A stretch of DNA of 64,000 nucleotides. It comes from Stella humosa (GTDB taxonomy: Bacteria > Pseudomonadota > Alphaproteobacteria > ATCC43930 > Allostellaceae). Both the position numbers and the translations under genes were made by a program. The stretch spans positions 2,678,001 to 2,742,000 of the forward strand of contig NZ_AP019700.1 in assembly GCF_006738645.1 (NCBI RefSeq), given 5' to 3'. Of the stretch, positions 1 to 64,000 are shown in pieces; position 1 is the stretch's first letter; the number at the start of each line of letters is the position of its first letter. The notes under the pieces are model-generated. The model did not search any database and had not been told where the DNA came from. It saw nothing but the letters and a program-made list of their open reading frames with translations.

Positions 1-719
1 GCGATGACATCGTAGTCATCCCCGTAGACGGCGTTGAAGCCGAATATGGAATCGCCGGTCAGGTCCGGAACGGTGAACCCAAAGATGGCGTCGTTCCCGG
101 CGCCGCCATAATAGAGGTCCAGTCCGCCATCACCGCGCAGCGCGTCGGCACCGTTGCCGCCGTACAGGGTGTCCGCCCCGGCATCACCCACCAGACTGTC
201 GGCAGCATTGCCGCCATGGATGGCGTCGTTGCCGACGCCGCCATAGAGGATGTCGGAATCCTCATCGCCGTAGATCAGGTCGGTGCCGTTGCCGCCATAA
301 ATGACGTCGACGCCGTTGCCGCCATGGAGCGTGTCGTCGCCGAAGAACCCGAGCGAATCCGCGCGGCCGTCGCCGTAGAGCCGGTCGTTGCCGTTGCCGC
401 CGAAGATCTGATCGCTGCCGTTGCCGCCATCGAGCGTGTCGCCGCCTTCGCCACCGTCCAGATAGTCCTGGCCTTCACCGCCGTAGAGATAGTCGCTGCC
501 GATGCCGGCATAGAGGTAGTCGGCGTCGCTGCCACCATCGACGCTGTCGTTGCCGTTGCCACCATCCAGGGAATCGCTGCCGTTGCCGCCATAGAGGTAG
601 TCGTTGCCGTTGCCACCGCCGATGGTGTCGTTGCCGTCCTCGCCGAATATGGAGTCCGCGGCAGGGCTGCTATCCGCGCCGTAAAAATCGTCGCCACCAC
701 CCAGACTGACCGCTGCCAT
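1..719 (-). CDS. RTX calcium-binding repeat protein, partial (C terminus beyond window)
   Basis: Reading the minus strand from ATG at 717-719 gives MAAVSLGGGDDFYGADSSP followed by uninterrupted glycine/aspartate nonapeptides of the GGxGxDxLY type to the window edge, so 239 complete codons are seen and the 3' end is missing. The start is supported by a G-hexamer (complement of 727-732) 7 nt upstream. The family is exported through type I secretion and folds into a Ca2+-dependent beta-roll outside the cell. The N terminus (MA-x-[IV]-[NS]-L ... DSSP) matches the two complete RTX genes downstream in the window, so this is a third paralogue. Function beyond an extracellular repeat protein (surface layer, adhesin or matrix) cannot be read. 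The frame stays open at base 1. Confidence 0.9.
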   Translation of the reverse strand, partial: MAAVSLGGGDDFYGADSSPAADSIFGEDGNDTIGGGNGNDYLYGGNGSDSLDGGNGNDSVDGGSDADYLYAGIGSDYLYGGEGQDYLDGGEGGDTLDGGNGSDQIFGGNGNDRLYGDGRADSLGFFGDDTLHGGNGVDVIYGGNGTDLIYGDEDSDILYGGVGNDAIHGGNAADSLVGDAGADTLYGGNGADALRGDGGLDLYYGGAGNDAIFGFTVPDLTGDSIFGFNAVYGDDYDVI

Positions 720-993
720 CCGCTCGCCCCCCGACGAAGATGGATTACGGTAGCCTACTCAACCATTGCGCTACTACGAGTCTTTGAAGCCCTTAGCCCA
801 ATTTGCACGATTTTTGCTTGCAGATAAGCTGGGCCGTTCATTCGCAAATCTTCGTCATGTGCGCCGACGGCCCGGATCCCCGCTGGAAAAGCGCGCGGCA
901 TGAAGGCATCCGACCAATGCAACCTCTGTTCGATCAGAGCTGTTGGCCGGCGCATTCCTGAAACGAACGCCGGCCAACGGTCCGATGCAACCG
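720..993. other. Intergenic region between RTX genes
   Basis: 274 bp with no coding frame. It holds the terminator hairpin of the preceding RTX gene (942-978), then an AT-richer stretch (about 740-840) expected to carry the promoter of the partial RTX gene. The 10-mer ACTCGTAGTA (minus strand, 772-781) recurs upstream of the next RTX gene at 6088-6097. A weak -35-like TTGAGT (757-762, minus) is seen without a convincing -10 box. Confidence 0.5.
942..978 (-). terminator. Hairpin after the 1660-aa RTX gene
   Basis: Perfect 11-bp inverted repeat, GTTGGCCGGCG (942-952) and its complement (968-978), with a 15-nt loop. It begins 16 nt beyond the stop of the RTX gene on the minus strand. There is no clear U tract, so it is called a terminator from position and stem strength only. 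Confidence 0.6.
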
Positions 994-1931
994 CTACACG
1001 ATGTAGATCAGGATCGCGCCGTCGGAGCCCAGCATGGTGTCGGTATAGTGGCCCGGCTCGATATCCTCGAAGCGGATCTCGCCGCCGCCCAGCTTGCTGA
1101 GTGACAGCACGCCGTCGGTTATGGCCAGGCTGTCCAGCAGCTTGCTGTTCTTCGACGCCACGCCCGTGATCGCGATCACGTCGGAGACCGATCCCGTGCC
1201 GGTGATGAAGTGGGCGATGGTGTCGCCCGACAGGTCGGCCACCGTACCGAACACCGTGTCGCGGGTGTCGACCATCTCGTCCAGGTCGATGTAGTCGCCG
1301 CCGGCATCGCCCTGAAGCCGGTCGGCACCCTCGCCGCCGGCGATCTTGTCGCTGTCGGCGCCGCCCAGGATCGTGTCGGCCGCGGCATCGCCATGCAGCG
1401 TATCGCCGCCGGAGCCGCCCTCGATCCGGTCGCCGCCATTGCCGCCATAGGCGAGGTCGTTGCCGTTGTCGCCATAGAGCGTGTCGACATCAGCGCCGCC
1501 GGTCAGCGTGTCGCCGCCATTGCCGCCCCACAGCGCGTCGCGGTCGCTGCCGCCATCCAGCAGGTCGTTGCCGTTGCCGCCCTTCAGCGTGTCCTTGCCG
1601 TCGCCACCGAAGAGAACGTCGTTGCCGTTCTTGCCGTCGATCGAGTTCGACTTGCCGTCGGCGACGACCACGTCGTTGCCGTCCGTGGACGCCACGCCGC
1701 TCTCGATCCAGATGGTCGTCTGGCCGTCGTCGAAGACCGCCTCGACCGTTCCTCCGACCGATGCGTTGCCGTACAGCAAGGTCAGCTTGTTGCCGTCCTT
1801 GAAGTCGAGCACGCCGCCGGCGAGCTTGTTGCCGTCGAGGCCGGAATAGTCGCCGTCGACGACGATGAAGTCCGACCCGTCCGCCGTCCCCGGCATGAAG
1901 TCGGTGACGGTGTCCTGGTGTAGTTCGGCCG
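994..1931 (-). repeat. Duplicated C-terminal RTX/secretion block, copy A
   Basis: Encodes the last ~310 residues of the 1660-aa RTX protein, starting near AELHQDTV and including the SIDGKNGND array, the DLDEMVDTRDTV motif, LSGDTIAHF and LGGGEIRFED. The same block ends the 1300-aa RTX protein (6183-7140), with high nucleotide identity over the final few hundred bases, so it is a paralogous duplication possibly kept alike by gene conversion. Confidence 0.8.
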
Positions 1932-4900
1932 CCGTGCCGAAGATCATGTCGGCATCGTCGCCGGTGTTGATCACGTCCTTGCCGCCGCCGGGTGCCAGCG
2001 TGTCGTGGCCCTGGCCGCCATAAAGCGTGTCGGCATCCGCGTCGCCCGACAGCAGGTCGTCGTCGGCCCCGCCATAAAGCCGGTCCGTGCCGTTGCCGCC
2101 GTAGAGATCGTCCGCGCCGTTGCCGCCATAGAGCAGGTCGTTGCCCTGGCCGCCCTGCAGCTCGTCGTCGCCGTCGGCACCGTCGAGCGTGTCGACGCCG
2201 TTGCCGCCGGCGATCGTCTCGTCATCCTCGCTGCCGCCGATCCGGTCGTTGCCGTCGCCGCCGGAGAACTGGTCGTCACCGCTCTCGTCACCGCTCAGGG
2301 TCACCTTGTCGTTGCCGCCGAGCGCGTCGGAGACGTTGCCGTAGAGCTCGAAGTCGACCTCCCGCAGGTCGACGCTGTCGGCACTCTCGGTGAAGAGCGG
2401 GGCCGAGATGGTGAAGTGGGTGCGTCCTGCGATCTCTGTTCGCGTCCACTCGACGCCGCTGGTGCCGGCGACGTAGAGGTCGCCGTCGCCGTCGCCGTCG
2501 ACATCAAGGAAGTCGTTGCCGGGGGCAAAGATGCTGCGCGTGTCGCTGCCCAGGATGGTGTCGAGCACGATCCGGTCGACGTCGCTGCCGCCCACCACCG
2601 TGTCGAAGTCGGTGACGGAATCGCCCGTCAGGTCGGCCAGGGAGCCAATCGCGGTGTCGCTGCCGAGACCCATTTCGTAGCGGTCGTTGCCGCCGCCGCC
2701 GCCCAGATAGTCGTTGCCGTTGCCGCCGTCGAGCGTGTCCAGGCCATTGCCGCCATACAGGTCGTCGTCGCCGGCCTCGCCATAGAGCAGGCCGTTGCCG
2801 TCGCCGCCATGGAGCTGGTCGTTGCCGTTGCCGCCGTGCAGGACGTCATAGTCCAGGTCGCCATACAGCAGGTCGCTGCCGTCGTTGCCATAGAGCGTGT
2901 CGGAATGCTGGCCGCCAAAGACCGTCTCGTCGTCGTCGCTGCCCTGGATCAGATCGTTGCCCAGGCCGCCGGTGAAGCTGTCGTCGCGGCTCTCGTCGCC
3001 CGAAAGCGTGACCCGATCGTTGCCGCCGAGCGCGTCGGAAACGTTGCCATAGCTGTCGAAGTCGACGGTATCGAGGTCGACGCTGTCACCGCCCTCGGTG
3101 AAGAGCGCGGCCTGGGCGGTGAAGCGGGTATAGACCCCGAACGTCTCGCGTTCCCACTCCACGCCGTTGGAGCCGGTGACGAAAACATCCCCGGTGCCGT
3201 CACCGTTCAGGTCGAGGAAGTCGTTGCCGGAGATGAAGTAACTGCGGCTGTCGGAACCTAGGACCGTATCGAGCACGACGAGATCGCCATCGGCGCCCGT
3301 CAGGTCGAAGTCATTGATGGTGTCGCCTACGGAATCCGCGGCGAACTCCGCGAGGCTGCCAAAGAAGCTGTCGGCGCCGTTGCCGCCGAACAACTGATCG
3401 ACACTGTCGCCACCCGACAGCCAGTCATCGCCCTCGCCACCGTAGATGACCTCCTCGTCGTCGCTGCCGAAGATCGTGTCATCGCCGTTGCCGCCACTGA
3501 ACGTGTCGTCCCCGGATGCGCTGTCGGCACCGTTGAGCGTGACCTGGTCGTTGCCATCCAGCGCATCGGAGACATTGCTGTAGGCATCGAGATCGAACGC
3601 GGTCAGGTCGACGGTATCGGCGTCGTCGGTGAACAGCGGCGCCGCAAGGGTGAAGTGCGTGGTGGCCCCGACCACCTGACGTCGCCATTCCAGCCCCTGG
3701 CTGCCCGATACGAGGATATCGCCGTCGGAGTCCCCGTCCAGGTCCAGGTAGTCGTCGGTGGCGACGAAGAACTCGCGCGTGTCGACGCCGATGACGGTAT
3801 CGAGCACTACATGGTCGGTGTCGCCGCCCGAGGCCGTGTCGAAGTCGCCGATCGAATCGCCGTTCAGCGCATCGTAGGATCCGAAGGCGGTATCGCTGCC
3901 TTCGCCCAGTTCCAGCCGGTCCAGCCCGTTCCCGCCGGCCACCAGGTCGCTTCCCTGGTCGCCAAACACCGTGTCTTCAGCGTCGCCGCCGTAGAGAAGA
4001 TCGTTGCCCTCGCCGCCATAGGCGAGGTCGGTGCCGGTACCGCCCCAGACCTCGTCGCCGCCATTGCCGCCGAAGATCGTGTCGAGGTTGGCGTCGCCAT
4101 AGAGGAGATCGGCATCCTCCTCGCCATAGAGCAGGTCGTTGTTCGACCCGCCATAGACGATGTCGGCGCCGTCGCCGGCCCAGATGCTGTCGTTGTTGCC
4201 GTCGCCCAGGATCCGGTCGCTGCCGTTGCCGCCCGACAGGCTGTCGTTGTTGCTGCCGCCGGCCATCGTGTCGTCGCCATCCTCGCCCAGGAGGATGTCG
4301 TTGTTGGTGCCGCCATCGAGATAGTCGGCGCCGTTGCCGCCATAGGCGAAGTCGGCCGCATTGCCGCCATAGAGGGAGTCGCCGTCGTCGCCGCCATAGA
4401 GCGTGTCGGCGCCGTTCTCGCCATAGATCAGATCCAGGCCCTGGCCGCCGACGATCCTGTCCTCATCATCGCCGCCGTAGAGCGTGTCGCCATCGTCGCC
4501 GCCATAGATCAGGTCCTGGCTGCCATAGCCGAAGAGGCGGTCGCCGCCGGCACCGCCGCGCATTGTGTCAGTCGACTGCCCGCCATAGACGAGGTCGTTG
4601 CCGCCGCCGCCATCGAGCTGCCCGGAGGCATTCTCGCCCAGCAGCGTGTCGTCGCCCTCGTCACCGTTCAGTGTGTCCTGGGTTTCACCGCCATAGATCA
4701 GGTCGTTGCCGGCGCCGCCATCGGCTTGGTTGCTGCCATTGTCGGCAAACAGCGTGTCGTGGCCGTTGCCGCCAGACAGCGTATCGTTGGTATTCGATCC
4801 ATAGATGAGGTCGTTGTCGTCGTCGCCAGAGAGCCAGACACTCGCGGCATTGCTGCCATTCAGCGTGTCGTTACCCTGGCCGCCGAACATCGTGGCGGAG

Positions 4901-5976
4901 TCGTACTCTTCGATCAGGACATCGTCGCCGTCACCGCCATAGACAAGGTCGTCGTTCGAGCTGCCGCGCAGCGTATCGGCGCCGTTGCCGCCGTGGAGCG
5001 TATCGTTCTGCGACCCGCCATCGAGGCTGTCGTTGCCGTTACTGCCGTAGAGCAGGTCGTCCTGAGAATCGCCGAACAGCAGGTCATCGTCGTCTTCGCC
5101 GAAAAGCGTGTCGCTTTCGGACTCGCCGTGCACGTTGTCGCTGCCTTGGCCGCCATAGAACAGGTCGGCGCCCTGGCCACCCCGCATCGTGTCGTTGTCG
5201 TCCTCGCCGAACAGGGTATCGGCGTCGTTGCCGCCGTTCAGGTCGTCGGCGCCATTCCCACCATAGAACAGGTCGTCGCCCAGGCCGCCGCCGGTAAGCG
5301 CGTCGTTGCCGTCCTCGCCGAACAGCGTGTCCCGACCGTTCGGCGCGCTGTCATCGCCGCCACCGTCGAGCCGATCGTTGCCCTGGCCGCCATAGATCAG
5401 GTCGTTGCCTGTGCCACCCTCGGCTTGGTCATCGCCATCGCCGCCATAGAGGGTGTCGACGCCATTGCCGCCCCTCAAGCTGTCGTTGCCTAGACCGCCG
5501 AACAGCAGGTCCTGGTCCAGCGAGCCATGCAGCGTGTCGTCGTCGTTCTCGCCGAACAGCGTGTCGTCGCCACCGCCGCCATTCAGGGTGTCGGCGCCGT
5601 TGCCGCCATAGACCAGGTCGGCATCCCCGCTGCCGAACAGGGTGTCGCTGTCTTCCTCGCCGAAGAGGGTGTCCAGGCCCAGGCCGCCATCCAGGCTGTC
5701 GGCGCCATTGCCGCCATAGAGGAGGTCGACGAGGTCCTTGCCGACCAGCGTGTCGTTGCCGTCGTCCCCGAACACGGTGTCGTTGCCGGATACACCCAGC
5801 AGGTCGTTGTGGGCGTCGCCGAACAGGCTGTCGTCATCGAGGCCGCCATAGATCAGGTCGTCGCCATCGCCGCCCTGGATAGTGTCGTTGCCATTCAGGC
5901 CATAGATTTCGTCGCCGCCCGGGCTGCTGTCCGGCGTGAAGGCGTTCGCACTGTCGTCAAGATTGATAGTCGCCAT
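994..5976 (-). CDS. Large RTX calcium-binding repeat protein (1660 aa)
   Basis: Predicted secreted Ca2+-binding protein made almost entirely of RTX nonapeptides (GGxGxDxLx), with no N-terminal signal peptide and no recognisable enzymatic domain. Residues ~20-690 are a regular array with a 36-residue super-period (four nonapeptides, every fourth starting DLxYGG). Three copies of a non-RTX module follow at roughly residues 699-832, 867-1002 and 1107-1249, each with a DTR...F segment, an EF-hand-like LDxDGDxDGD loop and an APLFT...VDL segment. Residues ~1350-1660 form a C-terminal block nearly identical to that of the neighbouring 1300-aa RTX protein, ending ILIYIV. A hydrophobic extreme C terminus of this sort is typical of type I secretion substrates. 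ATG at 5976 is preceded by a G-hexamer (5982-5987). No ABC exporter or membrane-fusion gene lies in the window. A surface-layer, adhesin or matrix role is inference. Confidence 0.9.
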   Translation of the reverse strand: MATINLDDSANAFTPDSSPGGDEIYGLNGNDTIQGGDGDDLIYGGLDDDSLFGDAHNDLLGVSGNDTVFGDDGNDTLVGKDLVDLLYGGNGADSLDGGLGLDTLFGEEDSDTLFGSGDADLVYGGNGADTLNGGGGDDTLFGENDDDTLHGSLDQDLLFGGLGNDSLRGGNGVDTLYGGDGDDQAEGGTGNDLIYGGQGNDRLDGGGDDSAPNGRDTLFGEDGNDALTGGGLGDDLFYGGNGADDLNGGNDADTLFGEDDNDTMRGGQGADLFYGGQGSDNVHGESESDTLFGEDDDDLLFGDSQDDLLYGSNGNDSLDGGSQNDTLHGGNGADTLRGSSNDDLVYGGDGDDVLIEEYDSATMFGGQGNDTLNGSNAASVWLSGDDDNDLIYGSNTNDTLSGGNGHDTLFADNGSNQADGGAGNDLIYGGETQDTLNGDEGDDTLLGENASGQLDGGGGNDLVYGGQSTDTMRGGAGGDRLFGYGSQDLIYGGDDGDTLYGGDDEDRIVGGQGLDLIYGENGADTLYGGDDGDSLYGGNAADFAYGGNGADYLDGGTNNDILLGEDGDDTMAGGSNNDSLSGGNGSDRILGDGNNDSIWAGDGADIVYGGSNNDLLYGEEDADLLYGDANLDTIFGGNGGDEVWGGTGTDLAYGGEGNDLLYGGDAEDTVFGDQGSDLVAGGNGLDRLELGEGSDTAFGSYDALNGDSIGDFDTASGGDTDHVVLDTVIGVDTREFFVATDDYLDLDGDSDGDILVSGSQGLEWRRQVVGATTHFTLAAPLFTDDADTVDLTAFDLDAYSNVSDALDGNDQVTLNGADSASGDDTFSGGNGDDTIFGSDDEEVIYGGEGDDWLSGGDSVDQLFGGNGADSFFGSLAEFAADSVGDTINDFDLTGADGDLVVLDTVLGSDSRSYFISGNDFLDLNGDGTGDVFVTGSNGVEWERETFGVYTRFTAQAALFTEGGDSVDLDTVDFDSYGNVSDALGGNDRVTLSGDESRDDSFTGGLGNDLIQGSDDDETVFGGQHSDTLYGNDGSDLLYGDLDYDVLHGGNGNDQLHGGDGNGLLYGEAGDDDLYGGNGLDTLDGGNGNDYLGGGGGNDRYEMGLGSDTAIGSLADLTGDSVTDFDTVVGGSDVDRIVLDTILGSDTRSIFAPGNDFLDVDGDGDGDLYVAGTSGVEWTRTEIAGRTHFTISAPLFTESADSVDLREVDFELYGNVSDALGGNDKVTLSGDESGDDQFSGGDGNDRIGGSEDDETIAGGNGVDTLDGADGDDELQGGQGNDLLYGGNGADDLYGGNGTDRLYGGADDDLLSGDADADTLYGGQGHDTLAPGGGKDVINTGDDADMIFGTAAELHQDTVTDFMPGTADGSDFIVVDGDYSGLDGNKLAGGVLDFKDGNKLTLLYGNASVGGTVEAVFDDGQTTIWIESGVASTDGNDVVVADGKSNSIDGKNGNDVLFGGDGKDTLKGGNGNDLLDGGSDRDALWGGNGGDTLTGGADVDTLYGDNGNDLAYGGNGGDRIEGGSGGDTLHGDAAADTILGGADSDKIAGGEGADRLQGDAGGDYIDLDEMVDTRDTVFGTVADLSGDTIAHFITGTGSVSDVIAITGVASKNSKLLDSLAITDGVLSLSKLGGGEIRFEDIEPGHYTDTMLGSDGAILIYIV

Positions 5977-6027
5977 GACCGCCCCCCGGCGATGCAGCTG
6001 CCCCGAATGGCAGCGCTCTGGCGGACC

Positions 6028-6055
6028 TTACTAGACTTATGGCAGTTGCCGTCAA
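6028..6055 (-). promoter_or_regulatory. Candidate sigma-70 promoter of the 1660-aa RTX gene
   Basis: On the minus strand TTGACG (6050-6055) is followed after 16 nt by TAGTAA (6028-6033), about 50 nt before the start codon at 5976. The -35 matches consensus at 5 of 6 positions, the -10 at only 3. An inverted repeat sits 14 nt upstream of the -35. Prediction only. Confidence 0.35.
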
Positions 6056-6069
6056 TCTGTCTTTTTTTC

Positions 6070-6086
6070 TTGCGAGTACTTCGCAA
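6070..6086. promoter_or_regulatory. Inverted repeat upstream of RTX promoter, possible operator
   Basis: TTGCGA (6070-6075), 5-nt centre GTACT, TCGCAA (6081-6086): perfect 6-bp arms, upstream of the candidate -35 of the 1660-aa RTX gene. A related TTGCG/CGCAA inverted repeat lies upstream of the next RTX gene (10170-10183). The recurrence suggests a shared regulator site, but arms this short can arise by chance. Confidence 0.3.
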
Positions 6087-6139
6087 TTACTACGAGTTAT
6101 ATCTAGAAAAATCATTTGGTAATAATCGGACCGGTAGCA

Positions 6140-6167
6140 ATCGGCCGGCGCCTGGGCGCCGGCCGAT
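6140..6167 (-). terminator. Strong hairpin after the 1300-aa RTX gene
   Basis: ATCGGCCGGCGCC (6140-6152) and its perfect complement (6155-6167) form a 13-bp stem around a 2-nt centre, beginning 15 nt beyond the stop codon of the upstream RTX gene. With the hairpin at 942-978 this suggests each RTX gene is its own transcription unit. Confidence 0.65.
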
Positions 6168-6182
6168 GATCCCCGCAGGCCG

Positions 6183-7140
6183 CTAGACGATATAGATCAG
6201 GATCGCGCCGTCCGACCCCAGCATGGTGTCGGTATAGTAGTTGCCGTCCGGCTCTAGGTCCTCGAAGCGGATCTCGCCGCCGCCCAGCTTGCTCAGCGAC
6301 AGCACGCCGTCGGTGATCGCCAGGCTGTCGAGCAGCTTGCTGTTCTTGGACGCCACGCCGGTAATGGCGAGCATGTCGGCGTCCTTGCCGGTGCCGGTGA
6401 CGAAGTGGGCGATAGTGTCGCCCGACAGGTCGGCCACCGTGCCGTACACCGTGTCGCGGGTATCGACCATCTCGTCCAGGTCGATGAAGTCGCCACCGGC
6501 GTCGCCCGACAGGCGGTCATTGCCTTCGCCGCCGATCAGCCGGTCGCCGTCGGCACCGCCCTGGATCGTGTCGCCCGCGGCATCGCCATAGAGCGTGTCG
6601 CTGCCGGCACCGCCCTCAAGACGGTCGCCACCGTCGCCGCCATGGGCCAGGTCGTTGCCGTTCTCGCCATAAAGCGTGTCGACATCCGAGCCACCGGCGA
6701 GCGTGTCGTCACCCGCACCGCCCCACAGCGCATCGCGATCGCTGCCACCGACCAGCATGTCGTTGCCGTTGCCGCCCTTCAGCGTGTCCTTGCCCTCGCC
6801 GCCGAAGATGCTGTCATTGCCGTTCTTGCCGTCGATCGAATTGGAGCCGGCATCGGCGACCACCAGCTCGTTGCCGTTGCTCGTCGTCGTCGAGGCGATG
6901 ATGCGGATCGTCGTCTCGCCGTCGGCAAAGGTCGCATTGATGGTGCCGGCGACGGGCTGGCCGCCAAAGGCCAGCGTGATCGCGGCCGGGTCTTTCGAGT
7001 CCGGCAGCGTGAGGTCGAGCAGGCCGCCCGTCAGCTTGCCGCCATTGAGGGCGCTATAGTTGCCCAGGACGACGATGTAGTCGGACTCCTCGATCGACCC
7101 TGGCAGGAAGTCGAAGACGGTGTCCTGATGCAGTTCGGCG
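6183..7140 (-). repeat. Duplicated C-terminal RTX/secretion block, copy B
   Basis: Counterpart of the block at 994-1931, encoding AELHQDTV through the terminal ILIYIV of the 1300-aa RTX protein. The copies differ by a short indel near the end (GHYTDT against DGNYYTDT) and scattered, mostly synonymous, changes. Confidence 0.8.
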
Positions 7141-10085
7141 GCGTACCCGGAGATGGCGTCGCCATCGGCCCCGCCATAGAGGAGGTCCGCCCCGGCGTTG
7201 GATACCAGGGTGTCGCGCCCGTCGCCGCCCCAGAGGGTGTCCGTGCCGTTGCCGCCGATCAGATAGTCGCTGCCGTCGCCGCCATAGACGAGATCGGCGT
7301 CTTCCTCGCCGAAGATCTGGTCGTCGCCGTCGCCGCCGAACACCCGGTCGGCGCCGGCGCCGCCAGCCAGCGCGTCATTGCCATCCTCGCCATAGATGAG
7401 ATCGGCGTCGGCTTCGCCGAAGACCTCGTCGTCGCCGTTGCCGCCATAGAGCGTGTCGGCACCATTGCCGCCATGGATGCTCTCGATATCGTTGCTGCCG
7501 AGGATGCGGTCGCTGCCATTCCCGCCGAAGAAGACATCGTCGCGGTCGGAATCCCCGGTCAGCGTCACCCGATCGTCGCCGCCCAGCGCGTCCGACACGC
7601 CGCCATACTGGCTGAGGTCGATCGCCGTCAGGTCGACCGTGTCGGCATTCTCGGTGAACAGTGGCGCGCTGATCGAGAAGCGGGTGACATCGCCGATAAC
7701 CTCGCGACGCCAATCCACGCCGCTGGAGTTCGAGATGGTGAGGTCGCTGTCGCCATCCCCGTCGAGGTCGAGGTCGCCGGTCGACGAGAACACCTCTCGC
7801 GTGTCGCCGCCGAATACGGTCTCGACCACGACCACGTCGAGATCGCCGCCGGACAGCGTGTCGAAGTCAAAGACGACGCTGTTGCTGAGCTGGTCGAGGC
7901 TGCCGGAAACGGTGTCGCTGCCGGTGCCGACATAGAACAAGGCAGCGAGTCCTCCCACCTTCAGCAGGTCGTTCCCGTTGTCGCCATAGAGCGTGTCGCT
8001 ACCGACCAAACCGTTGCCACCCAGGATGGTGTCGTCGCCGTCGCCACCGCGAAGGAACGCGTAGGCCTGCCCGCCATAGATCAGGTCGTTGCCGTCCCCG
8101 CCATCGACCCGGTCGTATGAACCTGCGGCATGGATCGTGTCGGCTTCCTGCTCGCCATAGATCAGCGCATTGCCCGCGCCGCCATAGATCAGGTCGGTGC
8201 CGTTGCCGCCGAACAGCGTATCCGGGCCGCCGACGACGGTATCGCCCTCGGCCGAGCCGAAGATGAGGTCGTTGCCCTCGCCACCCTGGACGAGATCGTT
8301 GCCCGCACCACCGAGCAGCGTATCGTCACCACCCTCGCCATAAAGCAGGTCGTTGTCGTCGTCGCCATAGACCAGATCTACGCCACCGCCGCCGGTCAGC
8401 GTGTCTGCCCCATTGCCACCGACGACGGTGTCGGCATTCTCGTCGCCGTAGAGCAGGTCCCCGCCGACCTCGCCGTAGAGCAGGTCGTTGTTGGTGCCGC
8501 CGAAGATCGTATCGGTCTCGTCACCGCCATGCAGTGTGTCGGCGGCCCCATCGCCGTACAACAGGTCCGCGCCGGCATCGCCATAGGCGAGGTCGTTGCC
8601 GCCGGCACCCGTCAACTGGTCGGCGCCGTCGCCGCCGGTCAGGGTGTCATTGCCATCCTCGCCAAAGAGCTGGTCCGCGTCCGCGCCGCCGTCGATCGCG
8701 TCGTGGTTCTCGCCGCCATGGACGACGTCGCTGCCGACCTCGCCATAGATCAGGTCGTCGCTATTGCCACCCGACAGCGTGTCGTCGCCGTCGCCGCCGA
8801 GTACCGTGTCATTGCCCTCGTCGCCATAGAAGAGGTCTTTGCCGGCCTCGCCATTGAGAAGGTCGGAGCCGCTGCCGCCATAGGCCAGATCGTCGTTCTC
8901 GCCGCCCCAGATCGTGTCTGCGTTGCTGGCGCCGAGCAACAGATCGTTGCCATTGCCGCCGAACAATTGGTCGGCGTCGGAGGCGCCGTCCAGCGTGTCG
9001 TCGTCGACCTCGCCATAGAGCAGGTCGAGGCCGTTGCCGCCGAACAGGGCGTCCGTCCCCTGGCCACCCCACATCGTGTCGTCATCGCCGTCCCCATAGA
9101 GCAGGTCGGCGTCGTCCTCGCCATGGATCAGGTCGTTGCCGGTGCCGCCATAGGCCACATCGGCGCCCAGGCCCGCCCAGATGGTATCGCCCGCGCCGTC
9201 GCCATAGAGGAGATCGGCGCCATTGCCGCCGAACAGGCCATCGGCATCGCCGCCGCCAGCGACCGTGTCGTTGTCGTCCTCGCCATAGAGGAGGTCGAAG
9301 CCGGAGCTGCCATAGACGAGGTCGGTCCCCTGGCCGCCGAAGGCCGTATCGTCGTCGCTGTCGCCATAGAGGAGGTCGCCGCCGTCCTCGCCATAGATCA
9401 GGTCGTTGTTGGTGCCGCCATAGACGAAATCGCCGTCCTGACCGCCCCACAGCGTGTCGGCGGTGGCATCGCCATACAGCAGGTCGGACCCATTGCCGCC
9501 ATAAGCCAGATCGGGGCCGCTGTCGCCCACGATGGTGTCGTTGTCGTTCTCGCCGAACAACGTGTCGGTGGAGCTGTTACCGGTCAGGTAGTCGGCGCCG
9601 TTACCGCCATAGATCAGGTCGTTGGTGCTGCCGCCATCTAGGAAATCGGCGCCATCATTGCCCAGCAGCGTGTCGTCGCTGGCGTCGCCATAGAGGCTGT
9701 CGATGCCCTCGCCACCGTAGAGCAGGTCCTGGCTGTCGCCGCCATAGGCAAGGTCGGTACCGTCACCGCCGAAAATGCGGTCCTTGCCATTCTCGCCATA
9801 GATCGTGTCGTCGCCGAGATGGCCGAGCAGGCTGTTGTGGGAATCGCCGAAGATGCTGTCGTCGCCGAGGCCGCCATAGATCAGGTCGTTGGCATTGCCG
9901 CCGGCGATCGTATCGGCCCCATTGTCGCCGTAGAGCGTGTCGGCATCGCCGTCGCCGAAGACGCGATCAGCGCCATTGCCACCATGAATCTCGTCGTCGC
10001 CGCCCTCGCCATAGATCGTGTCGGCGCCCGTGCTGCTGTCGGCAGGGAATACTTGACCGCCCGGTCCCAGATTGATGATAGCCAA
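6183..10085 (-). CDS. Large RTX calcium-binding repeat protein (1300 aa)
   Basis: Second complete RTX protein, a paralogue of the 1660-aa neighbour. Residues ~20-720 are RTX nonapeptides, again in a higher-order pattern (DLLYGD / DTxWGG / DxxYGG / DLIYGE units). One copy of the non-RTX module with DTRE...F and LDLDGDGDSD loops lies at about 727-865, more RTX repeats follow, then the shared C-terminal block (from ~980) ending ILIYIV, the presumed type I secretion signal. The start codon appears to be TTG at 10083-10085 (MAIINLGPGG), supported by homology of this N terminus to the other two RTX proteins and by a G-hexamer 8 nt upstream (10094-10099). No signal peptide. The role (surface layer, adhesin, matrix) is not determined by sequence. 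Confidence 0.9.
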   Translation of the reverse strand: MAIINLGPGGQVFPADSSTGADTIYGEGGDDEIHGGNGADRVFGDGDADTLYGDNGADTIAGGNANDLIYGGLGDDSIFGDSHNSLLGHLGDDTIYGENGKDRIFGGDGTDLAYGGDSQDLLYGGEGIDSLYGDASDDTLLGNDGADFLDGGSTNDLIYGGNGADYLTGNSSTDTLFGENDNDTIVGDSGPDLAYGGNGSDLLYGDATADTLWGGQDGDFVYGGTNNDLIYGEDGGDLLYGDSDDDTAFGGQGTDLVYGSSGFDLLYGEDDNDTVAGGGDADGLFGGNGADLLYGDGAGDTIWAGLGADVAYGGTGNDLIHGEDDADLLYGDGDDDTMWGGQGTDALFGGNGLDLLYGEVDDDTLDGASDADQLFGGNGNDLLLGASNADTIWGGENDDLAYGGSGSDLLNGEAGKDLFYGDEGNDTVLGGDGDDTLSGGNSDDLIYGEVGSDVVHGGENHDAIDGGADADQLFGEDGNDTLTGGDGADQLTGAGGNDLAYGDAGADLLYGDGAADTLHGGDETDTIFGGTNNDLLYGEVGGDLLYGDENADTVVGGNGADTLTGGGGVDLVYGDDDNDLLYGEGGDDTLLGGAGNDLVQGGEGNDLIFGSAEGDTVVGGPDTLFGGNGTDLIYGGAGNALIYGEQEADTIHAAGSYDRVDGGDGNDLIYGGQAYAFLRGGDGDDTILGGNGLVGSDTLYGDNGNDLLKVGGLAALFYVGTGSDTVSGSLDQLSNSVVFDFDTLSGGDLDVVVVETVFGGDTREVFSSTGDLDLDGDGDSDLTISNSSGVDWRREVIGDVTRFSISAPLFTENADTVDLTAIDLSQYGGVSDALGGDDRVTLTGDSDRDDVFFGGNGSDRILGSNDIESIHGGNGADTLYGGNGDDEVFGEADADLIYGEDGNDALAGGAGADRVFGGDGDDQIFGEEDADLVYGGDGSDYLIGGNGTDTLWGGDGRDTLVSNAGADLLYGGADGDAISGYAAELHQDTVFDFLPGSIEESDYIVVLGNYSALNGGKLTGGLLDLTLPDSKDPAAITLAFGGQPVAGTINATFADGETTIRIIASTTTSNGNELVVADAGSNSIDGKNGNDSIFGGEGKDTLKGGNGNDMLVGGSDRDALWGGAGDDTLAGGSDVDTLYGENGNDLAHGGDGGDRLEGGAGSDTLYGDAAGDTIQGGADGDRLIGGEGNDRLSGDAGGDFIDLDEMVDTRDTVYGTVADLSGDTIAHFVTGTGKDADMLAITGVASKNSKLLDSLAITDGVLSLSKLGGGEIRFEDLEPDGNYYTDTMLGSDGAILIYIV

Positions 10086-10134
10086 GTCTATATCCCCCCA
10101 AAGCCGCCGGCCGCGCCCGGCCGATTTGGGATGG

Positions 10135-10163
10135 ATAGTCTTACCGGATTTTCAGCGCGTCAA
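10135..10163 (-). promoter_or_regulatory. Candidate sigma-70 promoter of the 1300-aa RTX gene
   Basis: Minus strand TTGACG (10158-10163), 17-nt spacer, GACTAT (10135-10140), about 50 nt before the TTG start at 10085. Seven nucleotides upstream of the -35 is the inverted repeat CGCAA-CAAC-TTGCG (10170-10183), which may be an operator. The leader also holds an imperfect GC-rich hairpin (10097-10130) that overlaps the G-hexamer ribosome-binding region. Confidence 0.4.
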
Positions 10164-10192
10164 TTGCCTCGCAACAACTTGCGCTGCGATTG

Positions 10193-11131
10193 TCAGGCGG
10201 CTGTGGCACCGTAGTACAGCATGACGGTATGCCGGGCTTCGGCGAAGAACAGCCAGCGTTCCACCAGAACTCCAGCGGTCGCCAGCGGGGCCGCCAGCAG
10301 GGCCGCCAGGGCGCCCGCCGGGCCGGGAACCAGCAGTGCCAGCAGCGCCAGCAGCAGGGGGGCCACGAAACCGGCCAGCAGCGCGATCAGCCGCAGCTTG
10401 CGCGCGTGCTTGCGGGCGATGCGGAATCCCATCTCCTCCAGCAGGTAGTTCTCGGACGTGTGCGGCGCCTCCAGCAGGCGCACCTTGCCGATGCGGCCCA
10501 GGCCCGTGGCGCTCTCGGGCGTGCTGGCGGACTGCGAGCCGTCGATGAAGCGCCAGTAGCCGAGCTTGAGAGCCATCGCCGCGACGGTCGCCAGCACGGC
10601 GATCCAGGCGACGGCGGATGCCGGGAAAGCGAAGAGGCGGCACAGCAGGTGCAGCCACAAGGCGCCGGTCATTGCCCCCATGGCGAGGTAGTTTGGCGCC
10701 ACCCAGCCATTGTTCCAGCGCTGGATCGGCTTGAGCGAGGCATAGATCATGGCCGTGCAGTACACCGTGGCAACGGCGCCCAATGCCGCCAGCAGCCCGA
10801 GCAGGGCCGAGATGGCGCCGCCGAAGACCCAGGCCGCGGCGAACAGGCCGGCCGGCACGAAGGTGACGACGGCGACCAGCCCCTCGCGCGACAGCCACGA
10901 GGTGCGCCACTGCGACATGGCGCGCCAGGCCCGCTCCGGGTGGCCCAGATGCAGGGTCGAGGACAGCAGCCCGCCCGCGATGGCCGCCAGCGCCAGGCCG
11001 GTGGCGACGAAAGCAAAGCCGGCCGAGGCCGGCAGCAGCCCCATGGGGGCCAGGATGCCGAGCAGCGCAAGCAGGCCGTAGCCGGCGCCGGACGCGGTGG
11101 TGAAGGCGATGACGGAAAGGGCGGGATGCAC
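10193..11131 (-). CDS. soeC: DmsC/SoeC-type membrane anchor subunit
   Basis: 312-aa polytopic inner-membrane protein of the DmsC family, with about eight hydrophobic segments. It anchors a molybdenum/iron-sulfur enzyme and passes electrons to or from the quinone pool. Family hallmarks include the early STLHLGHPERAWRA segment with its conserved His, and the NYLLEEMGFRIARKHA loop. It is the last gene of a three-gene operon in the order catalytic subunit, iron-sulfur subunit, anchor, which matches soeABC (sulfite-oxidising enzyme). The gap to the upstream iron-sulfur gene is 13 nt. The alternative is another CISM-family oxidoreductase. The DmsC-type assignment is firm and the sulfite substrate is inferred. 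Confidence 0.8.
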   Translation of the reverse strand: MHPALSVIAFTTASGAGYGLLALLGILAPMGLLPASAGFAFVATGLALAAIAGGLLSSTLHLGHPERAWRAMSQWRTSWLSREGLVAVVTFVPAGLFAAAWVFGGAISALLGLLAALGAVATVYCTAMIYASLKPIQRWNNGWVAPNYLAMGAMTGALWLHLLCRLFAFPASAVAWIAVLATVAAMALKLGYWRFIDGSQSASTPESATGLGRIGKVRLLEAPHTSENYLLEEMGFRIARKHARKLRLIALLAGFVAPLLLALLALLVPGPAGALAALLAAPLATAGVLVERWLFFAEARHTVMLYYGATAA

Positions 11132-11144
11132 GGGGGGACGTCGC

Positions 11145-11894
11145 CTATCGCGAGAGGATGCGGTCGATCCAGTGGAGGAAGCCGCCCGGCTCGGCCTTGA
11201 TGACCGGGGCCAGCGATGCCAGCGCGCCGGTAGACCCGGCCTGAGTCCGGCCGGCGCGCGGCGGCAGGTACTTGTTGGTCGGCTTGTAGCCCAACTCGGG
11301 CAGCAGGTCGTAGCCGCCGCGCTCGCGCACGATGGTCGAGACCTCGCTGTCGGGATCGCCCAGGTCGCCGAAGTGCCGGGCCGAGGCCGGGCAGGTGGAG
11401 ACGCAGGCCGGCACGCGCTCCTCGACCTCCAGCCGCTCGTTGTAGATGCGGTCGATGCAGAGCGTGCACTTCTTCATCACGCCCTGGTCCCAGTCATACT
11501 CGCGCGCGCCATAGGGGCAGGCCCACGAGCACAGCTTGCAGCCGATGCAGATATCCTCGTTGACGAGCACGATGCCGTCCTCGGTCCGCTTGTAGGAGGC
11601 GCCGGTCGGGCAGACCTCGACGCAGGCCGGCGTCTCGCAATGCAGGCAGGACTTGGGGAAGTGGACGGTGCGGCCGGCGGCACCATCGCCCGCCTCGAAG
11701 CTGTGGATGCGGTTGAACCAGACGCCGGCCGGGTCGCTGCCATAGGGGTCGCGGTCGGTCAGCGGGGCGGCATGGCCGCCGGTGTTCCATTCCTTGCAGT
11801 TGACCGCGCAGGCATGACAGCCGACGCAGATGTCGAGGTCGATGACGAGCCCCAGCTTGCGGGCGCCGGGCGCCGTGGCGGGAAGGGCGGTCAT
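11145..11894 (-). CDS. soeB: Four-cluster ferredoxin subunit of molybdoenzyme (SoeB/DmsB-like)
   Basis: 249-aa electron-transfer subunit with sixteen cysteines in four cluster motifs: C23/26/29/33 (CVGCHACAVNC), C83/86/91/95, C116/119/122/126 (CIGCKLCSWAC) and C143/146/164/168. This is the standard four [4Fe-4S] layout of DmsB, NrfC, PsrB and SoeB proteins. There is no signal sequence, so the enzyme should face the cytoplasm, as described for SoeABC. It overlaps the catalytic gene by ATGA (start 11894, upstream stop at 11891), indicating translational coupling. It shuttles electrons between the molybdopterin subunit and the membrane anchor. Confidence 0.88.
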   Translation of the reverse strand: MTALPATAPGARKLGLVIDLDICVGCHACAVNCKEWNTGGHAAPLTDRDPYGSDPAGVWFNRIHSFEAGDGAAGRTVHFPKSCLHCETPACVEVCPTGASYKRTEDGIVLVNEDICIGCKLCSWACPYGAREYDWDQGVMKKCTLCIDRIYNERLEVEERVPACVSTCPASARHFGDLGDPDSEVSTIVRERGGYDLLPELGYKPTNKYLPPRAGRTQAGSTGALASLAPVIKAEPGGFLHWIDRILSR

Positions 11895-14780
11895 CGGCCG
11901 GACCTGTTGCGGCGGAAGATGGCGCCGAAGCGCGATATCGTCGGCGCCTCCTTCATCCCGGGCGGTCTCGGCACGGGCGGGAAGGCGGGTTCGGTCATGG
12001 TCAGGGGAACGGGCGCCTTCTCGACGCGGACGCGCAGGTCGTACCAGGCGGCCTGGCCGGTCACCGGGTCGGCATTGGCATAGCGCAGCCCGTCGCCCTC
12101 CGGTGGCAGCAGCTCGGAGATGACGTGGTTCAGGAGAAAGCCCTTGCGGCTTTCGCCGGCGTCCTCGGCCAGGTTCCAGGTGCCGGACCGCTTGCCGATG
12201 GCGTTCCAGGTCCAGACGGTGCCGGGCTCCACGCCCTCCATCAGCTTGGCCTGCACGGTGATCGCGCCATGGTGGCTGGTGACGGTGACCCAGTCGTCGT
12301 CGACGATGCCCAGACCCTCGGCCGTGACGCGGTTCATGTGCAGCCGGTTGCGGCCATGGATCTGGCGCAGCCAGGCGTTCATCGACCCCCAGGAATGGTA
12401 CATGGCGGCCGGGCGCTGGGTGACGGCATGCAGCGGAAAGGCTTCACGGTCGACCGAGGCATGCTCGAACGGCCGGTACCAGATCGGCAGCGGATCGAAA
12501 TGCTGGCGCACCCGCTCGCGCTGGCGCTCGGGCGGCTGCACCGTACCGTGCCCTTCGGCCGCCAGGCGGAAGCGCTGCAGCACCTCGGAATAGAGCTGCA
12601 GGATGATCGGCTGGGCGGCACCGATGAAGCCGAAGCGGGCAGCCTTCTCGAGGTAGGCCTTGTTGGCGTGCTTGTAGTAGCGCTCCTCGGGCGCGAACTC
12701 GTGGCGCCAGAAGCACTCGTTGGCGATGTAGGCCTCGACCTGCTTCGGGTTCGGCGCGCCACGCCCCTCGGTCTCGCCATTCTCGCCGCGCCAGCCCGCC
12801 AGCATGCCGATGCCGGGTGCGCGCTCATGGTTGGCAATGTAGTCGGGGTAGAGGCCGGGGAATCGCGGCGAGCCATCCGGCTTCACCAGGCCGGGCAGGC
12901 CCAGGCGCGCGCCCAGCTCGATCAGCACGTCCTGGAACGGGCGGACGTTGCGGTCGGGCTCGACGATCGGCTGGCGGATCGCGTCGGCCGCGCCGTCCGC
13001 ATCGCAGATCGGCCGGTCGAGCAGCGAGATGCAGTCGTGCCGCTCCAGGTAGGTCGTGTCGGGCAGGATCAGGTCGGCATAGGCCACCATCTCGGAGGCG
13101 AACGCGTCCGAATAGATGATGTGCGGGATCTTGTACTCGCCGGTTGCCGCATCCTTGTCGGTCAGCATGGCGATGGTGCCCGGCACGTTCATGGCCGAGT
13201 TCCAGCTCATGTTCGCCATGAACATGAACAGCGTGTCGATCGGGTAGGGGTCACCCTTCCAGGCGTTGGTGATGACCATGTGCATCATGCCGTGGGCGGC
13301 CATCGGCGCGTCCCACGAATAGGCCTTGTCGATGCGCTGCGGCGTGCCGTCGGCATCGACCAGCAGGTCCTCCGGCCCGGTGACGAAGCCGAGCGGCGGG
13401 CCCGCCATCGGCTTTCCGGGTTCGATCGTGCCGGCCTTGCCGGCGGGCTTGATCGGCGGCGGGCAGGGGCGGGGAAGGGGGCTTGTAGCGGAAGCCGCCG
13501 GGGGTATCGATGCTGCCCAGCAGCATCTGCAGCAGGTGGATGGCGCGGCAGGTGTGGAAGCCGTTGGAATGGGCCGAGATGCCGCGCATGGCATGCATGG
13601 CCACCGGCCGGCCGACCATGCGCTCGTGCCGGCGTCCGGCCCAGTCGGTCCAGGGCTGCTCGATCACCACCTCTTCGGAGAAGGCGGCGTGGGCCAGTTC
13701 GGCCGCGATGCGGCGGATGGTGGCCGCCGGCACCCCAGTCTCCGCCGCCACCGCTTCCGGCGCGTATTGCGGGTCGAGATATCTGCCGGCGAAAAGCTGG
13801 AAGGCCGGCACCACCCGACGCCCGTCGGCCAGGGTGTGGTCGCCCACCATGGCCGGCGATACCTCCGCCGACATGGCGTCGCCGGGCGCATCGGTATTGC
13901 GGTCCCAGCACAGCGGCCGGCCCTCGCCGTCGCGGGCGAAGAGGCCGTCCTCGGCGGTGCCAGGCGCCTGGATCACCAGCCAGTGGGCGTTGGTGTAGCG
14001 GGCGAGATATTCCAGATCGACCTTGTCGGCGCGCAGCAGCTCGTGGATCAACGCCAGGACGAACAGGCCGTCCGTGCCGGGGCGGATGCCGACCCACTCG
14101 TCGGCGATGGCGGAATAGCCGGTGCGCACGGGGTTGACCGAGACGAACTTGGCGCCGCGCCCCTTGATATGGCCGAGCCCGATCTTGATCGGGTTGGAAT
14201 CATGATCCTCGGCCACGCCGAACATCAGGAAGTAGCGGGTGTGGTGCCAGTCCGGCTCGCCGAACTCCCAGAAGGAACCGCCGATGGTGTAGAGCCCGGC
14301 GGCGGCCATGTTGACCGAGCAGAAGCCGCCATGGGCGGCATAGTTGGGCGTGCCGAACTGGCTCGCCCACCAGCCCGTCAGGGCCTGGCTCTGGTCGCGG
14401 CCGGTGAAGAAGGCCAGTTTGCGCGGATCGGTCTTGCGGATATGGCCCAGCCAGCCCTCGGCGATCGCCATCGCCTCGTCCCAGCCGATCTCCTTGAACT
14501 CGCCCTTGCCGCGCTCGCCCACGAGCAGCAGCGGCTGCGACAGGCGCGCCGGGGCGTACTGCGTCATGATGCCGGCCGAGCCCTTGGCGCACAGCACGCC
14601 GCGGTTCACCGGATGGTTCTTGTTGCCCTCGATATAGCGGACCGTGCCGTCCTTCAGGTGGACCTTGATGCCGCAACGGCAGGCGCACATGTAGCAGGTC
14701 GTGAACTTCACCTCGTCCGAGACGGTGGGGGAAAGGTCGACTTCCTCCTTCACCGTGCGGAACATATCCTGGATGCTCAT
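11891..14780 (-). pseudogene. soeA: Molybdopterin oxidoreductase catalytic subunit (SoeA-like), frameshifted
   Basis: About 960 aa once repaired, close to the usual SoeA length. The N-terminal part (start ATG at 14780, MSIQDMFRTVKEEV) carries the [4Fe-4S] ligands C29, C32, C36 and C64 (CYMCACRCG ... CAKG) and the molybdopterin domain (GRDQSQ, GGFCSVNMAAAG). There is no Tat signal, so it is cytoplasmic. The frame runs to GGFRYKP and then breaks in the C-rich tract complementary to 13471-13481. The remaining C-terminal half (IKPAGKAGTIEPGKPMAGPP onward, with the molydopterin dinucleotide-binding region) continues in another frame to the stop at 11891. Out-of-frame translation ends at 13251. Dropping one C, or adding two, restores one reading frame. 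Family similarity fits sulfite dehydrogenase (quinone), but other CISM substrates are not excluded. It may be a sequencing indel in a homopolymer or a true inactivation. Confidence 0.75.
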
Positions 14781-14873
14781 CTAAGGGACCGGGTCGCGGG
14801 CGGGGCTGCGATCTTAGCGGATTCCCGCGCTTAACCAACTGCGACCGACTCGCACTCTTCGGAGAGTTTCCAG

Positions 14874-15053
14874 ATGCCTCTCACGCCAACCGCGATCGGG
14901 TTCGGGGTATCGGCCGCCACGCTCGTCTTCGGCATGTGGCACGATCGCCGGCCCTGGCAGCCGGGCAAGCTCAGCCCATTCTGGATGCTGTTCGCGGGCA
15001 CGACCGGATGCCTCGTATTCGGCATCCATCTCTTCAACTTGCTGCTGCGCTGA
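14874..15053 (+). CDS. Small predicted membrane protein (59 aa)
   Basis: Short frame MPLTPTAIGFGVSAATLVFG ... LLLR with two hydrophobic stretches (about residues 5-21 and 36-58) separated by a basic/polar loop (HDRRPWQPGK), consistent with a two-pass membrane protein. A good ribosome-binding site, GGAGAG (14861-14866), precedes the ATG by 7 nt. The gene lies 20 nt upstream of tusA on the same strand and is divergent from the soe operon. No family is recognised. Its position suggests a role in the same sulfur process, but that is only context. Confidence 0.6.
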   Translation: MPLTPTAIGFGVSAATLVFGMWHDRRPWQPGKLSPFWMLFAGTTGCLVFGIHLFNLLLR

Positions 15054-15073
15054 GCCTGAAGGAGCGCCGTCCG

Positions 15074-15304
15074 ATGGAGATGGTGGAACTCGACACGTCG
15101 GGCCTGAAGTGCCCGCTGCCGGTGCTGAAGGCGCGCCGCGCCCTGGCGAAGACCGCGCCCGGCGGCCTGCTGCGCGTGCTCGCGACCGACCCGGGCGCGC
15201 TCGGCGACTTCAAGGTGATGTGCCAGCAGGCGGGGCTGGTGCTGGAGAACTGGAGCGAGGCCGACGGGACCTGGACGATCGACCTGCGAAAGCCGGCCGG
15301 GTAG
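15074..15304 (+). CDS. tusA: TusA-family sulfurtransferase
   Basis: 76-aa protein of the TusA/SirA family, with the CPxP signature at residues 13-16 (LKCPLPVLKA); Cys13 would carry the persulfide. TusA proteins move sulfane sulfur to tRNA thiolation, molybdenum-cofactor enzymes or dissimilatory sulfur oxidation. The start ATG at 15074 is chosen because it follows AAGGAG and gives the usual family length. An upstream in-frame extension to 14936 has no ribosome site and overlaps the small membrane protein gene. Neighbours (soeABC-like operon, 59-aa membrane protein) favour a sulfur-oxidation link over tRNA modification. Confidence 0.88.
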   Translation: MEMVELDTSGLKCPLPVLKARRALAKTAPGGLLRVLATDPGALGDFKVMCQQAGLVLENWSEADGTWTIDLRKPAG

Positions 15305-15311
15305 TCGCCGT

Positions 15312-16412
15312 TCAGCGGGCGGCGGGCGGCTCGGCGTAGAAGGCCTCGGCCCCCGGGTGGAAGGGGATGGTGACGCCCGCCCGCGCGGTCTGGAGCTGGA
15401 TGTTGCGGGCCTCGGGGTGACCGCTGTCGAAGAGGCGGCGGGCACTCGCATGCCACAAGGAGCGCGCGATCGCCTGCACCAGCGTATCGGGCAGCTCTGC
15501 ATCGACGACCCACAAGGCAGCGACGCTGACCGTCGGCGTCGCCGGCACGTCCTGGTAGGTCTGGGCCGGGATCATCGTGTCGATGAAGAAGGGCCCGGTG
15601 CTGCGCAGCAGGTCGGCCGGCGGCCCGACCACCGGTAGCAGGCGGATCGGCAGGCGGCGGGCCAGGTCCTCGATCGCCGAGACGGGGTAGCCGGCAATGA
15701 AGAAGAAGGCGTCGATGCTGCCGTCGCGCAGGGCATCGGCGGCAGCCCCCGTGCGCAGGAAGCGCGGCTCGATGTCCTTCTCCTGGACGCCGTGCGAGGC
15801 CAGCACAAGCACCGCGTCGACCCGCGTGCCGGAGAACTCTTCGCCGATCGAGACCCGCTTGCCCTTCAGCTCGTCGATGGATTCGATCCGCGAATCCTGC
15901 CGCACGACGACATGCACCGGCTCGCGGAAGAGGGAGGCGACGGCGCGTAGCGAGGTCATCGCCGGCTTGCCGTCGAACATGCCGGTGCCGGTATAGGCCC
16001 AGTGCGCGATGTCGGCCTGGCAGAGTGCGGATTCCAGCCGCTTGGCCAGCATCAGCGACAGGTTCTCGACCGAGCCCTGGGTCGACTGCGCGACCGCGAT
16101 CAGGCCCGGCACGCCGCAGCTTCCACCCTTGTCGCAGGGGCGCGAGCCGGGCGGGTTGCTGACGGCCGATCCCAGCAGCCGGCCGATCGGGAAATAGGTG
16201 CCGCCGGCGCCGCCGGTGCCGATGCGGAAGAAGCGCACCGGACCGGCGCGATCCACCTCCGGCGACTGCGCGAACAACTGGCGCGGCGCCAGGGCGCTTG
16301 CCAGCCCGCCACCCAGCGCGCCCAGGAAAGTCCGTCGGCCGATACCGTCCCATCCAGACCGGCCCCATCCAGACCGGCGCAGCGAGACCTTCTCGTCAGT
16401 CGGCGCGGTCAT
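15312..16412 (-). CDS. TAXI-family TRAP transporter substrate-binding protein
   Basis: 366-aa periplasmic binding protein of the TAXI type: the mature N terminus has FFRIGTGGAGGTYFPIG, the family signature, followed by the two-lobe binding fold. The start is ATG at 16412 (MTAPTDEKVSLRR); a longer frame to 16475 is unlikely. Residues ~26-50 look like a Tat signal (RRTFLGALGGG ... LFAQ). TAXI proteins normally work with a fused DctQM permease, but no permease gene is adjacent. The gene converges on tusA with a 7-nt gap. The substrate is unknown. Confidence 0.85.
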   Translation of the reverse strand: MTAPTDEKVSLRRSGWGRSGWDGIGRRTFLGALGGGLASALAPRQLFAQSPEVDRAGPVRFFRIGTGGAGGTYFPIGRLLGSAVSNPPGSRPCDKGGSCGVPGLIAVAQSTQGSVENLSLMLAKRLESALCQADIAHWAYTGTGMFDGKPAMTSLRAVASLFREPVHVVVRQDSRIESIDELKGKRVSIGEEFSGTRVDAVLVLASHGVQEKDIEPRFLRTGAAADALRDGSIDAFFFIAGYPVSAIEDLARRLPIRLLPVVGPPADLLRSTGPFFIDTMIPAQTYQDVPATPTVSVAALWVVDAELPDTLVQAIARSLWHASARRLFDSGHPEARNIQLQTARAGVTIPFHPGAEAFYAEPPAAR

Positions 16413-16528
16413 CGATGTCTTTTCATGTCGGTACTCGGCAAGGACGCGGACCGGATGGAGGCGCCAACGCCCCAACCAACGGATTGCAATCGAGCAATAT
16501 TCCCCAATTGCGGCGATTTGTTGAAGTC

Positions 16529-16560
16529 GCGGCGCGGACCTCGCGCGAAGTCCGCGCCGC
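16529..16560 (-). terminator. Hairpin after the thiolase gene
   Basis: GCGGCGCGGAC (16529-16539) and its perfect complement (16550-16560) flank a 10-nt loop, starting 15 nt after the thiolase stop codon. A further GAAG/CTTC pairing extends the stem. There is no strong U tract. Confidence 0.55.
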
Positions 16561-16574
16561 AGCTTCGGGCGGGT

Positions 16575-17780
16575 TCAGGCCCGCTCGATGACCATGGCGA
16601 TACCCTGGCCGACGCCGATGCACATGGTGCAGAGCGCGCGCTTGCCGCCCGTCTCGGCCAATTGATAGGCGGCGGTCGCCACCAGGCGGGCGCCGCTCAT
16701 GCCGAGCGGATGGCCGAGCGCAATGGCGCCGCCGTTCGGGTTGACCCGCGCATCGTCGTCGGCCAGGCCGAGTTGCCGGGTGACGGCCAGCGCCTGGGCC
16801 GCGAAAGCCTCGTTCAGCTCGATCACGTCGATGGCCGAGATGTCGAGGCCGAGCCGGTCGAGCACCTTGCGCGCGGCCGGCACCGGGCCGATGCCCATGA
16901 CCCGCGGCGCCACCCCAGCACTGCCGCCGGTGACGACGCGGGCCAGCGGCGTCAGGCCATGGCGGCGGATCGCTGCCTCGGAGGCGACGATGACCGCGGC
17001 CGCGCCGTCATTGACGCCGGACGCGTTGCCGGCTGTCACCGTGCCGCCGGCACGGAAGGGGGTCTTCAGCTTGCCCAGCGATTCGATGGTCGTGTCGCCG
17101 CGCGGATGCTCGTCCTGCTCGACGACGACCGCCGGACCCTTGCGCTGGGCGATGCTGACGCCGACGATCTCGCGTCCCAGGCGGCCCGACTGCTGGGCGG
17201 CCACGGCCTTCTGTTGGCTGCGAACGGCGAAGGCATCCTGGTCGGCGCGCGAGATCTGGAATTCCTCGGCCACGTTCTCCGCCGTCTCGGGCATGGAATC
17301 GATCCCGTACTGCGCCTTCATGAGCGGGTTCACGAAACGCCAGCCGATGGTGGTGTCGTAGATCTGGGCATCGCGCGAGAAGGCGCTGTCGGCCTTGCCC
17401 ATCACGAAGGGCGCGCGCGACATGCTCTCGACGCCGCCGGCCAGGACCAGTTCTGCATCGCCCGCGCGGATCGAGCGCGCGGCCATGGCGATCGCATCCA
17501 TGCCCGACCCGCACAGGCGGTTGATGGTGGCGCCGGGCACGTCGGTCGGCAGGCCGGCCAGCAGCGCCGACATGCGCGCGACGTTGCGATTATCCTCGCC
17601 CGCCTGGTTGGCACAGCCATAGATCACGTCGTCCAGCGCCTGCCAGTCGACGCCCGGATTGCGCGCGATCAAGGCGCGGATCGGCACGGCGCCCAGGTCG
17701 TCGGGACGCACGCTCGACAGCACGCCGCCGTAGCGGCCGATGGGGGTGCGCACGGCGTCGCAGATGAAGGCTTCGGTCAT
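16575..17780 (-). CDS. pcaF: 3-oxoadipyl-CoA thiolase (acetyl-CoA acyltransferase)
   Basis: 401-aa thiolase. It cleaves beta-ketoadipyl-CoA with CoA to succinyl-CoA and acetyl-CoA, the last step of the beta-ketoadipate pathway. The N terminus [19 protein letters not shown] and the stretch [20 protein letters not shown] are characteristic of PcaF/PaaJ rather than of general acetoacetyl-CoA thiolases. The catalytic Cys90 is in [10 protein letters not shown], the [10 protein letters not shown] histidine motif is present, and the second active-site Cys is in [10 protein letters not shown]. The start at 17780 is preferred over an upstream in-frame codon at 17822, because family members begin with this motif. 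No other pca gene is adjacent. It is divergent from the alcohol dehydrogenase. Confidence 0.85.
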
Positions 17781-17998
17781 GGGGCTACTCCGGCCTGGTG
17801 GAACGAAAAGGATGGCTGGCAAACTATGCGCTCGGCCCCCCGATGCCTAGCCGCTGGCGGCGTGCCGCTGCCGCGCGGGAGTGGAATTTTCCCGGCGCGG
17901 AGCTTTGCTGTCGCGGCCATGATGTCGACCGGGTCCGGCACAAAAGCGGTGATGGAAAGCAAGTCTCCGCGCCGCTTTTCGCTTGACGAATATTTTGG

Positions 17999-18016
17999 TC
18001 GAATCGCTCGAATCGC
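17999..18016. repeat. Tandem 9-bp repeat upstream of alcohol dehydrogenase
   Basis: Two perfect head-to-tail copies of TCGAATCGC, 34 nt before the alcohol dehydrogenase start and just downstream of a TTGACG (17983-17988) that could be a -35 box. It may be a regulator site in the pcaF/ADH divergent region (17781-18049). The rest of that 269-bp gap shows only an imperfect GC-rich hairpin (17871-17900). Confidence 0.35.
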
Positions 18017-18049
18017 TTTATCGTCCACGACATGAAAGAGCCCAGGTAG

Positions 18050-19213
18050 ATGACTGTCGCACAGATCACGCAGCCGCGTTTGCTACAGGTTGGACCCGGG
18101 GCAGTAGGCGATGTCGCCACCGTACTCCGGCGCATCGGCGGGCGGCGCCCGCTCATCGTGACCGACGCCTACATGCTCTCCAGCGGCACCATTGATCGCG
18201 TGACCAAGCCGCTGGCGGAAGCCGGCATCTCTTTCGAGATCTTCTCCGACACCGTGCCCGATCCGACCACCACCGTGGTCGAGGCCGGCGCCGCCGTGCT
18301 GAAGGCCGGTGGCTATGACAGCATCGTGGCGCTGGGCGGCGGCAGCCCGATCGACACCGCCAAGGCGATGTCGGTGCTGGCCGCCAACGGCGGCGCGATG
18401 CGCGACTACAAGGTGCCGAACGACATCCCGAAGATGGGCGTGCCGCTGGTGGCGATTCCGACGACGGCCGGAACCGGCGCCGAGGTGACGCGCTTCACCG
18501 TCATCACCGATGTCGAGCATGACGAGAAGATGCTGATCGCCGGCCTGCCCTGCGTCCCCGCCGCGGCCCTCGTCGACTTCGAATTGACGATGACGATGCC
18601 GCGCCGGCTGACCGCGGACACCGGCATCGACAGCCTGACCCATGCCATCGAGGCCTATGTCAGCCGCCGCGCCAACCCGATGTCGGACATGTATGCGGTG
18701 CGGGCCATGGGCCTGATCGCGCGCAACATCCGACGCGCCTGCGCCGAGCCTGCCGACCGCGCCGCGCGCGAGGCGATGATGCTGGGCGCCACGCTGGGCG
18801 GGCTCGCCTTCACCAATTCGTCGGTCGCGCTCGTCCATGGCATGAGCCGGCCAATCGGGGCTTTCTTCCACGTGCCCCACGGGCTCTCGAACGCCATGCT
18901 GCTGCCCGCCGTCACGGCCTTCTCGGCCGGGTCGGCGCTTCCCCGCTATGCCGATTGCGCCAGAGCCATGGGTGCGGCCGGCACGGACGAGGGAGACCAG
19001 GCGGCGGTGGCGCGTCTCCTCGATGAGTTGCGGCGTCTCAACGAGGAGCTGGAGGTACCAACGCCGCAGTCCTACGGCATCGAGAAGGGGCGCTGGGATA
19101 CGCTGCTGCCGACGATGGCGCAGCAGGCGCTCGCCTCCGGTTCGCCCGGCAACAACCCGCGCGTTCCTACCGCCGAGGAGATCATGGGCCTGTATGCGCA
19201 GGCCTGGTCCTAG
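18050..19213 (+). CDS. Iron-containing (group III) alcohol dehydrogenase
   Basis: 387-aa NAD(P)-dependent alcohol dehydrogenase of the Fe-ADH family. Seen: the dinucleotide-binding GGGSPIDTAK motif near residue 100; AIPTTAGTGAEVT; and the metal-binding region with DTGIDSLTHAIEAY and HGMSRPIGAFFHVPHG, which supply the Asp and three His ligands. Such enzymes oxidise short-chain or diol-type alcohols or reduce aldehydes; the substrate cannot be told. ATG at 18050 directly follows a five-codon in-frame mini-ORF (18032-18049, MKEPR, stop TAG). It may be co-transcribed with the histone-like gene 28 nt downstream. Confidence 0.9.
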   Translation: MTVAQITQPRLLQVGPGAVGDVATVLRRIGGRRPLIVTDAYMLSSGTIDRVTKPLAEAGISFEIFSDTVPDPTTTVVEAGAAVLKAGGYDSIVALGGGSPIDTAKAMSVLAANGGAMRDYKVPNDIPKMGVPLVAIPTTAGTGAEVTRFTVITDVEHDEKMLIAGLPCVPAAALVDFELTMTMPRRLTADTGIDSLTHAIEAYVSRRANPMSDMYAVRAMGLIARNIRRACAEPADRAAREAMMLGATLGGLAFTNSSVALVHGMSRPIGAFFHVPHGLSNAMLLPAVTAFSAGSALPRYADCARAMGAAGTDEGDQAAVARLLDELRRLNEELEVPTPQSYGIEKGRWDTLLPTMAQQALASGSPGNNPRVPTAEEIMGLYAQAWS

Positions 19214-19241
19214 GAGATATCCGATCCAGGGAGACCAGATC

Positions 19242-19757
19242 ATGGCTGTGAAAGCGAAGAAGGTCACCGACAAGAAGGCCGAAAAGGCCGAAGCAAAGCC
19301 CGTCGAGAAGAAGGCAGCAGCACCCAAGGCAAAGGCCGCTCCCGCCATGAAGGCGACGCCGGTCAAGAAGTCGGCCGCGAAGGCACCGGCTGCCGCGCCG
19401 GCAGCAGCGGCCAAGGCTCCGGCGGCAAAGGCAGCACCGGCGGCGAAGAAGGCAGCAGCCCCCGCCAAGGCCGCCGCCCCGAAGGCAGCAGCAGACAAGG
19501 CTCCGGCCGCGAAGGCAGCCGCACCGGCCAAGCCGGCGGCCGCCAAGCCTGCGGCCAAGACGGCCGCCAAGCCCGCGGCCGCGACCAAGGCCGCCAAGCC
19601 GGCACCCGCCGCGAAGGCCGCCCCTGCGAAGAAGGCAGCGGCCCCGAAGGCAGCCGCCGCAAAGCCCGCTGCCGCGGCCAAGCCTGCGGCTGCGGCAAAG
19701 CCCGCTGCCAAGAAGGCCGCGCCGAAGAAGAAGGCCGCAGCCTCGCCGACTGCCTAG
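19242..19757 (+). CDS. Lys/Ala/Pro-rich histone H1-like protein
   Basis: 171-aa low-complexity basic protein composed almost wholly of Lys, Ala and Pro in irregular KAAAPAK-type units. It resembles the C-terminal tails of eukaryotic histone H1 and bacterial AlgP/HctB-like proteins, which bind DNA or polyanions non-specifically. There is no folded domain, Cys or Trp. ATG at 19242 has a clear GGGAG (19229-19233) at good spacing. It follows the alcohol dehydrogenase by 28 nt. A nucleoid-associated role is plausible, as is polyphosphate or PHA-granule binding. The product class is clear and the function is not. Confidence 0.75.
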   Translation: MAVKAKKVTDKKAEKAEAKPVEKKAAAPKAKAAPAMKATPVKKSAAKAPAAAPAAAAKAPAAKAAPAAKKAAAPAKAAAPKAAADKAPAAKAAAPAKPAAAKPAAKTAAKPAAATKAAKPAPAAKAAPAKKAAAPKAAAAKPAAAAKPAAAAKPAAKKAAPKKKAAASPTA

Positions 19758-19795
19758 AGCAGGCGTCCCTGCAAGGGCCGCGAACTCTTTCCACA

Positions 19796-19815
19796 CCGAC
19801 CGTGGCTCCGGTCGG
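19796..19815. terminator. Hairpin between convergent genes
   Basis: CCGACCG (19796-19802), 6-nt loop, CGGTCGG (19809-19815), lying between the histone-like gene and the convergent hydratase gene. A short GC stem without a U tract, possibly a bidirectional terminator. Confidence 0.4.
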
Positions 19816-19886
19816 CGCGATCTGCCCGGCCCCGATCGCCGGCGTCCCCCGGGATGCCGACGATTGGGGCCTTGTTTTGCCGGCCG

Positions 19887-20756
19887 TCAGTTGCCCTTGG
19901 CGACCAGCGCCATCGACACGCTGCGTGGGCCGCCGGGCAGGCCGGTATATTCCACCGTGATCGTCCGCCCGATCGCCGGCACGGCCGGCAGCAGGGGCGA
20001 GAAGGACCCCAGGCTGATGATGTCGCCGGCCTTCAACCGGCGGCCGTTCGCCTTCAAGTCCTGCACCAGCCAGCGCACGACATTGATCGGGTGATCGAGG
20101 ACGGCGGCACCCGTCGCCTCGGCCAGTTGTTTGCCGGTGTCATCCACCATCCGGATCTTCATCGCCGCCAGCGCTGCGGCAAAGGCCTCGGTCGCCTCGA
20201 CCGGGATGTCGGCGCCGACGACGCCCAGGCGGGCGGCGACGTTGATCGCCGTCAGGTTGCCGCCATCCAGCAGTTCGCCCGGCGCGTAGGCGAGGTCGGG
20301 CAGCTCGATGAACGGCACCACCGCCGACAGATTGCGCAGGACGTCCAGGTCCGACGCGGCGTCGTTGATCGCGCCGTCGCGCACCCGCACCAGCAGGTCC
20401 GCCTCCATCACCGGGATCGCGCCATAGGGCACGGCCACGCGCGCGCCATCGGCCAGAAGCATCTTCTCCAGCAGCACGCCGCGCACCGGATGGGGAACCT
20501 TGAAGCGGTCCTGCGTCGCCTTGCTGGTCAGCCCGACCTTGTAGCCGACCGGGGCGCCGAGGTCGGCCGACAGCGCGGCGACGATGGCGTCCTGGGCGCA
20601 CAGCCCGTCCGCCACCGACAGGCCTGGGCCGAAGCTGCGGGCCGGGGTCAGCGACTTGTAGTCGGCGACGAAGCGCCCGATCGCGGCTGCGTCCGGGCAG
20701 GCGGCATGGACGGAAGTAGCGGCCATGACGATGGCTGCGGCAATGGCGATGCGCAT
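19887..20756 (-). CDS. MhpD-family (2-keto-4-pentenoate) hydratase with signal peptide
   Basis: 289-aa protein of the fumarylacetoacetase-like/MhpD hydratase fold, whose members hydrate 2-hydroxypenta-2,4-dienoate-type acids or decarboxylate 4-oxalocrotonate. Seen: GYKVGLTSK, GVLLEKMLL, MEADLLVRV with an acidic metal-binding pair, and DHPINVVRWL. Unusually, the first ~20 residues (MRIAIAAAIVMAATSVHAAC) form a Sec signal with an Ala-x-Ala type cleavage site, so the mature enzyme should be periplasmic, unlike classical cytosolic hydratases. It is the last gene after livF (74-nt gap) in the ABC-transporter operon, which hints that the transported ligand or a precursor is its substrate. The start at 20756 is chosen because it yields the signal peptide. 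Confidence 0.8.
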   Translation of the reverse strand: MRIAIAAAIVMAATSVHAACPDAAAIGRFVADYKSLTPARSFGPGLSVADGLCAQDAIVAALSADLGAPVGYKVGLTSKATQDRFKVPHPVRGVLLEKMLLADGARVAVPYGAIPVMEADLLVRVRDGAINDAASDLDVLRNLSAVVPFIELPDLAYAPGELLDGGNLTAINVAARLGVVGADIPVEATEAFAAALAAMKIRMVDDTGKQLAEATGAAVLDHPINVVRWLVQDLKANGRRLKAGDIISLGSFSPLLPAVPAIGRTITVEYTGLPGGPRSVSMALVAKGN

Positions 20757-20830
20757 GGACTGGATCCTCCGGGTGCTTATGCTTGCTTGGCCACAGTATT
20801 CGCGCGGACGGCCGCCGGCGGCAACGCCCT

Positions 20831-21546
<716 letters not shown>

Positions 21547-21550
<4 letters not shown>

Positions 21551-22308
21551 GCCGCGTCGTCGCCCAGATAGGCCTGGCGCACCGCGGCATCGGCGCGCAC
21601 CGCGGCCGGCGTGCCACAGGCGATCACCCGGCCTTCGGCCAGCACGGTGATGCGGTCGGCCAGGGCGAAGACGGCATCCAGGTCATGCTCGACCAGGACA
21701 ATCGCCGGCCGGTCGTCGGCCCGTGCGCGCAGGTCGCCCAGCAGCGCCACCATCGCGCGGGATTCCTCCGGCCCGGTGCCCGCCGTGGGCTCGTCCAGCA
21801 GCAGCAGCCGCGGCCGGCCGGCCAGGGCCATCGCCAGTTCGAGCTGGCGCTGCTGGCCGTGGGCGAGATCGCCGGCCGCCCGTGCCTGCGCCCCTTCCAG
21901 CCCGACGCGCGCAAGCAGCGCGCGGGCATCGGCCAGCAGTGCCGCATCCCGCATCGCCGGGCGCCACAGGCCGAAGCCCTGGCCGCTTGCCGCCAGGACC
22001 GCCAGCATCGCGTTGCGCAGCACGCTCTGGTCGCGCACCACGGCGGTGATCTGGAATGCCCGGCCGATGCCGCGGCGGGCGCGGGCGGCGGCTGGCAGGC
22101 GGGTGACGTCATGACCGTCGAGCGCGATCGTGCCGGCATCCGGCCGGGTCTCGCCCGCCAGCATCGCCAGGAAGCTGCTCTTGCCGGCCCCGTTGGGCCC
22201 GATGACGGCGTGCGTCTCGCCCGGCAGCACTGCGAAATCGACCGCGTCGACGGCGACCAGGGCGCCGTAGCGCCGCGTCAGGCCGCGGACCGCCAGCAGC
22301 GGCGTCAC
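21547..22308 (-). CDS. livG: Branched-chain amino acid-type ABC transporter ATP-binding protein (LivG-like)
   Basis: 253-aa ATPase with Walker A GPNGAGKSS, Walker B LLLLDEPTAGTGPEES (the PTAG extension typical of LivG) and a His-switch EHD. The signature region reads LAHGQQRQLE, the usual LivG variant of LSGGQ. GTG at 22306-22308 is taken as start because it overlaps the livM stop (GTGA), gives the normal length and begins MTPLLAVRGLTRRYG. Part of a tightly packed livK-H-M-G-F operon. Confidence 0.92.
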
Positions 22309-23237
22309 GACCGCCCCCGAATGGCTGCCAGGAGCGTCGCGAGGCCGCGCCGCGGCAGGATCGCCATGGCGATCAGGATGGCGCCCAGGATCAGCCGCCA
22401 GTGCTGGGTCAGGCCGGCCAGCAGCTCCTCCAGCAGCAACAGGGCGGCGGCGCCTACGATCGCGCCATAGAGGGTGCCGATGCCACCCAGGATGACCATG
22501 ACCACCAGTTCGCCCGATACCTGCCAGTTCATGTAGGCCGGGCTGACGAAATCGGTCGTGTGGGCCAGCAGGCAGCCGGCGATGCTGGTCGCCATGCCCG
22601 ACAGGACATAGGCCAGCAGCCGGTGGCGACCGACCTCCAGCCCCATGGCCCGCATCCTCCGCTCGTTGGCGCGGGCGCCCAGCAGCACCAGGCCGAAGCG
22701 GGCGCCGACGAGCCGCCGGCCCAGCAGCAGCAGCAGGACGAGCCAGGCCAGCGCCACCCAGTAGAGCGTGCGGTCGTCGCCGAGGTCGAGCGGCCCCAGG
22801 CGGGCCGTGTCCCACAGCGTCAGCCCGTCGTCGCCGCCATAGCCCTTCAGCGACACCGCAAGGAAGAACAGCATCTGCGCGAAGGCCAGCGTGATCATGA
22901 TGAAGGCGACGCCGGCGGTACGCAGCGCCACCAGCCCCGTCAGCAGGGCAAAGAGGCCGCCGGCCGCAATCGCCGTCGCCCAGTGGACGGGCGCGGCCGT
23001 GACACCGTGGCTGGTCCAGATGCCGACCGCATAGGCGCCGATGCCGAGATAGGCGGCATGGCCCAGGCTGACCAGGCCGCCATAGCCCAGCACCAGGTCG
23101 AGCGCCATGGCAGCGATCGCGAAGACCAGGATGCGGGTGGCGAAGCCGACATAATAGCCCTGGCCGGCAAGGTCGGCCGCGAACGGCAGCAGGGCGGCTG
23201 CCGCCAGCAGGGCAGCCCAGGAGAGGAGGCGGACCAT
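22305..23237 (-). CDS. livM: Branched-chain amino acid-type ABC transporter permease (LivM-like)
   Basis: 310-aa inner-membrane permease with about nine hydrophobic segments and the LivM signature GYGGLVSLGHAAYLGIGAY near residue 52. It forms the membrane channel with the LivH-type permease encoded upstream. ATG at 23237 follows GGAGG; the stop overlaps the livG start. The gap to livH is 11 nt. Confidence 0.92.
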   Translation of the reverse strand: MVRLLSWAALLAAAALLPFAADLAGQGYYVGFATRILVFAIAAMALDLVLGYGGLVSLGHAAYLGIGAYAVGIWTSHGVTAAPVHWATAIAAGGLFALLTGLVALRTAGVAFIMITLAFAQMLFFLAVSLKGYGGDDGLTLWDTARLGPLDLGDDRTLYWVALAWLVLLLLLGRRLVGARFGLVLLGARANERRMRAMGLEVGRHRLLAYVLSGMATSIAGCLLAHTTDFVSPAYMNWQVSGELVVMVILGGIGTLYGAIVGAAALLLLEELLAGLTQHWRLILGAILIAMAILPRRGLATLLAAIRGRS

Positions 23238-23248
23238 CGGCCTTCGTG

Positions 23249-24172
23249 TCAGCCGGTGCGGGCGGCGAACAGGCCCTGGGGCCGGATGGCCAGCACGACC
23301 GCCATGGTGAGGTAGATCAGCATCGAGGCCAGCGCCGGGCCGACGGCATTGGCGGCCGAAGGCGCCAGCAGGTCGCGCAGCAGGGCCGGCAGGAAGGCCC
23401 GGCCGATGGTGTCGATGAAGCCGATCAGCAGGGCCGCCACGAAGGCGCCGCGGATGGAGCCGATGCCGCCCACGACGATCACCACCAGCGTCAGGATCAG
23501 CACCGGCTCGCCCATGCCGGGCTCGACCGACAGCACCGGCCCGGCCATCGCCCCGGCCAGCCCGGCCAGTGCGGCGCCCAGCGCGAAGACCAGGGTGTAG
23601 AGCCGGCCGATGTCGACCCCCAGGGCCGAGACCATCGTGCGGTTGCTGGCGCCCGCCCGGATCAGCATGCCCAGGCGCGTGCGGGCGATCAGCAGGTAGA
23701 GGGCGATCGCCACGGCGATGCCGGCGCCGATCACCGCCAGCCGGTAGGCGGGGTAGGGGGCGCCCGGGAGGATCTCGACCGTGTGCGACAGTGCGGCCGG
23801 CACGGTGAGGAAGAGGGCAGCCGGCCCCCAGATCATCCGCGCCAGCTCGTTGAAGACGAGGATGAAGCCGAAGGTCGCCAGTACCTGGTCGAGATGATCA
23901 CGGGCATAGAGCCGGCGCAGCACGGCGTACTCCATCGCCGCGCCCAGGACCGCGACGGCGGCCAACGCCGCACCCAAACCGGCCAGGAACGAGCCGGTCG
24001 CCCCGAAGGTGGCCGCCATGGCGTAGGCGCCCGCCATGTAGAGCGAGCCATGCGCCAGGTTGATCAGCCCCATGATGCCGAAGACGAGCGTCATGCCGGC
24101 CGCCATCAGGAACAGCATGACGCCAAGCTGCAACCCGTTCAGCGCCTGGGTCGCCAGCAGGATCGGGTCCAA
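23249..24172 (-). CDS. livH: Branched-chain amino acid-type ABC transporter permease (LivH-like)
   Basis: 307-aa inner-membrane permease with the LivH features NGLQLGVMLFLMAAGMTLVF at the N terminus and GIMGLINLAHGSLYMAGAY. The annotated start is TTG (24170-24172, MDPILLATQALNG), chosen because family members start at this point and TAGGGG lies upstream. It is 37 nt downstream of the binding-protein gene and acts with LivM, LivG and LivF. Confidence 0.92.
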   Translation of the reverse strand: MDPILLATQALNGLQLGVMLFLMAAGMTLVFGIMGLINLAHGSLYMAGAYAMAATFGATGSFLAGLGAALAAVAVLGAAMEYAVLRRLYARDHLDQVLATFGFILVFNELARMIWGPAALFLTVPAALSHTVEILPGAPYPAYRLAVIGAGIAVAIALYLLIARTRLGMLIRAGASNRTMVSALGVDIGRLYTLVFALGAALAGLAGAMAGPVLSVEPGMGEPVLILTLVVIVVGGIGSIRGAFVAALLIGFIDTIGRAFLPALLRDLLAPSAANAVGPALASMLIYLTMAVVLAIRPQGLFAARTG

Positions 24173-24209
24173 CGCCCCTACCGCCGTGGGTGGTCGAGCC
24201 GGTCCCGCC

Positions 24210-25373
24210 TCACTTCATCGCGCATTCGCCGACATAGGCATCGGCATGGTCCTTGAAGACGACCCCGCGATTGACCTGCTGCAAGGAGCCGTCGGCCGCC
24301 TTCACCGTCTCCACCAGGTAGAAATCGTGGATGGGGAAGTTGTTGGTGTTGAAGCGGAAGGGACCGCGCACGGATTCGAACGAGGCCTTCTTGATCGCGG
24401 CCGCCAGCGCGTCGCGGTCGGATACCTTGCCGCCGGCGCCGCGGATGGCGGCGTCGAGCAGGCGGGCGGCGTCATAGCCCTGGGCTGCGAAGGTGGACGG
24501 CAGGCTGCCGTACTTCTTCTGGTAGTCGGCCACGAAGCGCTTGTTGGCGGCATTGTCGAGGTCGGCCGTCCAGAAGGCGGCCGTGAAGGTGCCGACCGCG
24601 GCGTCGCCCTGGGCGGCCAGGGTGGTCGCATCGACGGTGAAGGCGGAATAGAGCGGGAAGTCCTTGGTCAGGCCGGCCTGGCCGTACTGCTTCACGAAAT
24701 TGACGCCCATGCCGCCCGGATAGAAGACATAGACGGCCTCGGGCTTGGCAGCGCGGATCTGCGCCAGCTCGGCCGAATAGTCGGGCTGGTTGACGGTCGT
24801 GTAGACCTCGCCCAGCACCTCGCCCTTGAAGTAGCGCTTGAAGCCGGCCAGCCCGTCGCGGCCCGCCTGGTAGTTGGGGGCCATGAGATAGACCCGCTTC
24901 ACGCCCTTGGTCTGGAGGTGCTGGCCCACGGCCTCGTGCGACTGGTCGTTCTGCCAGGAGGCGGCGAAGAAGAAGGGCGAGCACAGCTTGCCGGCGATGG
25001 GCGACGGCCCGGCATTGGCGCTGATCATCGGCGTCTTCGATTCCGTCAGCGGCTTGTGGATCGCCATCATGACGTTGGAGAAGACGACGCCCGAGACGAC
25101 GTCGACCTTGTCGCGGTCGATCAGTTTGCGCACCACCTGCACGCCGACATCCGGCTTCAACTGGTCGTCTTCCTTGAGGATTTCCGTCGCCAGCCCGCCG
25201 AGCTTGCCGCCGGCATGATCCAGCCCGACCTGGAAGCCCTGGTAGAGATGGTCGCCCAGTGCGGCATTGGGGCCGGAGAAGGTGGCGACGAAGCCGACCT
25301 TCACCTGCTGCGCCAAGGCCGGGCCTGCCGCCGCCATTGCCGTCGCGACGGCCGCCACCAGAACCTTCCGCAT
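24210..25373 (-). CDS. HAAT-family ABC transporter substrate-binding protein
   Basis: 387-aa type I periplasmic binding protein (LivK/AmiC-like fold) with a clear Sec signal peptide (residues ~1-21, ending PALAQQ) and mature start VKVGFVATFSGPNAALGDHL. The ligand-binding fold continues through SNVMMAIHKPLTES, GPSPIAGKLCSP and FAAQGYDAARLLDAAI. It delivers ligand to the LivHMGF machinery encoded downstream on the same strand and is the likely first gene of that operon. It is more like the branch of these proteins linked to aromatic or other organic acids than to leucine binding proteins, but ligand assignment from sequence is not safe. Confidence 0.9.
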   Translation of the reverse strand: MRKVLVAAVATAMAAAGPALAQQVKVGFVATFSGPNAALGDHLYQGFQVGLDHAGGKLGGLATEILKEDDQLKPDVGVQVVRKLIDRDKVDVVSGVVFSNVMMAIHKPLTESKTPMISANAGPSPIAGKLCSPFFFAASWQNDQSHEAVGQHLQTKGVKRVYLMAPNYQAGRDGLAGFKRYFKGEVLGEVYTTVNQPDYSAELAQIRAAKPEAVYVFYPGGMGVNFVKQYGQAGLTKDFPLYSAFTVDATTLAAQGDAAVGTFTAAFWTADLDNAANKRFVADYQKKYGSLPSTFAAQGYDAARLLDAAIRGAGGKVSDRDALAAAIKKASFESVRGPFRFNTNNFPIHDFYLVETVKAADGSLQQVNRGVVFKDHADAYVGECAMK

Positions 25374-25474
25374 GCTGCTCCCCCCAGATCCATCGCCGAT
25401 ATGGCTGGAAGCGACTTTAGCGCAAGCGGGGCGGCCGGCCCAAGCCCGTTGCCGCGAACGGCCGGTTCAGGAGA

Positions 25475-25717
25475 TCAGGCGAACGCCTTGAAGGCGATCA
25501 GCGTGAAGGTGTCCTTGATGCCGGGCAGCGTCTGGATGCGCTCGGTGACGAAATGGCCGATGTCCATCCCGTCCGGCAGGTAGCATTTCACCAGCAGGTC
25601 GTACTGGCCGGAGATCGAATGGACCTCCGACACCTGCTCCACGCCCATGACCGCCTCGTCGGCGACGGCATAGGCGCGGCCCAGCTCGCATTTGACCATG
25701 ACGAAGATCGTCTGCAT
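25475..25717 (-). CDS. Stand-alone Lrp/AsnC ligand-binding (RAM) domain protein
   Basis: 80-aa protein equal to the C-terminal effector domain of Lrp/AsnC regulators, without the helix-turn-helix. It starts MQTIFVMVKCELGRAYAVAD and has the family's SGQYDLLVKCYLP strand and the VTERIQTLPGIKDTFTLIAF end. Such domains bind amino acids and form dimer or octamer rings. Alone, they may modulate full-length Lrp proteins. It lies 101 nt upstream of the liv-type operon on the same strand, so sensing of a transported amino acid is an attractive but unproven idea. Confidence 0.85.
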   Translation of the reverse strand: MQTIFVMVKCELGRAYAVADEAVMGVEQVSEVHSISGQYDLLVKCYLPDGMDIGHFVTERIQTLPGIKDTFTLIAFKAFA

Positions 25718-25756
25718 CGCAACGGCTCCGCGTCGATGGCCGCAATGCTTAGGGTG

Positions 25757-27412
25757 TCAGGCGCGGCGGGGTGCCGCGCGCAGGAGGAACGCCGGGGTGT
25801 GGTCGCCGAAGGCCAGCACCGGCACATCGTCGGCCTCGCGCTCGCGGCGATGGCCGTGGTTGTCGCGCTCGGGACGGAACGGCACCACCGGCGCGCGGGC
25901 CGGCCGCATGTCCGCCGTGGCTTCGGGGCGGCCGCTGTCGCGACGACGCTCGGGCCGGGGCTCCGGTCGGCGGGCGCTGGGTTGGGCGGGTTCGGCGCGA
26001 GGTGCCTCGGCCGGGCGCTCGCGCCGGCTGCTCTCGCGACGCGCATCGGGGCGGCGCTCGGTGCGTTCGGGCCGCTCGGCCGCAACGACGGGCGCCGGCT
26101 GCTCGGCCATCTCGACCACGGCCGCTTCGGCGACGACCTCGGGGGCAGGGGCCTCGGCCGCGGCCTTCGGGCGGCGGGTGCGGGCAGGACGGCGCTCGGC
26201 CGCCGGGGCGGCCGCCTCGCGGCGCGGTTCGGCCTTGCGGGCGCGACCGCGGCCGCGCGGCCGGTCCTCGTCGGACAGTTCCAGCGTGGGGATGCCCTCG
26301 ACGTCGATCTTCGGGATGGCGCCGCCGATCAGGCGCTCGATGGCTTGCACGTTCTTACCCTCCTCGGGAGTGGCGAGGGTAAAAGACCGGCCTTCGCGTC
26401 CGGCACGGCCAGTGCGGCCGATGCGGTGGACATAGTCCTCCGCGTGGTGGGGCACGTCGAAATTGAACACGTGCGAGAGGGAGTCGACATCCAGGCCGCG
26501 CGCGGCCACGTCGCTCGCCACGAGGAGCCGGATCTCGCCACGCTTGAACGACTCCAGCGTCTCGGTCCGCTTGGACTGGGCCAGGTCGCCATGCAGGGCG
26601 GCCGCATCGAAGCCGTGCTTCTGCAGCGACTTGAACAGGATGTCCACATCGCGCTTGCGGTTGCAGAAGATGATCGCGCTGCGCACTTCCTCGCTCTCGA
26701 TCAGGCGGCGGAGGGCGTCGCGCTTGTCTGCGGCGTCGACCACCACGATCGACTGCACCACGGTCGCGGCCGGCGAGGCCGGCGGGGCGACCGAGATTTC
26801 CTTGGGATTGGACAGGAAGGCGTCAGCCAGCCGGCGAATCTCGGTCGCCATCGTGGCCGAGAAGAATAGCGTCTGGCGGATGCGCGGCAGCAACGAGACG
26901 ATGCGCTCGACGTCGGGAATGAAGCCCATGTCGAGCATGCGGTCGGCTTCGTCGATGACCAGCGTGCGCACGTCGGTCATCAGGATCTTGCCGCGGTCGA
27001 ACAGGTCCATCAGGCGGCCCGGCGTCGCGATCAGGACGTCGACCCCGCGGTCGAGCTTCTTTTCCTGCTCGGCCATGGACTCGCCGCCGATCAGCAGCGC
27101 CTGGTTCAGCTTGTGGTGCTTGCCGTAGCGGTCGAAGGATTCGGCGACCTGGGTCGCCAGTTCGCGTGTCGGCTCGAGGATGAGCGAGCGCGGCATCCGG
27201 GCCCGTGCCCGACCCTGCGCCAGGATGTCGATCATCGGCAGGGTGAAGGATGCAGTCTTGCCCGTGCCCGTCTGGGCGCAGCCCAGGACGTCACGGCCCA
27301 TCAGGACGTAGGGGATTGCCTGCGCCTGGATGGGGGTCGGCTGCGTGTAGCCGGAATCGGCAACGGCTTGCAGCAGCTCGGGGCTAAGCCCCAGGTCTGA
27401 AAAACTGGTCAA
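25757..27412 (-). CDS. rhlE: DEAD-box ATP-dependent RNA helicase (RhlE-like)
   Basis: 551-aa helicase that unwinds short RNA duplexes, usually in ribosome assembly, cold adaptation or the degradosome. Motifs in order: Q motif (PTPIQAQAIP), I AQTGTGKT, Ia PTRELATQ, Ib TPGRLMD, II DEAD (VIDEADRML), III SAT, then IV-VI ending HRIGRTGRAGREG. The ~150-residue tail is rich in Arg, Ala, Pro and Glu and resembles RNA-binding tails of RhlE proteins. TTG at 27410-27412 (MTSFSDLGLSPELL) is taken as start because family members begin there; the frame stays open further upstream without a plausible ribosome site. Confidence 0.9.
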   Translation of the reverse strand: MTSFSDLGLSPELLQAVADSGYTQPTPIQAQAIPYVLMGRDVLGCAQTGTGKTASFTLPMIDILAQGRARARMPRSLILEPTRELATQVAESFDRYGKHHKLNQALLIGGESMAEQEKKLDRGVDVLIATPGRLMDLFDRGKILMTDVRTLVIDEADRMLDMGFIPDVERIVSLLPRIRQTLFFSATMATEIRRLADAFLSNPKEISVAPPASPAATVVQSIVVVDAADKRDALRRLIESEEVRSAIIFCNRKRDVDILFKSLQKHGFDAAALHGDLAQSKRTETLESFKRGEIRLLVASDVAARGLDVDSLSHVFNFDVPHHAEDYVHRIGRTGRAGREGRSFTLATPEEGKNVQAIERLIGGAIPKIDVEGIPTLELSDEDRPRGRGRARKAEPRREAAAPAAERRPARTRRPKAAAEAPAPEVVAEAAVVEMAEQPAPVVAAERPERTERRPDARRESSRRERPAEAPRAEPAQPSARRPEPRPERRRDSGRPEATADMRPARAPVVPFRPERDNHGHRREREADDVPVLAFGDHTPAFLLRAAPRRA

Positions 27413-27600
27413 AACGGTCGATTGCCTCGACTGGCGAGAGGGTTCCGGAACGTGCGGCGCGAGTGCGCCCCTCCAACGTTTCCGTGCCTGTAAGTGGGGT
27501 AGAGAATCGCGAATGTCAAATAATCCCTCGCATTCCGGCCAAGGTTTCCTTGCCTCCGTGACATTTTCTGCATAAGCCGGCCGAAGGAGAGCCAAGCCCC

Positions 27601-28296
27601 ATGCGCCAGCCACTCGTGCTACTTCCAGGTCTGCTTTGTGACAGTGCCTTGTGGCGTCCGGTGACGGACGCACTAGCGGTTGAGGCGGCGGCCGTCGTGG
27701 CCGACCTGACGCTGGACGATTCCGTGGCCGACATGGCCGCCCGCGTGCTCGAATGGGCGCCGCCGCGCTTCGCCCTGGCGGGCCTGTCGATGGGCGGCTA
27801 CGTCGCCCAGGAAATCATGCGCCAGGCGCCCGAGCGCGTCACCCGGCTGGCCTTGCTGGACACCAGCGCGCGCGAGGACAGCGACGAGCAGCGCCGCCGC
27901 CGCGGCGGCCTGATTGCGCTCGCCCGCCAGGGCAGGTTCAAGGGGGTGACGCCGCGCCTGCTGCCACTGCTGGTCCACCCCGACCGATTGGAAGATGCCG
28001 AGCTGGTCGGCTTGGTGATGGGCATGGCCGAGCGCGTCGGCCGGGACGCTTTCCTGCGCCAGCAGACGGCGATCCTGGGCCGCCCCGACGGCATCGCCGA
28101 CCTGTCGCGCATCGATTGCCCGGCGCTGATCCTATGCGGCCGCCAGGACGCCCTTACCGCGCCGGCGCTGCACGAGGAGATGGCCTTCCACATGCGGGGC
28201 GCGACGCTGGTGCAGATCGACGATTGCGGCCACCTCTCGTCGCTGGAGCGGCCCGAGGCGGTGGTGGCGGCGATGCGCGCCTGGCTCGCCGCCTGA
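27601..28296 (+). CDS. Alpha/beta-fold hydrolase
   Basis: 231-aa alpha/beta hydrolase. The nucleophile elbow GLSMGG lies near residue 61; the oxyanion region is LLPGLLCDSALW; the acid is probably the Asp in CGRQDALT; and the catalytic His is in DDCGHLSSLE. The fold and length match small esterases and enol-lactone-hydrolase-like proteins, and the substrate is not determinable. AGGAG lies upstream of ATG. It is divergent from the helicase with a 188-bp gap in which no other feature is evident. It converges on crcB. Confidence 0.85.
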   Translation: MRQPLVLLPGLLCDSALWRPVTDALAVEAAAVVADLTLDDSVADMAARVLEWAPPRFALAGLSMGGYVAQEIMRQAPERVTRLALLDTSAREDSDEQRRRRGGLIALARQGRFKGVTPRLLPLLVHPDRLEDAELVGLVMGMAERVGRDAFLRQQTAILGRPDGIADLSRIDCPALILCGRQDALTAPALHEEMAFHMRGATLVQIDDCGHLSSLERPEAVVAAMRAWLAA

Positions 28297-28297
28297 C

Positions 28298-28687
28298 CTA
28301 CATCTCTGCGCCGATCAGGTAGCCGATGCCGGCCGCGATCACGCACAGCACGACCGACAGCCCGATATAGACCAGCGCCAGATAGGGCTCGCCCTCCTGC
28401 AGCATCGCCAGGGTGTGCAGGCTGAAGGCCGAGAAGGTGGTGAAGCCACCGCAGAAACCCGTCACCAGGAAGAGCGTGCCGCGCGTCGTGTAGAGCGGCC
28501 CCCCCGGCAGCGACAGGCCGATGAAGAGGCCGGCCAGCAGCGAGCCGATGACGTTCACCGCCAGCGTCGCCACCGGCAGGCTGCTGTTGGGCGGGGCGTA
28601 GGGGAAGAACAGGTCGGCCGCGTACCGCCCGGCGCCGCCAAGCGCGCTGCCGATCATCACCAGGATGAAGTTGAGCGTGACGCTCAT
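28298..28687 (-). CDS. crcB: Fluoride channel protein CrcB (Fluc)
   Basis: 129-aa four-helix membrane protein that exports fluoride as a dual-topology dimer. Family marks: GGAGRYAADL near the N terminus, ATLAVNVIGSLLAGLF in the second helix (the conserved Asn), and GFCGGFTTFSAFS with the Phe-box and the Na+ site region. Located 58 nt downstream of parE on the same strand; that gap is too short and shows no fluoride-riboswitch structure. Confidence 0.93.
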   Translation of the reverse strand: MSVTLNFILVMIGSALGGAGRYAADLFFPYAPPNSSLPVATLAVNVIGSLLAGLFIGLSLPGGPLYTTRGTLFLVTGFCGGFTTFSAFSLHTLAMLQEGEPYLALVYIGLSVVLCVIAAGIGYLIGAEM

Positions 28688-28745
28688 GGAGCACCTTTTG
28701 CGGCTATGCGGGGTGTCGGCAGCCTAGCAAGACCGCGCGCCGCCG

Positions 28746-30734
28746 TCACACGTCGAGATCGCGGACGAAACGGGCATTCTCCTGGATGAAGGCGAAGCGC
28801 AGTTCCGGCTTGCGGCCCATCAGGCGCTCGACCAGGTCGGTCGTGCCCTGGGCGCCGTCGGGATCCCGGCCGCGATCGGGCACCTGGACGCGCAGCAGCG
28901 TGCGCTTGGTCGGGTCCATGGTGGTTTCCTTGAGCTGCGAGGCCGGCATCTCGCCCAGGCCCTTGAAGCGGCTGAGTTCGACCTTGCCCGAGCCCTTGAA
29001 GACGGTCGCCATCAGCTCCTCGCGATGGGCGTCGTCGCGGGCATAGATGGTCTGGCCGCCGCGCGACAGGCGATAGAGCGGCGGCAGCGCCAGGTGCAGG
29101 TGGCCCTGCTGGACCAGTTCCGGCATTTCGCGGAAGAAGAAGGTCATCAGCAGGGATGCGATGTGGGCGCCGTCGACGTCGGCGTCGGTCATGATGACGA
29201 CCCGCTCGTAGCGCAGCTTCGACAGGTCGAAGCCCTTGCCCGAGCCGCAGCCCAGCGCCAGCACGAGGTCGGCCAGTTCCTGGTTGCCGCGCAGCTTGTC
29301 GAGCGAGGCGCTGGCGACGTTGAGGATCTTGCCACGCAGCGGCAGCACCGCCTGGGTCTCGCGCGAGCGCGCCTGCTTGGCCGACCCGCCGGCCGAATCG
29401 CCCTCGACCAGGAAGATCTCGGTGCCGGTGGCGGCACTGCGAGAGCAGTCCGCCAGCTTGCCCGGCAGGCGCAGCTTGCGGGTGGCGGTCTTGCGCAGCA
29501 GGTCCTTGTCCTGCCGGCGCTTCAGGCGCTCCTCGGCACGCTCGACGATGCGGTCGAGCAGCAGGGTGGCCGTCGTAGGGTCGCCCGACAGGAAATGGTC
29601 GAAGCGATCCTTCAACGCGTTCTCGACCAGGCGTGTCGCCTCGGCCGTTGCCAGCTTATCCTTGGTCTGGCCCTGGAACTGCGGCTCGCGCAGGAAGACC
29701 GAGACCAGCGCGCAGCAGCCCGACATCACGTCCTCGGGCGTTACCTGGGCGGCCCGGCGATTGCCGACCAACTCGCCATAGGCGCGCAGGCCGCGCGTCA
29801 GTGCGTTGCGCAGGCCGGCCTCGTGCGTGCCGCCGTCCGGCGTCGGGATCGTGTTGCAGTAGGAGTGGAGGAAGCCTTCGTCGTCGTCGAGCCAGGTGAT
29901 GGCCCATTCCAGCCGGCCGGCCTTCTCGGGGAAGGGGGCCTCGCCCTGGAACGGCGCCGGCGTCATGGTCGGGCGCTGGCCGACGGCGCTCGACAGGAAA
30001 TCCGCCAGCCCGGCCGGGAAATGCAGCGTCGCCTCGGCCGGGGTCTGGTCGTCGGCCTTGATCAGCGCCGGGTCGCAGGACCAGCGGATCTCGACCCCGC
30101 GATAGAGATAGGCCTTGGACCGCACCATGCGGAACAGCGTGGCCGGCTTGAAGCGGGCGGCGCCGCCGAAGATCTGCGGGTCGGGATGGAAGCGGATGGT
30201 GGTGCCGCGCCGGTTAGGGGCGGCACCCGCCTCGCGCAGGGTCGAGGTCGGGTCGCCGCGGGAATAGTCCTGCACCCACAGCACGCGGTCGCGCGCCACC
30301 TCGACGGTCAGGCGGTCGGACAGCGCATTCACGACCGAGATGCCGACGCCGTGCAGGCCGCCCGACGTCTCGTAGATCTTGTTCGAAAACTTGCCGCCGG
30401 AATGGAGCGTGGTGAGGATCACCTCCAGCGCCGACTTGTCCTTGAACTTCGGGTGCGGGTCGACGGGAATGCCGCGGCCGTTGTCGCGCACCGTCAGCGT
30501 GCCGTCGGCGGCCAGTTGCATCTCGATCCGGCTGGCATGGCCGGCGACGGCCTCGTCCATCGAGTTGTCGAGCACTTCGGCCGCCAGATGGTGCAGCGCG
30601 CGCTCGTCGGTGCCCCCGATATACATTCCGGGGCGGCGGCGGACGGGTTCCAGCCCTTCCAGGACCTCGATGTCCTTGGCGCTGTATTCGTCCTGGGTCT
30701 TGCGGGCGAGATTGGCCCCGAACAGGTCTTTCAT
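28746..30734 (-). CDS. parE: DNA topoisomerase IV subunit B
   Basis: 662-aa ATPase subunit that with ParC decatenates daughter chromosomes. The GHKL ATPase motifs are visible: EVLDNSMDEA, DNGRGIP and GGLHGVGISVVNAL. The TOPRIM region has EGDSAGGSAKQ, PLRGKILNV and DADVDGAHI. ParE rather than GyrB is favoured by the N terminus (YSAKDIEVLEGLEPVRRRPGM), the absence of the GyrB-specific insert, and the length. ParC is not in the window. Confidence 0.94.
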   Translation of the reverse strand: MKDLFGANLARKTQDEYSAKDIEVLEGLEPVRRRPGMYIGGTDERALHHLAAEVLDNSMDEAVAGHASRIEMQLAADGTLTVRDNGRGIPVDPHPKFKDKSALEVILTTLHSGGKFSNKIYETSGGLHGVGISVVNALSDRLTVEVARDRVLWVQDYSRGDPTSTLREAGAAPNRRGTTIRFHPDPQIFGGAARFKPATLFRMVRSKAYLYRGVEIRWSCDPALIKADDQTPAEATLHFPAGLADFLSSAVGQRPTMTPAPFQGEAPFPEKAGRLEWAITWLDDDEGFLHSYCNTIPTPDGGTHEAGLRNALTRGLRAYGELVGNRRAAQVTPEDVMSGCCALVSVFLREPQFQGQTKDKLATAEATRLVENALKDRFDHFLSGDPTTATLLLDRIVERAEERLKRRQDKDLLRKTATRKLRLPGKLADCSRSAATGTEIFLVEGDSAGGSAKQARSRETQAVLPLRGKILNVASASLDKLRGNQELADLVLALGCGSGKGFDLSKLRYERVVIMTDADVDGAHIASLLMTFFFREMPELVQQGHLHLALPPLYRLSRGGQTIYARDDAHREELMATVFKGSGKVELSRFKGLGEMPASQLKETTMDPTKRTLLRVQVPDRGRDPDGAQGTTDLVERLMGRKPELRFAFIQENARFVRDLDV

Positions 30735-30816
30735 GGCGGCGCGATCCTATGAATCGACGGGGACGGGGGCAAGGCCCACGAGATATGGTGGGATGATAGC
30801 ATCCGGGGAGGGGGCG

Positions 30817-31218
30817 ATGAGCGACCGGGAAGGCGATGCGACAAGAACGCCGCGCGGCGAGCTACAGATACGCACGCTGGCCATGCCGGCCGACGCCAAC
30901 CCCAATGGCGACATCTTCGGCGGCTGGCTGCTGGCGCAGATGGACGTGGCCGGCGGCATCTTCGCTTCCCAGCGCGCCCGCGGCCGCGTCGCCACGGTCG
31001 CCATCGACGCCATGGCCTTCCACCTGCCGGTCTATGTCGGCGACGTGCTGTGCTGCTACGCCGACCTGGAGCGCCTGGGCCGTACCTCCATGGCCGTCCA
31101 TATCGAGGCCTGGGTGATCCGCCGCGACGCCAGCCAGCGCGTCCTGGTGACCGAGGGCCGCTTCACCTACGTCGCCATCGGCGAGGATCGCCGCCCGCGC
31201 CCGGTGCCGCCCGCTTGA
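30817..31218 (+). CDS. Acyl-CoA thioesterase (YciA-type hotdog fold)
   Basis: 133-aa hotdog-fold thioesterase hydrolysing acyl-CoAs. PADANPNGDIFGGWLLAQMD is the YciA/BACH signature with the catalytic Asp, and ATVAIDAMAFHLPVYVGDV follows. ATG at 30817 is preceded by GGGGAGGGGG. Earlier in-frame codons overlap parE on the opposite strand and are not credible. The stop codon overlaps the TTG start of the next gene (TTGA), so the two are translationally coupled. Confidence 0.88.
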   Translation: MSDREGDATRTPRGELQIRTLAMPADANPNGDIFGGWLLAQMDVAGGIFASQRARGRVATVAIDAMAFHLPVYVGDVLCCYADLERLGRTSMAVHIEAWVIRRDASQRVLVTEGRFTYVAIGEDRRPRPVPPA

Positions 31219-32522
31219 GCCCGGCCGCCGCGACCACCATCGCCGTCATCGGTGCCGGCTCGTCCGGCATCGCCGTCGCCAAGGCGCTGAAGGAGCGGGG
31301 CCTTGCCTTCGACGTCTTCGAGAAGGGCAGCGATCTTGGCGGCATGTGGCGCTACGACAACGACAATGGCCTGTCGTCGGCCTATCGCAGCCTGCATATC
31401 GACACGAGCCGCCGCAACCTGGGCTATCCCGACTTCCCGATTCCGGCCGACCAGCCGGACTTCCTCTCGCACGCCCAGGTGCTGGCCTGGCTGGAAGCCT
31501 ATGCCGAGCGCTTTGCCGTGCGCCCGCACATCCGCTTCCGCACCGAGGTGGCGTCGGTGGCGCCCGAAGGCCAGGGCTGGCGGGTGCGGCTGGCGGACGG
31601 GGAGGAGCGGGACTATCGCGCAGTGGTCATCGCCAACGGCCATCTCTGGGACCCGCGCTGGCCGGTCTTTCCGGGCCACTTCGCGGGCGAGGCCATCCAC
31701 TCCCACCACTACCGCACGGCCGCCCCCTACGAGGACCGCGACGTGCTGGTGGTCGGCATCGGCAATTCGGCCGTCGACATTGCCTGCGACCTCGGCCGGC
31801 GGGCGCGCCGCGTCCACCTGTCGACCCGGCGCAGCGCCTGGATCGCGCCCAAATACATCCTGGGCATCCCCACCGACCGCTGGACCGGGTTCCTGACGCG
31901 CAAGCTGCGGCTGCCGACGCCGGTCGCGCGCGGCCTCATCCGCTGGCTGATGCTGCTGACCCAGGGCGACCAGCGGCGCTACGGCGTGCCGCGCCCGGCG
32001 CACCCGATCTGGCGCGAGCATGCGACGATCAGCCAGGAGCTGCTGCCGGCGATCGGCCACGGGCGACTGGCGATCCGCCCCGACATCGCCGAGTTGCGCG
32101 GCCACGAGGTCGCCTTCGTCGACGGCCGGGTCGAGCGCTACGACGCCATCGTCTATGCCACCGGCTACCGCACCAGCTTCCCCTTCCTCGACCCGGCCGT
32201 CTTCGCGGTCACGGATGGAGAGGCCGCACTCTATCGCCGCATGCTGCCGCCGGACCGGCCGGGGCTGGCGTTCGCCGGTCTGGTGCAGCCGATCGGCCCG
32301 ACCATCCCCCTGGTCGAGATCCAGGCGCGCTGGCTGGCGGCGGTGCTGGCAGGCGAGGTTCGGCTGCCGGCGCCAGACACGATGCGGCAGGAGATCGCCG
32401 CCCACCGCGCCCGCATCGCGCGGCGATATGTCGGCTCTGCCCGCTACACGCTCGAAGTCGACTTCCGGGAGTATGCCCGGCAGTTGCGCGCCGACATGGC
32501 CCGTGGGATAGGCGGTGCCTGA
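31215..32522 (+). CDS. Flavin-containing monooxygenase
   Basis: 435-aa class B flavoprotein monooxygenase that uses FAD and NADPH to oxygenate N or S nucleophiles or ketones. The FAD motif GAGSSG is at residues ~12-17, the FMO/BVMO fingerprint is FAGEAIHSHHYR, the NADPH-binding motif VVGIGNSAVD follows, and the late YATGYRTSFPF is present. TTG at 31215 is chosen because it is in frame, overlaps the thioesterase stop by four bases and places GAGSSG at the usual distance. Substrate unknown. Confidence 0.87.
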   Translation: MSPAAATTIAVIGAGSSGIAVAKALKERGLAFDVFEKGSDLGGMWRYDNDNGLSSAYRSLHIDTSRRNLGYPDFPIPADQPDFLSHAQVLAWLEAYAERFAVRPHIRFRTEVASVAPEGQGWRVRLADGEERDYRAVVIANGHLWDPRWPVFPGHFAGEAIHSHHYRTAAPYEDRDVLVVGIGNSAVDIACDLGRRARRVHLSTRRSAWIAPKYILGIPTDRWTGFLTRKLRLPTPVARGLIRWLMLLTQGDQRRYGVPRPAHPIWREHATISQELLPAIGHGRLAIRPDIAELRGHEVAFVDGRVERYDAIVYATGYRTSFPFLDPAVFAVTDGEAALYRRMLPPDRPGLAFAGLVQPIGPTIPLVEIQARWLAAVLAGEVRLPAPDTMRQEIAAHRARIARRYVGSARYTLEVDFREYARQLRADMARGIGGA

Positions 32523-32566
32523 GCCTCTCCCCCGACCCTGAACCTTTCCTCGACCAGGCAGGACCG

Positions 32567-33241
32567 ATGCGCCGCGACACCCTTCTGTTCGACCTCGACG
32601 GCACGATGACCGATTCCGACGCGCTGCACATCGAAGCCTATCGCCGCATCCTGGCGCCGGCCCCGCTCAGCGTCGCAGACTACCGTGCCAAGGTGATGGG
32701 CGCGACCAACCCGGCCATCATGGAGTGGATGTTTCCGGGTCGCCCGGTGGCCGAGCACGAGGCGCTGTCGGATCGCAAGGAACGGCTTTTCCGCTCGCTG
32801 GTGGAGCATCTGGAGCCGACGCCGGGCCTGCCGGCGCTGCTGGCCTGGGCCGGCCGCCACGGCATCCGCGTCGGCGTCGTCACCAACGCGCCGCGCGCCA
32901 ATGCCGAACTGATGCTGGCCGCACTCGGCCTGGGTGACCGCTTTCCGGTGCTGGTCATCGGTGACGAGCTGGCCCGCGGCAAGCCCGACCCGCTGCCCTA
33001 CCTGACGGGGCTGGAGCGATTGGGCAGCACGCCCGAGCGCGCGCTGGCGTTCGAGGATTCGCGCTCCGGCGTGCGCGCGGCAGCGGCTGCCGGCATCGAG
33101 ACGATCGGCATGCGGACCAGCCTCGACGATGCGACGCTGCGGCAGGAAGGTGCCGCCTGGACCATGGACGATTTCACCGACCGGGATTTCCTCGCCCGGC
33201 TGGAGGCCGATTTCGGCCACCCGGTCAGCGCCGCCGGATGA
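32567..33241 (+). CDS. HAD-superfamily phosphatase (phosphoglycolate/beta-phosphoglucomutase-like)
   Basis: 224-aa HAD hydrolase, subfamily with an alpha-helical cap. Motif I is LLFDLDGTMTD (nucleophile Asp and acid Asp), motif II VVTNAPRAN, and motif III plus IV GKPDPLPY and FEDSRSGVRAAAAAG. The substrate could be phosphoglycolate, a sugar phosphate or similar. 44 nt follow the monooxygenase gene, so it may be the third gene of that unit. Its end overlaps the convergent membrane-protein gene by 17 bp. Confidence 0.87.
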   Translation: MRRDTLLFDLDGTMTDSDALHIEAYRRILAPAPLSVADYRAKVMGATNPAIMEWMFPGRPVAEHEALSDRKERLFRSLVEHLEPTPGLPALLAWAGRHGIRVGVVTNAPRANAELMLAALGLGDRFPVLVIGDELARGKPDPLPYLTGLERLGSTPERALAFEDSRSGVRAAAAAGIETIGMRTSLDDATLRQEGAAWTMDDFTDRDFLARLEADFGHPVSAAG

Positions 33242-33710
33242 GCAGCAGGGCGGCCGCCACCGGAAACAGCAGCAGCCAGTAGCGTTCGTTGATCAGGAAA
33301 TAGACAGCGCCCGCGGCCGCCAGCGTCACCCACAGGGCGCGGCGGCCCTGGGCTTCGGTGGCGGCGCGGTCGTAGAACAGCATGCCGAGCAGCACGTTGA
33401 CGGCTAGGAAGACCACCGAGGCGGTGGCATCCAGCGCGCCGAACAGCGGCAGCTTCACCAGGGCATAGCCGACCCACTTGCGCGACAGCAGGTCGGCCGC
33501 GAGATGGATCGCGAAGCCGCCGGCCAGCAGTCCGCCCACCATCGGCCAGCGCAGCAGCACCAGCGCCGGCAGCAGCATGCTGTGGGTGACGGCCGAGCGA
33601 TGGCCCAGCAGCGGCAGCCACTGGTCGGTGTCGGGGATGGTGGTGCCGGCATGGATCAGCACCAGGGCCAGCAGGATGCTGGCCGACAGCGGGCCCCAGC
33701 GCCGGATCAC
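33225..33710 (-). CDS. Membrane protein of the YdjM/DUF457 metal-dependent hydrolase type
   Basis: 161-aa protein with four or five hydrophobic segments and three spaced polar motifs seen in LexA-regulated YdjM-like membrane hydrolases: PDTDQ (residues ~26-30), HRSAVTHS (~37-44) and HLAADLL (~69-75). These supply His/Asp ligands for a metal at the membrane face. It ends inside the HAD gene (17-bp convergent overlap). The function of the family is poorly defined, so this is a structural call. Confidence 0.65.
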   Translation of the reverse strand: MIRRWGPLSASILLALVLIHAGTTIPDTDQWLPLLGHRSAVTHSMLLPALVLLRWPMVGGLLAGGFAIHLAADLLSRKWVGYALVKLPLFGALDATASVVFLAVNVLLGMLFYDRAATEAQGRRALWVTLAAAGAVYFLINERYWLLLFPVAAALLLIRRR

Positions 33711-33787
33711 GAGGAGGCTCGCAACCGGCCGGCCTTGGGACTATCTAACGGCCTGACCCATCCTGCGGCGGAAAGAGCGGCCCCACC

Positions 33788-34630
33788 ATGACCCAGCCCC
33801 GGCACGTCCATGTCGGCAACGTCACCCTCGGCAACGACCGGCCGCTGGCGCTGATCGCCGGCCCTTGCGCGCTGGAGAGCCGGGCGCACGCGATGGAGAT
33901 GTCTCATGCGTTGGTGGAACTGACGGGGCGGCTGGGCATCGGCCTGATCTACAAGACCTCGTTCGACAAGGCCAACCGAACCAGCGCCGACAGCCCGCGT
34001 GGCCTCGGCATGGAGAAGGCGCTGCCGATCCTGGCCGAGGTGCGCGAGCGCTGGGGCTGCCCGGTGCTGACCGACGTGCATTCGGCCGAACAATGCGCGC
34101 CGGTGGCCGAGGCGGTCGACGTGCTGCAGATCCCGGCCTTCCTCTGCCGCCAGACCGACCTGATCGTGGCCGCGGCCCGCACCGGCCGGCCGGTCAACAT
34201 CAAGAAGGGGCAGTTCCTGGCCCCCTGGGACATGGCCAACGTCGTCGAGAAGATGGACCAGGCCGGCAACCCCAACACGCTGGTCTGCGAGCGCGGCGCC
34301 AGCTTCGGCTACAACACGCTGGTGTCGGACATGCGCTCGCTGCCGATCATGGCCGAGACGGGCTGCCCCGTCGTCTTCGACGCCACCCATTCCGTGCAGC
34401 AGCCGGGCGGCCAGGGCAAGACCAGCGGCGGGCAACGGCAGTTCGTGGCCGTCCTGGCGCGCGCCGCGGTCGCCGTCGGCGTCGCCGCGGTCTTCATGGA
34501 AACCCACCAGGACCCCGACCGGGCGCCGAGCGATGGCCCCAACATGGTCCACTTCACCGACCTGCCAGCCATCGTCGAGACGATGATGGCGATCGACCGT
34601 ATCGCCAAGGCGCTGCCCGCCGGCGGCTGA
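33788..34630 (+). CDS. kdsA: 3-deoxy-8-phosphooctulonate (Kdo-8-P) synthase
   Basis: 280-aa enzyme condensing arabinose 5-phosphate with phosphoenolpyruvate to Kdo-8-phosphate, a committed step in LPS inner-core synthesis. The family features [50 protein letters not shown] and [12 protein letters not shown] are all present, and the length is normal. Cys in the AGPCALE motif suggests the metal-dependent class. Its presence shows the organism makes Kdo-containing LPS. Confidence 0.95.
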
Positions 34631-34643
34631 GGCCGTCCCGCCC

Positions 34644-35360
34644 TCACGCGGCGTCGTGGAAGATGATGCCGAGCGTGGTGCGTTCGCCGCTGCGCACGGG
34701 GCTGACGCCGTGGCGCATCTGTGCGGTGTACCAGCCGCGGGCACCCCGGGCCGGCCGGTCGCGGACGGCGAAGAGGGCGGCATCGCCCTCGGCCAGGGGC
34801 AGTATCTCCACCTTCGACTGGCGTCGCGGCCGCTGCTCCACCAGGGCGAATTCGCCGCCGGTGAAGTCGGTCCCCGGCCGGCTCAGCAGCACCACCGCCT
34901 GGATGGGGAACACCTCTTCGCCATAGAGGTCCTGGTGCAGGCAGTTGTAGTCGCCCGGGCCGTAGCGCAGCATCAGCGGCGTCGGCCGGGTCTGGCCCGC
35001 CGCGTGGCAGCGCGCAATGTAGGCCGCGTGGGTGTCCGGAAAGCGGACGGCGCGACCCAGGCGTTCGGCCCAGCCGTTGGCGACGGCAGCCAGCGGCCGA
35101 TAGAGGGCCTCGCGCAGCGCCGCCACCGTGTCGGGCAGGGGGGCCGCGAAATACTGGTAGACGCCCTGGCCATAGCCATGGCGCTCCATGACGATGCGGC
35201 GGCGGAAGCGCGCCTCTTCGGCGAACATCGCGGCGGCCTCCCGGCACCCTTCCGGCGACAGCAGCCGCGGCAGCACCGCATGGCCGTCGCGGTCGAGCGC
35301 GGCGGCAGCGGCGGTCCAGTCCATGGCGGCGATGCGCGCCTCCAGTTCGGCAAGCGACAT
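34644..35360 (-). CDS. 2-oxoglutarate/Fe(II)-dependent oxygenase (prolyl-4-hydroxylase-like)
   Basis: 238-aa oxygenase with the facial triad His142-x-Asp144 (NCLHQDLYG) and a distal His in RHGVSPVRSGERTTLG; the Arg following would bind 2-oxoglutarate. ATG at 35360 is selected because AGGAGG precedes it by 7 nt. The longer frame to 35498 is not needed. The domain resembles the 2OG-Fe(II) oxygenases of the P4H class, whose substrates range from proteins to small molecules. It is divergent from eno with a 167-bp gap. Confidence 0.82.
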   Translation of the reverse strand: MSLAELEARIAAMDWTAAAAALDRDGHAVLPRLLSPEGCREAAAMFAEEARFRRRIVMERHGYGQGVYQYFAAPLPDTVAALREALYRPLAAVANGWAERLGRAVRFPDTHAAYIARCHAAGQTRPTPLMLRYGPGDYNCLHQDLYGEEVFPIQAVVLLSRPGTDFTGGEFALVEQRPRRQSKVEILPLAEGDAALFAVRDRPARGARGWYTAQMRHGVSPVRSGERTTLGIIFHDAA

Positions 35361-35476
35361 CCGATTCCTCCTGTTCTTCCGGCGGCCAGCATCGGGCCGA
35401 TGGCCGCGCCGTTCCATCCGGAGCTTGCGCGGGCATCCTCCGTGCTTGCCCCGGTCCGGGCCGGGCGGATATCTAG

Positions 35477-36805
<1,329 letters not shown>

Positions 36806-36816
36806 CGCCGATCAAC

Positions 36817-36845
36817 GGGCCTGCCGGCCGTTGACGGGCAGGCCC
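36817..36845 (+). terminator. Hairpin between eno and the FtsB-like gene
   Basis: GGGCCTGCC (36817-36825) and GGCAGGCCC (36837-36845) form a perfect 9-bp stem with an 11-nt loop, starting 11 nt after the eno stop codon and ending just before the ribosome-binding region of the next gene. It could be a terminator, or an attenuating structure lowering read-through into the FtsB-like gene. Confidence 0.45.
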
Positions 36846-36866
36846 ACAAGGTGATTGCCTGACGAC

Positions 36867-37196
36867 ATGGCGATTCGGCACGGGTTCGGACGGGTCATGC
36901 GGATGGGGGTGGCGCCCGTGCTGGGCGTCGCCGTCATCGGCTATTTTGCCTATCACCTAGTCCATGGCGACCGCGGGCTGGTGGCCTGGCGCGCGCTGAG
37001 CGAGCGCATCGGCGAGGTCGAGACCGATGCCCGCCAGGTCACTGCCGAGCGGCAGGAGCTGGAACGGCGGGTGGCGCTGCTGCGCCCCGACAGCCTCGAT
37101 CGCGACATGCTGGACGAGCGCGTGCGCGAGGTGCTGAACCTGGCCCACCCCGACGACCTGGTCATCCTGCGGCCGCAGGCGCCGCCGCCCAGGTAG
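36867..37196 (+). CDS. FtsB/DivIC-like septum formation initiator
   Basis: 109-aa bitopic membrane protein: a short basic N terminus, one transmembrane helix (about residues 10-27), then a coiled-coil of heptads (residues ~38-75, LSERIGEVETDARQVTAERQ...LERRVALLR) and a DRDMLDERVREVLNLAHPDD segment typical of FtsB/DivIC. FtsB joins FtsL and FtsQ in the divisome. Its place between eno and pdhA is the normal one in alphaproteobacteria. The start may be ATG 36867 or TTG 36855; ATG is preferred. Confidence 0.85.
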   Translation: MAIRHGFGRVMRMGVAPVLGVAVIGYFAYHLVHGDRGLVAWRALSERIGEVETDARQVTAERQELERRVALLRPDSLDRDMLDERVREVLNLAHPDDLVILRPQAPPPR

Positions 37197-37258
37197 CCGC
37201 CGCCCAGGCAGCCGGGGGCCGCGGCCGGCCGGGCCGGGAAAAGGGCTTCCATCCAGCG

Positions 37259-37283
37259 CGATTAACCCAATTATGGTTAATCG
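37259..37283. promoter_or_regulatory. Perfect inverted repeat upstream of pdhA with CtrA-like half-site
   Basis: CGATTAACC (37259-37267), 7-nt centre, GGTTAATCG (37275-37283): perfect 9-bp arms in a locally AT-rich patch, 151 nt before the pdhA start. The minus strand contains TTAACCAT (37273-37280), identical to the half-site bound by the alphaproteobacterial cell-cycle regulator CtrA. The symmetry could instead mark the operator of another dimeric regulator. The rest of the 237-bp gap (37197-37433) shows nothing coding. Confidence 0.45.
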
Positions 37284-37433
37284 GCCGATTTCCATTGTCT
37301 TTCAAGCATTTGCACACAAGGAAATGCAGCGACCGCGGTTGCATTCCGCCGGTCAGTCGCTATGTTGGCGCATGGGCATCGCGCTGACGGCGACGTAAAG
37401 CTGCGGCCATGCCACCCGAGGGGAGGAAGCTCT

Positions 37434-38462
37434 ATGGCCGTAGCCAAACGTCAGGCATCGGCGCCGAAGCGCACCGCCAAGACGGCGCGCCTCGACCCCG
37501 ACGTACTCGTACAGATGTATCGCGACATGCTGCTCATCCGCCGCTTCGAGGAGAAGGCGGGGCAGATGTACGGCATGGGCCTGATCGGCGGCTTCTGCCA
37601 TCTCTATATCGGCCAGGAAGCGGTCGTGGTGGGCATGCAGTCGGCGATCACGCCCGACGATGCGGTGATTACCAGCTATCGCGACCACGGCCACATGCTG
37701 GCCTGCGGGATGGACCCGCGCGGCGTGATGGCCGAGCTGACCGGCCGGCGCGGCGGGTATTCGCGCGGCAAGGGCGGCTCGATGCACATGTTCAGCCGCG
37801 AGAAGAATTTCTATGGCGGCCACGGCATCGTCGGCGCGCAGGTGCCGCTCGGCACCGGCATCGCGTTCGCGCTGAAGTACAAGGGCTCGGACAATGCCTG
37901 CCTGACCTATCTCGGCGACGGCGCCGTGAACCAGGGGCAGGTCTACGAATCCTTCAACATGGCGGCGCTCTGGAAGCTGCCGGTCATCTACATCATCGAG
38001 AACAACCGCTATGCCATGGGCACCTCGGTGCAGCGGTCCTCGGCCAGCCCGGACCTGTATGAGCGCGGCGCGCCCTACGGCATTCCCGGCCGCCAGGTCG
38101 ACGGCATGGACGTGGTGGCGGTGAAGGCGGCGGGCGACGAGGCGATCGCCCACATCCGCGCGGGCAAGGGCCCCTTCATCCTGGAGATGATGACCTATCG
38201 CTATCGCGGCCATTCCATGTCCGACCCGGCCAAGTACCGGACCAAGGAAGAGGTCAACAAGATGCGGTCGGAGCATGATCCGATCGACCGCCTGCGCACG
38301 GCCCTGCTGGACAATGGCTGGGCCAAGGAAGATGCGCTGAAGGCCATCGACCGCGAGGTGAAGGACATCGTCACCGCGGCGGCCGAATTCGCCCAGGAAA
38401 GCCCGGAGCCCGATCCGTCGGAGCTGTTCACCGACATCCTGGTCGAATCCAAAGCCGCCTGA
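37434..38462 (+). CDS. pdhA: Pyruvate dehydrogenase E1 component, alpha subunit
   Basis: 342-aa thiamine-diphosphate-dependent E1 alpha subunit, decarboxylating pyruvate and reductively acetylating the E2 lipoyl group. TPP motif [31 protein letters not shown] is recognisable (GDG...NN). The phosphorylation-loop region [11 protein letters not shown] is conserved in form. ATG at 37434 follows GGGGAGGAAG. It has a 20-residue Lys/Ala-rich N-terminal extension. First gene of pdhA-pdhB-pdhC-lpdA. Confidence 0.95.
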
Positions 38463-38557
38463 ACCGAGGCCCATCCCGCGCACGCCATCTGTGGAGGCCG
38501 GCATCCGCCCGTAACGGGCGCTGGGTGCCGTGCCGTCCCTCCCTAGGAGAGGTCTCG

Positions 38558-39931
<1,374 letters not shown>

Positions 39932-39944
39932 GGGGAGCATCGCG

Positions 39945-41291
39945 ATGCCCATTCCGATTCTGATGCCGGCCCTGTCGCCGACGATGACCGAGGGCAACCT
40001 CGCCAAGTGGCACAAGAAGGAAGGCGACACGGTCAAGGCGGGCGACGTGCTGGCCGAGATCGAGACCGACAAGGCGACCATGGAAGTCGAGGCGGTGGAT
40101 GAGGGCCGCATCGGCCGCATCCTGGTCGCCGAGGGCACCCAGGCGGTGAAGGTGAACACCGAGATCGCAATCCTGCTGGAAGAGGACGAGGAAGACTCCG
40201 CGCTGGACGGCGGCGCCCCGGCCAAGAAGGCGGAACCGGCCAAGGCACAGCCCGCACCGGCCGCCCAGGCGGCACCCGCGAAGGCGGAGCCGGCCCCGGC
40301 CAAGCCCGCGGCAGCGGCGGCAAAGGCCTCGGACGAGCGCATCTCGGCTTCGCCGCTGGCGCGCCGGATGGCCGCCCAGGCCGGTGTCGACCTGGCCGGC
40401 ATCAGCGGCTCGGGCCCCAATGGCCGCATCGTGAAGTCCGACATCGAGGGGGCGCTGGGCAAGGCGCCGGCGACCCCGGCACAGGCGGCCAGCCCGGCCG
40501 CTGCAGCAGCCGCCCCGGCAGCCGCGGCCGCCAAGCCGGCACCGGCACCCGTGGCAGCTGCCGCCCCGGCCGCCGGCAAGGACCATATCGCCCTGCTGGC
40601 GGGCGGCATTCCCTACCGGCTCGACCCGCACACCTCGATGCGCAAGACGATCGCGCGCCGCCTCAGCGAATCCAAGCAGCAGGTGCCGCACTTCTACCTG
40701 TCGGTCGACTGCACGATCGACCGGTTGCTGGCGACCCGCAAGGAACTGAACGGCCGGTCGGACGCCTACAAGCTGTCGGTGAACGACTTCGTCATCCGCG
40801 CCTCGGCGCTGGCCCTGCGCAAGGTGCCGCAGGCCAATGCGTCCTGGAGCGACGACGGCATCCTCTTCTGGGAGCAGGTCGACGTTTCGGTTGCCGTCGC
40901 CATCCCGAACGGGCTGATCACGCCGATCATCAAGAAGGCCGACCAGAAGGGCCTGGCCGCCATCTCCGACGAGATGCGCGACCTCGCCACCCGGGCCAAG
41001 GACGGCAAGCTGAAGCCCGACGAGTTCCAGGGCGGGACCTTCAGCGTGTCCAATCTCGGCATGTTCGGCATTCCCACCTTCTCGGCCATCATCAACCCGC
41101 CGCAGGCCTGCATCCTGGCGGTCGGTGCCGGCGAGCAGCGGCCGGTGGTGAAGGACGGGGCGCTGGCGATCGCCACCCAGATGACCTGCACGCTGTCCGT
41201 CGACCACCGGGTGGTGGACGGTGCCGTTGGCGCGCGCTTCCTCAGCGCCTTCAAGGGCTACATCGAAGACCCGCTCAGCATGCTGCTGTAA
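39945..41291 (+). CDS. pdhC: Dihydrolipoamide acetyltransferase (E2) of pyruvate dehydrogenase
   Basis: 448-aa E2: one lipoyl domain (residues 1-~80, Lys in [13 protein letters not shown]), Ala/Pro linker, peripheral subunit-binding domain ([18 protein letters not shown], ~132-165), second Ala/Pro linker, and the catalytic domain ending with the [13 protein letters not shown] active-site motif (His and Asp). It transfers the acetyl group to CoA and forms the core of the complex. AGGGGAG precedes ATG at 39945. The gap to pdhB is 13 nt. Confidence 0.95.
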
Positions 41292-41321
41292 GGCAGGCGA
41301 GCCCGGCGAAAGGACGCCCTC

Positions 41322-42722
41322 ATGGCGGAAGAACGGTTCGACCTCGTCGTCATCGGCGGCGGCCCCGGCGGCTATGTCGCGGCCATCCGGGCGGCGCAGC
41401 TCGGCATGAAGACGGCCCTGGTGGAGCGCGAGCACCTGGGCGGGATCTGCCTCAACTGGGGCTGCATCCCGACCAAGGCGCTGCTGCGCTCGGCCGAGGT
41501 CTATCACCTGATGACCCATGCCGAGGCCTACGGCCTGTCGGCCCAGGGCATCGCGTTCGACGCCCAGAAGATGGTGAAGCGGTCGCGCGGCATCGCCCAG
41601 CAGCTCTCGGCCGGCGTCAAGCACCTGATGCGGAAGAACAAGGTCACGGTGTTCGACGGCCATGGCAGCCTGGCCGGTGCCGGCAAGGTGGCGGTCGAGA
41701 AGGACGGCAAGCCCGTGGCGACGCTGGCCGCCGCCAACATCATCCTGGCGACCGGCGCCCGCGCCCGCTCCGTGCCGGGGCTGGAGCCGGACGGCAAGCT
41801 CGTCTGGACCTACAAGGAGGCGATGGTCCCCGAGCGGATGCCGAAGTCGCTGCTGGTGATCGGGTCGGGTGCCATCGGCATCGAGTTCGCCAGCTTCTAT
41901 CGCACCTTCGGCGCCGAGGTGACGGTGGTCGAGATGGTCGACCGCATCCTGCCCGTGGAGGACGAGGAAATCTCCGCCTTCGCCCGCAAGGCGTTCGAGA
42001 AGCAGGGCATGAAGATCGTCACCGGCGCCCAGGTGAAGGGCCTGAAGAAGGCCGCCGACAGCGTGACCGCGACGATCGAGGCCGGCGGCAAGACGCAGCA
42101 GGTGACGGCCGAGCGGGTGATCCTGGCGGTCGGCATCGTCGGCAATGTCGAGAAGCTGGGGCTGGAAGGCACCAAGGTCGTGGTCGACCGCACCCATGTG
42201 GTGATCGACCAGTGGTGTGCCACGGGCGAGAAGGGGGTCTATGCCATCGGCGACCTGGCCGGCGCGCCCTGGCTGGCGCACAAGGCCATGCACGAGGCGG
42301 TGTTGTGCGTCGAGCGCATCGCCGGCGTGAAGGGCGTCCATCCCATGGACGTGACCAAGATCCCCGGCTGCACCTATTGCGCGCCCCAGGTCGCCAGCGT
42401 CGGCCTGACCGAGAAGAAGGCCAAGGAACTGGGCTACGAGGTGAAGGTCGGGCGCTTTCCCTTCATCGGCAACGGCAAGGCGATCGCGCTCGGCGAGACT
42501 GAGGGGCTGGCCAAGACCGTGTTCGACGCGAAGACGGGCGAGCTGCTGGGCGCCCACCTGATCGGGCCGGAAGTGACCGAGCTGATCCAGGGCTACACCA
42601 TCGCGCGCACGCTCGAGACGACCGAGGCCGACCTGATGGGCACGACCTTCCCGCACCCGACCATTTCCGAGGTCATGCACGAGGCCGTGCTTGACGCCTA
42701 CGGCCGCGCGCTCCACTTCTAA
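41322..42722 (+). CDS. lpdA: Dihydrolipoamide dehydrogenase (E3)
   Basis: 466-aa flavoprotein that reoxidises dihydrolipoamide with NAD+. FAD motif [17 protein letters not shown], redox-active disulfide [19 protein letters not shown] motif [12 protein letters not shown], and the C-terminal His-Glu catalytic motif in [12 protein letters not shown] are visible. It belongs to the pyruvate dehydrogenase operon, 30 nt after the E2 gene, so it most likely serves this complex rather than the 2-oxoglutarate enzyme. Confidence 0.95.
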
Positions 42723-42769
42723 GCCTTGCCGCAGCGCTCGCGCGCAGAACCCAGGAGCATCCGCCGGTC

Positions 42770-43717
42770 ATGGCGCAGCCCGCGGACCAGGTCCGCCACC
42801 CCGAGAAGGCCAACAAGCCCGACAACCCGATCCAGCGCAAGCCGGCCTGGATCCGCGTGAAGGCGCCGACCTCGCGCGTCTATGCCGAGACGCGCGACCT
42901 GATGCGCGGCCTGAACCTGCGCACGGTGTGCGAGGAGGCGGCCTGCCCGAACATCGGCGAATGCTGGTCGCAGAAGCACGCGACGGTGATGATCCTGGGC
43001 AGCGTGTGCACGCGCGCCTGCACCTTCTGCAACGTCGCCACCGGCCGGCCAGACCTGCTCGACCCGCACGAGCCCGAGCGGGTGGCCGAGGCCGTGGGCA
43101 AGCTGGCGTTGAAGCATGTGGTGATCACCTCGGTCGACCGGGACGACCTGCCGGACGGCGGTGCCGACCACTTCGCCCGCACCATCCGCGCCATCCGCCT
43201 GTTCGCGCCCGGGACGACCATCGAGGTGCTGACGCCGGACTTCCTGCGCAAGGAGGGCGCGATCGAGGTCGTGGCCGCGGCCCGGCCGGACGTATTCAAC
43301 CACAATCTCGAAACCGTGCCCCGCCTCTATGGCGAGGTGCGGCCGGGTGCGCGCTACTTCAACTCGCTGCGCCTGCTCGACCAGGTGAAGCGCCACGACC
43401 CGTCGATCTTCACCAAGTCGGGCATCATGGTCGGGCTCGGCGAGGCGAAGGAAGAGGTGCTGCAGGTGATGGACGACCTGCGCGCCGCGGACGTCGATTT
43501 CCTGACCATCGGCCAGTACCTGCAGCCGACGCCCAAGCACCACCGCGTCGACCGCTTCGTGACGCCGGACGAGTTCGCCAGCCTGCAGACCCATGCCTAC
43601 GCCAAGGGCTTCCTGATGGTGTCGGCGTCGCCGCTGACCCGCTCTTCCTACCACGCGGGCGACGATTTCGTGCGCCTGCGCGCGGCCCGCGAGGCGCGCC
43701 TGTCCGGCGTCGCCTAG
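42770..43717 (+). CDS. lipA: Lipoyl synthase
   Basis: 315-aa radical-SAM enzyme inserting two sulfur atoms into the octanoyl group of lipoyl domains. It has the radical-SAM motif CTRACTFC (CxxxCxxC) and the LipA-specific auxiliary cluster motif [12 protein letters not shown], plus the terminal [10 protein letters not shown] with the conserved RSSYHA. It sits directly after the dehydrogenase genes whose lipoyl domains it modifies, an evident functional grouping. AGGAG is upstream. Confidence 0.96.
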
Positions 43718-43737
43718 GGCGCCCGATCGCCAGAAGG

Positions 43738-44202
43738 ATGCCGACGCACGCCGAGCAAAGGCTGCTTCCCTATACGCCGGAGCAGCTCTTCGACCTTGTC
43801 GCCGACATAGAGCGCTATCCGGAGTTCCTGCCGTGGTGCGTCGCCGCCCGCATCCGGGAGCGCAGCCAGACAGCCGTGGTGGCCGACCTGATGATCGGCT
43901 TCAAGATGATCCGCGAGCGCTTCACCTCGCGCGTGGCGTTGACCCCCAAGACGCGCATCGACGTCGTCTACAGCGACGGGCCGTTCAAGCACCTGCACAA
44001 CCACTGGATCTTCGAGCCGGCCGAGGGCGGCTGCCGGATCGATTTCTTCGTCGAGTTCGAGTTCCGCTCGCGCACGCTGCAGAAGATCATCGAGGTGCTG
44101 TTCCACGAGGCCGTCCGCCGCATGGTGGCGGCGTTCGAGACCCGCGCGCGCACCCTCTATGGCGAACCGGTCACCGCGCCGCCGCTTCCCGGATCATCCT
44201 GA
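43738..44202 (+). CDS. RatA/Coq10-family START-like protein
   Basis: 154-aa protein of the polyketide cyclase/START fold (LPYTPEQLFDLVADIERYPEFLPWC, GFKMIRERFTSRV). Homologues are COQ10, which binds ubiquinone and supports respiration, and E. coli RatA, originally described as a ribosome-association toxin. In alphaproteobacteria this gene commonly follows lipA, which favours a quinone-related role. ATG at 43738 follows AGAAGG. Its 3' end overlaps the convergent pncC gene by 32 bp. Confidence 0.85.
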   Translation: MPTHAEQRLLPYTPEQLFDLVADIERYPEFLPWCVAARIRERSQTAVVADLMIGFKMIRERFTSRVALTPKTRIDVVYSDGPFKHLHNHWIFEPAEGGCRIDFFVEFEFRSRTLQKIIEVLFHEAVRRMVAAFETRARTLYGEPVTAPPLPGSS

Positions 44203-44671
44203 GGGCGATCGCCACCGAGCGGCGGCGGATCGCCGCGCGGTCGCCCGGCACGACGTGGCGCTCGTCCACCGTCTGGCCGCCGCGGCGGGCGGTGGCGAAA
44301 TGGACTAGGCCCACCGGCTTGGTGGCGGTCGCCCCGCCCGGCCCGGCGATGCCGGTGATGGCGACCGCGATGTCGACCCCGGCGGCGGCGATGGCACCCT
44401 CGGCCATGGCGCGGGCCACTTCGACGCTGACGGCGCCCACGGATTCTATCAGCGGCATGGGCACACCCAGCATCGCGGCCTTGGCGGCGTTGGAGTAGGT
44501 GACGAAGCCGCGATCGACGACGTCCGAGGAGCCGGCGATCTCGGTCAGGGCGGCGGCGACGAGGCCGCCCGTGCAGGATTCGGCCGTCGCCACGGTCAGG
44601 CCGCGGGCACGGCAATCGGCCAGCGTGCGGGTCGCCAGATCGCTCAGGGATTCCGTCGTTTCATCGGTCAT
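44171..44671 (-). CDS. pncC: Nicotinamide-nucleotide amidohydrolase (CinA C-terminal type)
   Basis: 166-aa protein consisting only of the CinA C-terminal domain. It deamidates NMN to NaMN in NAD recycling. The family motif TVATAESCTGGLVAAALTEI (nucleophile Ser in ESCTGG) and AITGIAGPGGATATKPVGLV are clear. The larger CinA N-terminal domain is absent, as usual for this form. The start overlaps the pgpA stop (ATGA, 44668-44671). Confidence 0.92.
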   Translation of the reverse strand: MTDETTESLSDLATRTLADCRARGLTVATAESCTGGLVAAALTEIAGSSDVVDRGFVTYSNAAKAAMLGVPMPLIESVGAVSVEVARAMAEGAIAAAGVDIAVAITGIAGPGGATATKPVGLVHFATARRGGQTVDERHVVPGDRAAIRRRSVAIALRMIREAAAR

Positions 44672-45147
44672 GGCAACCACCATAGCACGACTACCAGCGC
44701 CAGCGCGGCCGCCAGGCCCGCCGCCGCGTCGTCCAGCATGGCGCCGATGCCGCCGGCCAGGTTGCGGTCGATCCAGCCGATCGGGCCCGGCTTCCACACG
44801 TCGAACAGGCGGAACAGGATGAAGGCCAGCCCGACCGACAGCGGATCGACGGCCGCCGGCACCAGCGCCAGCCATTGCCCGCCGATCTCGTCGACGACGA
44901 TGTAGCCCGGGTCGTGCGCGGCGCCGTTGGCCAGCAGCTTGTCCGTGGCCATCGCCCCCAGGGCGAAGACGACCAGGGCTGCCACCGCCAGCCATAGCGG
45001 CCCCAGCCAATGGAGCATGGCGACGCCGGGGACCAGGGCCGCCAGGGATCCCCAGGTGCCGGGTGCCGTCGGCGCCAGGCCGACGCCGAACCCGGTCGCG
45101 ACGAGGCGGGCGGGATGGAAGAAGTAGAGGGGCGGGCGCACCTTCAT
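44668..45147 (-). CDS. pgpA: Phosphatidylglycerophosphatase A
   Basis: 159-aa membrane phosphatase converting phosphatidylglycerophosphate to phosphatidylglycerol. Family motifs: ATGFGVGLAPTAPGTWGSLAAL, DPGYIVVDEIGGQWLAL (with the acidic DE pair) and FRLFDVWKPGPIGWIDRNL. Three or four hydrophobic helices. ATG at 45147 overlaps the ispDF stop (ATGA); the pgpA stop in turn overlaps pncC. Confidence 0.94.
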   Translation of the reverse strand: MKVRPPLYFFHPARLVATGFGVGLAPTAPGTWGSLAALVPGVAMLHWLGPLWLAVAALVVFALGAMATDKLLANGAAHDPGYIVVDEIGGQWLALVPAAVDPLSVGLAFILFRLFDVWKPGPIGWIDRNLAGGIGAMLDDAAAGLAAALALVVVLWWLP

Positions 45148-46349
45148 GGCAACCGCACGGTGGCGACGGCCTGGGCGACGATGCCCTCGCGCCGGCCCGT
45201 GAAGCCCAGCCCCTCGGTCGTGGTCGCCTTGACGCTGACCCGGTCGGCCGCCACACCCAGTATGGCGGCGATCCGCTCGACCATCGCGGCCCGGTGCGGG
45301 CCGACCTTGGGGCGCTCGCAGACGATGGTCAGGTCGACATGGACGATGGTGCCGCCGCGAGCCGCGACCAGGGACGCCGCATGGGCGAGGAAGCGGTCGG
45401 AAGAGGCGCCGCGCCATTGCGGGTCGGTCGGCGGGAAGTGGGCGCCGATGTCGGCCGCTCCGATGGCACCCAGGATCGCATCGGTCAGCGCATGCAGCGC
45501 CACGTCCGCATCCGAATGCCCCGACAGGGCGCGATCGTGGGCGATGCGCAGTCCGCCAAGCCAGACATGGTCGCCCTCGGCGAAGGCATGGACGTCGAAG
45601 CCGGTGCCGACGCGGATATCGCCCCCGCCGGGCGCAACCTGGCCCAGCAGGCTGGCGGCCCGGGCGAGGTCGCCGTCATGGGTGATCTTGATGTTGTCCT
45701 CCGATCCGGCGACCAGGGCCACGGTCTCGCCGGCCTGTTCCATGACCTGGGCGTCGTCGGTCGGCTCGATCGTGAAGTCGCCGCCGCGATGGGCCGCCAG
45801 CAGCCGGTCGAAGCGGAAGCCCTGGGGCGTCTGGGCGCGCCACAGGCCCTGCCGCGGGACGGTCTCGACAATCGCGCCGTCCGGGCCGCAGCGCTTGAGC
45901 GTGTCGGCGACCGCGACGGCCGGGACCGCGCCGGCATGCTTGGCCAGGGCCGCCAGCGTGCGGTCGATCAGTTCGGCATCAACCAGCGGGCGCGCGCCGT
46001 CATGGATCAGCACCCGCGCCGGGGGGGCGGCCGCCAGGCTTTCCAGCCCGTTCAGCACGGATTCCCGCCGGGTCGCCCCACCGGCCACCGGCGGCGGCAG
46101 GTCCAGCCCGGCCATCGCCGCGCTGTAGAGCGGCAGGTCGTCCGGATGGATGACGACGCGCACGCCATCGACGGCGGGATGGGCCAGGAATCGATCGACG
46201 GCATGGCGCAGGACCGGCCGGCCGGCCAACAGGCCATACTGCTTGGGCACGGCGCCGCCGAAGCGCAGGCCCCGGCCGGCGGCGACCACGATGGCGATGG
46301 TGGCCCCGGCGGGCGACGGATTCATCTCGGGCGGGCGTGGGTCCGGCAT
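45144..46349 (-). CDS. ispDF: Bifunctional IspD/IspF isoprenoid enzyme
   Basis: 401-aa fusion of two MEP-pathway enzymes: 2-C-methyl-D-erythritol 4-phosphate cytidylyltransferase (residues ~15-235, IVVAAGRGLRFGG and HDGARPLVDAELI) and 2-C-methyl-D-erythritol 2,4-cyclodiphosphate synthase (~245-401, RVGTGFDVHAFAEG, GHSDADVALHALTDAILGA). The fusion is common in alpha- and epsilonproteobacteria. ATG at 46349 is given; an internal ATG at 46325 (MNPSPAGATIAIVVAAGRG) is equally possible, as neither has a strong ribosome site. Confidence 0.94.
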   Translation of the reverse strand: MPDPRPPEMNPSPAGATIAIVVAAGRGLRFGGAVPKQYGLLAGRPVLRHAVDRFLAHPAVDGVRVVIHPDDLPLYSAAMAGLDLPPPVAGGATRRESVLNGLESLAAAPPARVLIHDGARPLVDAELIDRTLAALAKHAGAVPAVAVADTLKRCGPDGAIVETVPRQGLWRAQTPQGFRFDRLLAAHRGGDFTIEPTDDAQVMEQAGETVALVAGSEDNIKITHDGDLARAASLLGQVAPGGGDIRVGTGFDVHAFAEGDHVWLGGLRIAHDRALSGHSDADVALHALTDAILGAIGAADIGAHFPPTDPQWRGASSDRFLAHAASLVAARGGTIVHVDLTIVCERPKVGPHRAAMVERIAAILGVAADRVSVKATTTEGLGFTGRREGIVAQAVATVRLP

Positions 46350-46406
46350 GGGGCGCGAACCTAGTCGTCCGCGAAGCCGTGGGGAAGGGCGGGATCGCCA
46401 GCGCCC

Positions 46407-46472
46407 GGCATTCGCTAGAGCGCGGCATTCGCTAGAGCGCGGCATTCGCTAGAGCGCGGCATTCGCAAGCGC
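46407..46472. repeat. 17-bp tandem repeat, three perfect copies plus a degenerate fourth
   Basis: The unit GGCATTCGCTAGAGCGC occurs exactly at 46407-46423, 46424-46440 and 46441-46457, followed by a shortened copy (46458-46472). It fills the gap between the divergent ispDF and ccsA-like genes, where promoters are expected. Direct repeats of this sort can vary in copy number. Confidence 0.95.
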
Positions 46473-46495
46473 CCGGCCGCGATGTATAGAAGGCC

Positions 46496-47308
46496 ATGCC
46501 CTTGTCCGCCGTCCTGCCGCTGCTGGCGGCGGCCGCCCTCGTGCCGGCCGCGCTCGCCGCATTCCGACCGCCGCCCGGCGGCCGCGACCCCATGTTCTGG
46601 TGGTCGCTGGCGGTCGCGGTGGCCGGTCCGGCCGGGCTTGCCCTGGTACTGGGCGAGCATGGCTGGCGGACCGGGTTCGCCTATGCCCTGTGGGTATCGA
46701 TCGCGGCGACGGCCGCGGCCTTCGGCGGCTTGGCGATGTGGGATCGCGCGGGCGCCCGGCTGGCGCCGCTGCTGCTGCCCTACCTGCTGGTCCTGGCTGT
46801 GCTTGCCGCCATCTGGGGCCGGGCGCCCGAGCAGCCCCTGCGGCTGCCCGTGTCGGGTTGGCTGTGGGCCCACATCGCGGTCGCCATCGCCACCTATGCC
46901 CTGGTCGGCATCGCCGCCGTCGCCTCGCTTGGCGTGATGCTGCAGGAGGCGGCACTGCGCTGGAAGCGCCCGACCGGCCTGACCCGGCGCCTGCCGGCGG
47001 TGGCCGAGGGCGACCGGATCGCCTTCCGCGCCCTGGGGGCGGCGGCCGTCGTGCTGGGGATCGGTCTAGTGACCGGGATGGCGCTCGACGTCCTCACCTT
47101 CGGCCGCTGGCTGCGGCTCGACCACAAGACGGTCCTGTCGATCGCCGCCTTCGTTGCCATCCTGGCGCTGCTGGCCGCCCATGCCCGCTGGGGAACCCGC
47201 GGGCGACGCGGGGCGCGGGCCATCCTGGTGGTGTGGCTGCTGCTGACGCTGGCCTATCCCGGCGTCAAGTTCGTGACCGATATCGTCCTGGCCCGCGCCG
47301 GGACCTAG
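46496..47308 (+). CDS. CcsA/YpjD-like inner-membrane protein (cytochrome c assembly family)
   Basis: 270-aa polytopic membrane protein with about eight hydrophobic segments. The WAHIAVAIATYALVGIAAVA stretch with its conserved His, and LRLDHKTVLSIAAF near the C terminus, match the CcmC/CcsA/HemX-related YpjD family. Those proteins handle heme at the membrane, but the tryptophan-rich WWD signature of true heme handlers is not evident, so a heme role is inference. It often neighbours the signal-recognition gene ffh elsewhere; here it precedes dusB. Confidence 0.8.
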   Translation: MPLSAVLPLLAAAALVPAALAAFRPPPGGRDPMFWWSLAVAVAGPAGLALVLGEHGWRTGFAYALWVSIAATAAAFGGLAMWDRAGARLAPLLLPYLLVLAVLAAIWGRAPEQPLRLPVSGWLWAHIAVAIATYALVGIAAVASLGVMLQEAALRWKRPTGLTRRLPAVAEGDRIAFRALGAAAVVLGIGLVTGMALDVLTFGRWLRLDHKTVLSIAAFVAILALLAAHARWGTRGRRGARAILVVWLLLTLAYPGVKFVTDIVLARAGT

Positions 47309-47333
47309 ACGCCCGCGGCGGACGCACCAATTC

Positions 47334-47364
47334 TTGTGTTGCAGTGCAGCAGGAATGGTATAAT
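47334..47364 (+). promoter_or_regulatory. Sigma-70-type promoter with extended -10, for dusB-ntrBC
   Basis: A consensus TATAAT lies at 47359-47364, preceded by TG one base away (TGGTATAAT, an extended -10). TTGTGT (47334-47339) is a possible -35 with a 19-bp spacer. It is 40 nt before the dusB start and is the best promoter match in the window. It would drive dusB and the overlapping ntrB and ntrC genes. Confidence 0.7.
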
Positions 47365-47403
47365 CTGCCTATCTGTTGAGCATTAAGAAAGATTGCCCAA
47401 CTA

Positions 47404-48390
47404 ATGAGCATTAAGATCGGCCCGGTGACCCTCGAAGCCCCGGTCATCCTTGCCCCCATGTCGGGCGTGACCGACCTGCCGTTCCGCCGCCTCGTGAAGC
47501 GTCACGGGGCGGGCCTCGTCGTGTCCGAGATGATCGCCAGCGAGGCGATGATCCGCCAGAGCCGGCAGACCCTGCGGATGGCCACGACCGAGGCCGACGA
47601 GCAGCCGATGGCCGTCCAGCTCGCCGGCTGCGAGCCCCACGTCATGGCCGAGGCCGCGCGCCTGAATGCCGACCGCGGCGCCCAGATCATCGACATCAAT
47701 TTCGGCTGCCCGGTGAAGAAGGTCGTCAACGGCCATGCCGGCTCCGCCCTGATGCGCGACGAGGCCCATGCCGCGCGCATCCTGGAGGCGACGGTGAAGG
47801 CGGTGTCGCTGCCGGTCACCCTGAAGATGCGGACGGGCTGGGACGACGGCACCCGCAACGCGCCGCGCCTGGCCCGCATCGCCGAGGAGTGCGGCATCCG
47901 CATGGTGACCATCCATGGCCGGACGCGCTGCCAGTTCTACGCCGGCCATGCCGACTGGGACTTCATTGCCCAGGTGAAGGCGGCGGTCAGCATCCCGGTC
48001 ATCGCCAATGGCGACGTGACGACGCTGGAGGACGTGGCCCGCATCCGCGAGCAGTCGGGCGCCGACGGGGTGATGATCGGCCGTGGCGCCTATGGCCGGC
48101 CCTGGTTCCTGGCCCAGGCCATGGAGTTCCTGCGTACCGGCCGGCGACTGCCCGACCCGCCGCTGGCCGCCCAGCGCGACATCCTGCTGGAGCATTACGA
48201 CGCCATGCTGACGCACTACGGCTACGAGCCCGGGCTGATGGTCGCGCGCAAGCATGTCGGCTGGTACAGCAAGGGCTTGCCTGGATCGTCGGAGTTCCGG
48301 GCCAAGGTGAACCAGGTGCACGAGCCCGAGCGGGTGCGGTCGCTGATCCGCGAGTTCTACGACCCACAGCTCGAGCGGATGGCCGCCTGA
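47404..48390 (+). CDS. dusB: tRNA-dihydrouridine synthase B (NifR3 family)
   Basis: 328-aa FMN enzyme reducing uridine in the tRNA D-loop. Features: [23 protein letters not shown], the FMN-site [20 protein letters not shown] (active Cys), [15 protein letters not shown] and IANGDVTT. The location directly upstream of ntrBC is the conserved nifR3-ntrB-ntrC order. Its stop overlaps the ntrB start by one base (TGATG). A 12-bp direct repeat (TGAGCATTAAGA) spans the leader (47377-47388) and the first codons (47405-47416). Confidence 0.94.
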
Positions 48391-49507
48391 TGGGGCGCCG
48401 CGCCATCGCCTGGGCCAGGCGCACCGCGCGTCCCGAGGTGGACGCTGCCGCCGTGCTGGCCACACTGGCCGACCCGGTCCTGGTCGTCGACCAGCAGTTG
48501 GCGATCCGCTTTGCCAACCCGGCGGCCGAGCAGTTCTTCGACATGGGCCTGCCGACGATGATCGGCCGCCGGCTCGACAGCCTGCTGCCGCCCGACAGCC
48601 CCGCCTGCGCGCTGGTCGAGAAGGTGCGGGACCAGGGCGGGCGCATGGTCGACCATGGCGTCGCCATCGATACGCCGCGCACCGGCGCGCAGCTCGTCAG
48701 CGTGCAGGTGGCGCCGCTGGGCGACGGGCTGCCGCTCTATGTCGTGGCGCTTCAGCCGCGCTCGATCGTCGAGCGGATCGACCACCAGCTCACCCATCGT
48801 GGTGCTGCGCGCTCGGTCAGCGCCATGGCGGCGATGCTGGCGCACGAGGTGAAGAACCCGCTGTCGGGCATCCGCGGCGCCGCCCAGCTACTGGAGCAGA
48901 ACGCTAACGAGGCCGACCGCGAGCTGACCCGGCTGATCTGCGACGAGACCGACCGCATCTGCGCGCTGGTCGACCGCATGGAGGTCTTCTCCGACAGCCG
49001 GCCGATCCATCGCGGCGCGGTCAACATCCACGAGGTGCTGGAGCATGTGCGCCGGTTGGCCGAGAGCGGCTTCGCCCGCGGCATCCGCTTCGTGGAGCTC
49101 TACGACCCCTCTCTGCCCCCCGTCCTGGGCAACCGGGACATGCTGGTACAGGTCTTGCTCAATCTCGTGAAGAACGCGGCCGAGGCGGTGCCCGAGCAAG
49201 GAGGAGAGATCGTGCTTTCAACCGCCTACCAGCACGGCGTGCGCCTCGCGGTGGCCGGCAGCGACAGCCGCCTGCACCTGCCGCTGGTCGTCACGGTGCA
49301 GGATAATGGCAGCGGCGTGCCGGAAGACCTGCGCGCCAACCTCTTCGATCCCTTCGTCACCACCAAGCATGGCGGCAAGGGCCTGGGCTTGGCCCTGGTC
49401 GCGAAGATCATCGACGACCATGGCGGCCTGATCGAATTCGACAGCCAGCAGCGCCGGACCACCTTTCGGGTGAAGCTCCCGATGGTCGAGCAGGGAGAAG
49501 GGAACTG

Positions 49508-49508
<1 letters not shown>
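48390..49508 (+). CDS. ntrB: Nitrogen regulation sensor histidine kinase NtrB
   Basis: 372-aa soluble kinase/phosphatase that controls NtrC according to PII-signalled nitrogen status. PAS-like domain (~20-125), HisKA with H-box [20 protein letters not shown] (~150-170), then HATPase N box ([15 protein letters not shown]), G1 DNGSGVP and G2 [13 protein letters not shown]. No membrane segment. The ATG at 48390 overlaps the dusB stop; the longer upstream frame lies inside dusB. The ntrC start overlaps its stop. Confidence 0.94.
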
Positions 49509-50953
<1,445 letters not shown>

Positions 50954-51004
50954 CGGCGTCAAGCTCGCGGGCTCCTCGCGAGTCCACCGCTGGCAGGCGC
51001 AACG

Positions 51005-53284
51005 ATGGCCACGGATTCCGCCGTCGGTGTGACGAAGCAACCGAAGCGGCTACTCGACTGGTTGAGGCGGTTCGGCGTCGGGCGCAAGCTCGCGGTCGCG
51101 CTGGCATTGGCTGCCCTGGTCTCGGGCATCGCCACCTATGTCGTCATCACCAGCAAGCCGCCGCTCGGGCCGGACCCGAACGTCGTCCTGCTGCTGCTCA
51201 ACCTCGACCTCGTCCTGCTGCTGTTGCTGGGCGCGGTGGTGGCAAGGCGGCTGGTGGCGCTGTGGGTCGAGCGTCGGCGCGGCATGGCCGGCGCCCGGCT
51301 GCATGTCCGCTTCGTGGCCCTCTTCAGCCTGCTGTCGGTCACGCCGACCATCATCGTCGCGGTGTTCTCGTTCCTCTTTTTCAATTTCGGCATCCAGAAC
51401 TGGTTCAGCGAGACGGTGCGTACCGCCGTCGTCGAATCGCGGGCGGTCGCCTACGCCTATCTGGAGGAGCACCAGAACGTCATCCGCGCCGACATCTCGG
51501 CGATGGCAGCCGACCTCAACCGCGACGCCTCGCTGCTGATGAACAACCAGCAGCGCTTCAACCAGATCGTCTCGACCCAGGCCCGCGTGCGCTCGCTGAG
51601 CGAGGCCATGGTGTTCGACCGCACCGGCCGGGTGCTGGCGCGATCCAGCATCAGCTTCGCCCTGGAATTCGACCCCGTGCCGGAATGGGCGATGGCGGAG
51701 GCACGGTCGGGCATGATCGCGGTACTGACCAGCGAGACCGATGACCGCGTGCGTGCGCTGTCCCGGCTCGACGAGGACAACAGCGCCTTCCTCTATGTCG
51801 GCCGCTTCATCGACCCGCGGGTCATCGGCCATCTGGAGCGGACGGAGAAGGCGGTGGCCGAGTATCGCGACCTGGAGGGGCGCGGCTCGGGCATTCAGAT
51901 CACCTTCGCGCTCGTCTTCCTGGTGGTGGCCTTGCTGCTCCTGCTGGCCGCGGTGTGGGCCGCCCTCATCCTCGCCAACCGGCTGGCCCAGCCCCTGGGC
52001 GCCCTGGTCGAGGCGGCCGAGCGGGTGCGCGGCGGCGACCTCGGCGTGCAGGTTCGCGAGCGCCAGGACGGCGACGAGATGGATACCCTCAGCCGCGCCT
52101 TCAACCGCATGACGCGACAGCTCCAGTCCCAGCGCGGCGAACTGATCGAGGCCAACCAGCAGCTCGAGACGCGTCGTCGCTTCACCGAGATGGTGCTGGC
52201 CGGCGTCTCGGCCGGGGTCGTCGGTCTCGATCGGGACGGGGCCATCAACCTGCCGAACCGCTCGGCCAGCGTCCTGCTCGGCATCGACCTCGACCAGTGG
52301 ATCGGCGCCGATCTGGCCCAGCCGGTGCCCGAGATGGCCGCGCTGCTGGACCGGGTGCGGGCGGGTGACGGCCGGTCGATCCAGGACCAGGTGGAACTGG
52401 TACGCGACGGGCGCAAGCGCACGCTGATCGTGCGCCTGGCGGCCGAGAAGGCGGGCGAGGATACCCAGGGCTATGTCGTCACCTTCGACGACATCACGGA
52501 GCTGCTGTCGGCCCAGCGCAAGGCCGCCTGGGCCGATGTCGCGCGGCGCATCGCCCACGAGATCAAGAACCCGCTGACTCCGATCCAGCTTTCCGCCGAG
52601 CGCCTGAAGCGGCGCTACGGCAAGGAGATCACGTCCGATCCCGAGACGTTCCACCTCTGCACCGACACCATCATCCGCCAGGTGGGCGACATCGGCCGCA
52701 TGGTCGACGAATTTTCCTCCTTCGCTCGCATGCCGGCCCCGGTGATGCGCGAGGAGGACGTGACCGACATCTGCCGCCAGGCGGTCTTCCTTCAGCGCAG
52801 CGCCCGCCCCGACCTCCGATTCGGGCTGGAGATCACGGGCGACCGCCGGCCGGTCCGCTGCGACCGCCGGCAGATCACCCAGGGCCTTACCAACCTGCTG
52901 CAGAATGCCGTCGACTCGATCGACGGCCGCGACAGGACCGGCGAGGCCCCGCCGGCCGGCGCGGTCGACGTGCAGGTTTCGTTGGATGGAGAGGCCGCCC
53001 TGATCGTTGTCGAAGACAATGGGCGCGGCCTGCCGGCCGAAGGACGGGAACGCTTGACCGAACCCTATGTTACAACCCGAGCGAAAGGGACCGGCCTGGG
53101 GCTCGCCATCGTGAAGAAGATCATGGAGGATCACGGCGGCGACCTGTTGCTGGACGACCGTCCCGGCGGCGGCGCACGGATCACCCTGGTGATACCCTAT
53201 CCCGCAGTCCCGCAGCCGGCGACCGAAACGCCCTTGACGGATGTCGAGGCGGCCGCAAGAAAGTCCGGCACCCATGGCGCATGA
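51005..53284 (+). CDS. ntrY: Nitrogen regulation sensor histidine kinase NtrY
   Basis: 759-aa membrane kinase. Three N-terminal transmembrane helices (within ~20-130), a periplasmic region (~130-300), another helix (~300-325), HAMP (LAQPLGALVEAAERVRGGDL), PAS (~385-490), HisKA (DVARRIAHEIKNPLTPIQLS) and HATPase (VVEDNGRGLP, TRAKGTGLGLAIVKKI). The partner is NtrX, which overlaps its 3' end by 11 bp. NtrYX is linked to nitrogen, redox and envelope control in alphaproteobacteria. Confidence 0.95.
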   Translation: MATDSAVGVTKQPKRLLDWLRRFGVGRKLAVALALAALVSGIATYVVITSKPPLGPDPNVVLLLLNLDLVLLLLLGAVVARRLVALWVERRRGMAGARLHVRFVALFSLLSVTPTIIVAVFSFLFFNFGIQNWFSETVRTAVVESRAVAYAYLEEHQNVIRADISAMAADLNRDASLLMNNQQRFNQIVSTQARVRSLSEAMVFDRTGRVLARSSISFALEFDPVPEWAMAEARSGMIAVLTSETDDRVRALSRLDEDNSAFLYVGRFIDPRVIGHLERTEKAVAEYRDLEGRGSGIQITFALVFLVVALLLLLAAVWAALILANRLAQPLGALVEAAERVRGGDLGVQVRERQDGDEMDTLSRAFNRMTRQLQSQRGELIEANQQLETRRRFTEMVLAGVSAGVVGLDRDGAINLPNRSASVLLGIDLDQWIGADLAQPVPEMAALLDRVRAGDGRSIQDQVELVRDGRKRTLIVRLAAEKAGEDTQGYVVTFDDITELLSAQRKAAWADVARRIAHEIKNPLTPIQLSAERLKRRYGKEITSDPETFHLCTDTIIRQVGDIGRMVDEFSSFARMPAPVMREEDVTDICRQAVFLQRSARPDLRFGLEITGDRRPVRCDRRQITQGLTNLLQNAVDSIDGRDRTGEAPPAGAVDVQVSLDGEAALIVVEDNGRGLPAEGRERLTEPYVTTRAKGTGLGLAIVKKIMEDHGGDLLLDDRPGGGARITLVIPYPAVPQPATETPLTDVEAAARKSGTHGA

Positions 53285-54677
53285 CATCCTGATCGTCGAC
53301 GACGAGGCCGACATCCGCATGTTGATTGCGGGCGTGCTGCGCGACGAAGGCTACGCGACCCGCGAGGCCGGCGATTCGCGCGCGGCCATCGCCGCGGTGC
53401 GTGCCAGGCGGCCCAACCTCGTCATCCTCGACATCTGGCTGCAGGGCAGCGAGCTCGACGGGATGGGCATCCTCGACGTGCTGCGGCGTGAGCACCCCGG
53501 CCTGCCGGTGCTGATGATCAGCGGCCATGGCACGATCGAGACCGCGGTATCGGCTATCAAGCTCGGCGCATACGACTTCGTCGAGAAGCCCTTCAAGACC
53601 GACCGCCTGCTGGTGCTGATCGAGCGCGCCATCGAGGCCGCCCGCCTCCGGCGCGAGAACGAGGAACTGCGCCTGCGCACCGGCGGCTCGTTCGAGCTGG
53701 TGGGCGCGTCGTCGGCCATCGGCCAGATCCGCCAGGCGATCGAGCGCGTGTCGCCGACCGGCAGCCGCGTGCTGGTCACCGGCCCCGCCGGTGCCGGCAA
53801 GGAGGTGGTGGCCCGCCTCATCCACAACCAGTCGCGCCGCGCCGACGGCCCGTTCGTCGTCATCAACTGCGCGACGATGCGGCCAGAGCGGCTGGAGGTC
53901 GAGCTGTTCGGCACGGAAGGGGCCGATGGCGCGGACGGCCGCCGCAAGGTCGGCACCTTCGAGCTGGCCCACAGCGGTACGCTGTTCCTCGACGAGGTCG
54001 CCGACATGCCGCTGGAGACCCAGGGCAAGATCGTCCGCGCCCTCCAGGACCAGACCTTCGAGCGCGTCGGCGGCTCCAGCCGGGTCGAGGTCGATGTCCG
54101 CGTCATCGCGTCGACCAACCGCGACCTGACGGCGGAGATGGCGGCCGGGCGCTTCCGCGAGGACCTGTTCTATCGCCTGAACGTCGTGCCGATCCGGGTG
54201 CCGTCGCTGCGCGAGCGGCGCGAGGACATCCCCGTGCTGGCCCGCCACTTCATGGCCCGTTCGGCAGAGACCTCGGGCCTGCCGCCGCGGGTGCTGGGGG
54301 AGGATGCGCTGGCCGCCCTCCAGGCCTACGAGTGGCCCGGCAACGTGCGCCAGCTCCGCAACGTCATCGACTGGCTGCTGATCATGGCGCCCGGCGACGG
54401 CCGCGAGCCGATCCGCGCCGACATGCTGCCGAGCGAGATTGGCTCGACCACGCCCGCCGTCCTGCGCTGGGACAAGGCGGGCGAGATCATGACCCTCCCG
54501 TTGCGCGAGGCGCGCGAAGTGTTCGAGCGCCAGTACCTCCTGGCCCAGCTTACCCGGTTCGGCGGCAACATCTCGCGCACCGCCTCCTTCGTCGGCATGG
54601 AGCGGTCGGCCCTGCACCGCAAGCTGAAGTCGCTCGGCGTCAACGGCGACGAGCGCTCGCTGCGGATCGCTCCCTAG
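53274..54677 (+). CDS. ntrX: NtrX-type response regulator
   Basis: 467-aa regulator: receiver (ILIVDDEADIRMLIAG, Asp in LVILDIWLQGSELDG), AAA+ domain with Walker A GPAGAGKEVVARLIH and Walker B LFLDEVADMPLE, and Fis-type HTH (GGNISRTASFVGMERSALHRKL). The sigma-54-contact GAFTGA loop is missing; the segment reads FGTEGADGADGRRKVGTFE, the usual state of alphaproteobacterial NtrX, which therefore may not activate sigma-54 in the classical way. The start ATG 53274 overlaps ntrY. Confidence 0.94.
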   Translation: MAHDILIVDDEADIRMLIAGVLRDEGYATREAGDSRAAIAAVRARRPNLVILDIWLQGSELDGMGILDVLRREHPGLPVLMISGHGTIETAVSAIKLGAYDFVEKPFKTDRLLVLIERAIEAARLRRENEELRLRTGGSFELVGASSAIGQIRQAIERVSPTGSRVLVTGPAGAGKEVVARLIHNQSRRADGPFVVINCATMRPERLEVELFGTEGADGADGRRKVGTFELAHSGTLFLDEVADMPLETQGKIVRALQDQTFERVGGSSRVEVDVRVIASTNRDLTAEMAAGRFREDLFYRLNVVPIRVPSLRERREDIPVLARHFMARSAETSGLPPRVLGEDALAALQAYEWPGNVRQLRNVIDWLLIMAPGDGREPIRADMLPSEIGSTTPAVLRWDKAGEIMTLPLREAREVFERQYLLAQLTRFGGNISRTASFVGMERSALHRKLKSLGVNGDERSLRIAP

Positions 54678-54698
54678 CGATCCGATGGCACGCGCGCC

Positions 54699-56075
54699 AT
54701 GAAGGTCGTCATCTGCGGGGCGGGGCAGGTGGGCAGCAGCATTGCCCGCTACCTGGCCGGGGGCGGCAACAGCGTCACTGTCATCGACCAGTCGGCCGAG
54801 CTGATCCAGCGGCTGTCGGATACGCACGACGTGCGCGGCATCGTCGGCCACGCCTCCCACCCCGACGTGCTGGCGGAAGCCGGCGCGGAGGAGGCCGACA
54901 TGATCATCGCGGTGACCTATGCCGACGAGGTCAACATGGTCGCCTGCGAGGTGGCCCATGCGCTGTTCAACGTGCCGACCAAGATTGCCCGCATCCGCGC
55001 CCAGGTCTACCTGAAGCCGCGCTGGCGGACGCTCTTCGCCAACGACCGCCTGCCGATCGACGTGATCATCTCGCCCGAGATCGAGGTCGCCCACGCCATC
55101 ACCCGTCAGCTCGAGGTGCCGGGCGCCTTCGACGTGCTGTCGATGGCGGGCGGGCTGGTGCGCGTGGTGGGGGTGCGGTGCCTGGCCGACTGCCCGATCG
55201 TCAATACGCCGCTGCGCCAGCTCTCGGGCCTGTTCCCGGACCTCAACATCGTCGTGGTCGGGCTGATCCGCGACGGCAAGCCGATCATCCCCGAGCGCGA
55301 CCAGATGATGTTGGCGGGCGACGAGGTCTATTTCGTGGCCGACACCAAGCACGTCCAGCGCGCGATGCTGGCCTTTGGCCACGAGGAGCAGCCGGGCCGT
55401 CGGGTCGTCATCATCGGCGGCGGCAATATCGGCATCTACCTGGCCGAGGAGATCGATGAGCGCTTCCCGCAGGTGTCGATCAAGCTGATCGAGCTGGACA
55501 AGGCGCGTGCCGCAGAAGCCAGCCAGCGCCTGAGTGGGGTCGTCGTCTTCAATGGCGACGGGCTGGATACTGAGATCCTGGAAGAGGCCAACGTCGGCAC
55601 GGCCGAGACGGTGATCGCCGTCACCGACGACGACGAGGTCAACGTCCTGAGCTCGATCCTGTCCAAGCGCATGGGTGCCGAGCGCGTGGTCACGCTCATC
55701 AACAAGCCGACTTACGAGCCGCTGGTGACGAACCTCGGCATCGACGCGGTCATCAACCCGCGCACCATCACCGTGTCGCAGATCCTCCAGCATGTCCGCC
55801 GCGGCCGCATCCGCGCCGTGCATACGCTGCGCGAGGGCTTCGGCGAGATCATCGAGGCCGAGGCCATGGAGACATCGGCCCTGGTCGGGCGGCCGCTGCG
55901 CGAGATCAACCTGCCGGCCGGCATCATCGTCGGCGCGGTCGTGCGCGGCACCACCGTCATCAGCCCGCGCGGCGCCACCGTCATCAAGGCCGACGACCGG
56001 GTGGTGCTGATGGCCGCACCCGGCGCCGTGCGCAAGGTCGAGAAGATGTTCGCCGTGCGCCTCGAATATTTCTGA
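54699..56075 (+). CDS. trkA: Trk system potassium uptake regulator TrkA
   Basis: 458-aa peripheral membrane protein with two RCK units, each an NAD(H)-binding Rossmann domain plus a TrkA-C domain. The first fold starts KVVICGAGQVGSSIARYLA, the second RVVIIGGGNIGIYLAEEI at ~residue 233. It gates the TrkH/TrkG potassium channel. Conserved neighbour of ntrX in this group, 21 nt downstream, and likely part of the same unit. Confidence 0.95.
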   Translation: MKVVICGAGQVGSSIARYLAGGGNSVTVIDQSAELIQRLSDTHDVRGIVGHASHPDVLAEAGAEEADMIIAVTYADEVNMVACEVAHALFNVPTKIARIRAQVYLKPRWRTLFANDRLPIDVIISPEIEVAHAITRQLEVPGAFDVLSMAGGLVRVVGVRCLADCPIVNTPLRQLSGLFPDLNIVVVGLIRDGKPIIPERDQMMLAGDEVYFVADTKHVQRAMLAFGHEEQPGRRVVIIGGGNIGIYLAEEIDERFPQVSIKLIELDKARAAEASQRLSGVVVFNGDGLDTEILEEANVGTAETVIAVTDDDEVNVLSSILSKRMGAERVVTLINKPTYEPLVTNLGIDAVINPRTITVSQILQHVRRGRIRAVHTLREGFGEIIEAEAMETSALVGRPLREINLPAGIIVGAVVRGTTVISPRGATVIKADDRVVLMAAPGAVRKVEKMFAVRLEYF

Positions 56076-56123
56076 TACCCATAGCCATTCCTTCCATCCC
56101 ACACAGGGTCGCGAGAGGCCGCC

Positions 56124-57002
56124 ATGTCGCGCATCGCCTACGTCAATGGTCAGTACGTTCCCCATCACGAAGCCGCCGTCCATGTCGAGGATCGCGGCTA
56201 CCAGTTCGCCGACGGCGTCTATGAGGTCGTCGCCATCGCCAAGGGCGCGCTGATCGACGAGGAAGGCCACATGGTGCGGCTGGAACGCTCGCTCGACGAG
56301 CTGCGCATCGCCCGGCCGATGAGCCGCGCCGCCCTGGGCCACATCATGCGCGAGGTGGTGCGCCGCAACCGCGTCGTCGACGGCATCATCTACATGCAGC
56401 TCACCCGCGGCGTTGCCCCGCGCGACCATGCCTTCCCGGCCAATGCCGAGACCTCGGTCGTGATGACGGCCAAGCGGACCAAGCCCGCCAACCCGGCCTT
56501 GATGCGCGACGGGGTGAAGGTCATCACCATTCCCGACATCCGCTGGGAACGCTGCGACATCAAGTCGGTGGCGCTGCTGCCGAACTGCCTGGGCAAGCAG
56601 CAGGCACGCGAGGCCGGCGCGCACGAGGCCTGGCAGGTGGACGAGCGCGACGGCATGGTCGAGGGGCTGAACAAGATCGACCTGCTGGAGGCCGAGGACC
56701 GCGCGGAGCTGGTCCGCCAGGCCGAGAGGCAGGACGGGCAGGTGGCCTTCTCGGCCATCAGCGGCGAGGGGCTGGACCGTCTGCTGACCCTCATCGACCA
56801 GCGGCTGGGTGCCTCGCGCACGCTGCACGACCTGGAACTCGACGTACGCGACGGCGGTGCCATCGCCTGGCTCTACAGCCATGGCGAGGTGATCGAGCGG
56901 GCCGACGAGGGGGAGGTGGCGCGCCTGCGCGTCAGCCTCGACCCGGCCGATGTCGCGCGCTTCCGCCAGCGTCACCACCCCTTGCGCATGGTCACCGTGT
57001 GA
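56124..57002 (+). CDS. Chimera: N-terminal D-amino-acid aminotransferase fused in frame to C-terminal HflX
   Basis: 292-aa frame of two unrelated halves. Residues 1-~179 are a class IV (D-alanine-type) aminotransferase: MSRIAYVNGQYVPHHEAAVH, GYQFADGVYEV, catalytic Lys147 in CDIKSVALLPN, up to DERDGMV, where family members continue TEGSSSNAW. Residues ~182-292 are the end of the GTPase HflX: the G4 motif LNKIDLL, the G5-like FSAISGEGLDRLL and the C-terminal domain (GAIAWLYSHGEVIE, VSLDPADVARFRQRH). The G1-G3 motifs of HflX and the PLP-phosphate-binding half of the aminotransferase are absent, so neither activity is expected. In related genomes trkA is followed by dat, hfq and hflX, and all DNA between the two junction points (56658-56667) is missing here. 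It is either a genomic deletion or a misassembly. Confidence 0.85.
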   Translation: MSRIAYVNGQYVPHHEAAVHVEDRGYQFADGVYEVVAIAKGALIDEEGHMVRLERSLDELRIARPMSRAALGHIMREVVRRNRVVDGIIYMQLTRGVAPRDHAFPANAETSVVMTAKRTKPANPALMRDGVKVITIPDIRWERCDIKSVALLPNCLGKQQAREAGAHEAWQVDERDGMVEGLNKIDLLEAEDRAELVRQAERQDGQVAFSAISGEGLDRLLTLIDQRLGASRTLHDLELDVRDGGAIAWLYSHGEVIERADEGEVARLRVSLDPADVARFRQRHHPLRMVTV

Positions 57003-57817
57003 TGAAAGTCGACGTCCCCGCTGTAGCCGGCATCATCGCGGCGGTCGCGGCCGAAGAAATCGTGCCGCGCTTTCGCCGCCTGGCGACGGGCGATATCCGC
57101 GAGAAGAAGCCGGGTGACCTGGTGACGGTGGCCGACGAGGCGACCGAGCATGCGCTCGACCGCCGCTTCCGCGATCTCATGCCGGGATCGGTCGTGGTCG
57201 GCGAGGAGGCGGTCGCCAAGGATGCCGGCATCCTGGCCCGCATCGAGGAAGAGGCGCCGGCCTGGATCATCGACCCGGTCGACGGCACGGCCAACTTCGC
57301 GGCCGGCCTGCCGCTTTTCGCGGTCATGGTCTCGCTGGCCTGGAAGGGCCAGGCGATCGCGGCCTGGATCCACGACCCGCTGACCGGCGTGATGGTGACG
57401 GCCGAGCGGGGCGAGGGTGCCTGGATGGCAGGCCAGCGCCTGAAGGTCGCCGCCTCCAACGACGTCGCCAGCATGTCGGGTGCGGTCAGCTTCCGCTACG
57501 GCAAGCGCCCGTTGATCCGCAAGATCGCCGGCCGCACCGAGCGCGTCGGCTCGGTCTTCCAGCTACGCTGCGCCGGCCAGGAGTACCTGGCCCTGACCCG
57601 CGCCCAGAGCCATTTCTCGCTCTATCACCGGCTGATGCCGTGGGACCATGCCGCCGGCCAGTTGATCCACACGGAGGCCGGCGGCGTCAGTGCGCGCCTC
57701 GACGGCTCGGCGTACCGCCCGTCGCACCTGGATGGCGGCCTGCTGCTGGCGCCCGACCAGGCCTCCTGGGACGCCATCCACCGCGTGCTGGTGGGAAAGC
57801 CGGAGGAACGCGTCTAA
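57002..57817 (+). CDS. Inositol monophosphatase-family phosphatase
   Basis: 271-aa Mg2+-dependent phosphatase of the IMPase/CysQ/FBPase superfamily. Metal ligands lie in VVVGEEAV (Glu), WIIDPVDGTANFAAGLPLFA (DPxDGT) and the late RLMPWDHAAGQLIHTEAGG (WDxAAG). It may act on inositol phosphates, histidinol phosphate or 3'-phosphoadenosine nucleotides; family members differ little by motif. ATG at 57002 shares a base with the stop of the chimeric gene (TGATG), suggesting it was coupled to hflX. Confidence 0.9.
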   Translation: MKVDVPAVAGIIAAVAAEEIVPRFRRLATGDIREKKPGDLVTVADEATEHALDRRFRDLMPGSVVVGEEAVAKDAGILARIEEEAPAWIIDPVDGTANFAAGLPLFAVMVSLAWKGQAIAAWIHDPLTGVMVTAERGEGAWMAGQRLKVAASNDVASMSGAVSFRYGKRPLIRKIAGRTERVGSVFQLRCAGQEYLALTRAQSHFSLYHRLMPWDHAAGQLIHTEAGGVSARLDGSAYRPSHLDGGLLLAPDQASWDAIHRVLVGKPEERV

Positions 57818-57880
57818 AGCGGCAAAGCCTCTGCCGTCCGGCCGGAACGACCAGGACAGCGCGCGAGCCTTAGGCAGACG

Positions 57881-58513
57881 ATGATTCTGGTGGTCGAAGG
57901 CATCAGCGCGAGCGGGAAGACGACATGGTGCGGGCAACATGGCGGCGGCAGCGTCGTGCCTGAGCACGGACGCCTGGACGGCGTGCCGGACCGGGGGCGA
58001 GATCCTGCGGCGGCGGCCCGGTTCTGGGCGGAACGCAATGTCGATCGCTGGCAAGCGGCGCTCGCCATGGAGAAGGGTGGTCGTGTTGCGGTCTGCGATA
58101 CCGACCCGCTCAAGCTCCACTATGTCTGGTGCCTCTGGCAGATCGGCGAGGCGGACGAGCGCGACTGGCTTCTCGAACACGAGGCGACGCGCGACACGGT
58201 CCGGGACGGGCGGATCGGCTTCGCCGACGCCTATGCTGTCGGCCGGATCGAACCGCAGATTGCCCGCGATCGCGCCCATGCCGATGCGACGCGTCGGCGC
58301 CGCAACTTCGAACTGCATGTCCGCCTACAGGTGGCGCTGATGCGCTGGTATGCCGCCATCGACCAGATCATGCCGGGCCGGGTGCAGTTCGGCCTTCCGG
58401 CGGCCATGCCGGGTGTGCGTCACCACGCCGAGCGCTGCGACCTAGGCGCGTTCGACCGCGTGATTGCAGCGCTGCCGAAGGACCGGCCGGTCCTTCGGCA
58501 AGGCAATGGATAG
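57881..58513 (+). CDS. Uncharacterised P-loop NTPase (kinase-like)
   Basis: 210-aa protein opening with a Walker A motif at once (MILVVEGISASGKTTW, GxxxSGKTT at residues 7-15) and a possible Walker B/substrate strand GRVAVCDTDPLKLHYVW. Arg-rich middle segment (DATRRRRNFELHVRL) may form a lid. This layout fits a small-molecule or nucleoside kinase, but no family is recognised. No close operon partner: it starts 63 nt after the phosphatase gene and is convergent with the SDR gene. Its last codons contain a 28-bp perfect palindrome (58473-58500). Confidence 0.7.
   Translation: MILVVEGISASGKTTWCGQHGGGSVVPEHGRLDGVPDRGRDPAAAARFWAERNVDRWQAALAMEKGGRVAVCDTDPLKLHYVWCLWQIGEADERDWLLEHEATRDTVRDGRIGFADAYAVGRIEPQIARDRAHADATRRRRNFELHVRLQVALMRWYAAIDQIMPGRVQFGLPAAMPGVRHHAERCDLGAFDRVIAALPKDRPVLRQGNG
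58473..58500. repeat. 28-bp perfect palindrome inside the 3' end of a coding region
   Basis: TGCCGAAGGACCGG (58473-58486) is followed directly by its exact complement (58487-58500), ending 13 nt before the stop of the P-loop gene and encoding LPKDRPVLRQ. It could fold as a strong hairpin in RNA or be a protein-binding palindrome. It may help end transcription with the next hairpin. Confidence 0.85.
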
Positions 58514-58523
58514 GAGCCGGCAT

Positions 58524-58548
58524 CCGAGGGGCCCGCACGGCCCCTCGG
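58524..58548. terminator. Intergenic hairpin between convergent genes
   Basis: CCGAGGGGCC (58524-58533), loop CGCAC, GGCCCCTCGG (58539-58548): perfect 10-bp GC-rich stem in the 51-bp gap between the P-loop gene and the convergent SDR gene. It lacks a U run on either strand. The position suits a bidirectional terminator. Confidence 0.6.
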
Positions 58549-58564
58549 GACCTGAGCTGCGCGG

Positions 58565-59332
58565 TCAGCCCTCGCGCTTGATCACCAGCGGCCCGAACGC
58601 CTGCATCACCGGCATCATCTCGATGCGGTTCAGGTTGACGTGGGCGGGCAGGGTGGCCGCAAAGAAGATCGTCTCGGCGATGTCCTCGGGCGTCATCGGC
58701 TGCACGCCCTTGTAGACGTCCTTGGCCTTGCCCTTGTCGCCCTTGAAGCGGACCTCGGAGAACTCGCTCTCGGCCATGCCGGGCTCCAGGTTGGTAACCC
58801 GGATACGGTGGCCATGGACATCCGCGCGCAGGTTCAGCGAGAACTGCTTCACGAAGGCCTTGGTGGCACCATAGACGTTGGCACCGGGATAGGGATAGGT
58901 GCCGGCCATCGAGCCGAGATTGATGATGTGGCCGCGGTCGCGGGCAACCATGCCGGGCAGGATCGCCCGGGTGCAGTAGACCAGCCCCTTCACGTTGGTG
59001 TCGATCATCGTGTCCCAGTCGGCCAGGTCGGCGGTCTGGGCGGGGCCCAGGCCAAGCGCCAGGCCGGCATTGTTCACCAGCACGTCGACTTCCGCGAAGG
59101 CCGCCGGCAGGCCATCGACCGCGGCCTTGACCGCGGCGGCATCCTGCACGTCGAGCGTGAAGGCGTGCACGCGGTCGCCGCCGATCTCGGCCTTCAGCGC
59201 CTCGATCCGGTCGGCGCGGCGGCCGGAGATCACGACCTTGGCGCCGGCCTGGGCGAAGCGCTTGGCAGTGGCGGCACCGAAGCCGGAGCTGGCCCCGGTC
59301 ACGAACACGGTCAGGTTCTTGGCATCAAGCAT
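58565..59332 (-). CDS. ydfG: NADP-dependent SDR oxidoreductase, YdfG-like (3-hydroxy acid dehydrogenase)
   Basis: 255-aa short-chain dehydrogenase. Nucleotide motif TGASSGFGAATAKRF, RR pair after the second strand (ISGRRADRIEALK) typical of NADP preference, VLVNNAGLALGLGPA, and catalytic Tyr-Lys in NVYGATKAFVKQFSLNLR. These stretches and the end EMMPVMQAFG match E. coli YdfG, which oxidises L-allo-threonine/serine and reduces malonic semialdehyde. ATG at 59332 follows GGAGAT; the upstream frame to 59353 is not needed. Confidence 0.9.
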   Translation of the reverse strand: MLDAKNLTVFVTGASSGFGAATAKRFAQAGAKVVISGRRADRIEALKAEIGGDRVHAFTLDVQDAAAVKAAVDGLPAAFAEVDVLVNNAGLALGLGPAQTADLADWDTMIDTNVKGLVYCTRAILPGMVARDRGHIINLGSMAGTYPYPGANVYGATKAFVKQFSLNLRADVHGHRIRVTNLEPGMAESEFSEVRFKGDKGKAKDVYKGVQPMTPEDIAETIFFAATLPAHVNLNRIEMMPVMQAFGPLVIKREG

Positions 59333-59371
59333 GACAATCTCCTCTCTGATCAATCGGTTATCGAGATTTCT

Positions 59372-60241
59372 TCAAGCACCCCGGTGCTTCACCCGCTGCC
59401 ACAGGGCTTCCATTTCGTCGAGACTGGATTGCTCCGGCGTGCGACCATCGGCCCGGAGCGCGTCCTCGATGCCGCGGAAGCGCCCTTCAAATTTGGAATT
59501 GGCTTTCTTTAGTGCCACTTCCGGATCGACATTGAGCTTGCGTGCGAGGTTTACGGCCGAGAACAGCAGGTCGCCGACTTCGTCTGATATTCTTTCGGCG
59601 TCGCCAGTGGTGCGCGCCTCGGCGATCTCGGCCATTTCCTCGTCGATCTTCGGCAGCACGGCGTCGGCATCCGGCCAGTCGAAGCCGACGCGGGCCGCAC
59701 GGCGCTGCAGCTTATCGGCGCGGGCCAGCGCGGGCAGGGCGAGCGGCACCCCGTCCAGGACACTGGTGGCCGCGCGGCCCGCGGCCTCGGCGGCCTTCGC
59801 GCGTTCGGCGGCCTTCATTGCTTCCCAGCCGGCGGATGCAGCTTCGCCGCCGAAGATGTGCGGGTGGCGCCGGATCATCTTGTCCGATATCGCATCGGCC
59901 ACGCCGGCGAAGTCGAAGGCGCCCAGTTCCTCGGCCATGCGGGCGTGGAAGACGACCTGGAACAGGAGATCGCCCAGTTCGTCGCGCAGCGCATCGAGCG
60001 CGCCCGGCATGCCGCGGCCATGCTGGTCGATGGCGTCGGCCACCTCGTAGGCTTCCTCGATCGTGTAGGGCGCGATGGTGGCAAAGCTCTGGGCGCGGTC
60101 CCATTCGCAGCCGTCCGCCGGATCGCGCAGTCGGGCCATGATGGCGAGGATGCGGGCGAGGGCGACGGCGGCGGGGTCCGGCACGATGGGGTCAGGCGCG
60201 GGGCTATCCACGGCACGGCTCCAGCCATCCAAAGATCGCAT
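59372..60241 (-). CDS. mazG: Nucleoside triphosphate pyrophosphohydrolase MazG
   Basis: 289-aa house-cleaning enzyme that hydrolyses NTPs to NMP and PPi. Two tandem MazG domains: the first with MARLRDPADGCEWDRAQSFATI and EELGDLLFQVVFHARMAEE, the second with EEMAEIAEA and DEVGDLLFSAVNLARKL (EExxE and ExxD metal motifs). The first codon ATG (60239-60241) lies in an inverted repeat (CATAAT/ATTATG, 60239-60254); GTG about 20 codons in (VPDPAAVALARIL) is an alternative start. It lies 18 nt after the MBL-fold gene on the same strand. Confidence 0.92.
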   Translation of the reverse strand: MRSLDGWSRAVDSPAPDPIVPDPAAVALARILAIMARLRDPADGCEWDRAQSFATIAPYTIEEAYEVADAIDQHGRGMPGALDALRDELGDLLFQVVFHARMAEELGAFDFAGVADAISDKMIRRHPHIFGGEAASAGWEAMKAAERAKAAEAAGRAATSVLDGVPLALPALARADKLQRRAARVGFDWPDADAVLPKIDEEMAEIAEARTTGDAERISDEVGDLLFSAVNLARKLNVDPEVALKKANSKFEGRFRGIEDALRADGRTPEQSSLDEMEALWQRVKHRGA

Positions 60242-60259
60242 AATGTATATTATGGGAAA

Positions 60260-61027
60260 TCATGGATGGATCACCAGGCCGTCATGGCCGGGTTCGACGC
60301 CGGGCGGCAGCCGGCCGGCCAGGTCGCGGTAATCGAGCAACTCGCACATGTGGGTCAGGATGGCACGCTTGGGCTTCACGCGGGCGATCCAATCGAGCGT
60401 CTGTGCCAGGTGCGAATGGGTCGGATGCGGCTCGTCGCGCAGGCAGTCGACGATCCAGACATCGACGCCGGCCAGGACCGTGAACGCGGCTTCGTCCAGG
60501 CGCACGACATCGGTCGAGTATGCGACGCGGCCGAAACGGAATCCCAACGTCCGGCTGTAGCCATGGTCCTGGACGAATGGCACGATGTCGATCTCGCCCA
60601 CACGGAACGGCCCGTCGACCACGGTCGCCTCCAGCGTCGGCTTGTAGTAGTTGGCGGTGCCCGGCTCCAAAGCACGGAACGCATAGTCGAAGCGCCGGCC
60701 GAGCTCGCCCAGCGTCGCGGCGTCGCCGAACACCGGGATCGGCCGGCGCATCACGCGGTTCAGCGAGCGCAGGTCGTCCAGGCCGTGCACATGGTCGGCA
60801 TGGGCATGGGTGAACAGCACCGCGTCCAGCCGCCGCACGTCGGCATCCAGCATCTGCTGGCGGAAATCGGGCGAGGTGTCGACGATCAGGACGGTGTCGC
60901 CCTGCTCCACCAGGATCGACACGCGCCGGCGCGTGTTGCGCGGCTCGGCCGGGTCGCAGACGCCCCAGACGCCGCCCACCGTGGGCACGCCACCGGACCC
61001 GCCGCAGCCCAGCATCGTCACTTTCAT
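60260..61027 (-). CDS. MBL-fold metallohydrolase (PhnP-like)
   Basis: 255-aa metallo-beta-lactamase-fold enzyme. Metal-binding HAHADHVHGLDDLR (HxHxDH), later His/Asp in YSTDVVRLDEAAF and THMCELLDY. The start MKVTMLGCGGSGGVPTVGG matches the phosphoribosyl cyclic phosphodiesterase (PhnP)/Ycf-type subgroup. In alphaproteobacteria it regularly follows tatD, and its specific substrate there is not settled. The start overlaps the tatD stop (ATGA). Confidence 0.88.
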   Translation of the reverse strand: MKVTMLGCGGSGGVPTVGGVWGVCDPAEPRNTRRRVSILVEQGDTVLIVDTSPDFRQQMLDADVRRLDAVLFTHAHADHVHGLDDLRSLNRVMRRPIPVFGDAATLGELGRRFDYAFRALEPGTANYYKPTLEATVVDGPFRVGEIDIVPFVQDHGYSRTLGFRFGRVAYSTDVVRLDEAAFTVLAGVDVWIVDCLRDEPHPTHSHLAQTLDWIARVKPKRAILTHMCELLDYRDLAGRLPPGVEPGHDGLVIHP

Positions 61028-61815
61028 GCCGCTGGAACCGGCCGCTGCGCGCGATCGAACAGGCGGAAGAAGTTCTCGGTCGTCAGCGCCTCCACCTCCG
61101 CCACCGACAGGCCGCGTATTCCGGCCAGTTTGGCCGCCGTACTGGCAACGAAGGCCGGTTCGTTGCGCTTGCCCCGATGGGGAATGGGCGCCAGGTACGG
61201 CGCATCGGTTTCCACCAACAGGCGGTCGGCCGGCAGGTCGCGGGCGATCTCGCGCAGTTCCTCGGCCTTCTTGAAGGTCAGGATGCCCGAGAAGGAGATG
61301 TAGAATCCCAGCTTCACCGCCTCCTCCGCCAGCAGCCGGCCGCTGGAGAAGCAGTGCAGCACGCCCTTCAGCGCCCCGCCATGGCTCTCCTCCTGCAGCA
61401 CCCGGATCATCTCGTCGTCGGCATCGCGGGAATGGACGATGAGCGGCAGGCCCGTGCGCCGGGCGGCATCGGCATGGACGCGGAACACCGCCTCCTGCCG
61501 GTCGCGCGGGCTGTGGTCGTAGAAGAAGTCGAGGCCGCATTCGCCGATGCCGACGACCCGCGGGTGGCGGGCCAGCGCGACCAGGCCGGCGGCATCGATG
61601 TCGGCCTCGGTCTCGGCCTCGTGCGGATGGATGCCGACAGAGCACCAGATGTCGGGATAGGCCTCGGCGATCGCCCGCACCTGGTCGAACTCCGACAGCT
61701 TGGTGCCGATCGTCAGCATCGTGCCGACGCCGGCCGCCCGTGCCCGGTCGATCACCGCGTCGCGCTCGGCCGCGAAATCCTCGAAGTCGAGGTGGCAGTG
61801 GCTGTCGACGAGCAT
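61024..61815 (-). CDS. tatD: TatD-family metal-dependent deoxyribonuclease
   Basis: 263-aa TIM-barrel hydrolase. Metal ligands in MLVDSHCHLDFEDF (HxH), GIGECGLDFFYD (Glu), IVHSRDADDE (His), LHCFSSG (His) and LVETDAPYLAP (Asp) follow the family order. TatD proteins are 3'-5' exonucleases linked to DNA repair and to quality control. It overlaps metG by one base upstream and the MBL gene downstream, so the three are co-translated. Confidence 0.93.
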   Translation of the reverse strand: MLVDSHCHLDFEDFAAERDAVIDRARAAGVGTMLTIGTKLSEFDQVRAIAEAYPDIWCSVGIHPHEAETEADIDAAGLVALARHPRVVGIGECGLDFFYDHSPRDRQEAVFRVHADAARRTGLPLIVHSRDADDEMIRVLQEESHGGALKGVLHCFSSGRLLAEEAVKLGFYISFSGILTFKKAEELREIARDLPADRLLVETDAPYLAPIPHRGKRNEPAFVASTAAKLAGIRGLSVAEVEALTTENFFRLFDRAQRPVPAA

Positions 61816-63353
61816 CAGGCCGCTTCGGGCTCGACATGGCGCGGAAACACGCCCTCGGGCTTCGGCAAGGGCGTGCCCGGCACCAGCGCCGCGGACGGGC
61901 CGAGATCACCGAAGCCGCGGCGATCGGCCGGCACGCCGAGCTGATCCAGGATCTTGGCCGATGCCTGCGGCATGAAGGGCTGCGTCATCACCGCCACCCG
62001 GCGGATCGTCTCGGCCAGGCTGTAGAGGACGGTCGCCCCGCGCGCGGGATCGATCTTGCGCAGGGTCCAGGGCGCCTGCTCGTCGACATAGCGGTTGGCC
62101 GCACCAATGACCTCCCAGATCGCCTCCAGCGCGCGGTGGAAGGACTGCTGCTCCAGCAGCTCGCGGACGATCGGCAGCAGTGCCTCGGCCGAGCCCATCA
62201 GGCGTTGGTCGGCGTCCTGGAACGGCCCCGGCGTCGGCGTGCGCGCCTCGCAGTTGCGGTTGACCATCGACAGCACGCGCTGGACCAGGTTGCCATAGTC
62301 GTTGGCCAGGTCGCCGTTCATGCGGTGGACCATCTGGCGGCCCGAGAAGTCGCCGTCATTGCCGAACGGCACCTCGCGCATCAGGAAGTAGCGCACGGGA
62401 TCCAGGCCATAGCGGTCGATCAGGTCGTGCGGGTTGACGACGTTGCCCAGCGACTTCGACATCTTCTGGCCTTCGATCGTCCACCAGCCATGGGCAAAGA
62501 CGCGCCGCGGCGGCTCCAGCCCGGCCGCCATCAGGAAGGCCGGCCAGTAGACGGCGTGGAAGCGCAGGATGTCCTTGCCCACCATGTGCAGCGAGGCCGG
62601 CCAGAACCTCTCGAAGGCGTCCGACTTCGTGTCGGGATAGCCGACGGCGGTGATATAGTTGGTCAGCGCGTCCAGCCACACATACATGATGTGGTCGGTA
62701 TCGTCCGGCACGGGCACGCCCCAGCCGAAGCTGGTGCGCGACACGGACAGGTCGCGCAGGCCCGACTGCACGAAGCTCACCACCTCGTTGCGCCGGCTCT
62801 CGGGCGCGATGAAGTCCGGATGGGCCGCATAGTGCTCCAACAGCGGCTGCTGCCACGCCGACAGGCGGAAGAAGTAGCTGGGCTCCTCCACCCACTCGAC
62901 ATCGGCGCCCGTCGGCGCCTTGCCACCGACCAGTTCGCTCTCGGCATAGAAGGCCTCGTCGCGCACCGAATACCAGCCGGCATAGCTGCCGAGATAGATC
63001 TGCCCCCTCGCCTTCAGCTCGTTCCAGATCGCCTGCGAGGCCGCGATATGCCGCGGCTCGGTCGTGCGGATGAAGTCGTCGTGCGAGAAGTTCATCGCCG
63101 TGGCGAGGTCGCGGAAATTCTGCGAGACCCGGTCGCAGAAGGCCTGCGGGTCGACGCCCGCGGCCTGGGCTGACTTCTCGACCTTCTGGCCATGCTCGTC
63201 GGTGCCGGTCAAAAAGCGCACCTGGCGGCCCTCGAGCCGCATGAAGCGCGCCAGCACGTCGCAGGCCAGCGTGGTGTAGGCGTGCCCGATATGGGGCGCG
63301 TCGTTCACGTAATAGATGGGCGTCGTTATGTAGTACGGCGCTCCCGTGGACAT
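61815..63353 (-). CDS. metG: Methionyl-tRNA synthetase
   Basis: 512-aa class I aminoacyl-tRNA synthetase charging tRNA-Met. HIGH motif at residues 21-24 (DAPHIGHAYT), KMSKS (GQKMSKSLGN) near residue 300, and an anticodon-binding helical domain after ~380. This is the shorter type without the C-terminal EMAP-like domain and with the reduced zinc knuckle. It is 54 nt downstream of holB in the same direction. Confidence 0.96.
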   Translation of the reverse strand: MSTGAPYYITTPIYYVNDAPHIGHAYTTLACDVLARFMRLEGRQVRFLTGTDEHGQKVEKSAQAAGVDPQAFCDRVSQNFRDLATAMNFSHDDFIRTTEPRHIAASQAIWNELKARGQIYLGSYAGWYSVRDEAFYAESELVGGKAPTGADVEWVEEPSYFFRLSAWQQPLLEHYAAHPDFIAPESRRNEVVSFVQSGLRDLSVSRTSFGWGVPVPDDTDHIMYVWLDALTNYITAVGYPDTKSDAFERFWPASLHMVGKDILRFHAVYWPAFLMAAGLEPPRRVFAHGWWTIEGQKMSKSLGNVVNPHDLIDRYGLDPVRYFLMREVPFGNDGDFSGRQMVHRMNGDLANDYGNLVQRVLSMVNRNCEARTPTPGPFQDADQRLMGSAEALLPIVRELLEQQSFHRALEAIWEVIGAANRYVDEQAPWTLRKIDPARGATVLYSLAETIRRVAVMTQPFMPQASAKILDQLGVPADRRGFGDLGPSAALVPGTPLPKPEGVFPRHVEPEAA

Positions 63354-63407
63354 ATGATCACTCCTCGAAGGGTCCGGTCCGGGCGGCGGCGACGCCGGAC
63401 CGCCGGC

Positions 63408-64000
63408 TCAACCGGCCGAACGCACGGTCTCGAAGGCCAGAAGGGACGACAGCAGCGCGTGCTTGCGGTCGAGATCGAGACCGTCGGCGCGGGCGAACAG
63501 GTCGTTGGTCTTTTCCCACAGCGTCACCCAGCGATCAAGCCGAGCGCCTTCGACAAGGCGCCGGGTTACCGCCAATTCGCCGGCCACCGCCTCCGGCAAG
63601 GGTCGGCCGGCGCCCAGCGCCACCACACGCGCCAGCAGGCCCGACAGCAGCTCGCGCGCCAGTGCGAACCCCTCCCCCTCGCCGCGGGTGAAGCGGTCGG
63701 CCCAACCCATCAGCGCCGGCAACTCCATGCGCGGCCACTGCCCCAGCAGGTCGAGCAGGTCGCGGTAGGCCTCGACCCCGTCCATGTCGGCCAGCGACAC
63801 CGCCCGCCCGATCGAGCCCTCGGCCAGTTGCACCAGGGCCGGGACGGCGTCGTCTGCGATCCCGGGACGGATGGCGCGCAGCCCCTCCTCCACGGCTGCC
63901 GGCGGCAGCGGCTCCAGCGCCAGCCGGCGGCAGCGCGAGCGGATGGTCGGCAGCAGGCGGCCGGGGCTGTGGCTGGTCAGCAGCAGCAGTGCGTTGCGCG
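63408..64000 (-). CDS. holB: DNA polymerase III subunit delta', partial (N terminus beyond window)
   Basis: Only the C-terminal ~197 codons lie in the window. Reading inward from the edge gives RNALLLLTSHSPGRLLPTIRSR, the SRC-containing sensor segment typical of clamp-loader delta' subunits, followed by the helical C-terminal domain (DLLGQWPRMELPALMGWADR, DLDRKHALLSSLLAFETVRS). Delta' is part of the clamp loader that places the beta sliding clamp. The expected upstream neighbour tmk would lie outside the window. Confidence 0.9.
   Translation of the reverse strand, partial: RNALLLLTSHSPGRLLPTIRSRCRRLALEPLPPAAVEEGLRAIRPGIADDAVPALVQLAEGSIGRAVSLADMDGVEAYRDLLDLLGQWPRMELPALMGWADRFTRGEGEGFALARELLSGLLARVVALGAGRPLPEAVAGELAVTRRLVEGARLDRWVTLWEKTNDLFARADGLDLDRKHALLSSLLAFETVRSAG

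Follow-up and report, generated by a model that had tools for sequence, protein, structure and literature searches.

In the reference assembly of Stella humosa ATCC 43930 (AP019700; the genus is now named Allostella), we found one open frame of 292 codons in which the start of a D-amino-acid transaminase gene (dat) is joined to the end of hflX. It occupies positions 56124-57002 on the plus strand of the window, the 64,000-nucleotide stretch of DNA analyzed here. Compared with relatives, this locus lacks hfq and a HAD hydrolase gene entirely, together with the end of dat and the first seven tenths of hflX. Our analysis confirms the fused frame, and also that hfq is missing from the reference assembly. 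We favor a very recent loss in a single culture, or a slip of the assembly, over an evolved species trait.

The fused frame and its locus in Stella relatives

The 5' part of dat (codons 1-179, 56124-56660, plus strand) and the 3' part of hflX (56661-57002, plus strand; the end of the G domain and the C-terminal domain, in frame and with its own stop codon) were assigned by family models and by comparison with relatives. Against PRK06680, a subfamily model of D-amino-acid transaminases, residues 1-180 of the fusion align with positions 1-180 of 286. The match of residues 182-285 to the HflX model PRK11058 (positions 316-419 of 426) is weak, at 19.4 bits. The hflX assignment is firmer from the alignment with relatives, in which codons 180-292 are the end of hflX: the hflX half (residues 177-292 or 177-291) is 84, 83 and 70% identical to the hflX ends of three Stella relatives. 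The reading of the initial annotation, one frame with a dat start and an hflX end, is thus borne out.

Neither half is complete. The dat part lacks the last 113 codons of the 292-codon dat of S. vacuolata. In Pfam, the fusion matches Aminotran_4 (PF01063) at positions 1-151 of 223 and HflX_C; intact S. vacuolata Dat covers PF01063 from 1 to 223, so the class IV aminotransferase domain of the fusion is incomplete. The fusion also falls below the curated transaminase cut-offs, with 258.4 bits against 320 for NF005209 (PRK06680) and 167.3 against 277.45 for TIGR01121, the model matches ending at 180 of 286 and 174 of 276, respectively. The C-terminal third of the transaminase fold completes the cofactor site, and this third is gone, since the dat part stops at position 180 of the PRK06680 model. 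S. vacuolata HflX carries PF13167, PF16360, PF01926 and HflX_C, of which the fusion retains HflX_C only. The HflX remnant begins before the NKxD motif and runs to the end. An AlphaFold2 model of the fusion has a mean pLDDT of 66.8 and a pTM of 0.40, with residues 124-184 around the junction below 50 (the alignment held 25 sequences, so the model is weak evidence). The fusion protein is predicted from its domain content to be inactive both as a transaminase and as a GTPase. No match spanning both halves was found among the 40 relatives searched.

Upstream of the fused frame are an intact ntrX-like response regulator gene (53241-54677, plus strand) and an intact trkA-like gene (54699-56075, plus strand; 458 aa, 89% identical to S. 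vacuolata), both named by gene order and not by family search. Downstream, an intact inositol monophosphatase-family gene (56999-57817, plus strand) overlaps the fused frame, which agrees with the earlier observation that the frame and the overlap with the next gene are kept. In relatives too this gene directly follows hflX. Three Stella relatives were compared: S. vacuolata ATCC 43931 (AP019702), Stella sp. ATCC 35155 (AP019701) and the MAG JADZBA010000182. All three have dat, a HAD hydrolase gene, hfq, hflX and the inositol monophosphatase gene in a row. The trkA gene precedes dat in S. vacuolata and Stella sp., and the MAG contig starts at dat. In each relative dat and hflX are two separate genes, with the matching stretches about 2.3 kb apart. 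Counted from the junction, the stretch absent in S. humosa is 2,324 bp in S. vacuolata, 2,352 bp in Stella sp. and 2,313 bp in the MAG; by blastn, the two window pieces are separated by 2,306 bases in S. vacuolata and 2,346 bases in Stella sp. The comparison with sister strains therefore gives three intact loci and one, that of S. humosa, without 2.31-2.35 kb.

In S. vacuolata the absent segment holds the last 113 dat codons, the HAD hydrolase gene (PF13419), hfq (83 aa; PF17209, 113.7 bits) and hflX codons 1-288 of 402. The lost share of hflX comprises the N-terminal and middle regions and the matched GTPase part (residues 172-273). Within the limits of the assembly, the evidence supports the proposed deletion, in which dat lost its end, hfq disappeared altogether and hflX lost most of its GTPase part. 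The gene order assumed for it, ntrX-trkA-dat-hfq-hflX, was correct but incomplete, as all three relatives have the HAD hydrolase gene between dat and hfq. In an excerpt of PMC2848018, S. meliloti has the order ntrX-trkA-dat-hfq-hflX. Its hfq-hflX locus resembles that of S. humosa in having the same neighbors in the same order, and both ends of the locus are in place; S. humosa differs in lacking about 2.3 kb of the middle. Relative to the S. meliloti order, the HAD hydrolase gene is an addition of the Stella relatives that is lost in S. humosa.

The junction was first placed at 56658-56667. A junction does exist, but alignment with the three relatives moves it to 56655-56660 (plus strand): dat is traceable through 56660 and hflX from 56661, with no inserted bases. 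The junction bases in S. humosa are ATGGTC, identical to dat of Stella sp. ATCC 35155 at this site, and dat of S. vacuolata and the MAG has ACGGTG. The hflX genes of all three relatives have ATGATC, TC being identical on both sides. The near-repeat ATGRTC is thus 6 bp with one mismatch and 2 bp exact, as judged from the relatives. Two exact base pairs are easily given by chance. An open frame across the junction is a 1-in-3 event and is therefore no evidence of function.

hfq, hflX and dat in the rest of the genome

The loss read from the window holds for the whole S. humosa assembly, a single contig of 5,832,650 bp (5.83 Mb) in which the window occupies positions 2,678,001-2,742,000. A search of this assembly with the Hfq profile gave no match. 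The same profile matches 36 of 41 genomes (S. humosa and 40 relatives), including the three Stella relatives, and 5 of 14 control genomes; the other four of the 41 without a match are fragmented assemblies of 480-960 contigs. S. vacuolata Hfq as query found nothing in the S. humosa genome at E values up to 10, in a run without a positive control, and on this null result a diverged Hfq overlooked by the profile was rejected. The 2,341-bp segment of S. vacuolata gave only four matches of 30-60 bp in the S. humosa genome (best E 1.5e-4). Relocation of the segment was rejected, as no copy was found in the assembly. No full HflX scored over the TIGR03156 cut-off in the S. humosa genome: the best match reached 56.3 of 216.75 bits, and there were six sub-cut-off matches of 23-56 bits. 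Nor was any stand-in for Hfq or HflX found in the assembly. The assembly is without hfq. Six further class IV aminotransferase matches are present, only 26-38% identical, and because of these paralogues the transaminase function may be backed up.

We surveyed 388 genomes of the class, each at least 97% complete, that were drawn evenly from a larger group and include S. humosa. Hfq was found in 352 and 36 gave no match. Among the 20 listed of these 36, only three are larger than 2 Mb: S. humosa, a 3.7 Mb genome and a 5.6 Mb genome in 630 contigs. For both of the other large genomes, genomes of the same genus do have an Hfq match. Among the genomes listed, large and complete alphaproteobacterial ones without Hfq are rare. 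A literature search of titles and abstract beginnings found no mention of Hfq in Stella.

Age of the loss and competing explanations

Substitution patterns were compared among S. humosa, S. vacuolata and Stella sp. For the dat part (codons 1-176), dN/dS between S. humosa and S. vacuolata is 0.098, against 0.068 between the two intact sisters; for the hflX part (codons 182-292) the values are 0.198 and 0.161. The intact neighbors give 0.187 (trkA), 0.173 (phosphatase) and 0.041 (ntrX) between S. humosa and S. vacuolata. The dS of the remnants to S. vacuolata is about 0.46-0.48. Residues unique to S. humosa, S. vacuolata and Stella sp. number 12, 3 and 8 in the dat part and 4, 6 and 8 in the hflX part, one of the Stella sp. 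residues being an alignment-edge gap. A binomial comparison of S. humosa-only with S. vacuolata-only residues gave p 0.035 (uncorrected) for the dat part, p 0.75 for the hflX part and p 0.23 for the sum. Most S. humosa-only residues also occur in other homologs: 10 of 12 in the dat part (32 others) and three of four in the hflX part (34 others), the fourth site having no data. The excess in the dat part could reflect some time without selection. An old loss would have let both remnants drift. Neither long decay nor a selected fusion is clearly indicated by the remnants, whose pattern resembles that of the intact sister genes. It appears to be the pattern of intact genes cut recently, or of genes never cut; lacking clear decay, the remnants point to a loss that is either very recent or not real.

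The S. humosa assembly was made with Canu and polished with Pilon, and both sisters are Unicycler hybrid assemblies (PMC6687932). The 25,819 Nanopore reads of S. humosa have a mean length of 3,340 bp (PMC6687932; raw reads, DRA008500). By arithmetic from these figures the Nanopore depth is about 15x; the short reads used for polishing amount to about 125x (140x total depth in the table of that paper minus the long reads). For the same type strain, an excerpt of PMC8414978 names a further assembly, that of S. humosa DSM 5900 (RJKX00000000). We carried out two surveys of ORFs shared with the sisters, using mechanical ORFs with identity and overlap filters and not curated genes. Over a stretch of about 400 kb that includes the locus, S. 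humosa has 130 of the 137 shared ORFs at full length; two are split, two fall outside the compared stretch and three are partial (dat, hflX and an antisense shadow of dat). The same survey gave 119 full, 0 split, 1 partial and 14 outside for S. vacuolata (134 ORFs), and 168 full, 4 split, 1 partial and 2 outside for Stella sp. (175 ORFs). Frequent deletions in the S. humosa assembly were considered and rejected, as no other was seen among the 137 shared ORFs of this survey. One split gene lies within the window at 11891-14780 (minus strand), where a shift in C runs near 13444-13461 divides it into two frames. Its counterpart is intact in S. vacuolata (963 aa) and also in Stella sp., and by eye is molybdopterin oxidoreductase-like. 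The shift is probably a leftover sequencing error and possibly a real frameshift.

The explanation that we prefer, with modest confidence, is a single spontaneous deletion of about 2.3 kb, very recent, in the lineage of the sequenced ATCC 43930 culture. The near-repeat ATGRTC would be the point at which such a deletion joined dat codon 179 to hflX, and the probable route is end joining or slippage at short repeats; we infer this route because the shared stretch is very short. The loss would have taken hfq and the HAD hydrolase gene, along with the end of dat and, in hflX, the N-terminal and middle parts as well as most of the GTPase part, leaving a frame open by chance and a presumably inactive product with an unfinished transaminase and only the end of the GTPase. 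On this reading the culture that was sequenced carries natural mutations in hfq, hflX and dat, which the species at large probably does not. Deletions between short repeats in bacterial chromosomes have a short shared stretch, a clean joint and a lost internal segment. S. humosa has the same joint features, but its shared stretch is very short. The deletion is supported by the clean two-sided match to relatives, the absence of inserted bases and the short near-repeat, and further by the lack of any segment copy, Hfq or full HflX in the assembly, by remnants that look recently intact and by the finding of no other deletion-cut shared gene in 400 kb. Against it stand the long-read depth of about 15x, the C-run shift in the window, the 12 versus 3 changes in the dat part, an exact repeat that may be only 2 bp and so at chance level, and the cost of losing Hfq.

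This cost is documented in other Alphaproteobacteria. According to excerpts of two papers, Caulobacter without hfq doubles in about 250 min versus 90 min and has shape defects and irregular cell dimensions, loss of hflX alone gives neither growth nor shape defects (PMC5578688), and S. meliloti hfq mutants have growth defects (PMC2848018). The hfq deletions constructed in Caulobacter crescentus and S. meliloti are, as described there, likewise alphaproteobacterial and Hfq-less in a normally Hfq-bearing group. S. humosa differs in that its deletion was not constructed, that hflX, dat and the HAD gene are lost too, and that the loss may be absent from the living strain. Since Hfq loss is costly, a sweep in culture would need a bottleneck; the cost argues against long persistence in nature and for a culture bottleneck or an assembly error. 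Growth before DNA extraction lasted 8 days for S. humosa, compared with 3 for S. vacuolata and 6 for Stella sp. (PMC6687932). The 8-day growth fits a slow mutant and also ordinary strain differences, and proves nothing.

An assembly collapse had been named in the initial annotation as the main competitor. In its classic form, the collapse of a repeat, it was ruled out, because the junction shares at most 6 bp and no long repeat lies at the breakpoints. A plain assembly error is a real possibility, although we lean against it. The culture would then be intact for dat-HAD-hfq-hflX, and Canu would have dropped 2.3 kb, for example at a read with an internal skip, which polishing with short reads did not repair. 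The low long-read depth, the use of Canu here and of hybrid assembly for both sisters, the C-run frameshift that resembles a leftover error, the presence of hfq in all three relatives together with its costly loss in other Alphaproteobacteria, and the remnants without clear decay are all consistent with such an error. The exact junction without stray bases and without a collapsible long repeat argues against it, as do the 125x of short reads for polishing, the lack of a second such deletion among the 137 shared ORFs and the frequency of split ORFs (2/137), which is not higher than in Stella sp. (4/175), though S. vacuolata has 0/134.

The suggestion of a genome lacking Hfq holds for the assembly and does not extend to a naturally Hfq-less organism, given the freshly cut look of the remnants and the low Nanopore depth. 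If hfq, hflX and dat had been lost long ago throughout S. humosa, with adaptation to life without Hfq, the reference assembly would agree, as would the modest surplus of residues unique to S. humosa in the dat part. Such an old loss seems improbable to us, for a dead remnant should gather disabling or radical changes over a dS of 0.46-0.48, and here the frame remains open, with a low dN/dS and no acceleration in the hflX part. It is likewise hard to credit that the star-shaped S. humosa, with a genome of 5.8 Mb, stably does without Hfq, HflX and Dat; if true, its Hfq-bearing sisters would be a natural comparison for cell form and for small-RNA control without the chaperone. We give very little credence to a fusion that works as a new protein under selection. 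The open frame, the retained overlap with the next gene and the low dN/dS in both parts would suit it, but the low dN/dS is explained by intact ancestors, the protein ends too early in the transaminase model and lacks most of the HflX GTPase, and the AlphaFold2 model is poor (weak evidence, as noted). An old fusion under selection is also unlikely by dN/dS and the unique residues, and by the lack of a both-halves match in 40 relatives.

Should the ATCC stock really carry the deletion, work on star-shaped cells would have an hfq hflX dat mutant as its reference strain. Data on the growth, shape and small RNAs of ATCC 43930 would need reading in that light, and the strain would offer a means, already at hand, of testing the loss of Hfq in an alphaproteobacterium. 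If the joint is an assembly slip, the reference record needs correction, or S. humosa will be listed as Hfq-less in gene-presence surveys.

Other split and joined frames near the locus

The second split S. humosa ORF of the 400-kb survey is the counterpart of a 705-aa S. vacuolata ORF. The survey extended to 800 kb, in which hflX was removed by the filters, counted 131 shared genes for S. humosa (119 full, 3 split, 1 partial, which is dat, and 8 outside the stretch), 170 for S. vacuolata (118 full, 0 split, 52 outside) and 163 for Stella sp. (155 full, 3 split, 5 outside). It added little because the extra stretches are poorly collinear. A scan for ORFs that join two sister ORFs flagged four in S. 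humosa against S. vacuolata and four against Stella sp.; the other four directions gave 2, 3, 1 and 1. Flagged ORFs other than dat::hflX were set aside, being by eye frameshifts, antisense ORFs or shared states. A 576-aa ORF in the window (19887-21617, minus strand) matches the start of one and the end of a neighboring S. vacuolata ORF. It probably represents the older state and not a loss in S. humosa, since Stella sp. has no gap there. Outside the scrambled region described below, clean S. humosa gaps against both sisters number two, dat-hflX and one of 1.2 kb near contig position 2,829,870. The latter lies outside the window, and in S. vacuolata the segment holds an ORF that by eye is peptidase-like. 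From position 1 to about 10190, the window matches its sister counterparts in many scrambled pieces of about 67-72% identity, a pattern that would fit large repetitive or multi-copy genes.
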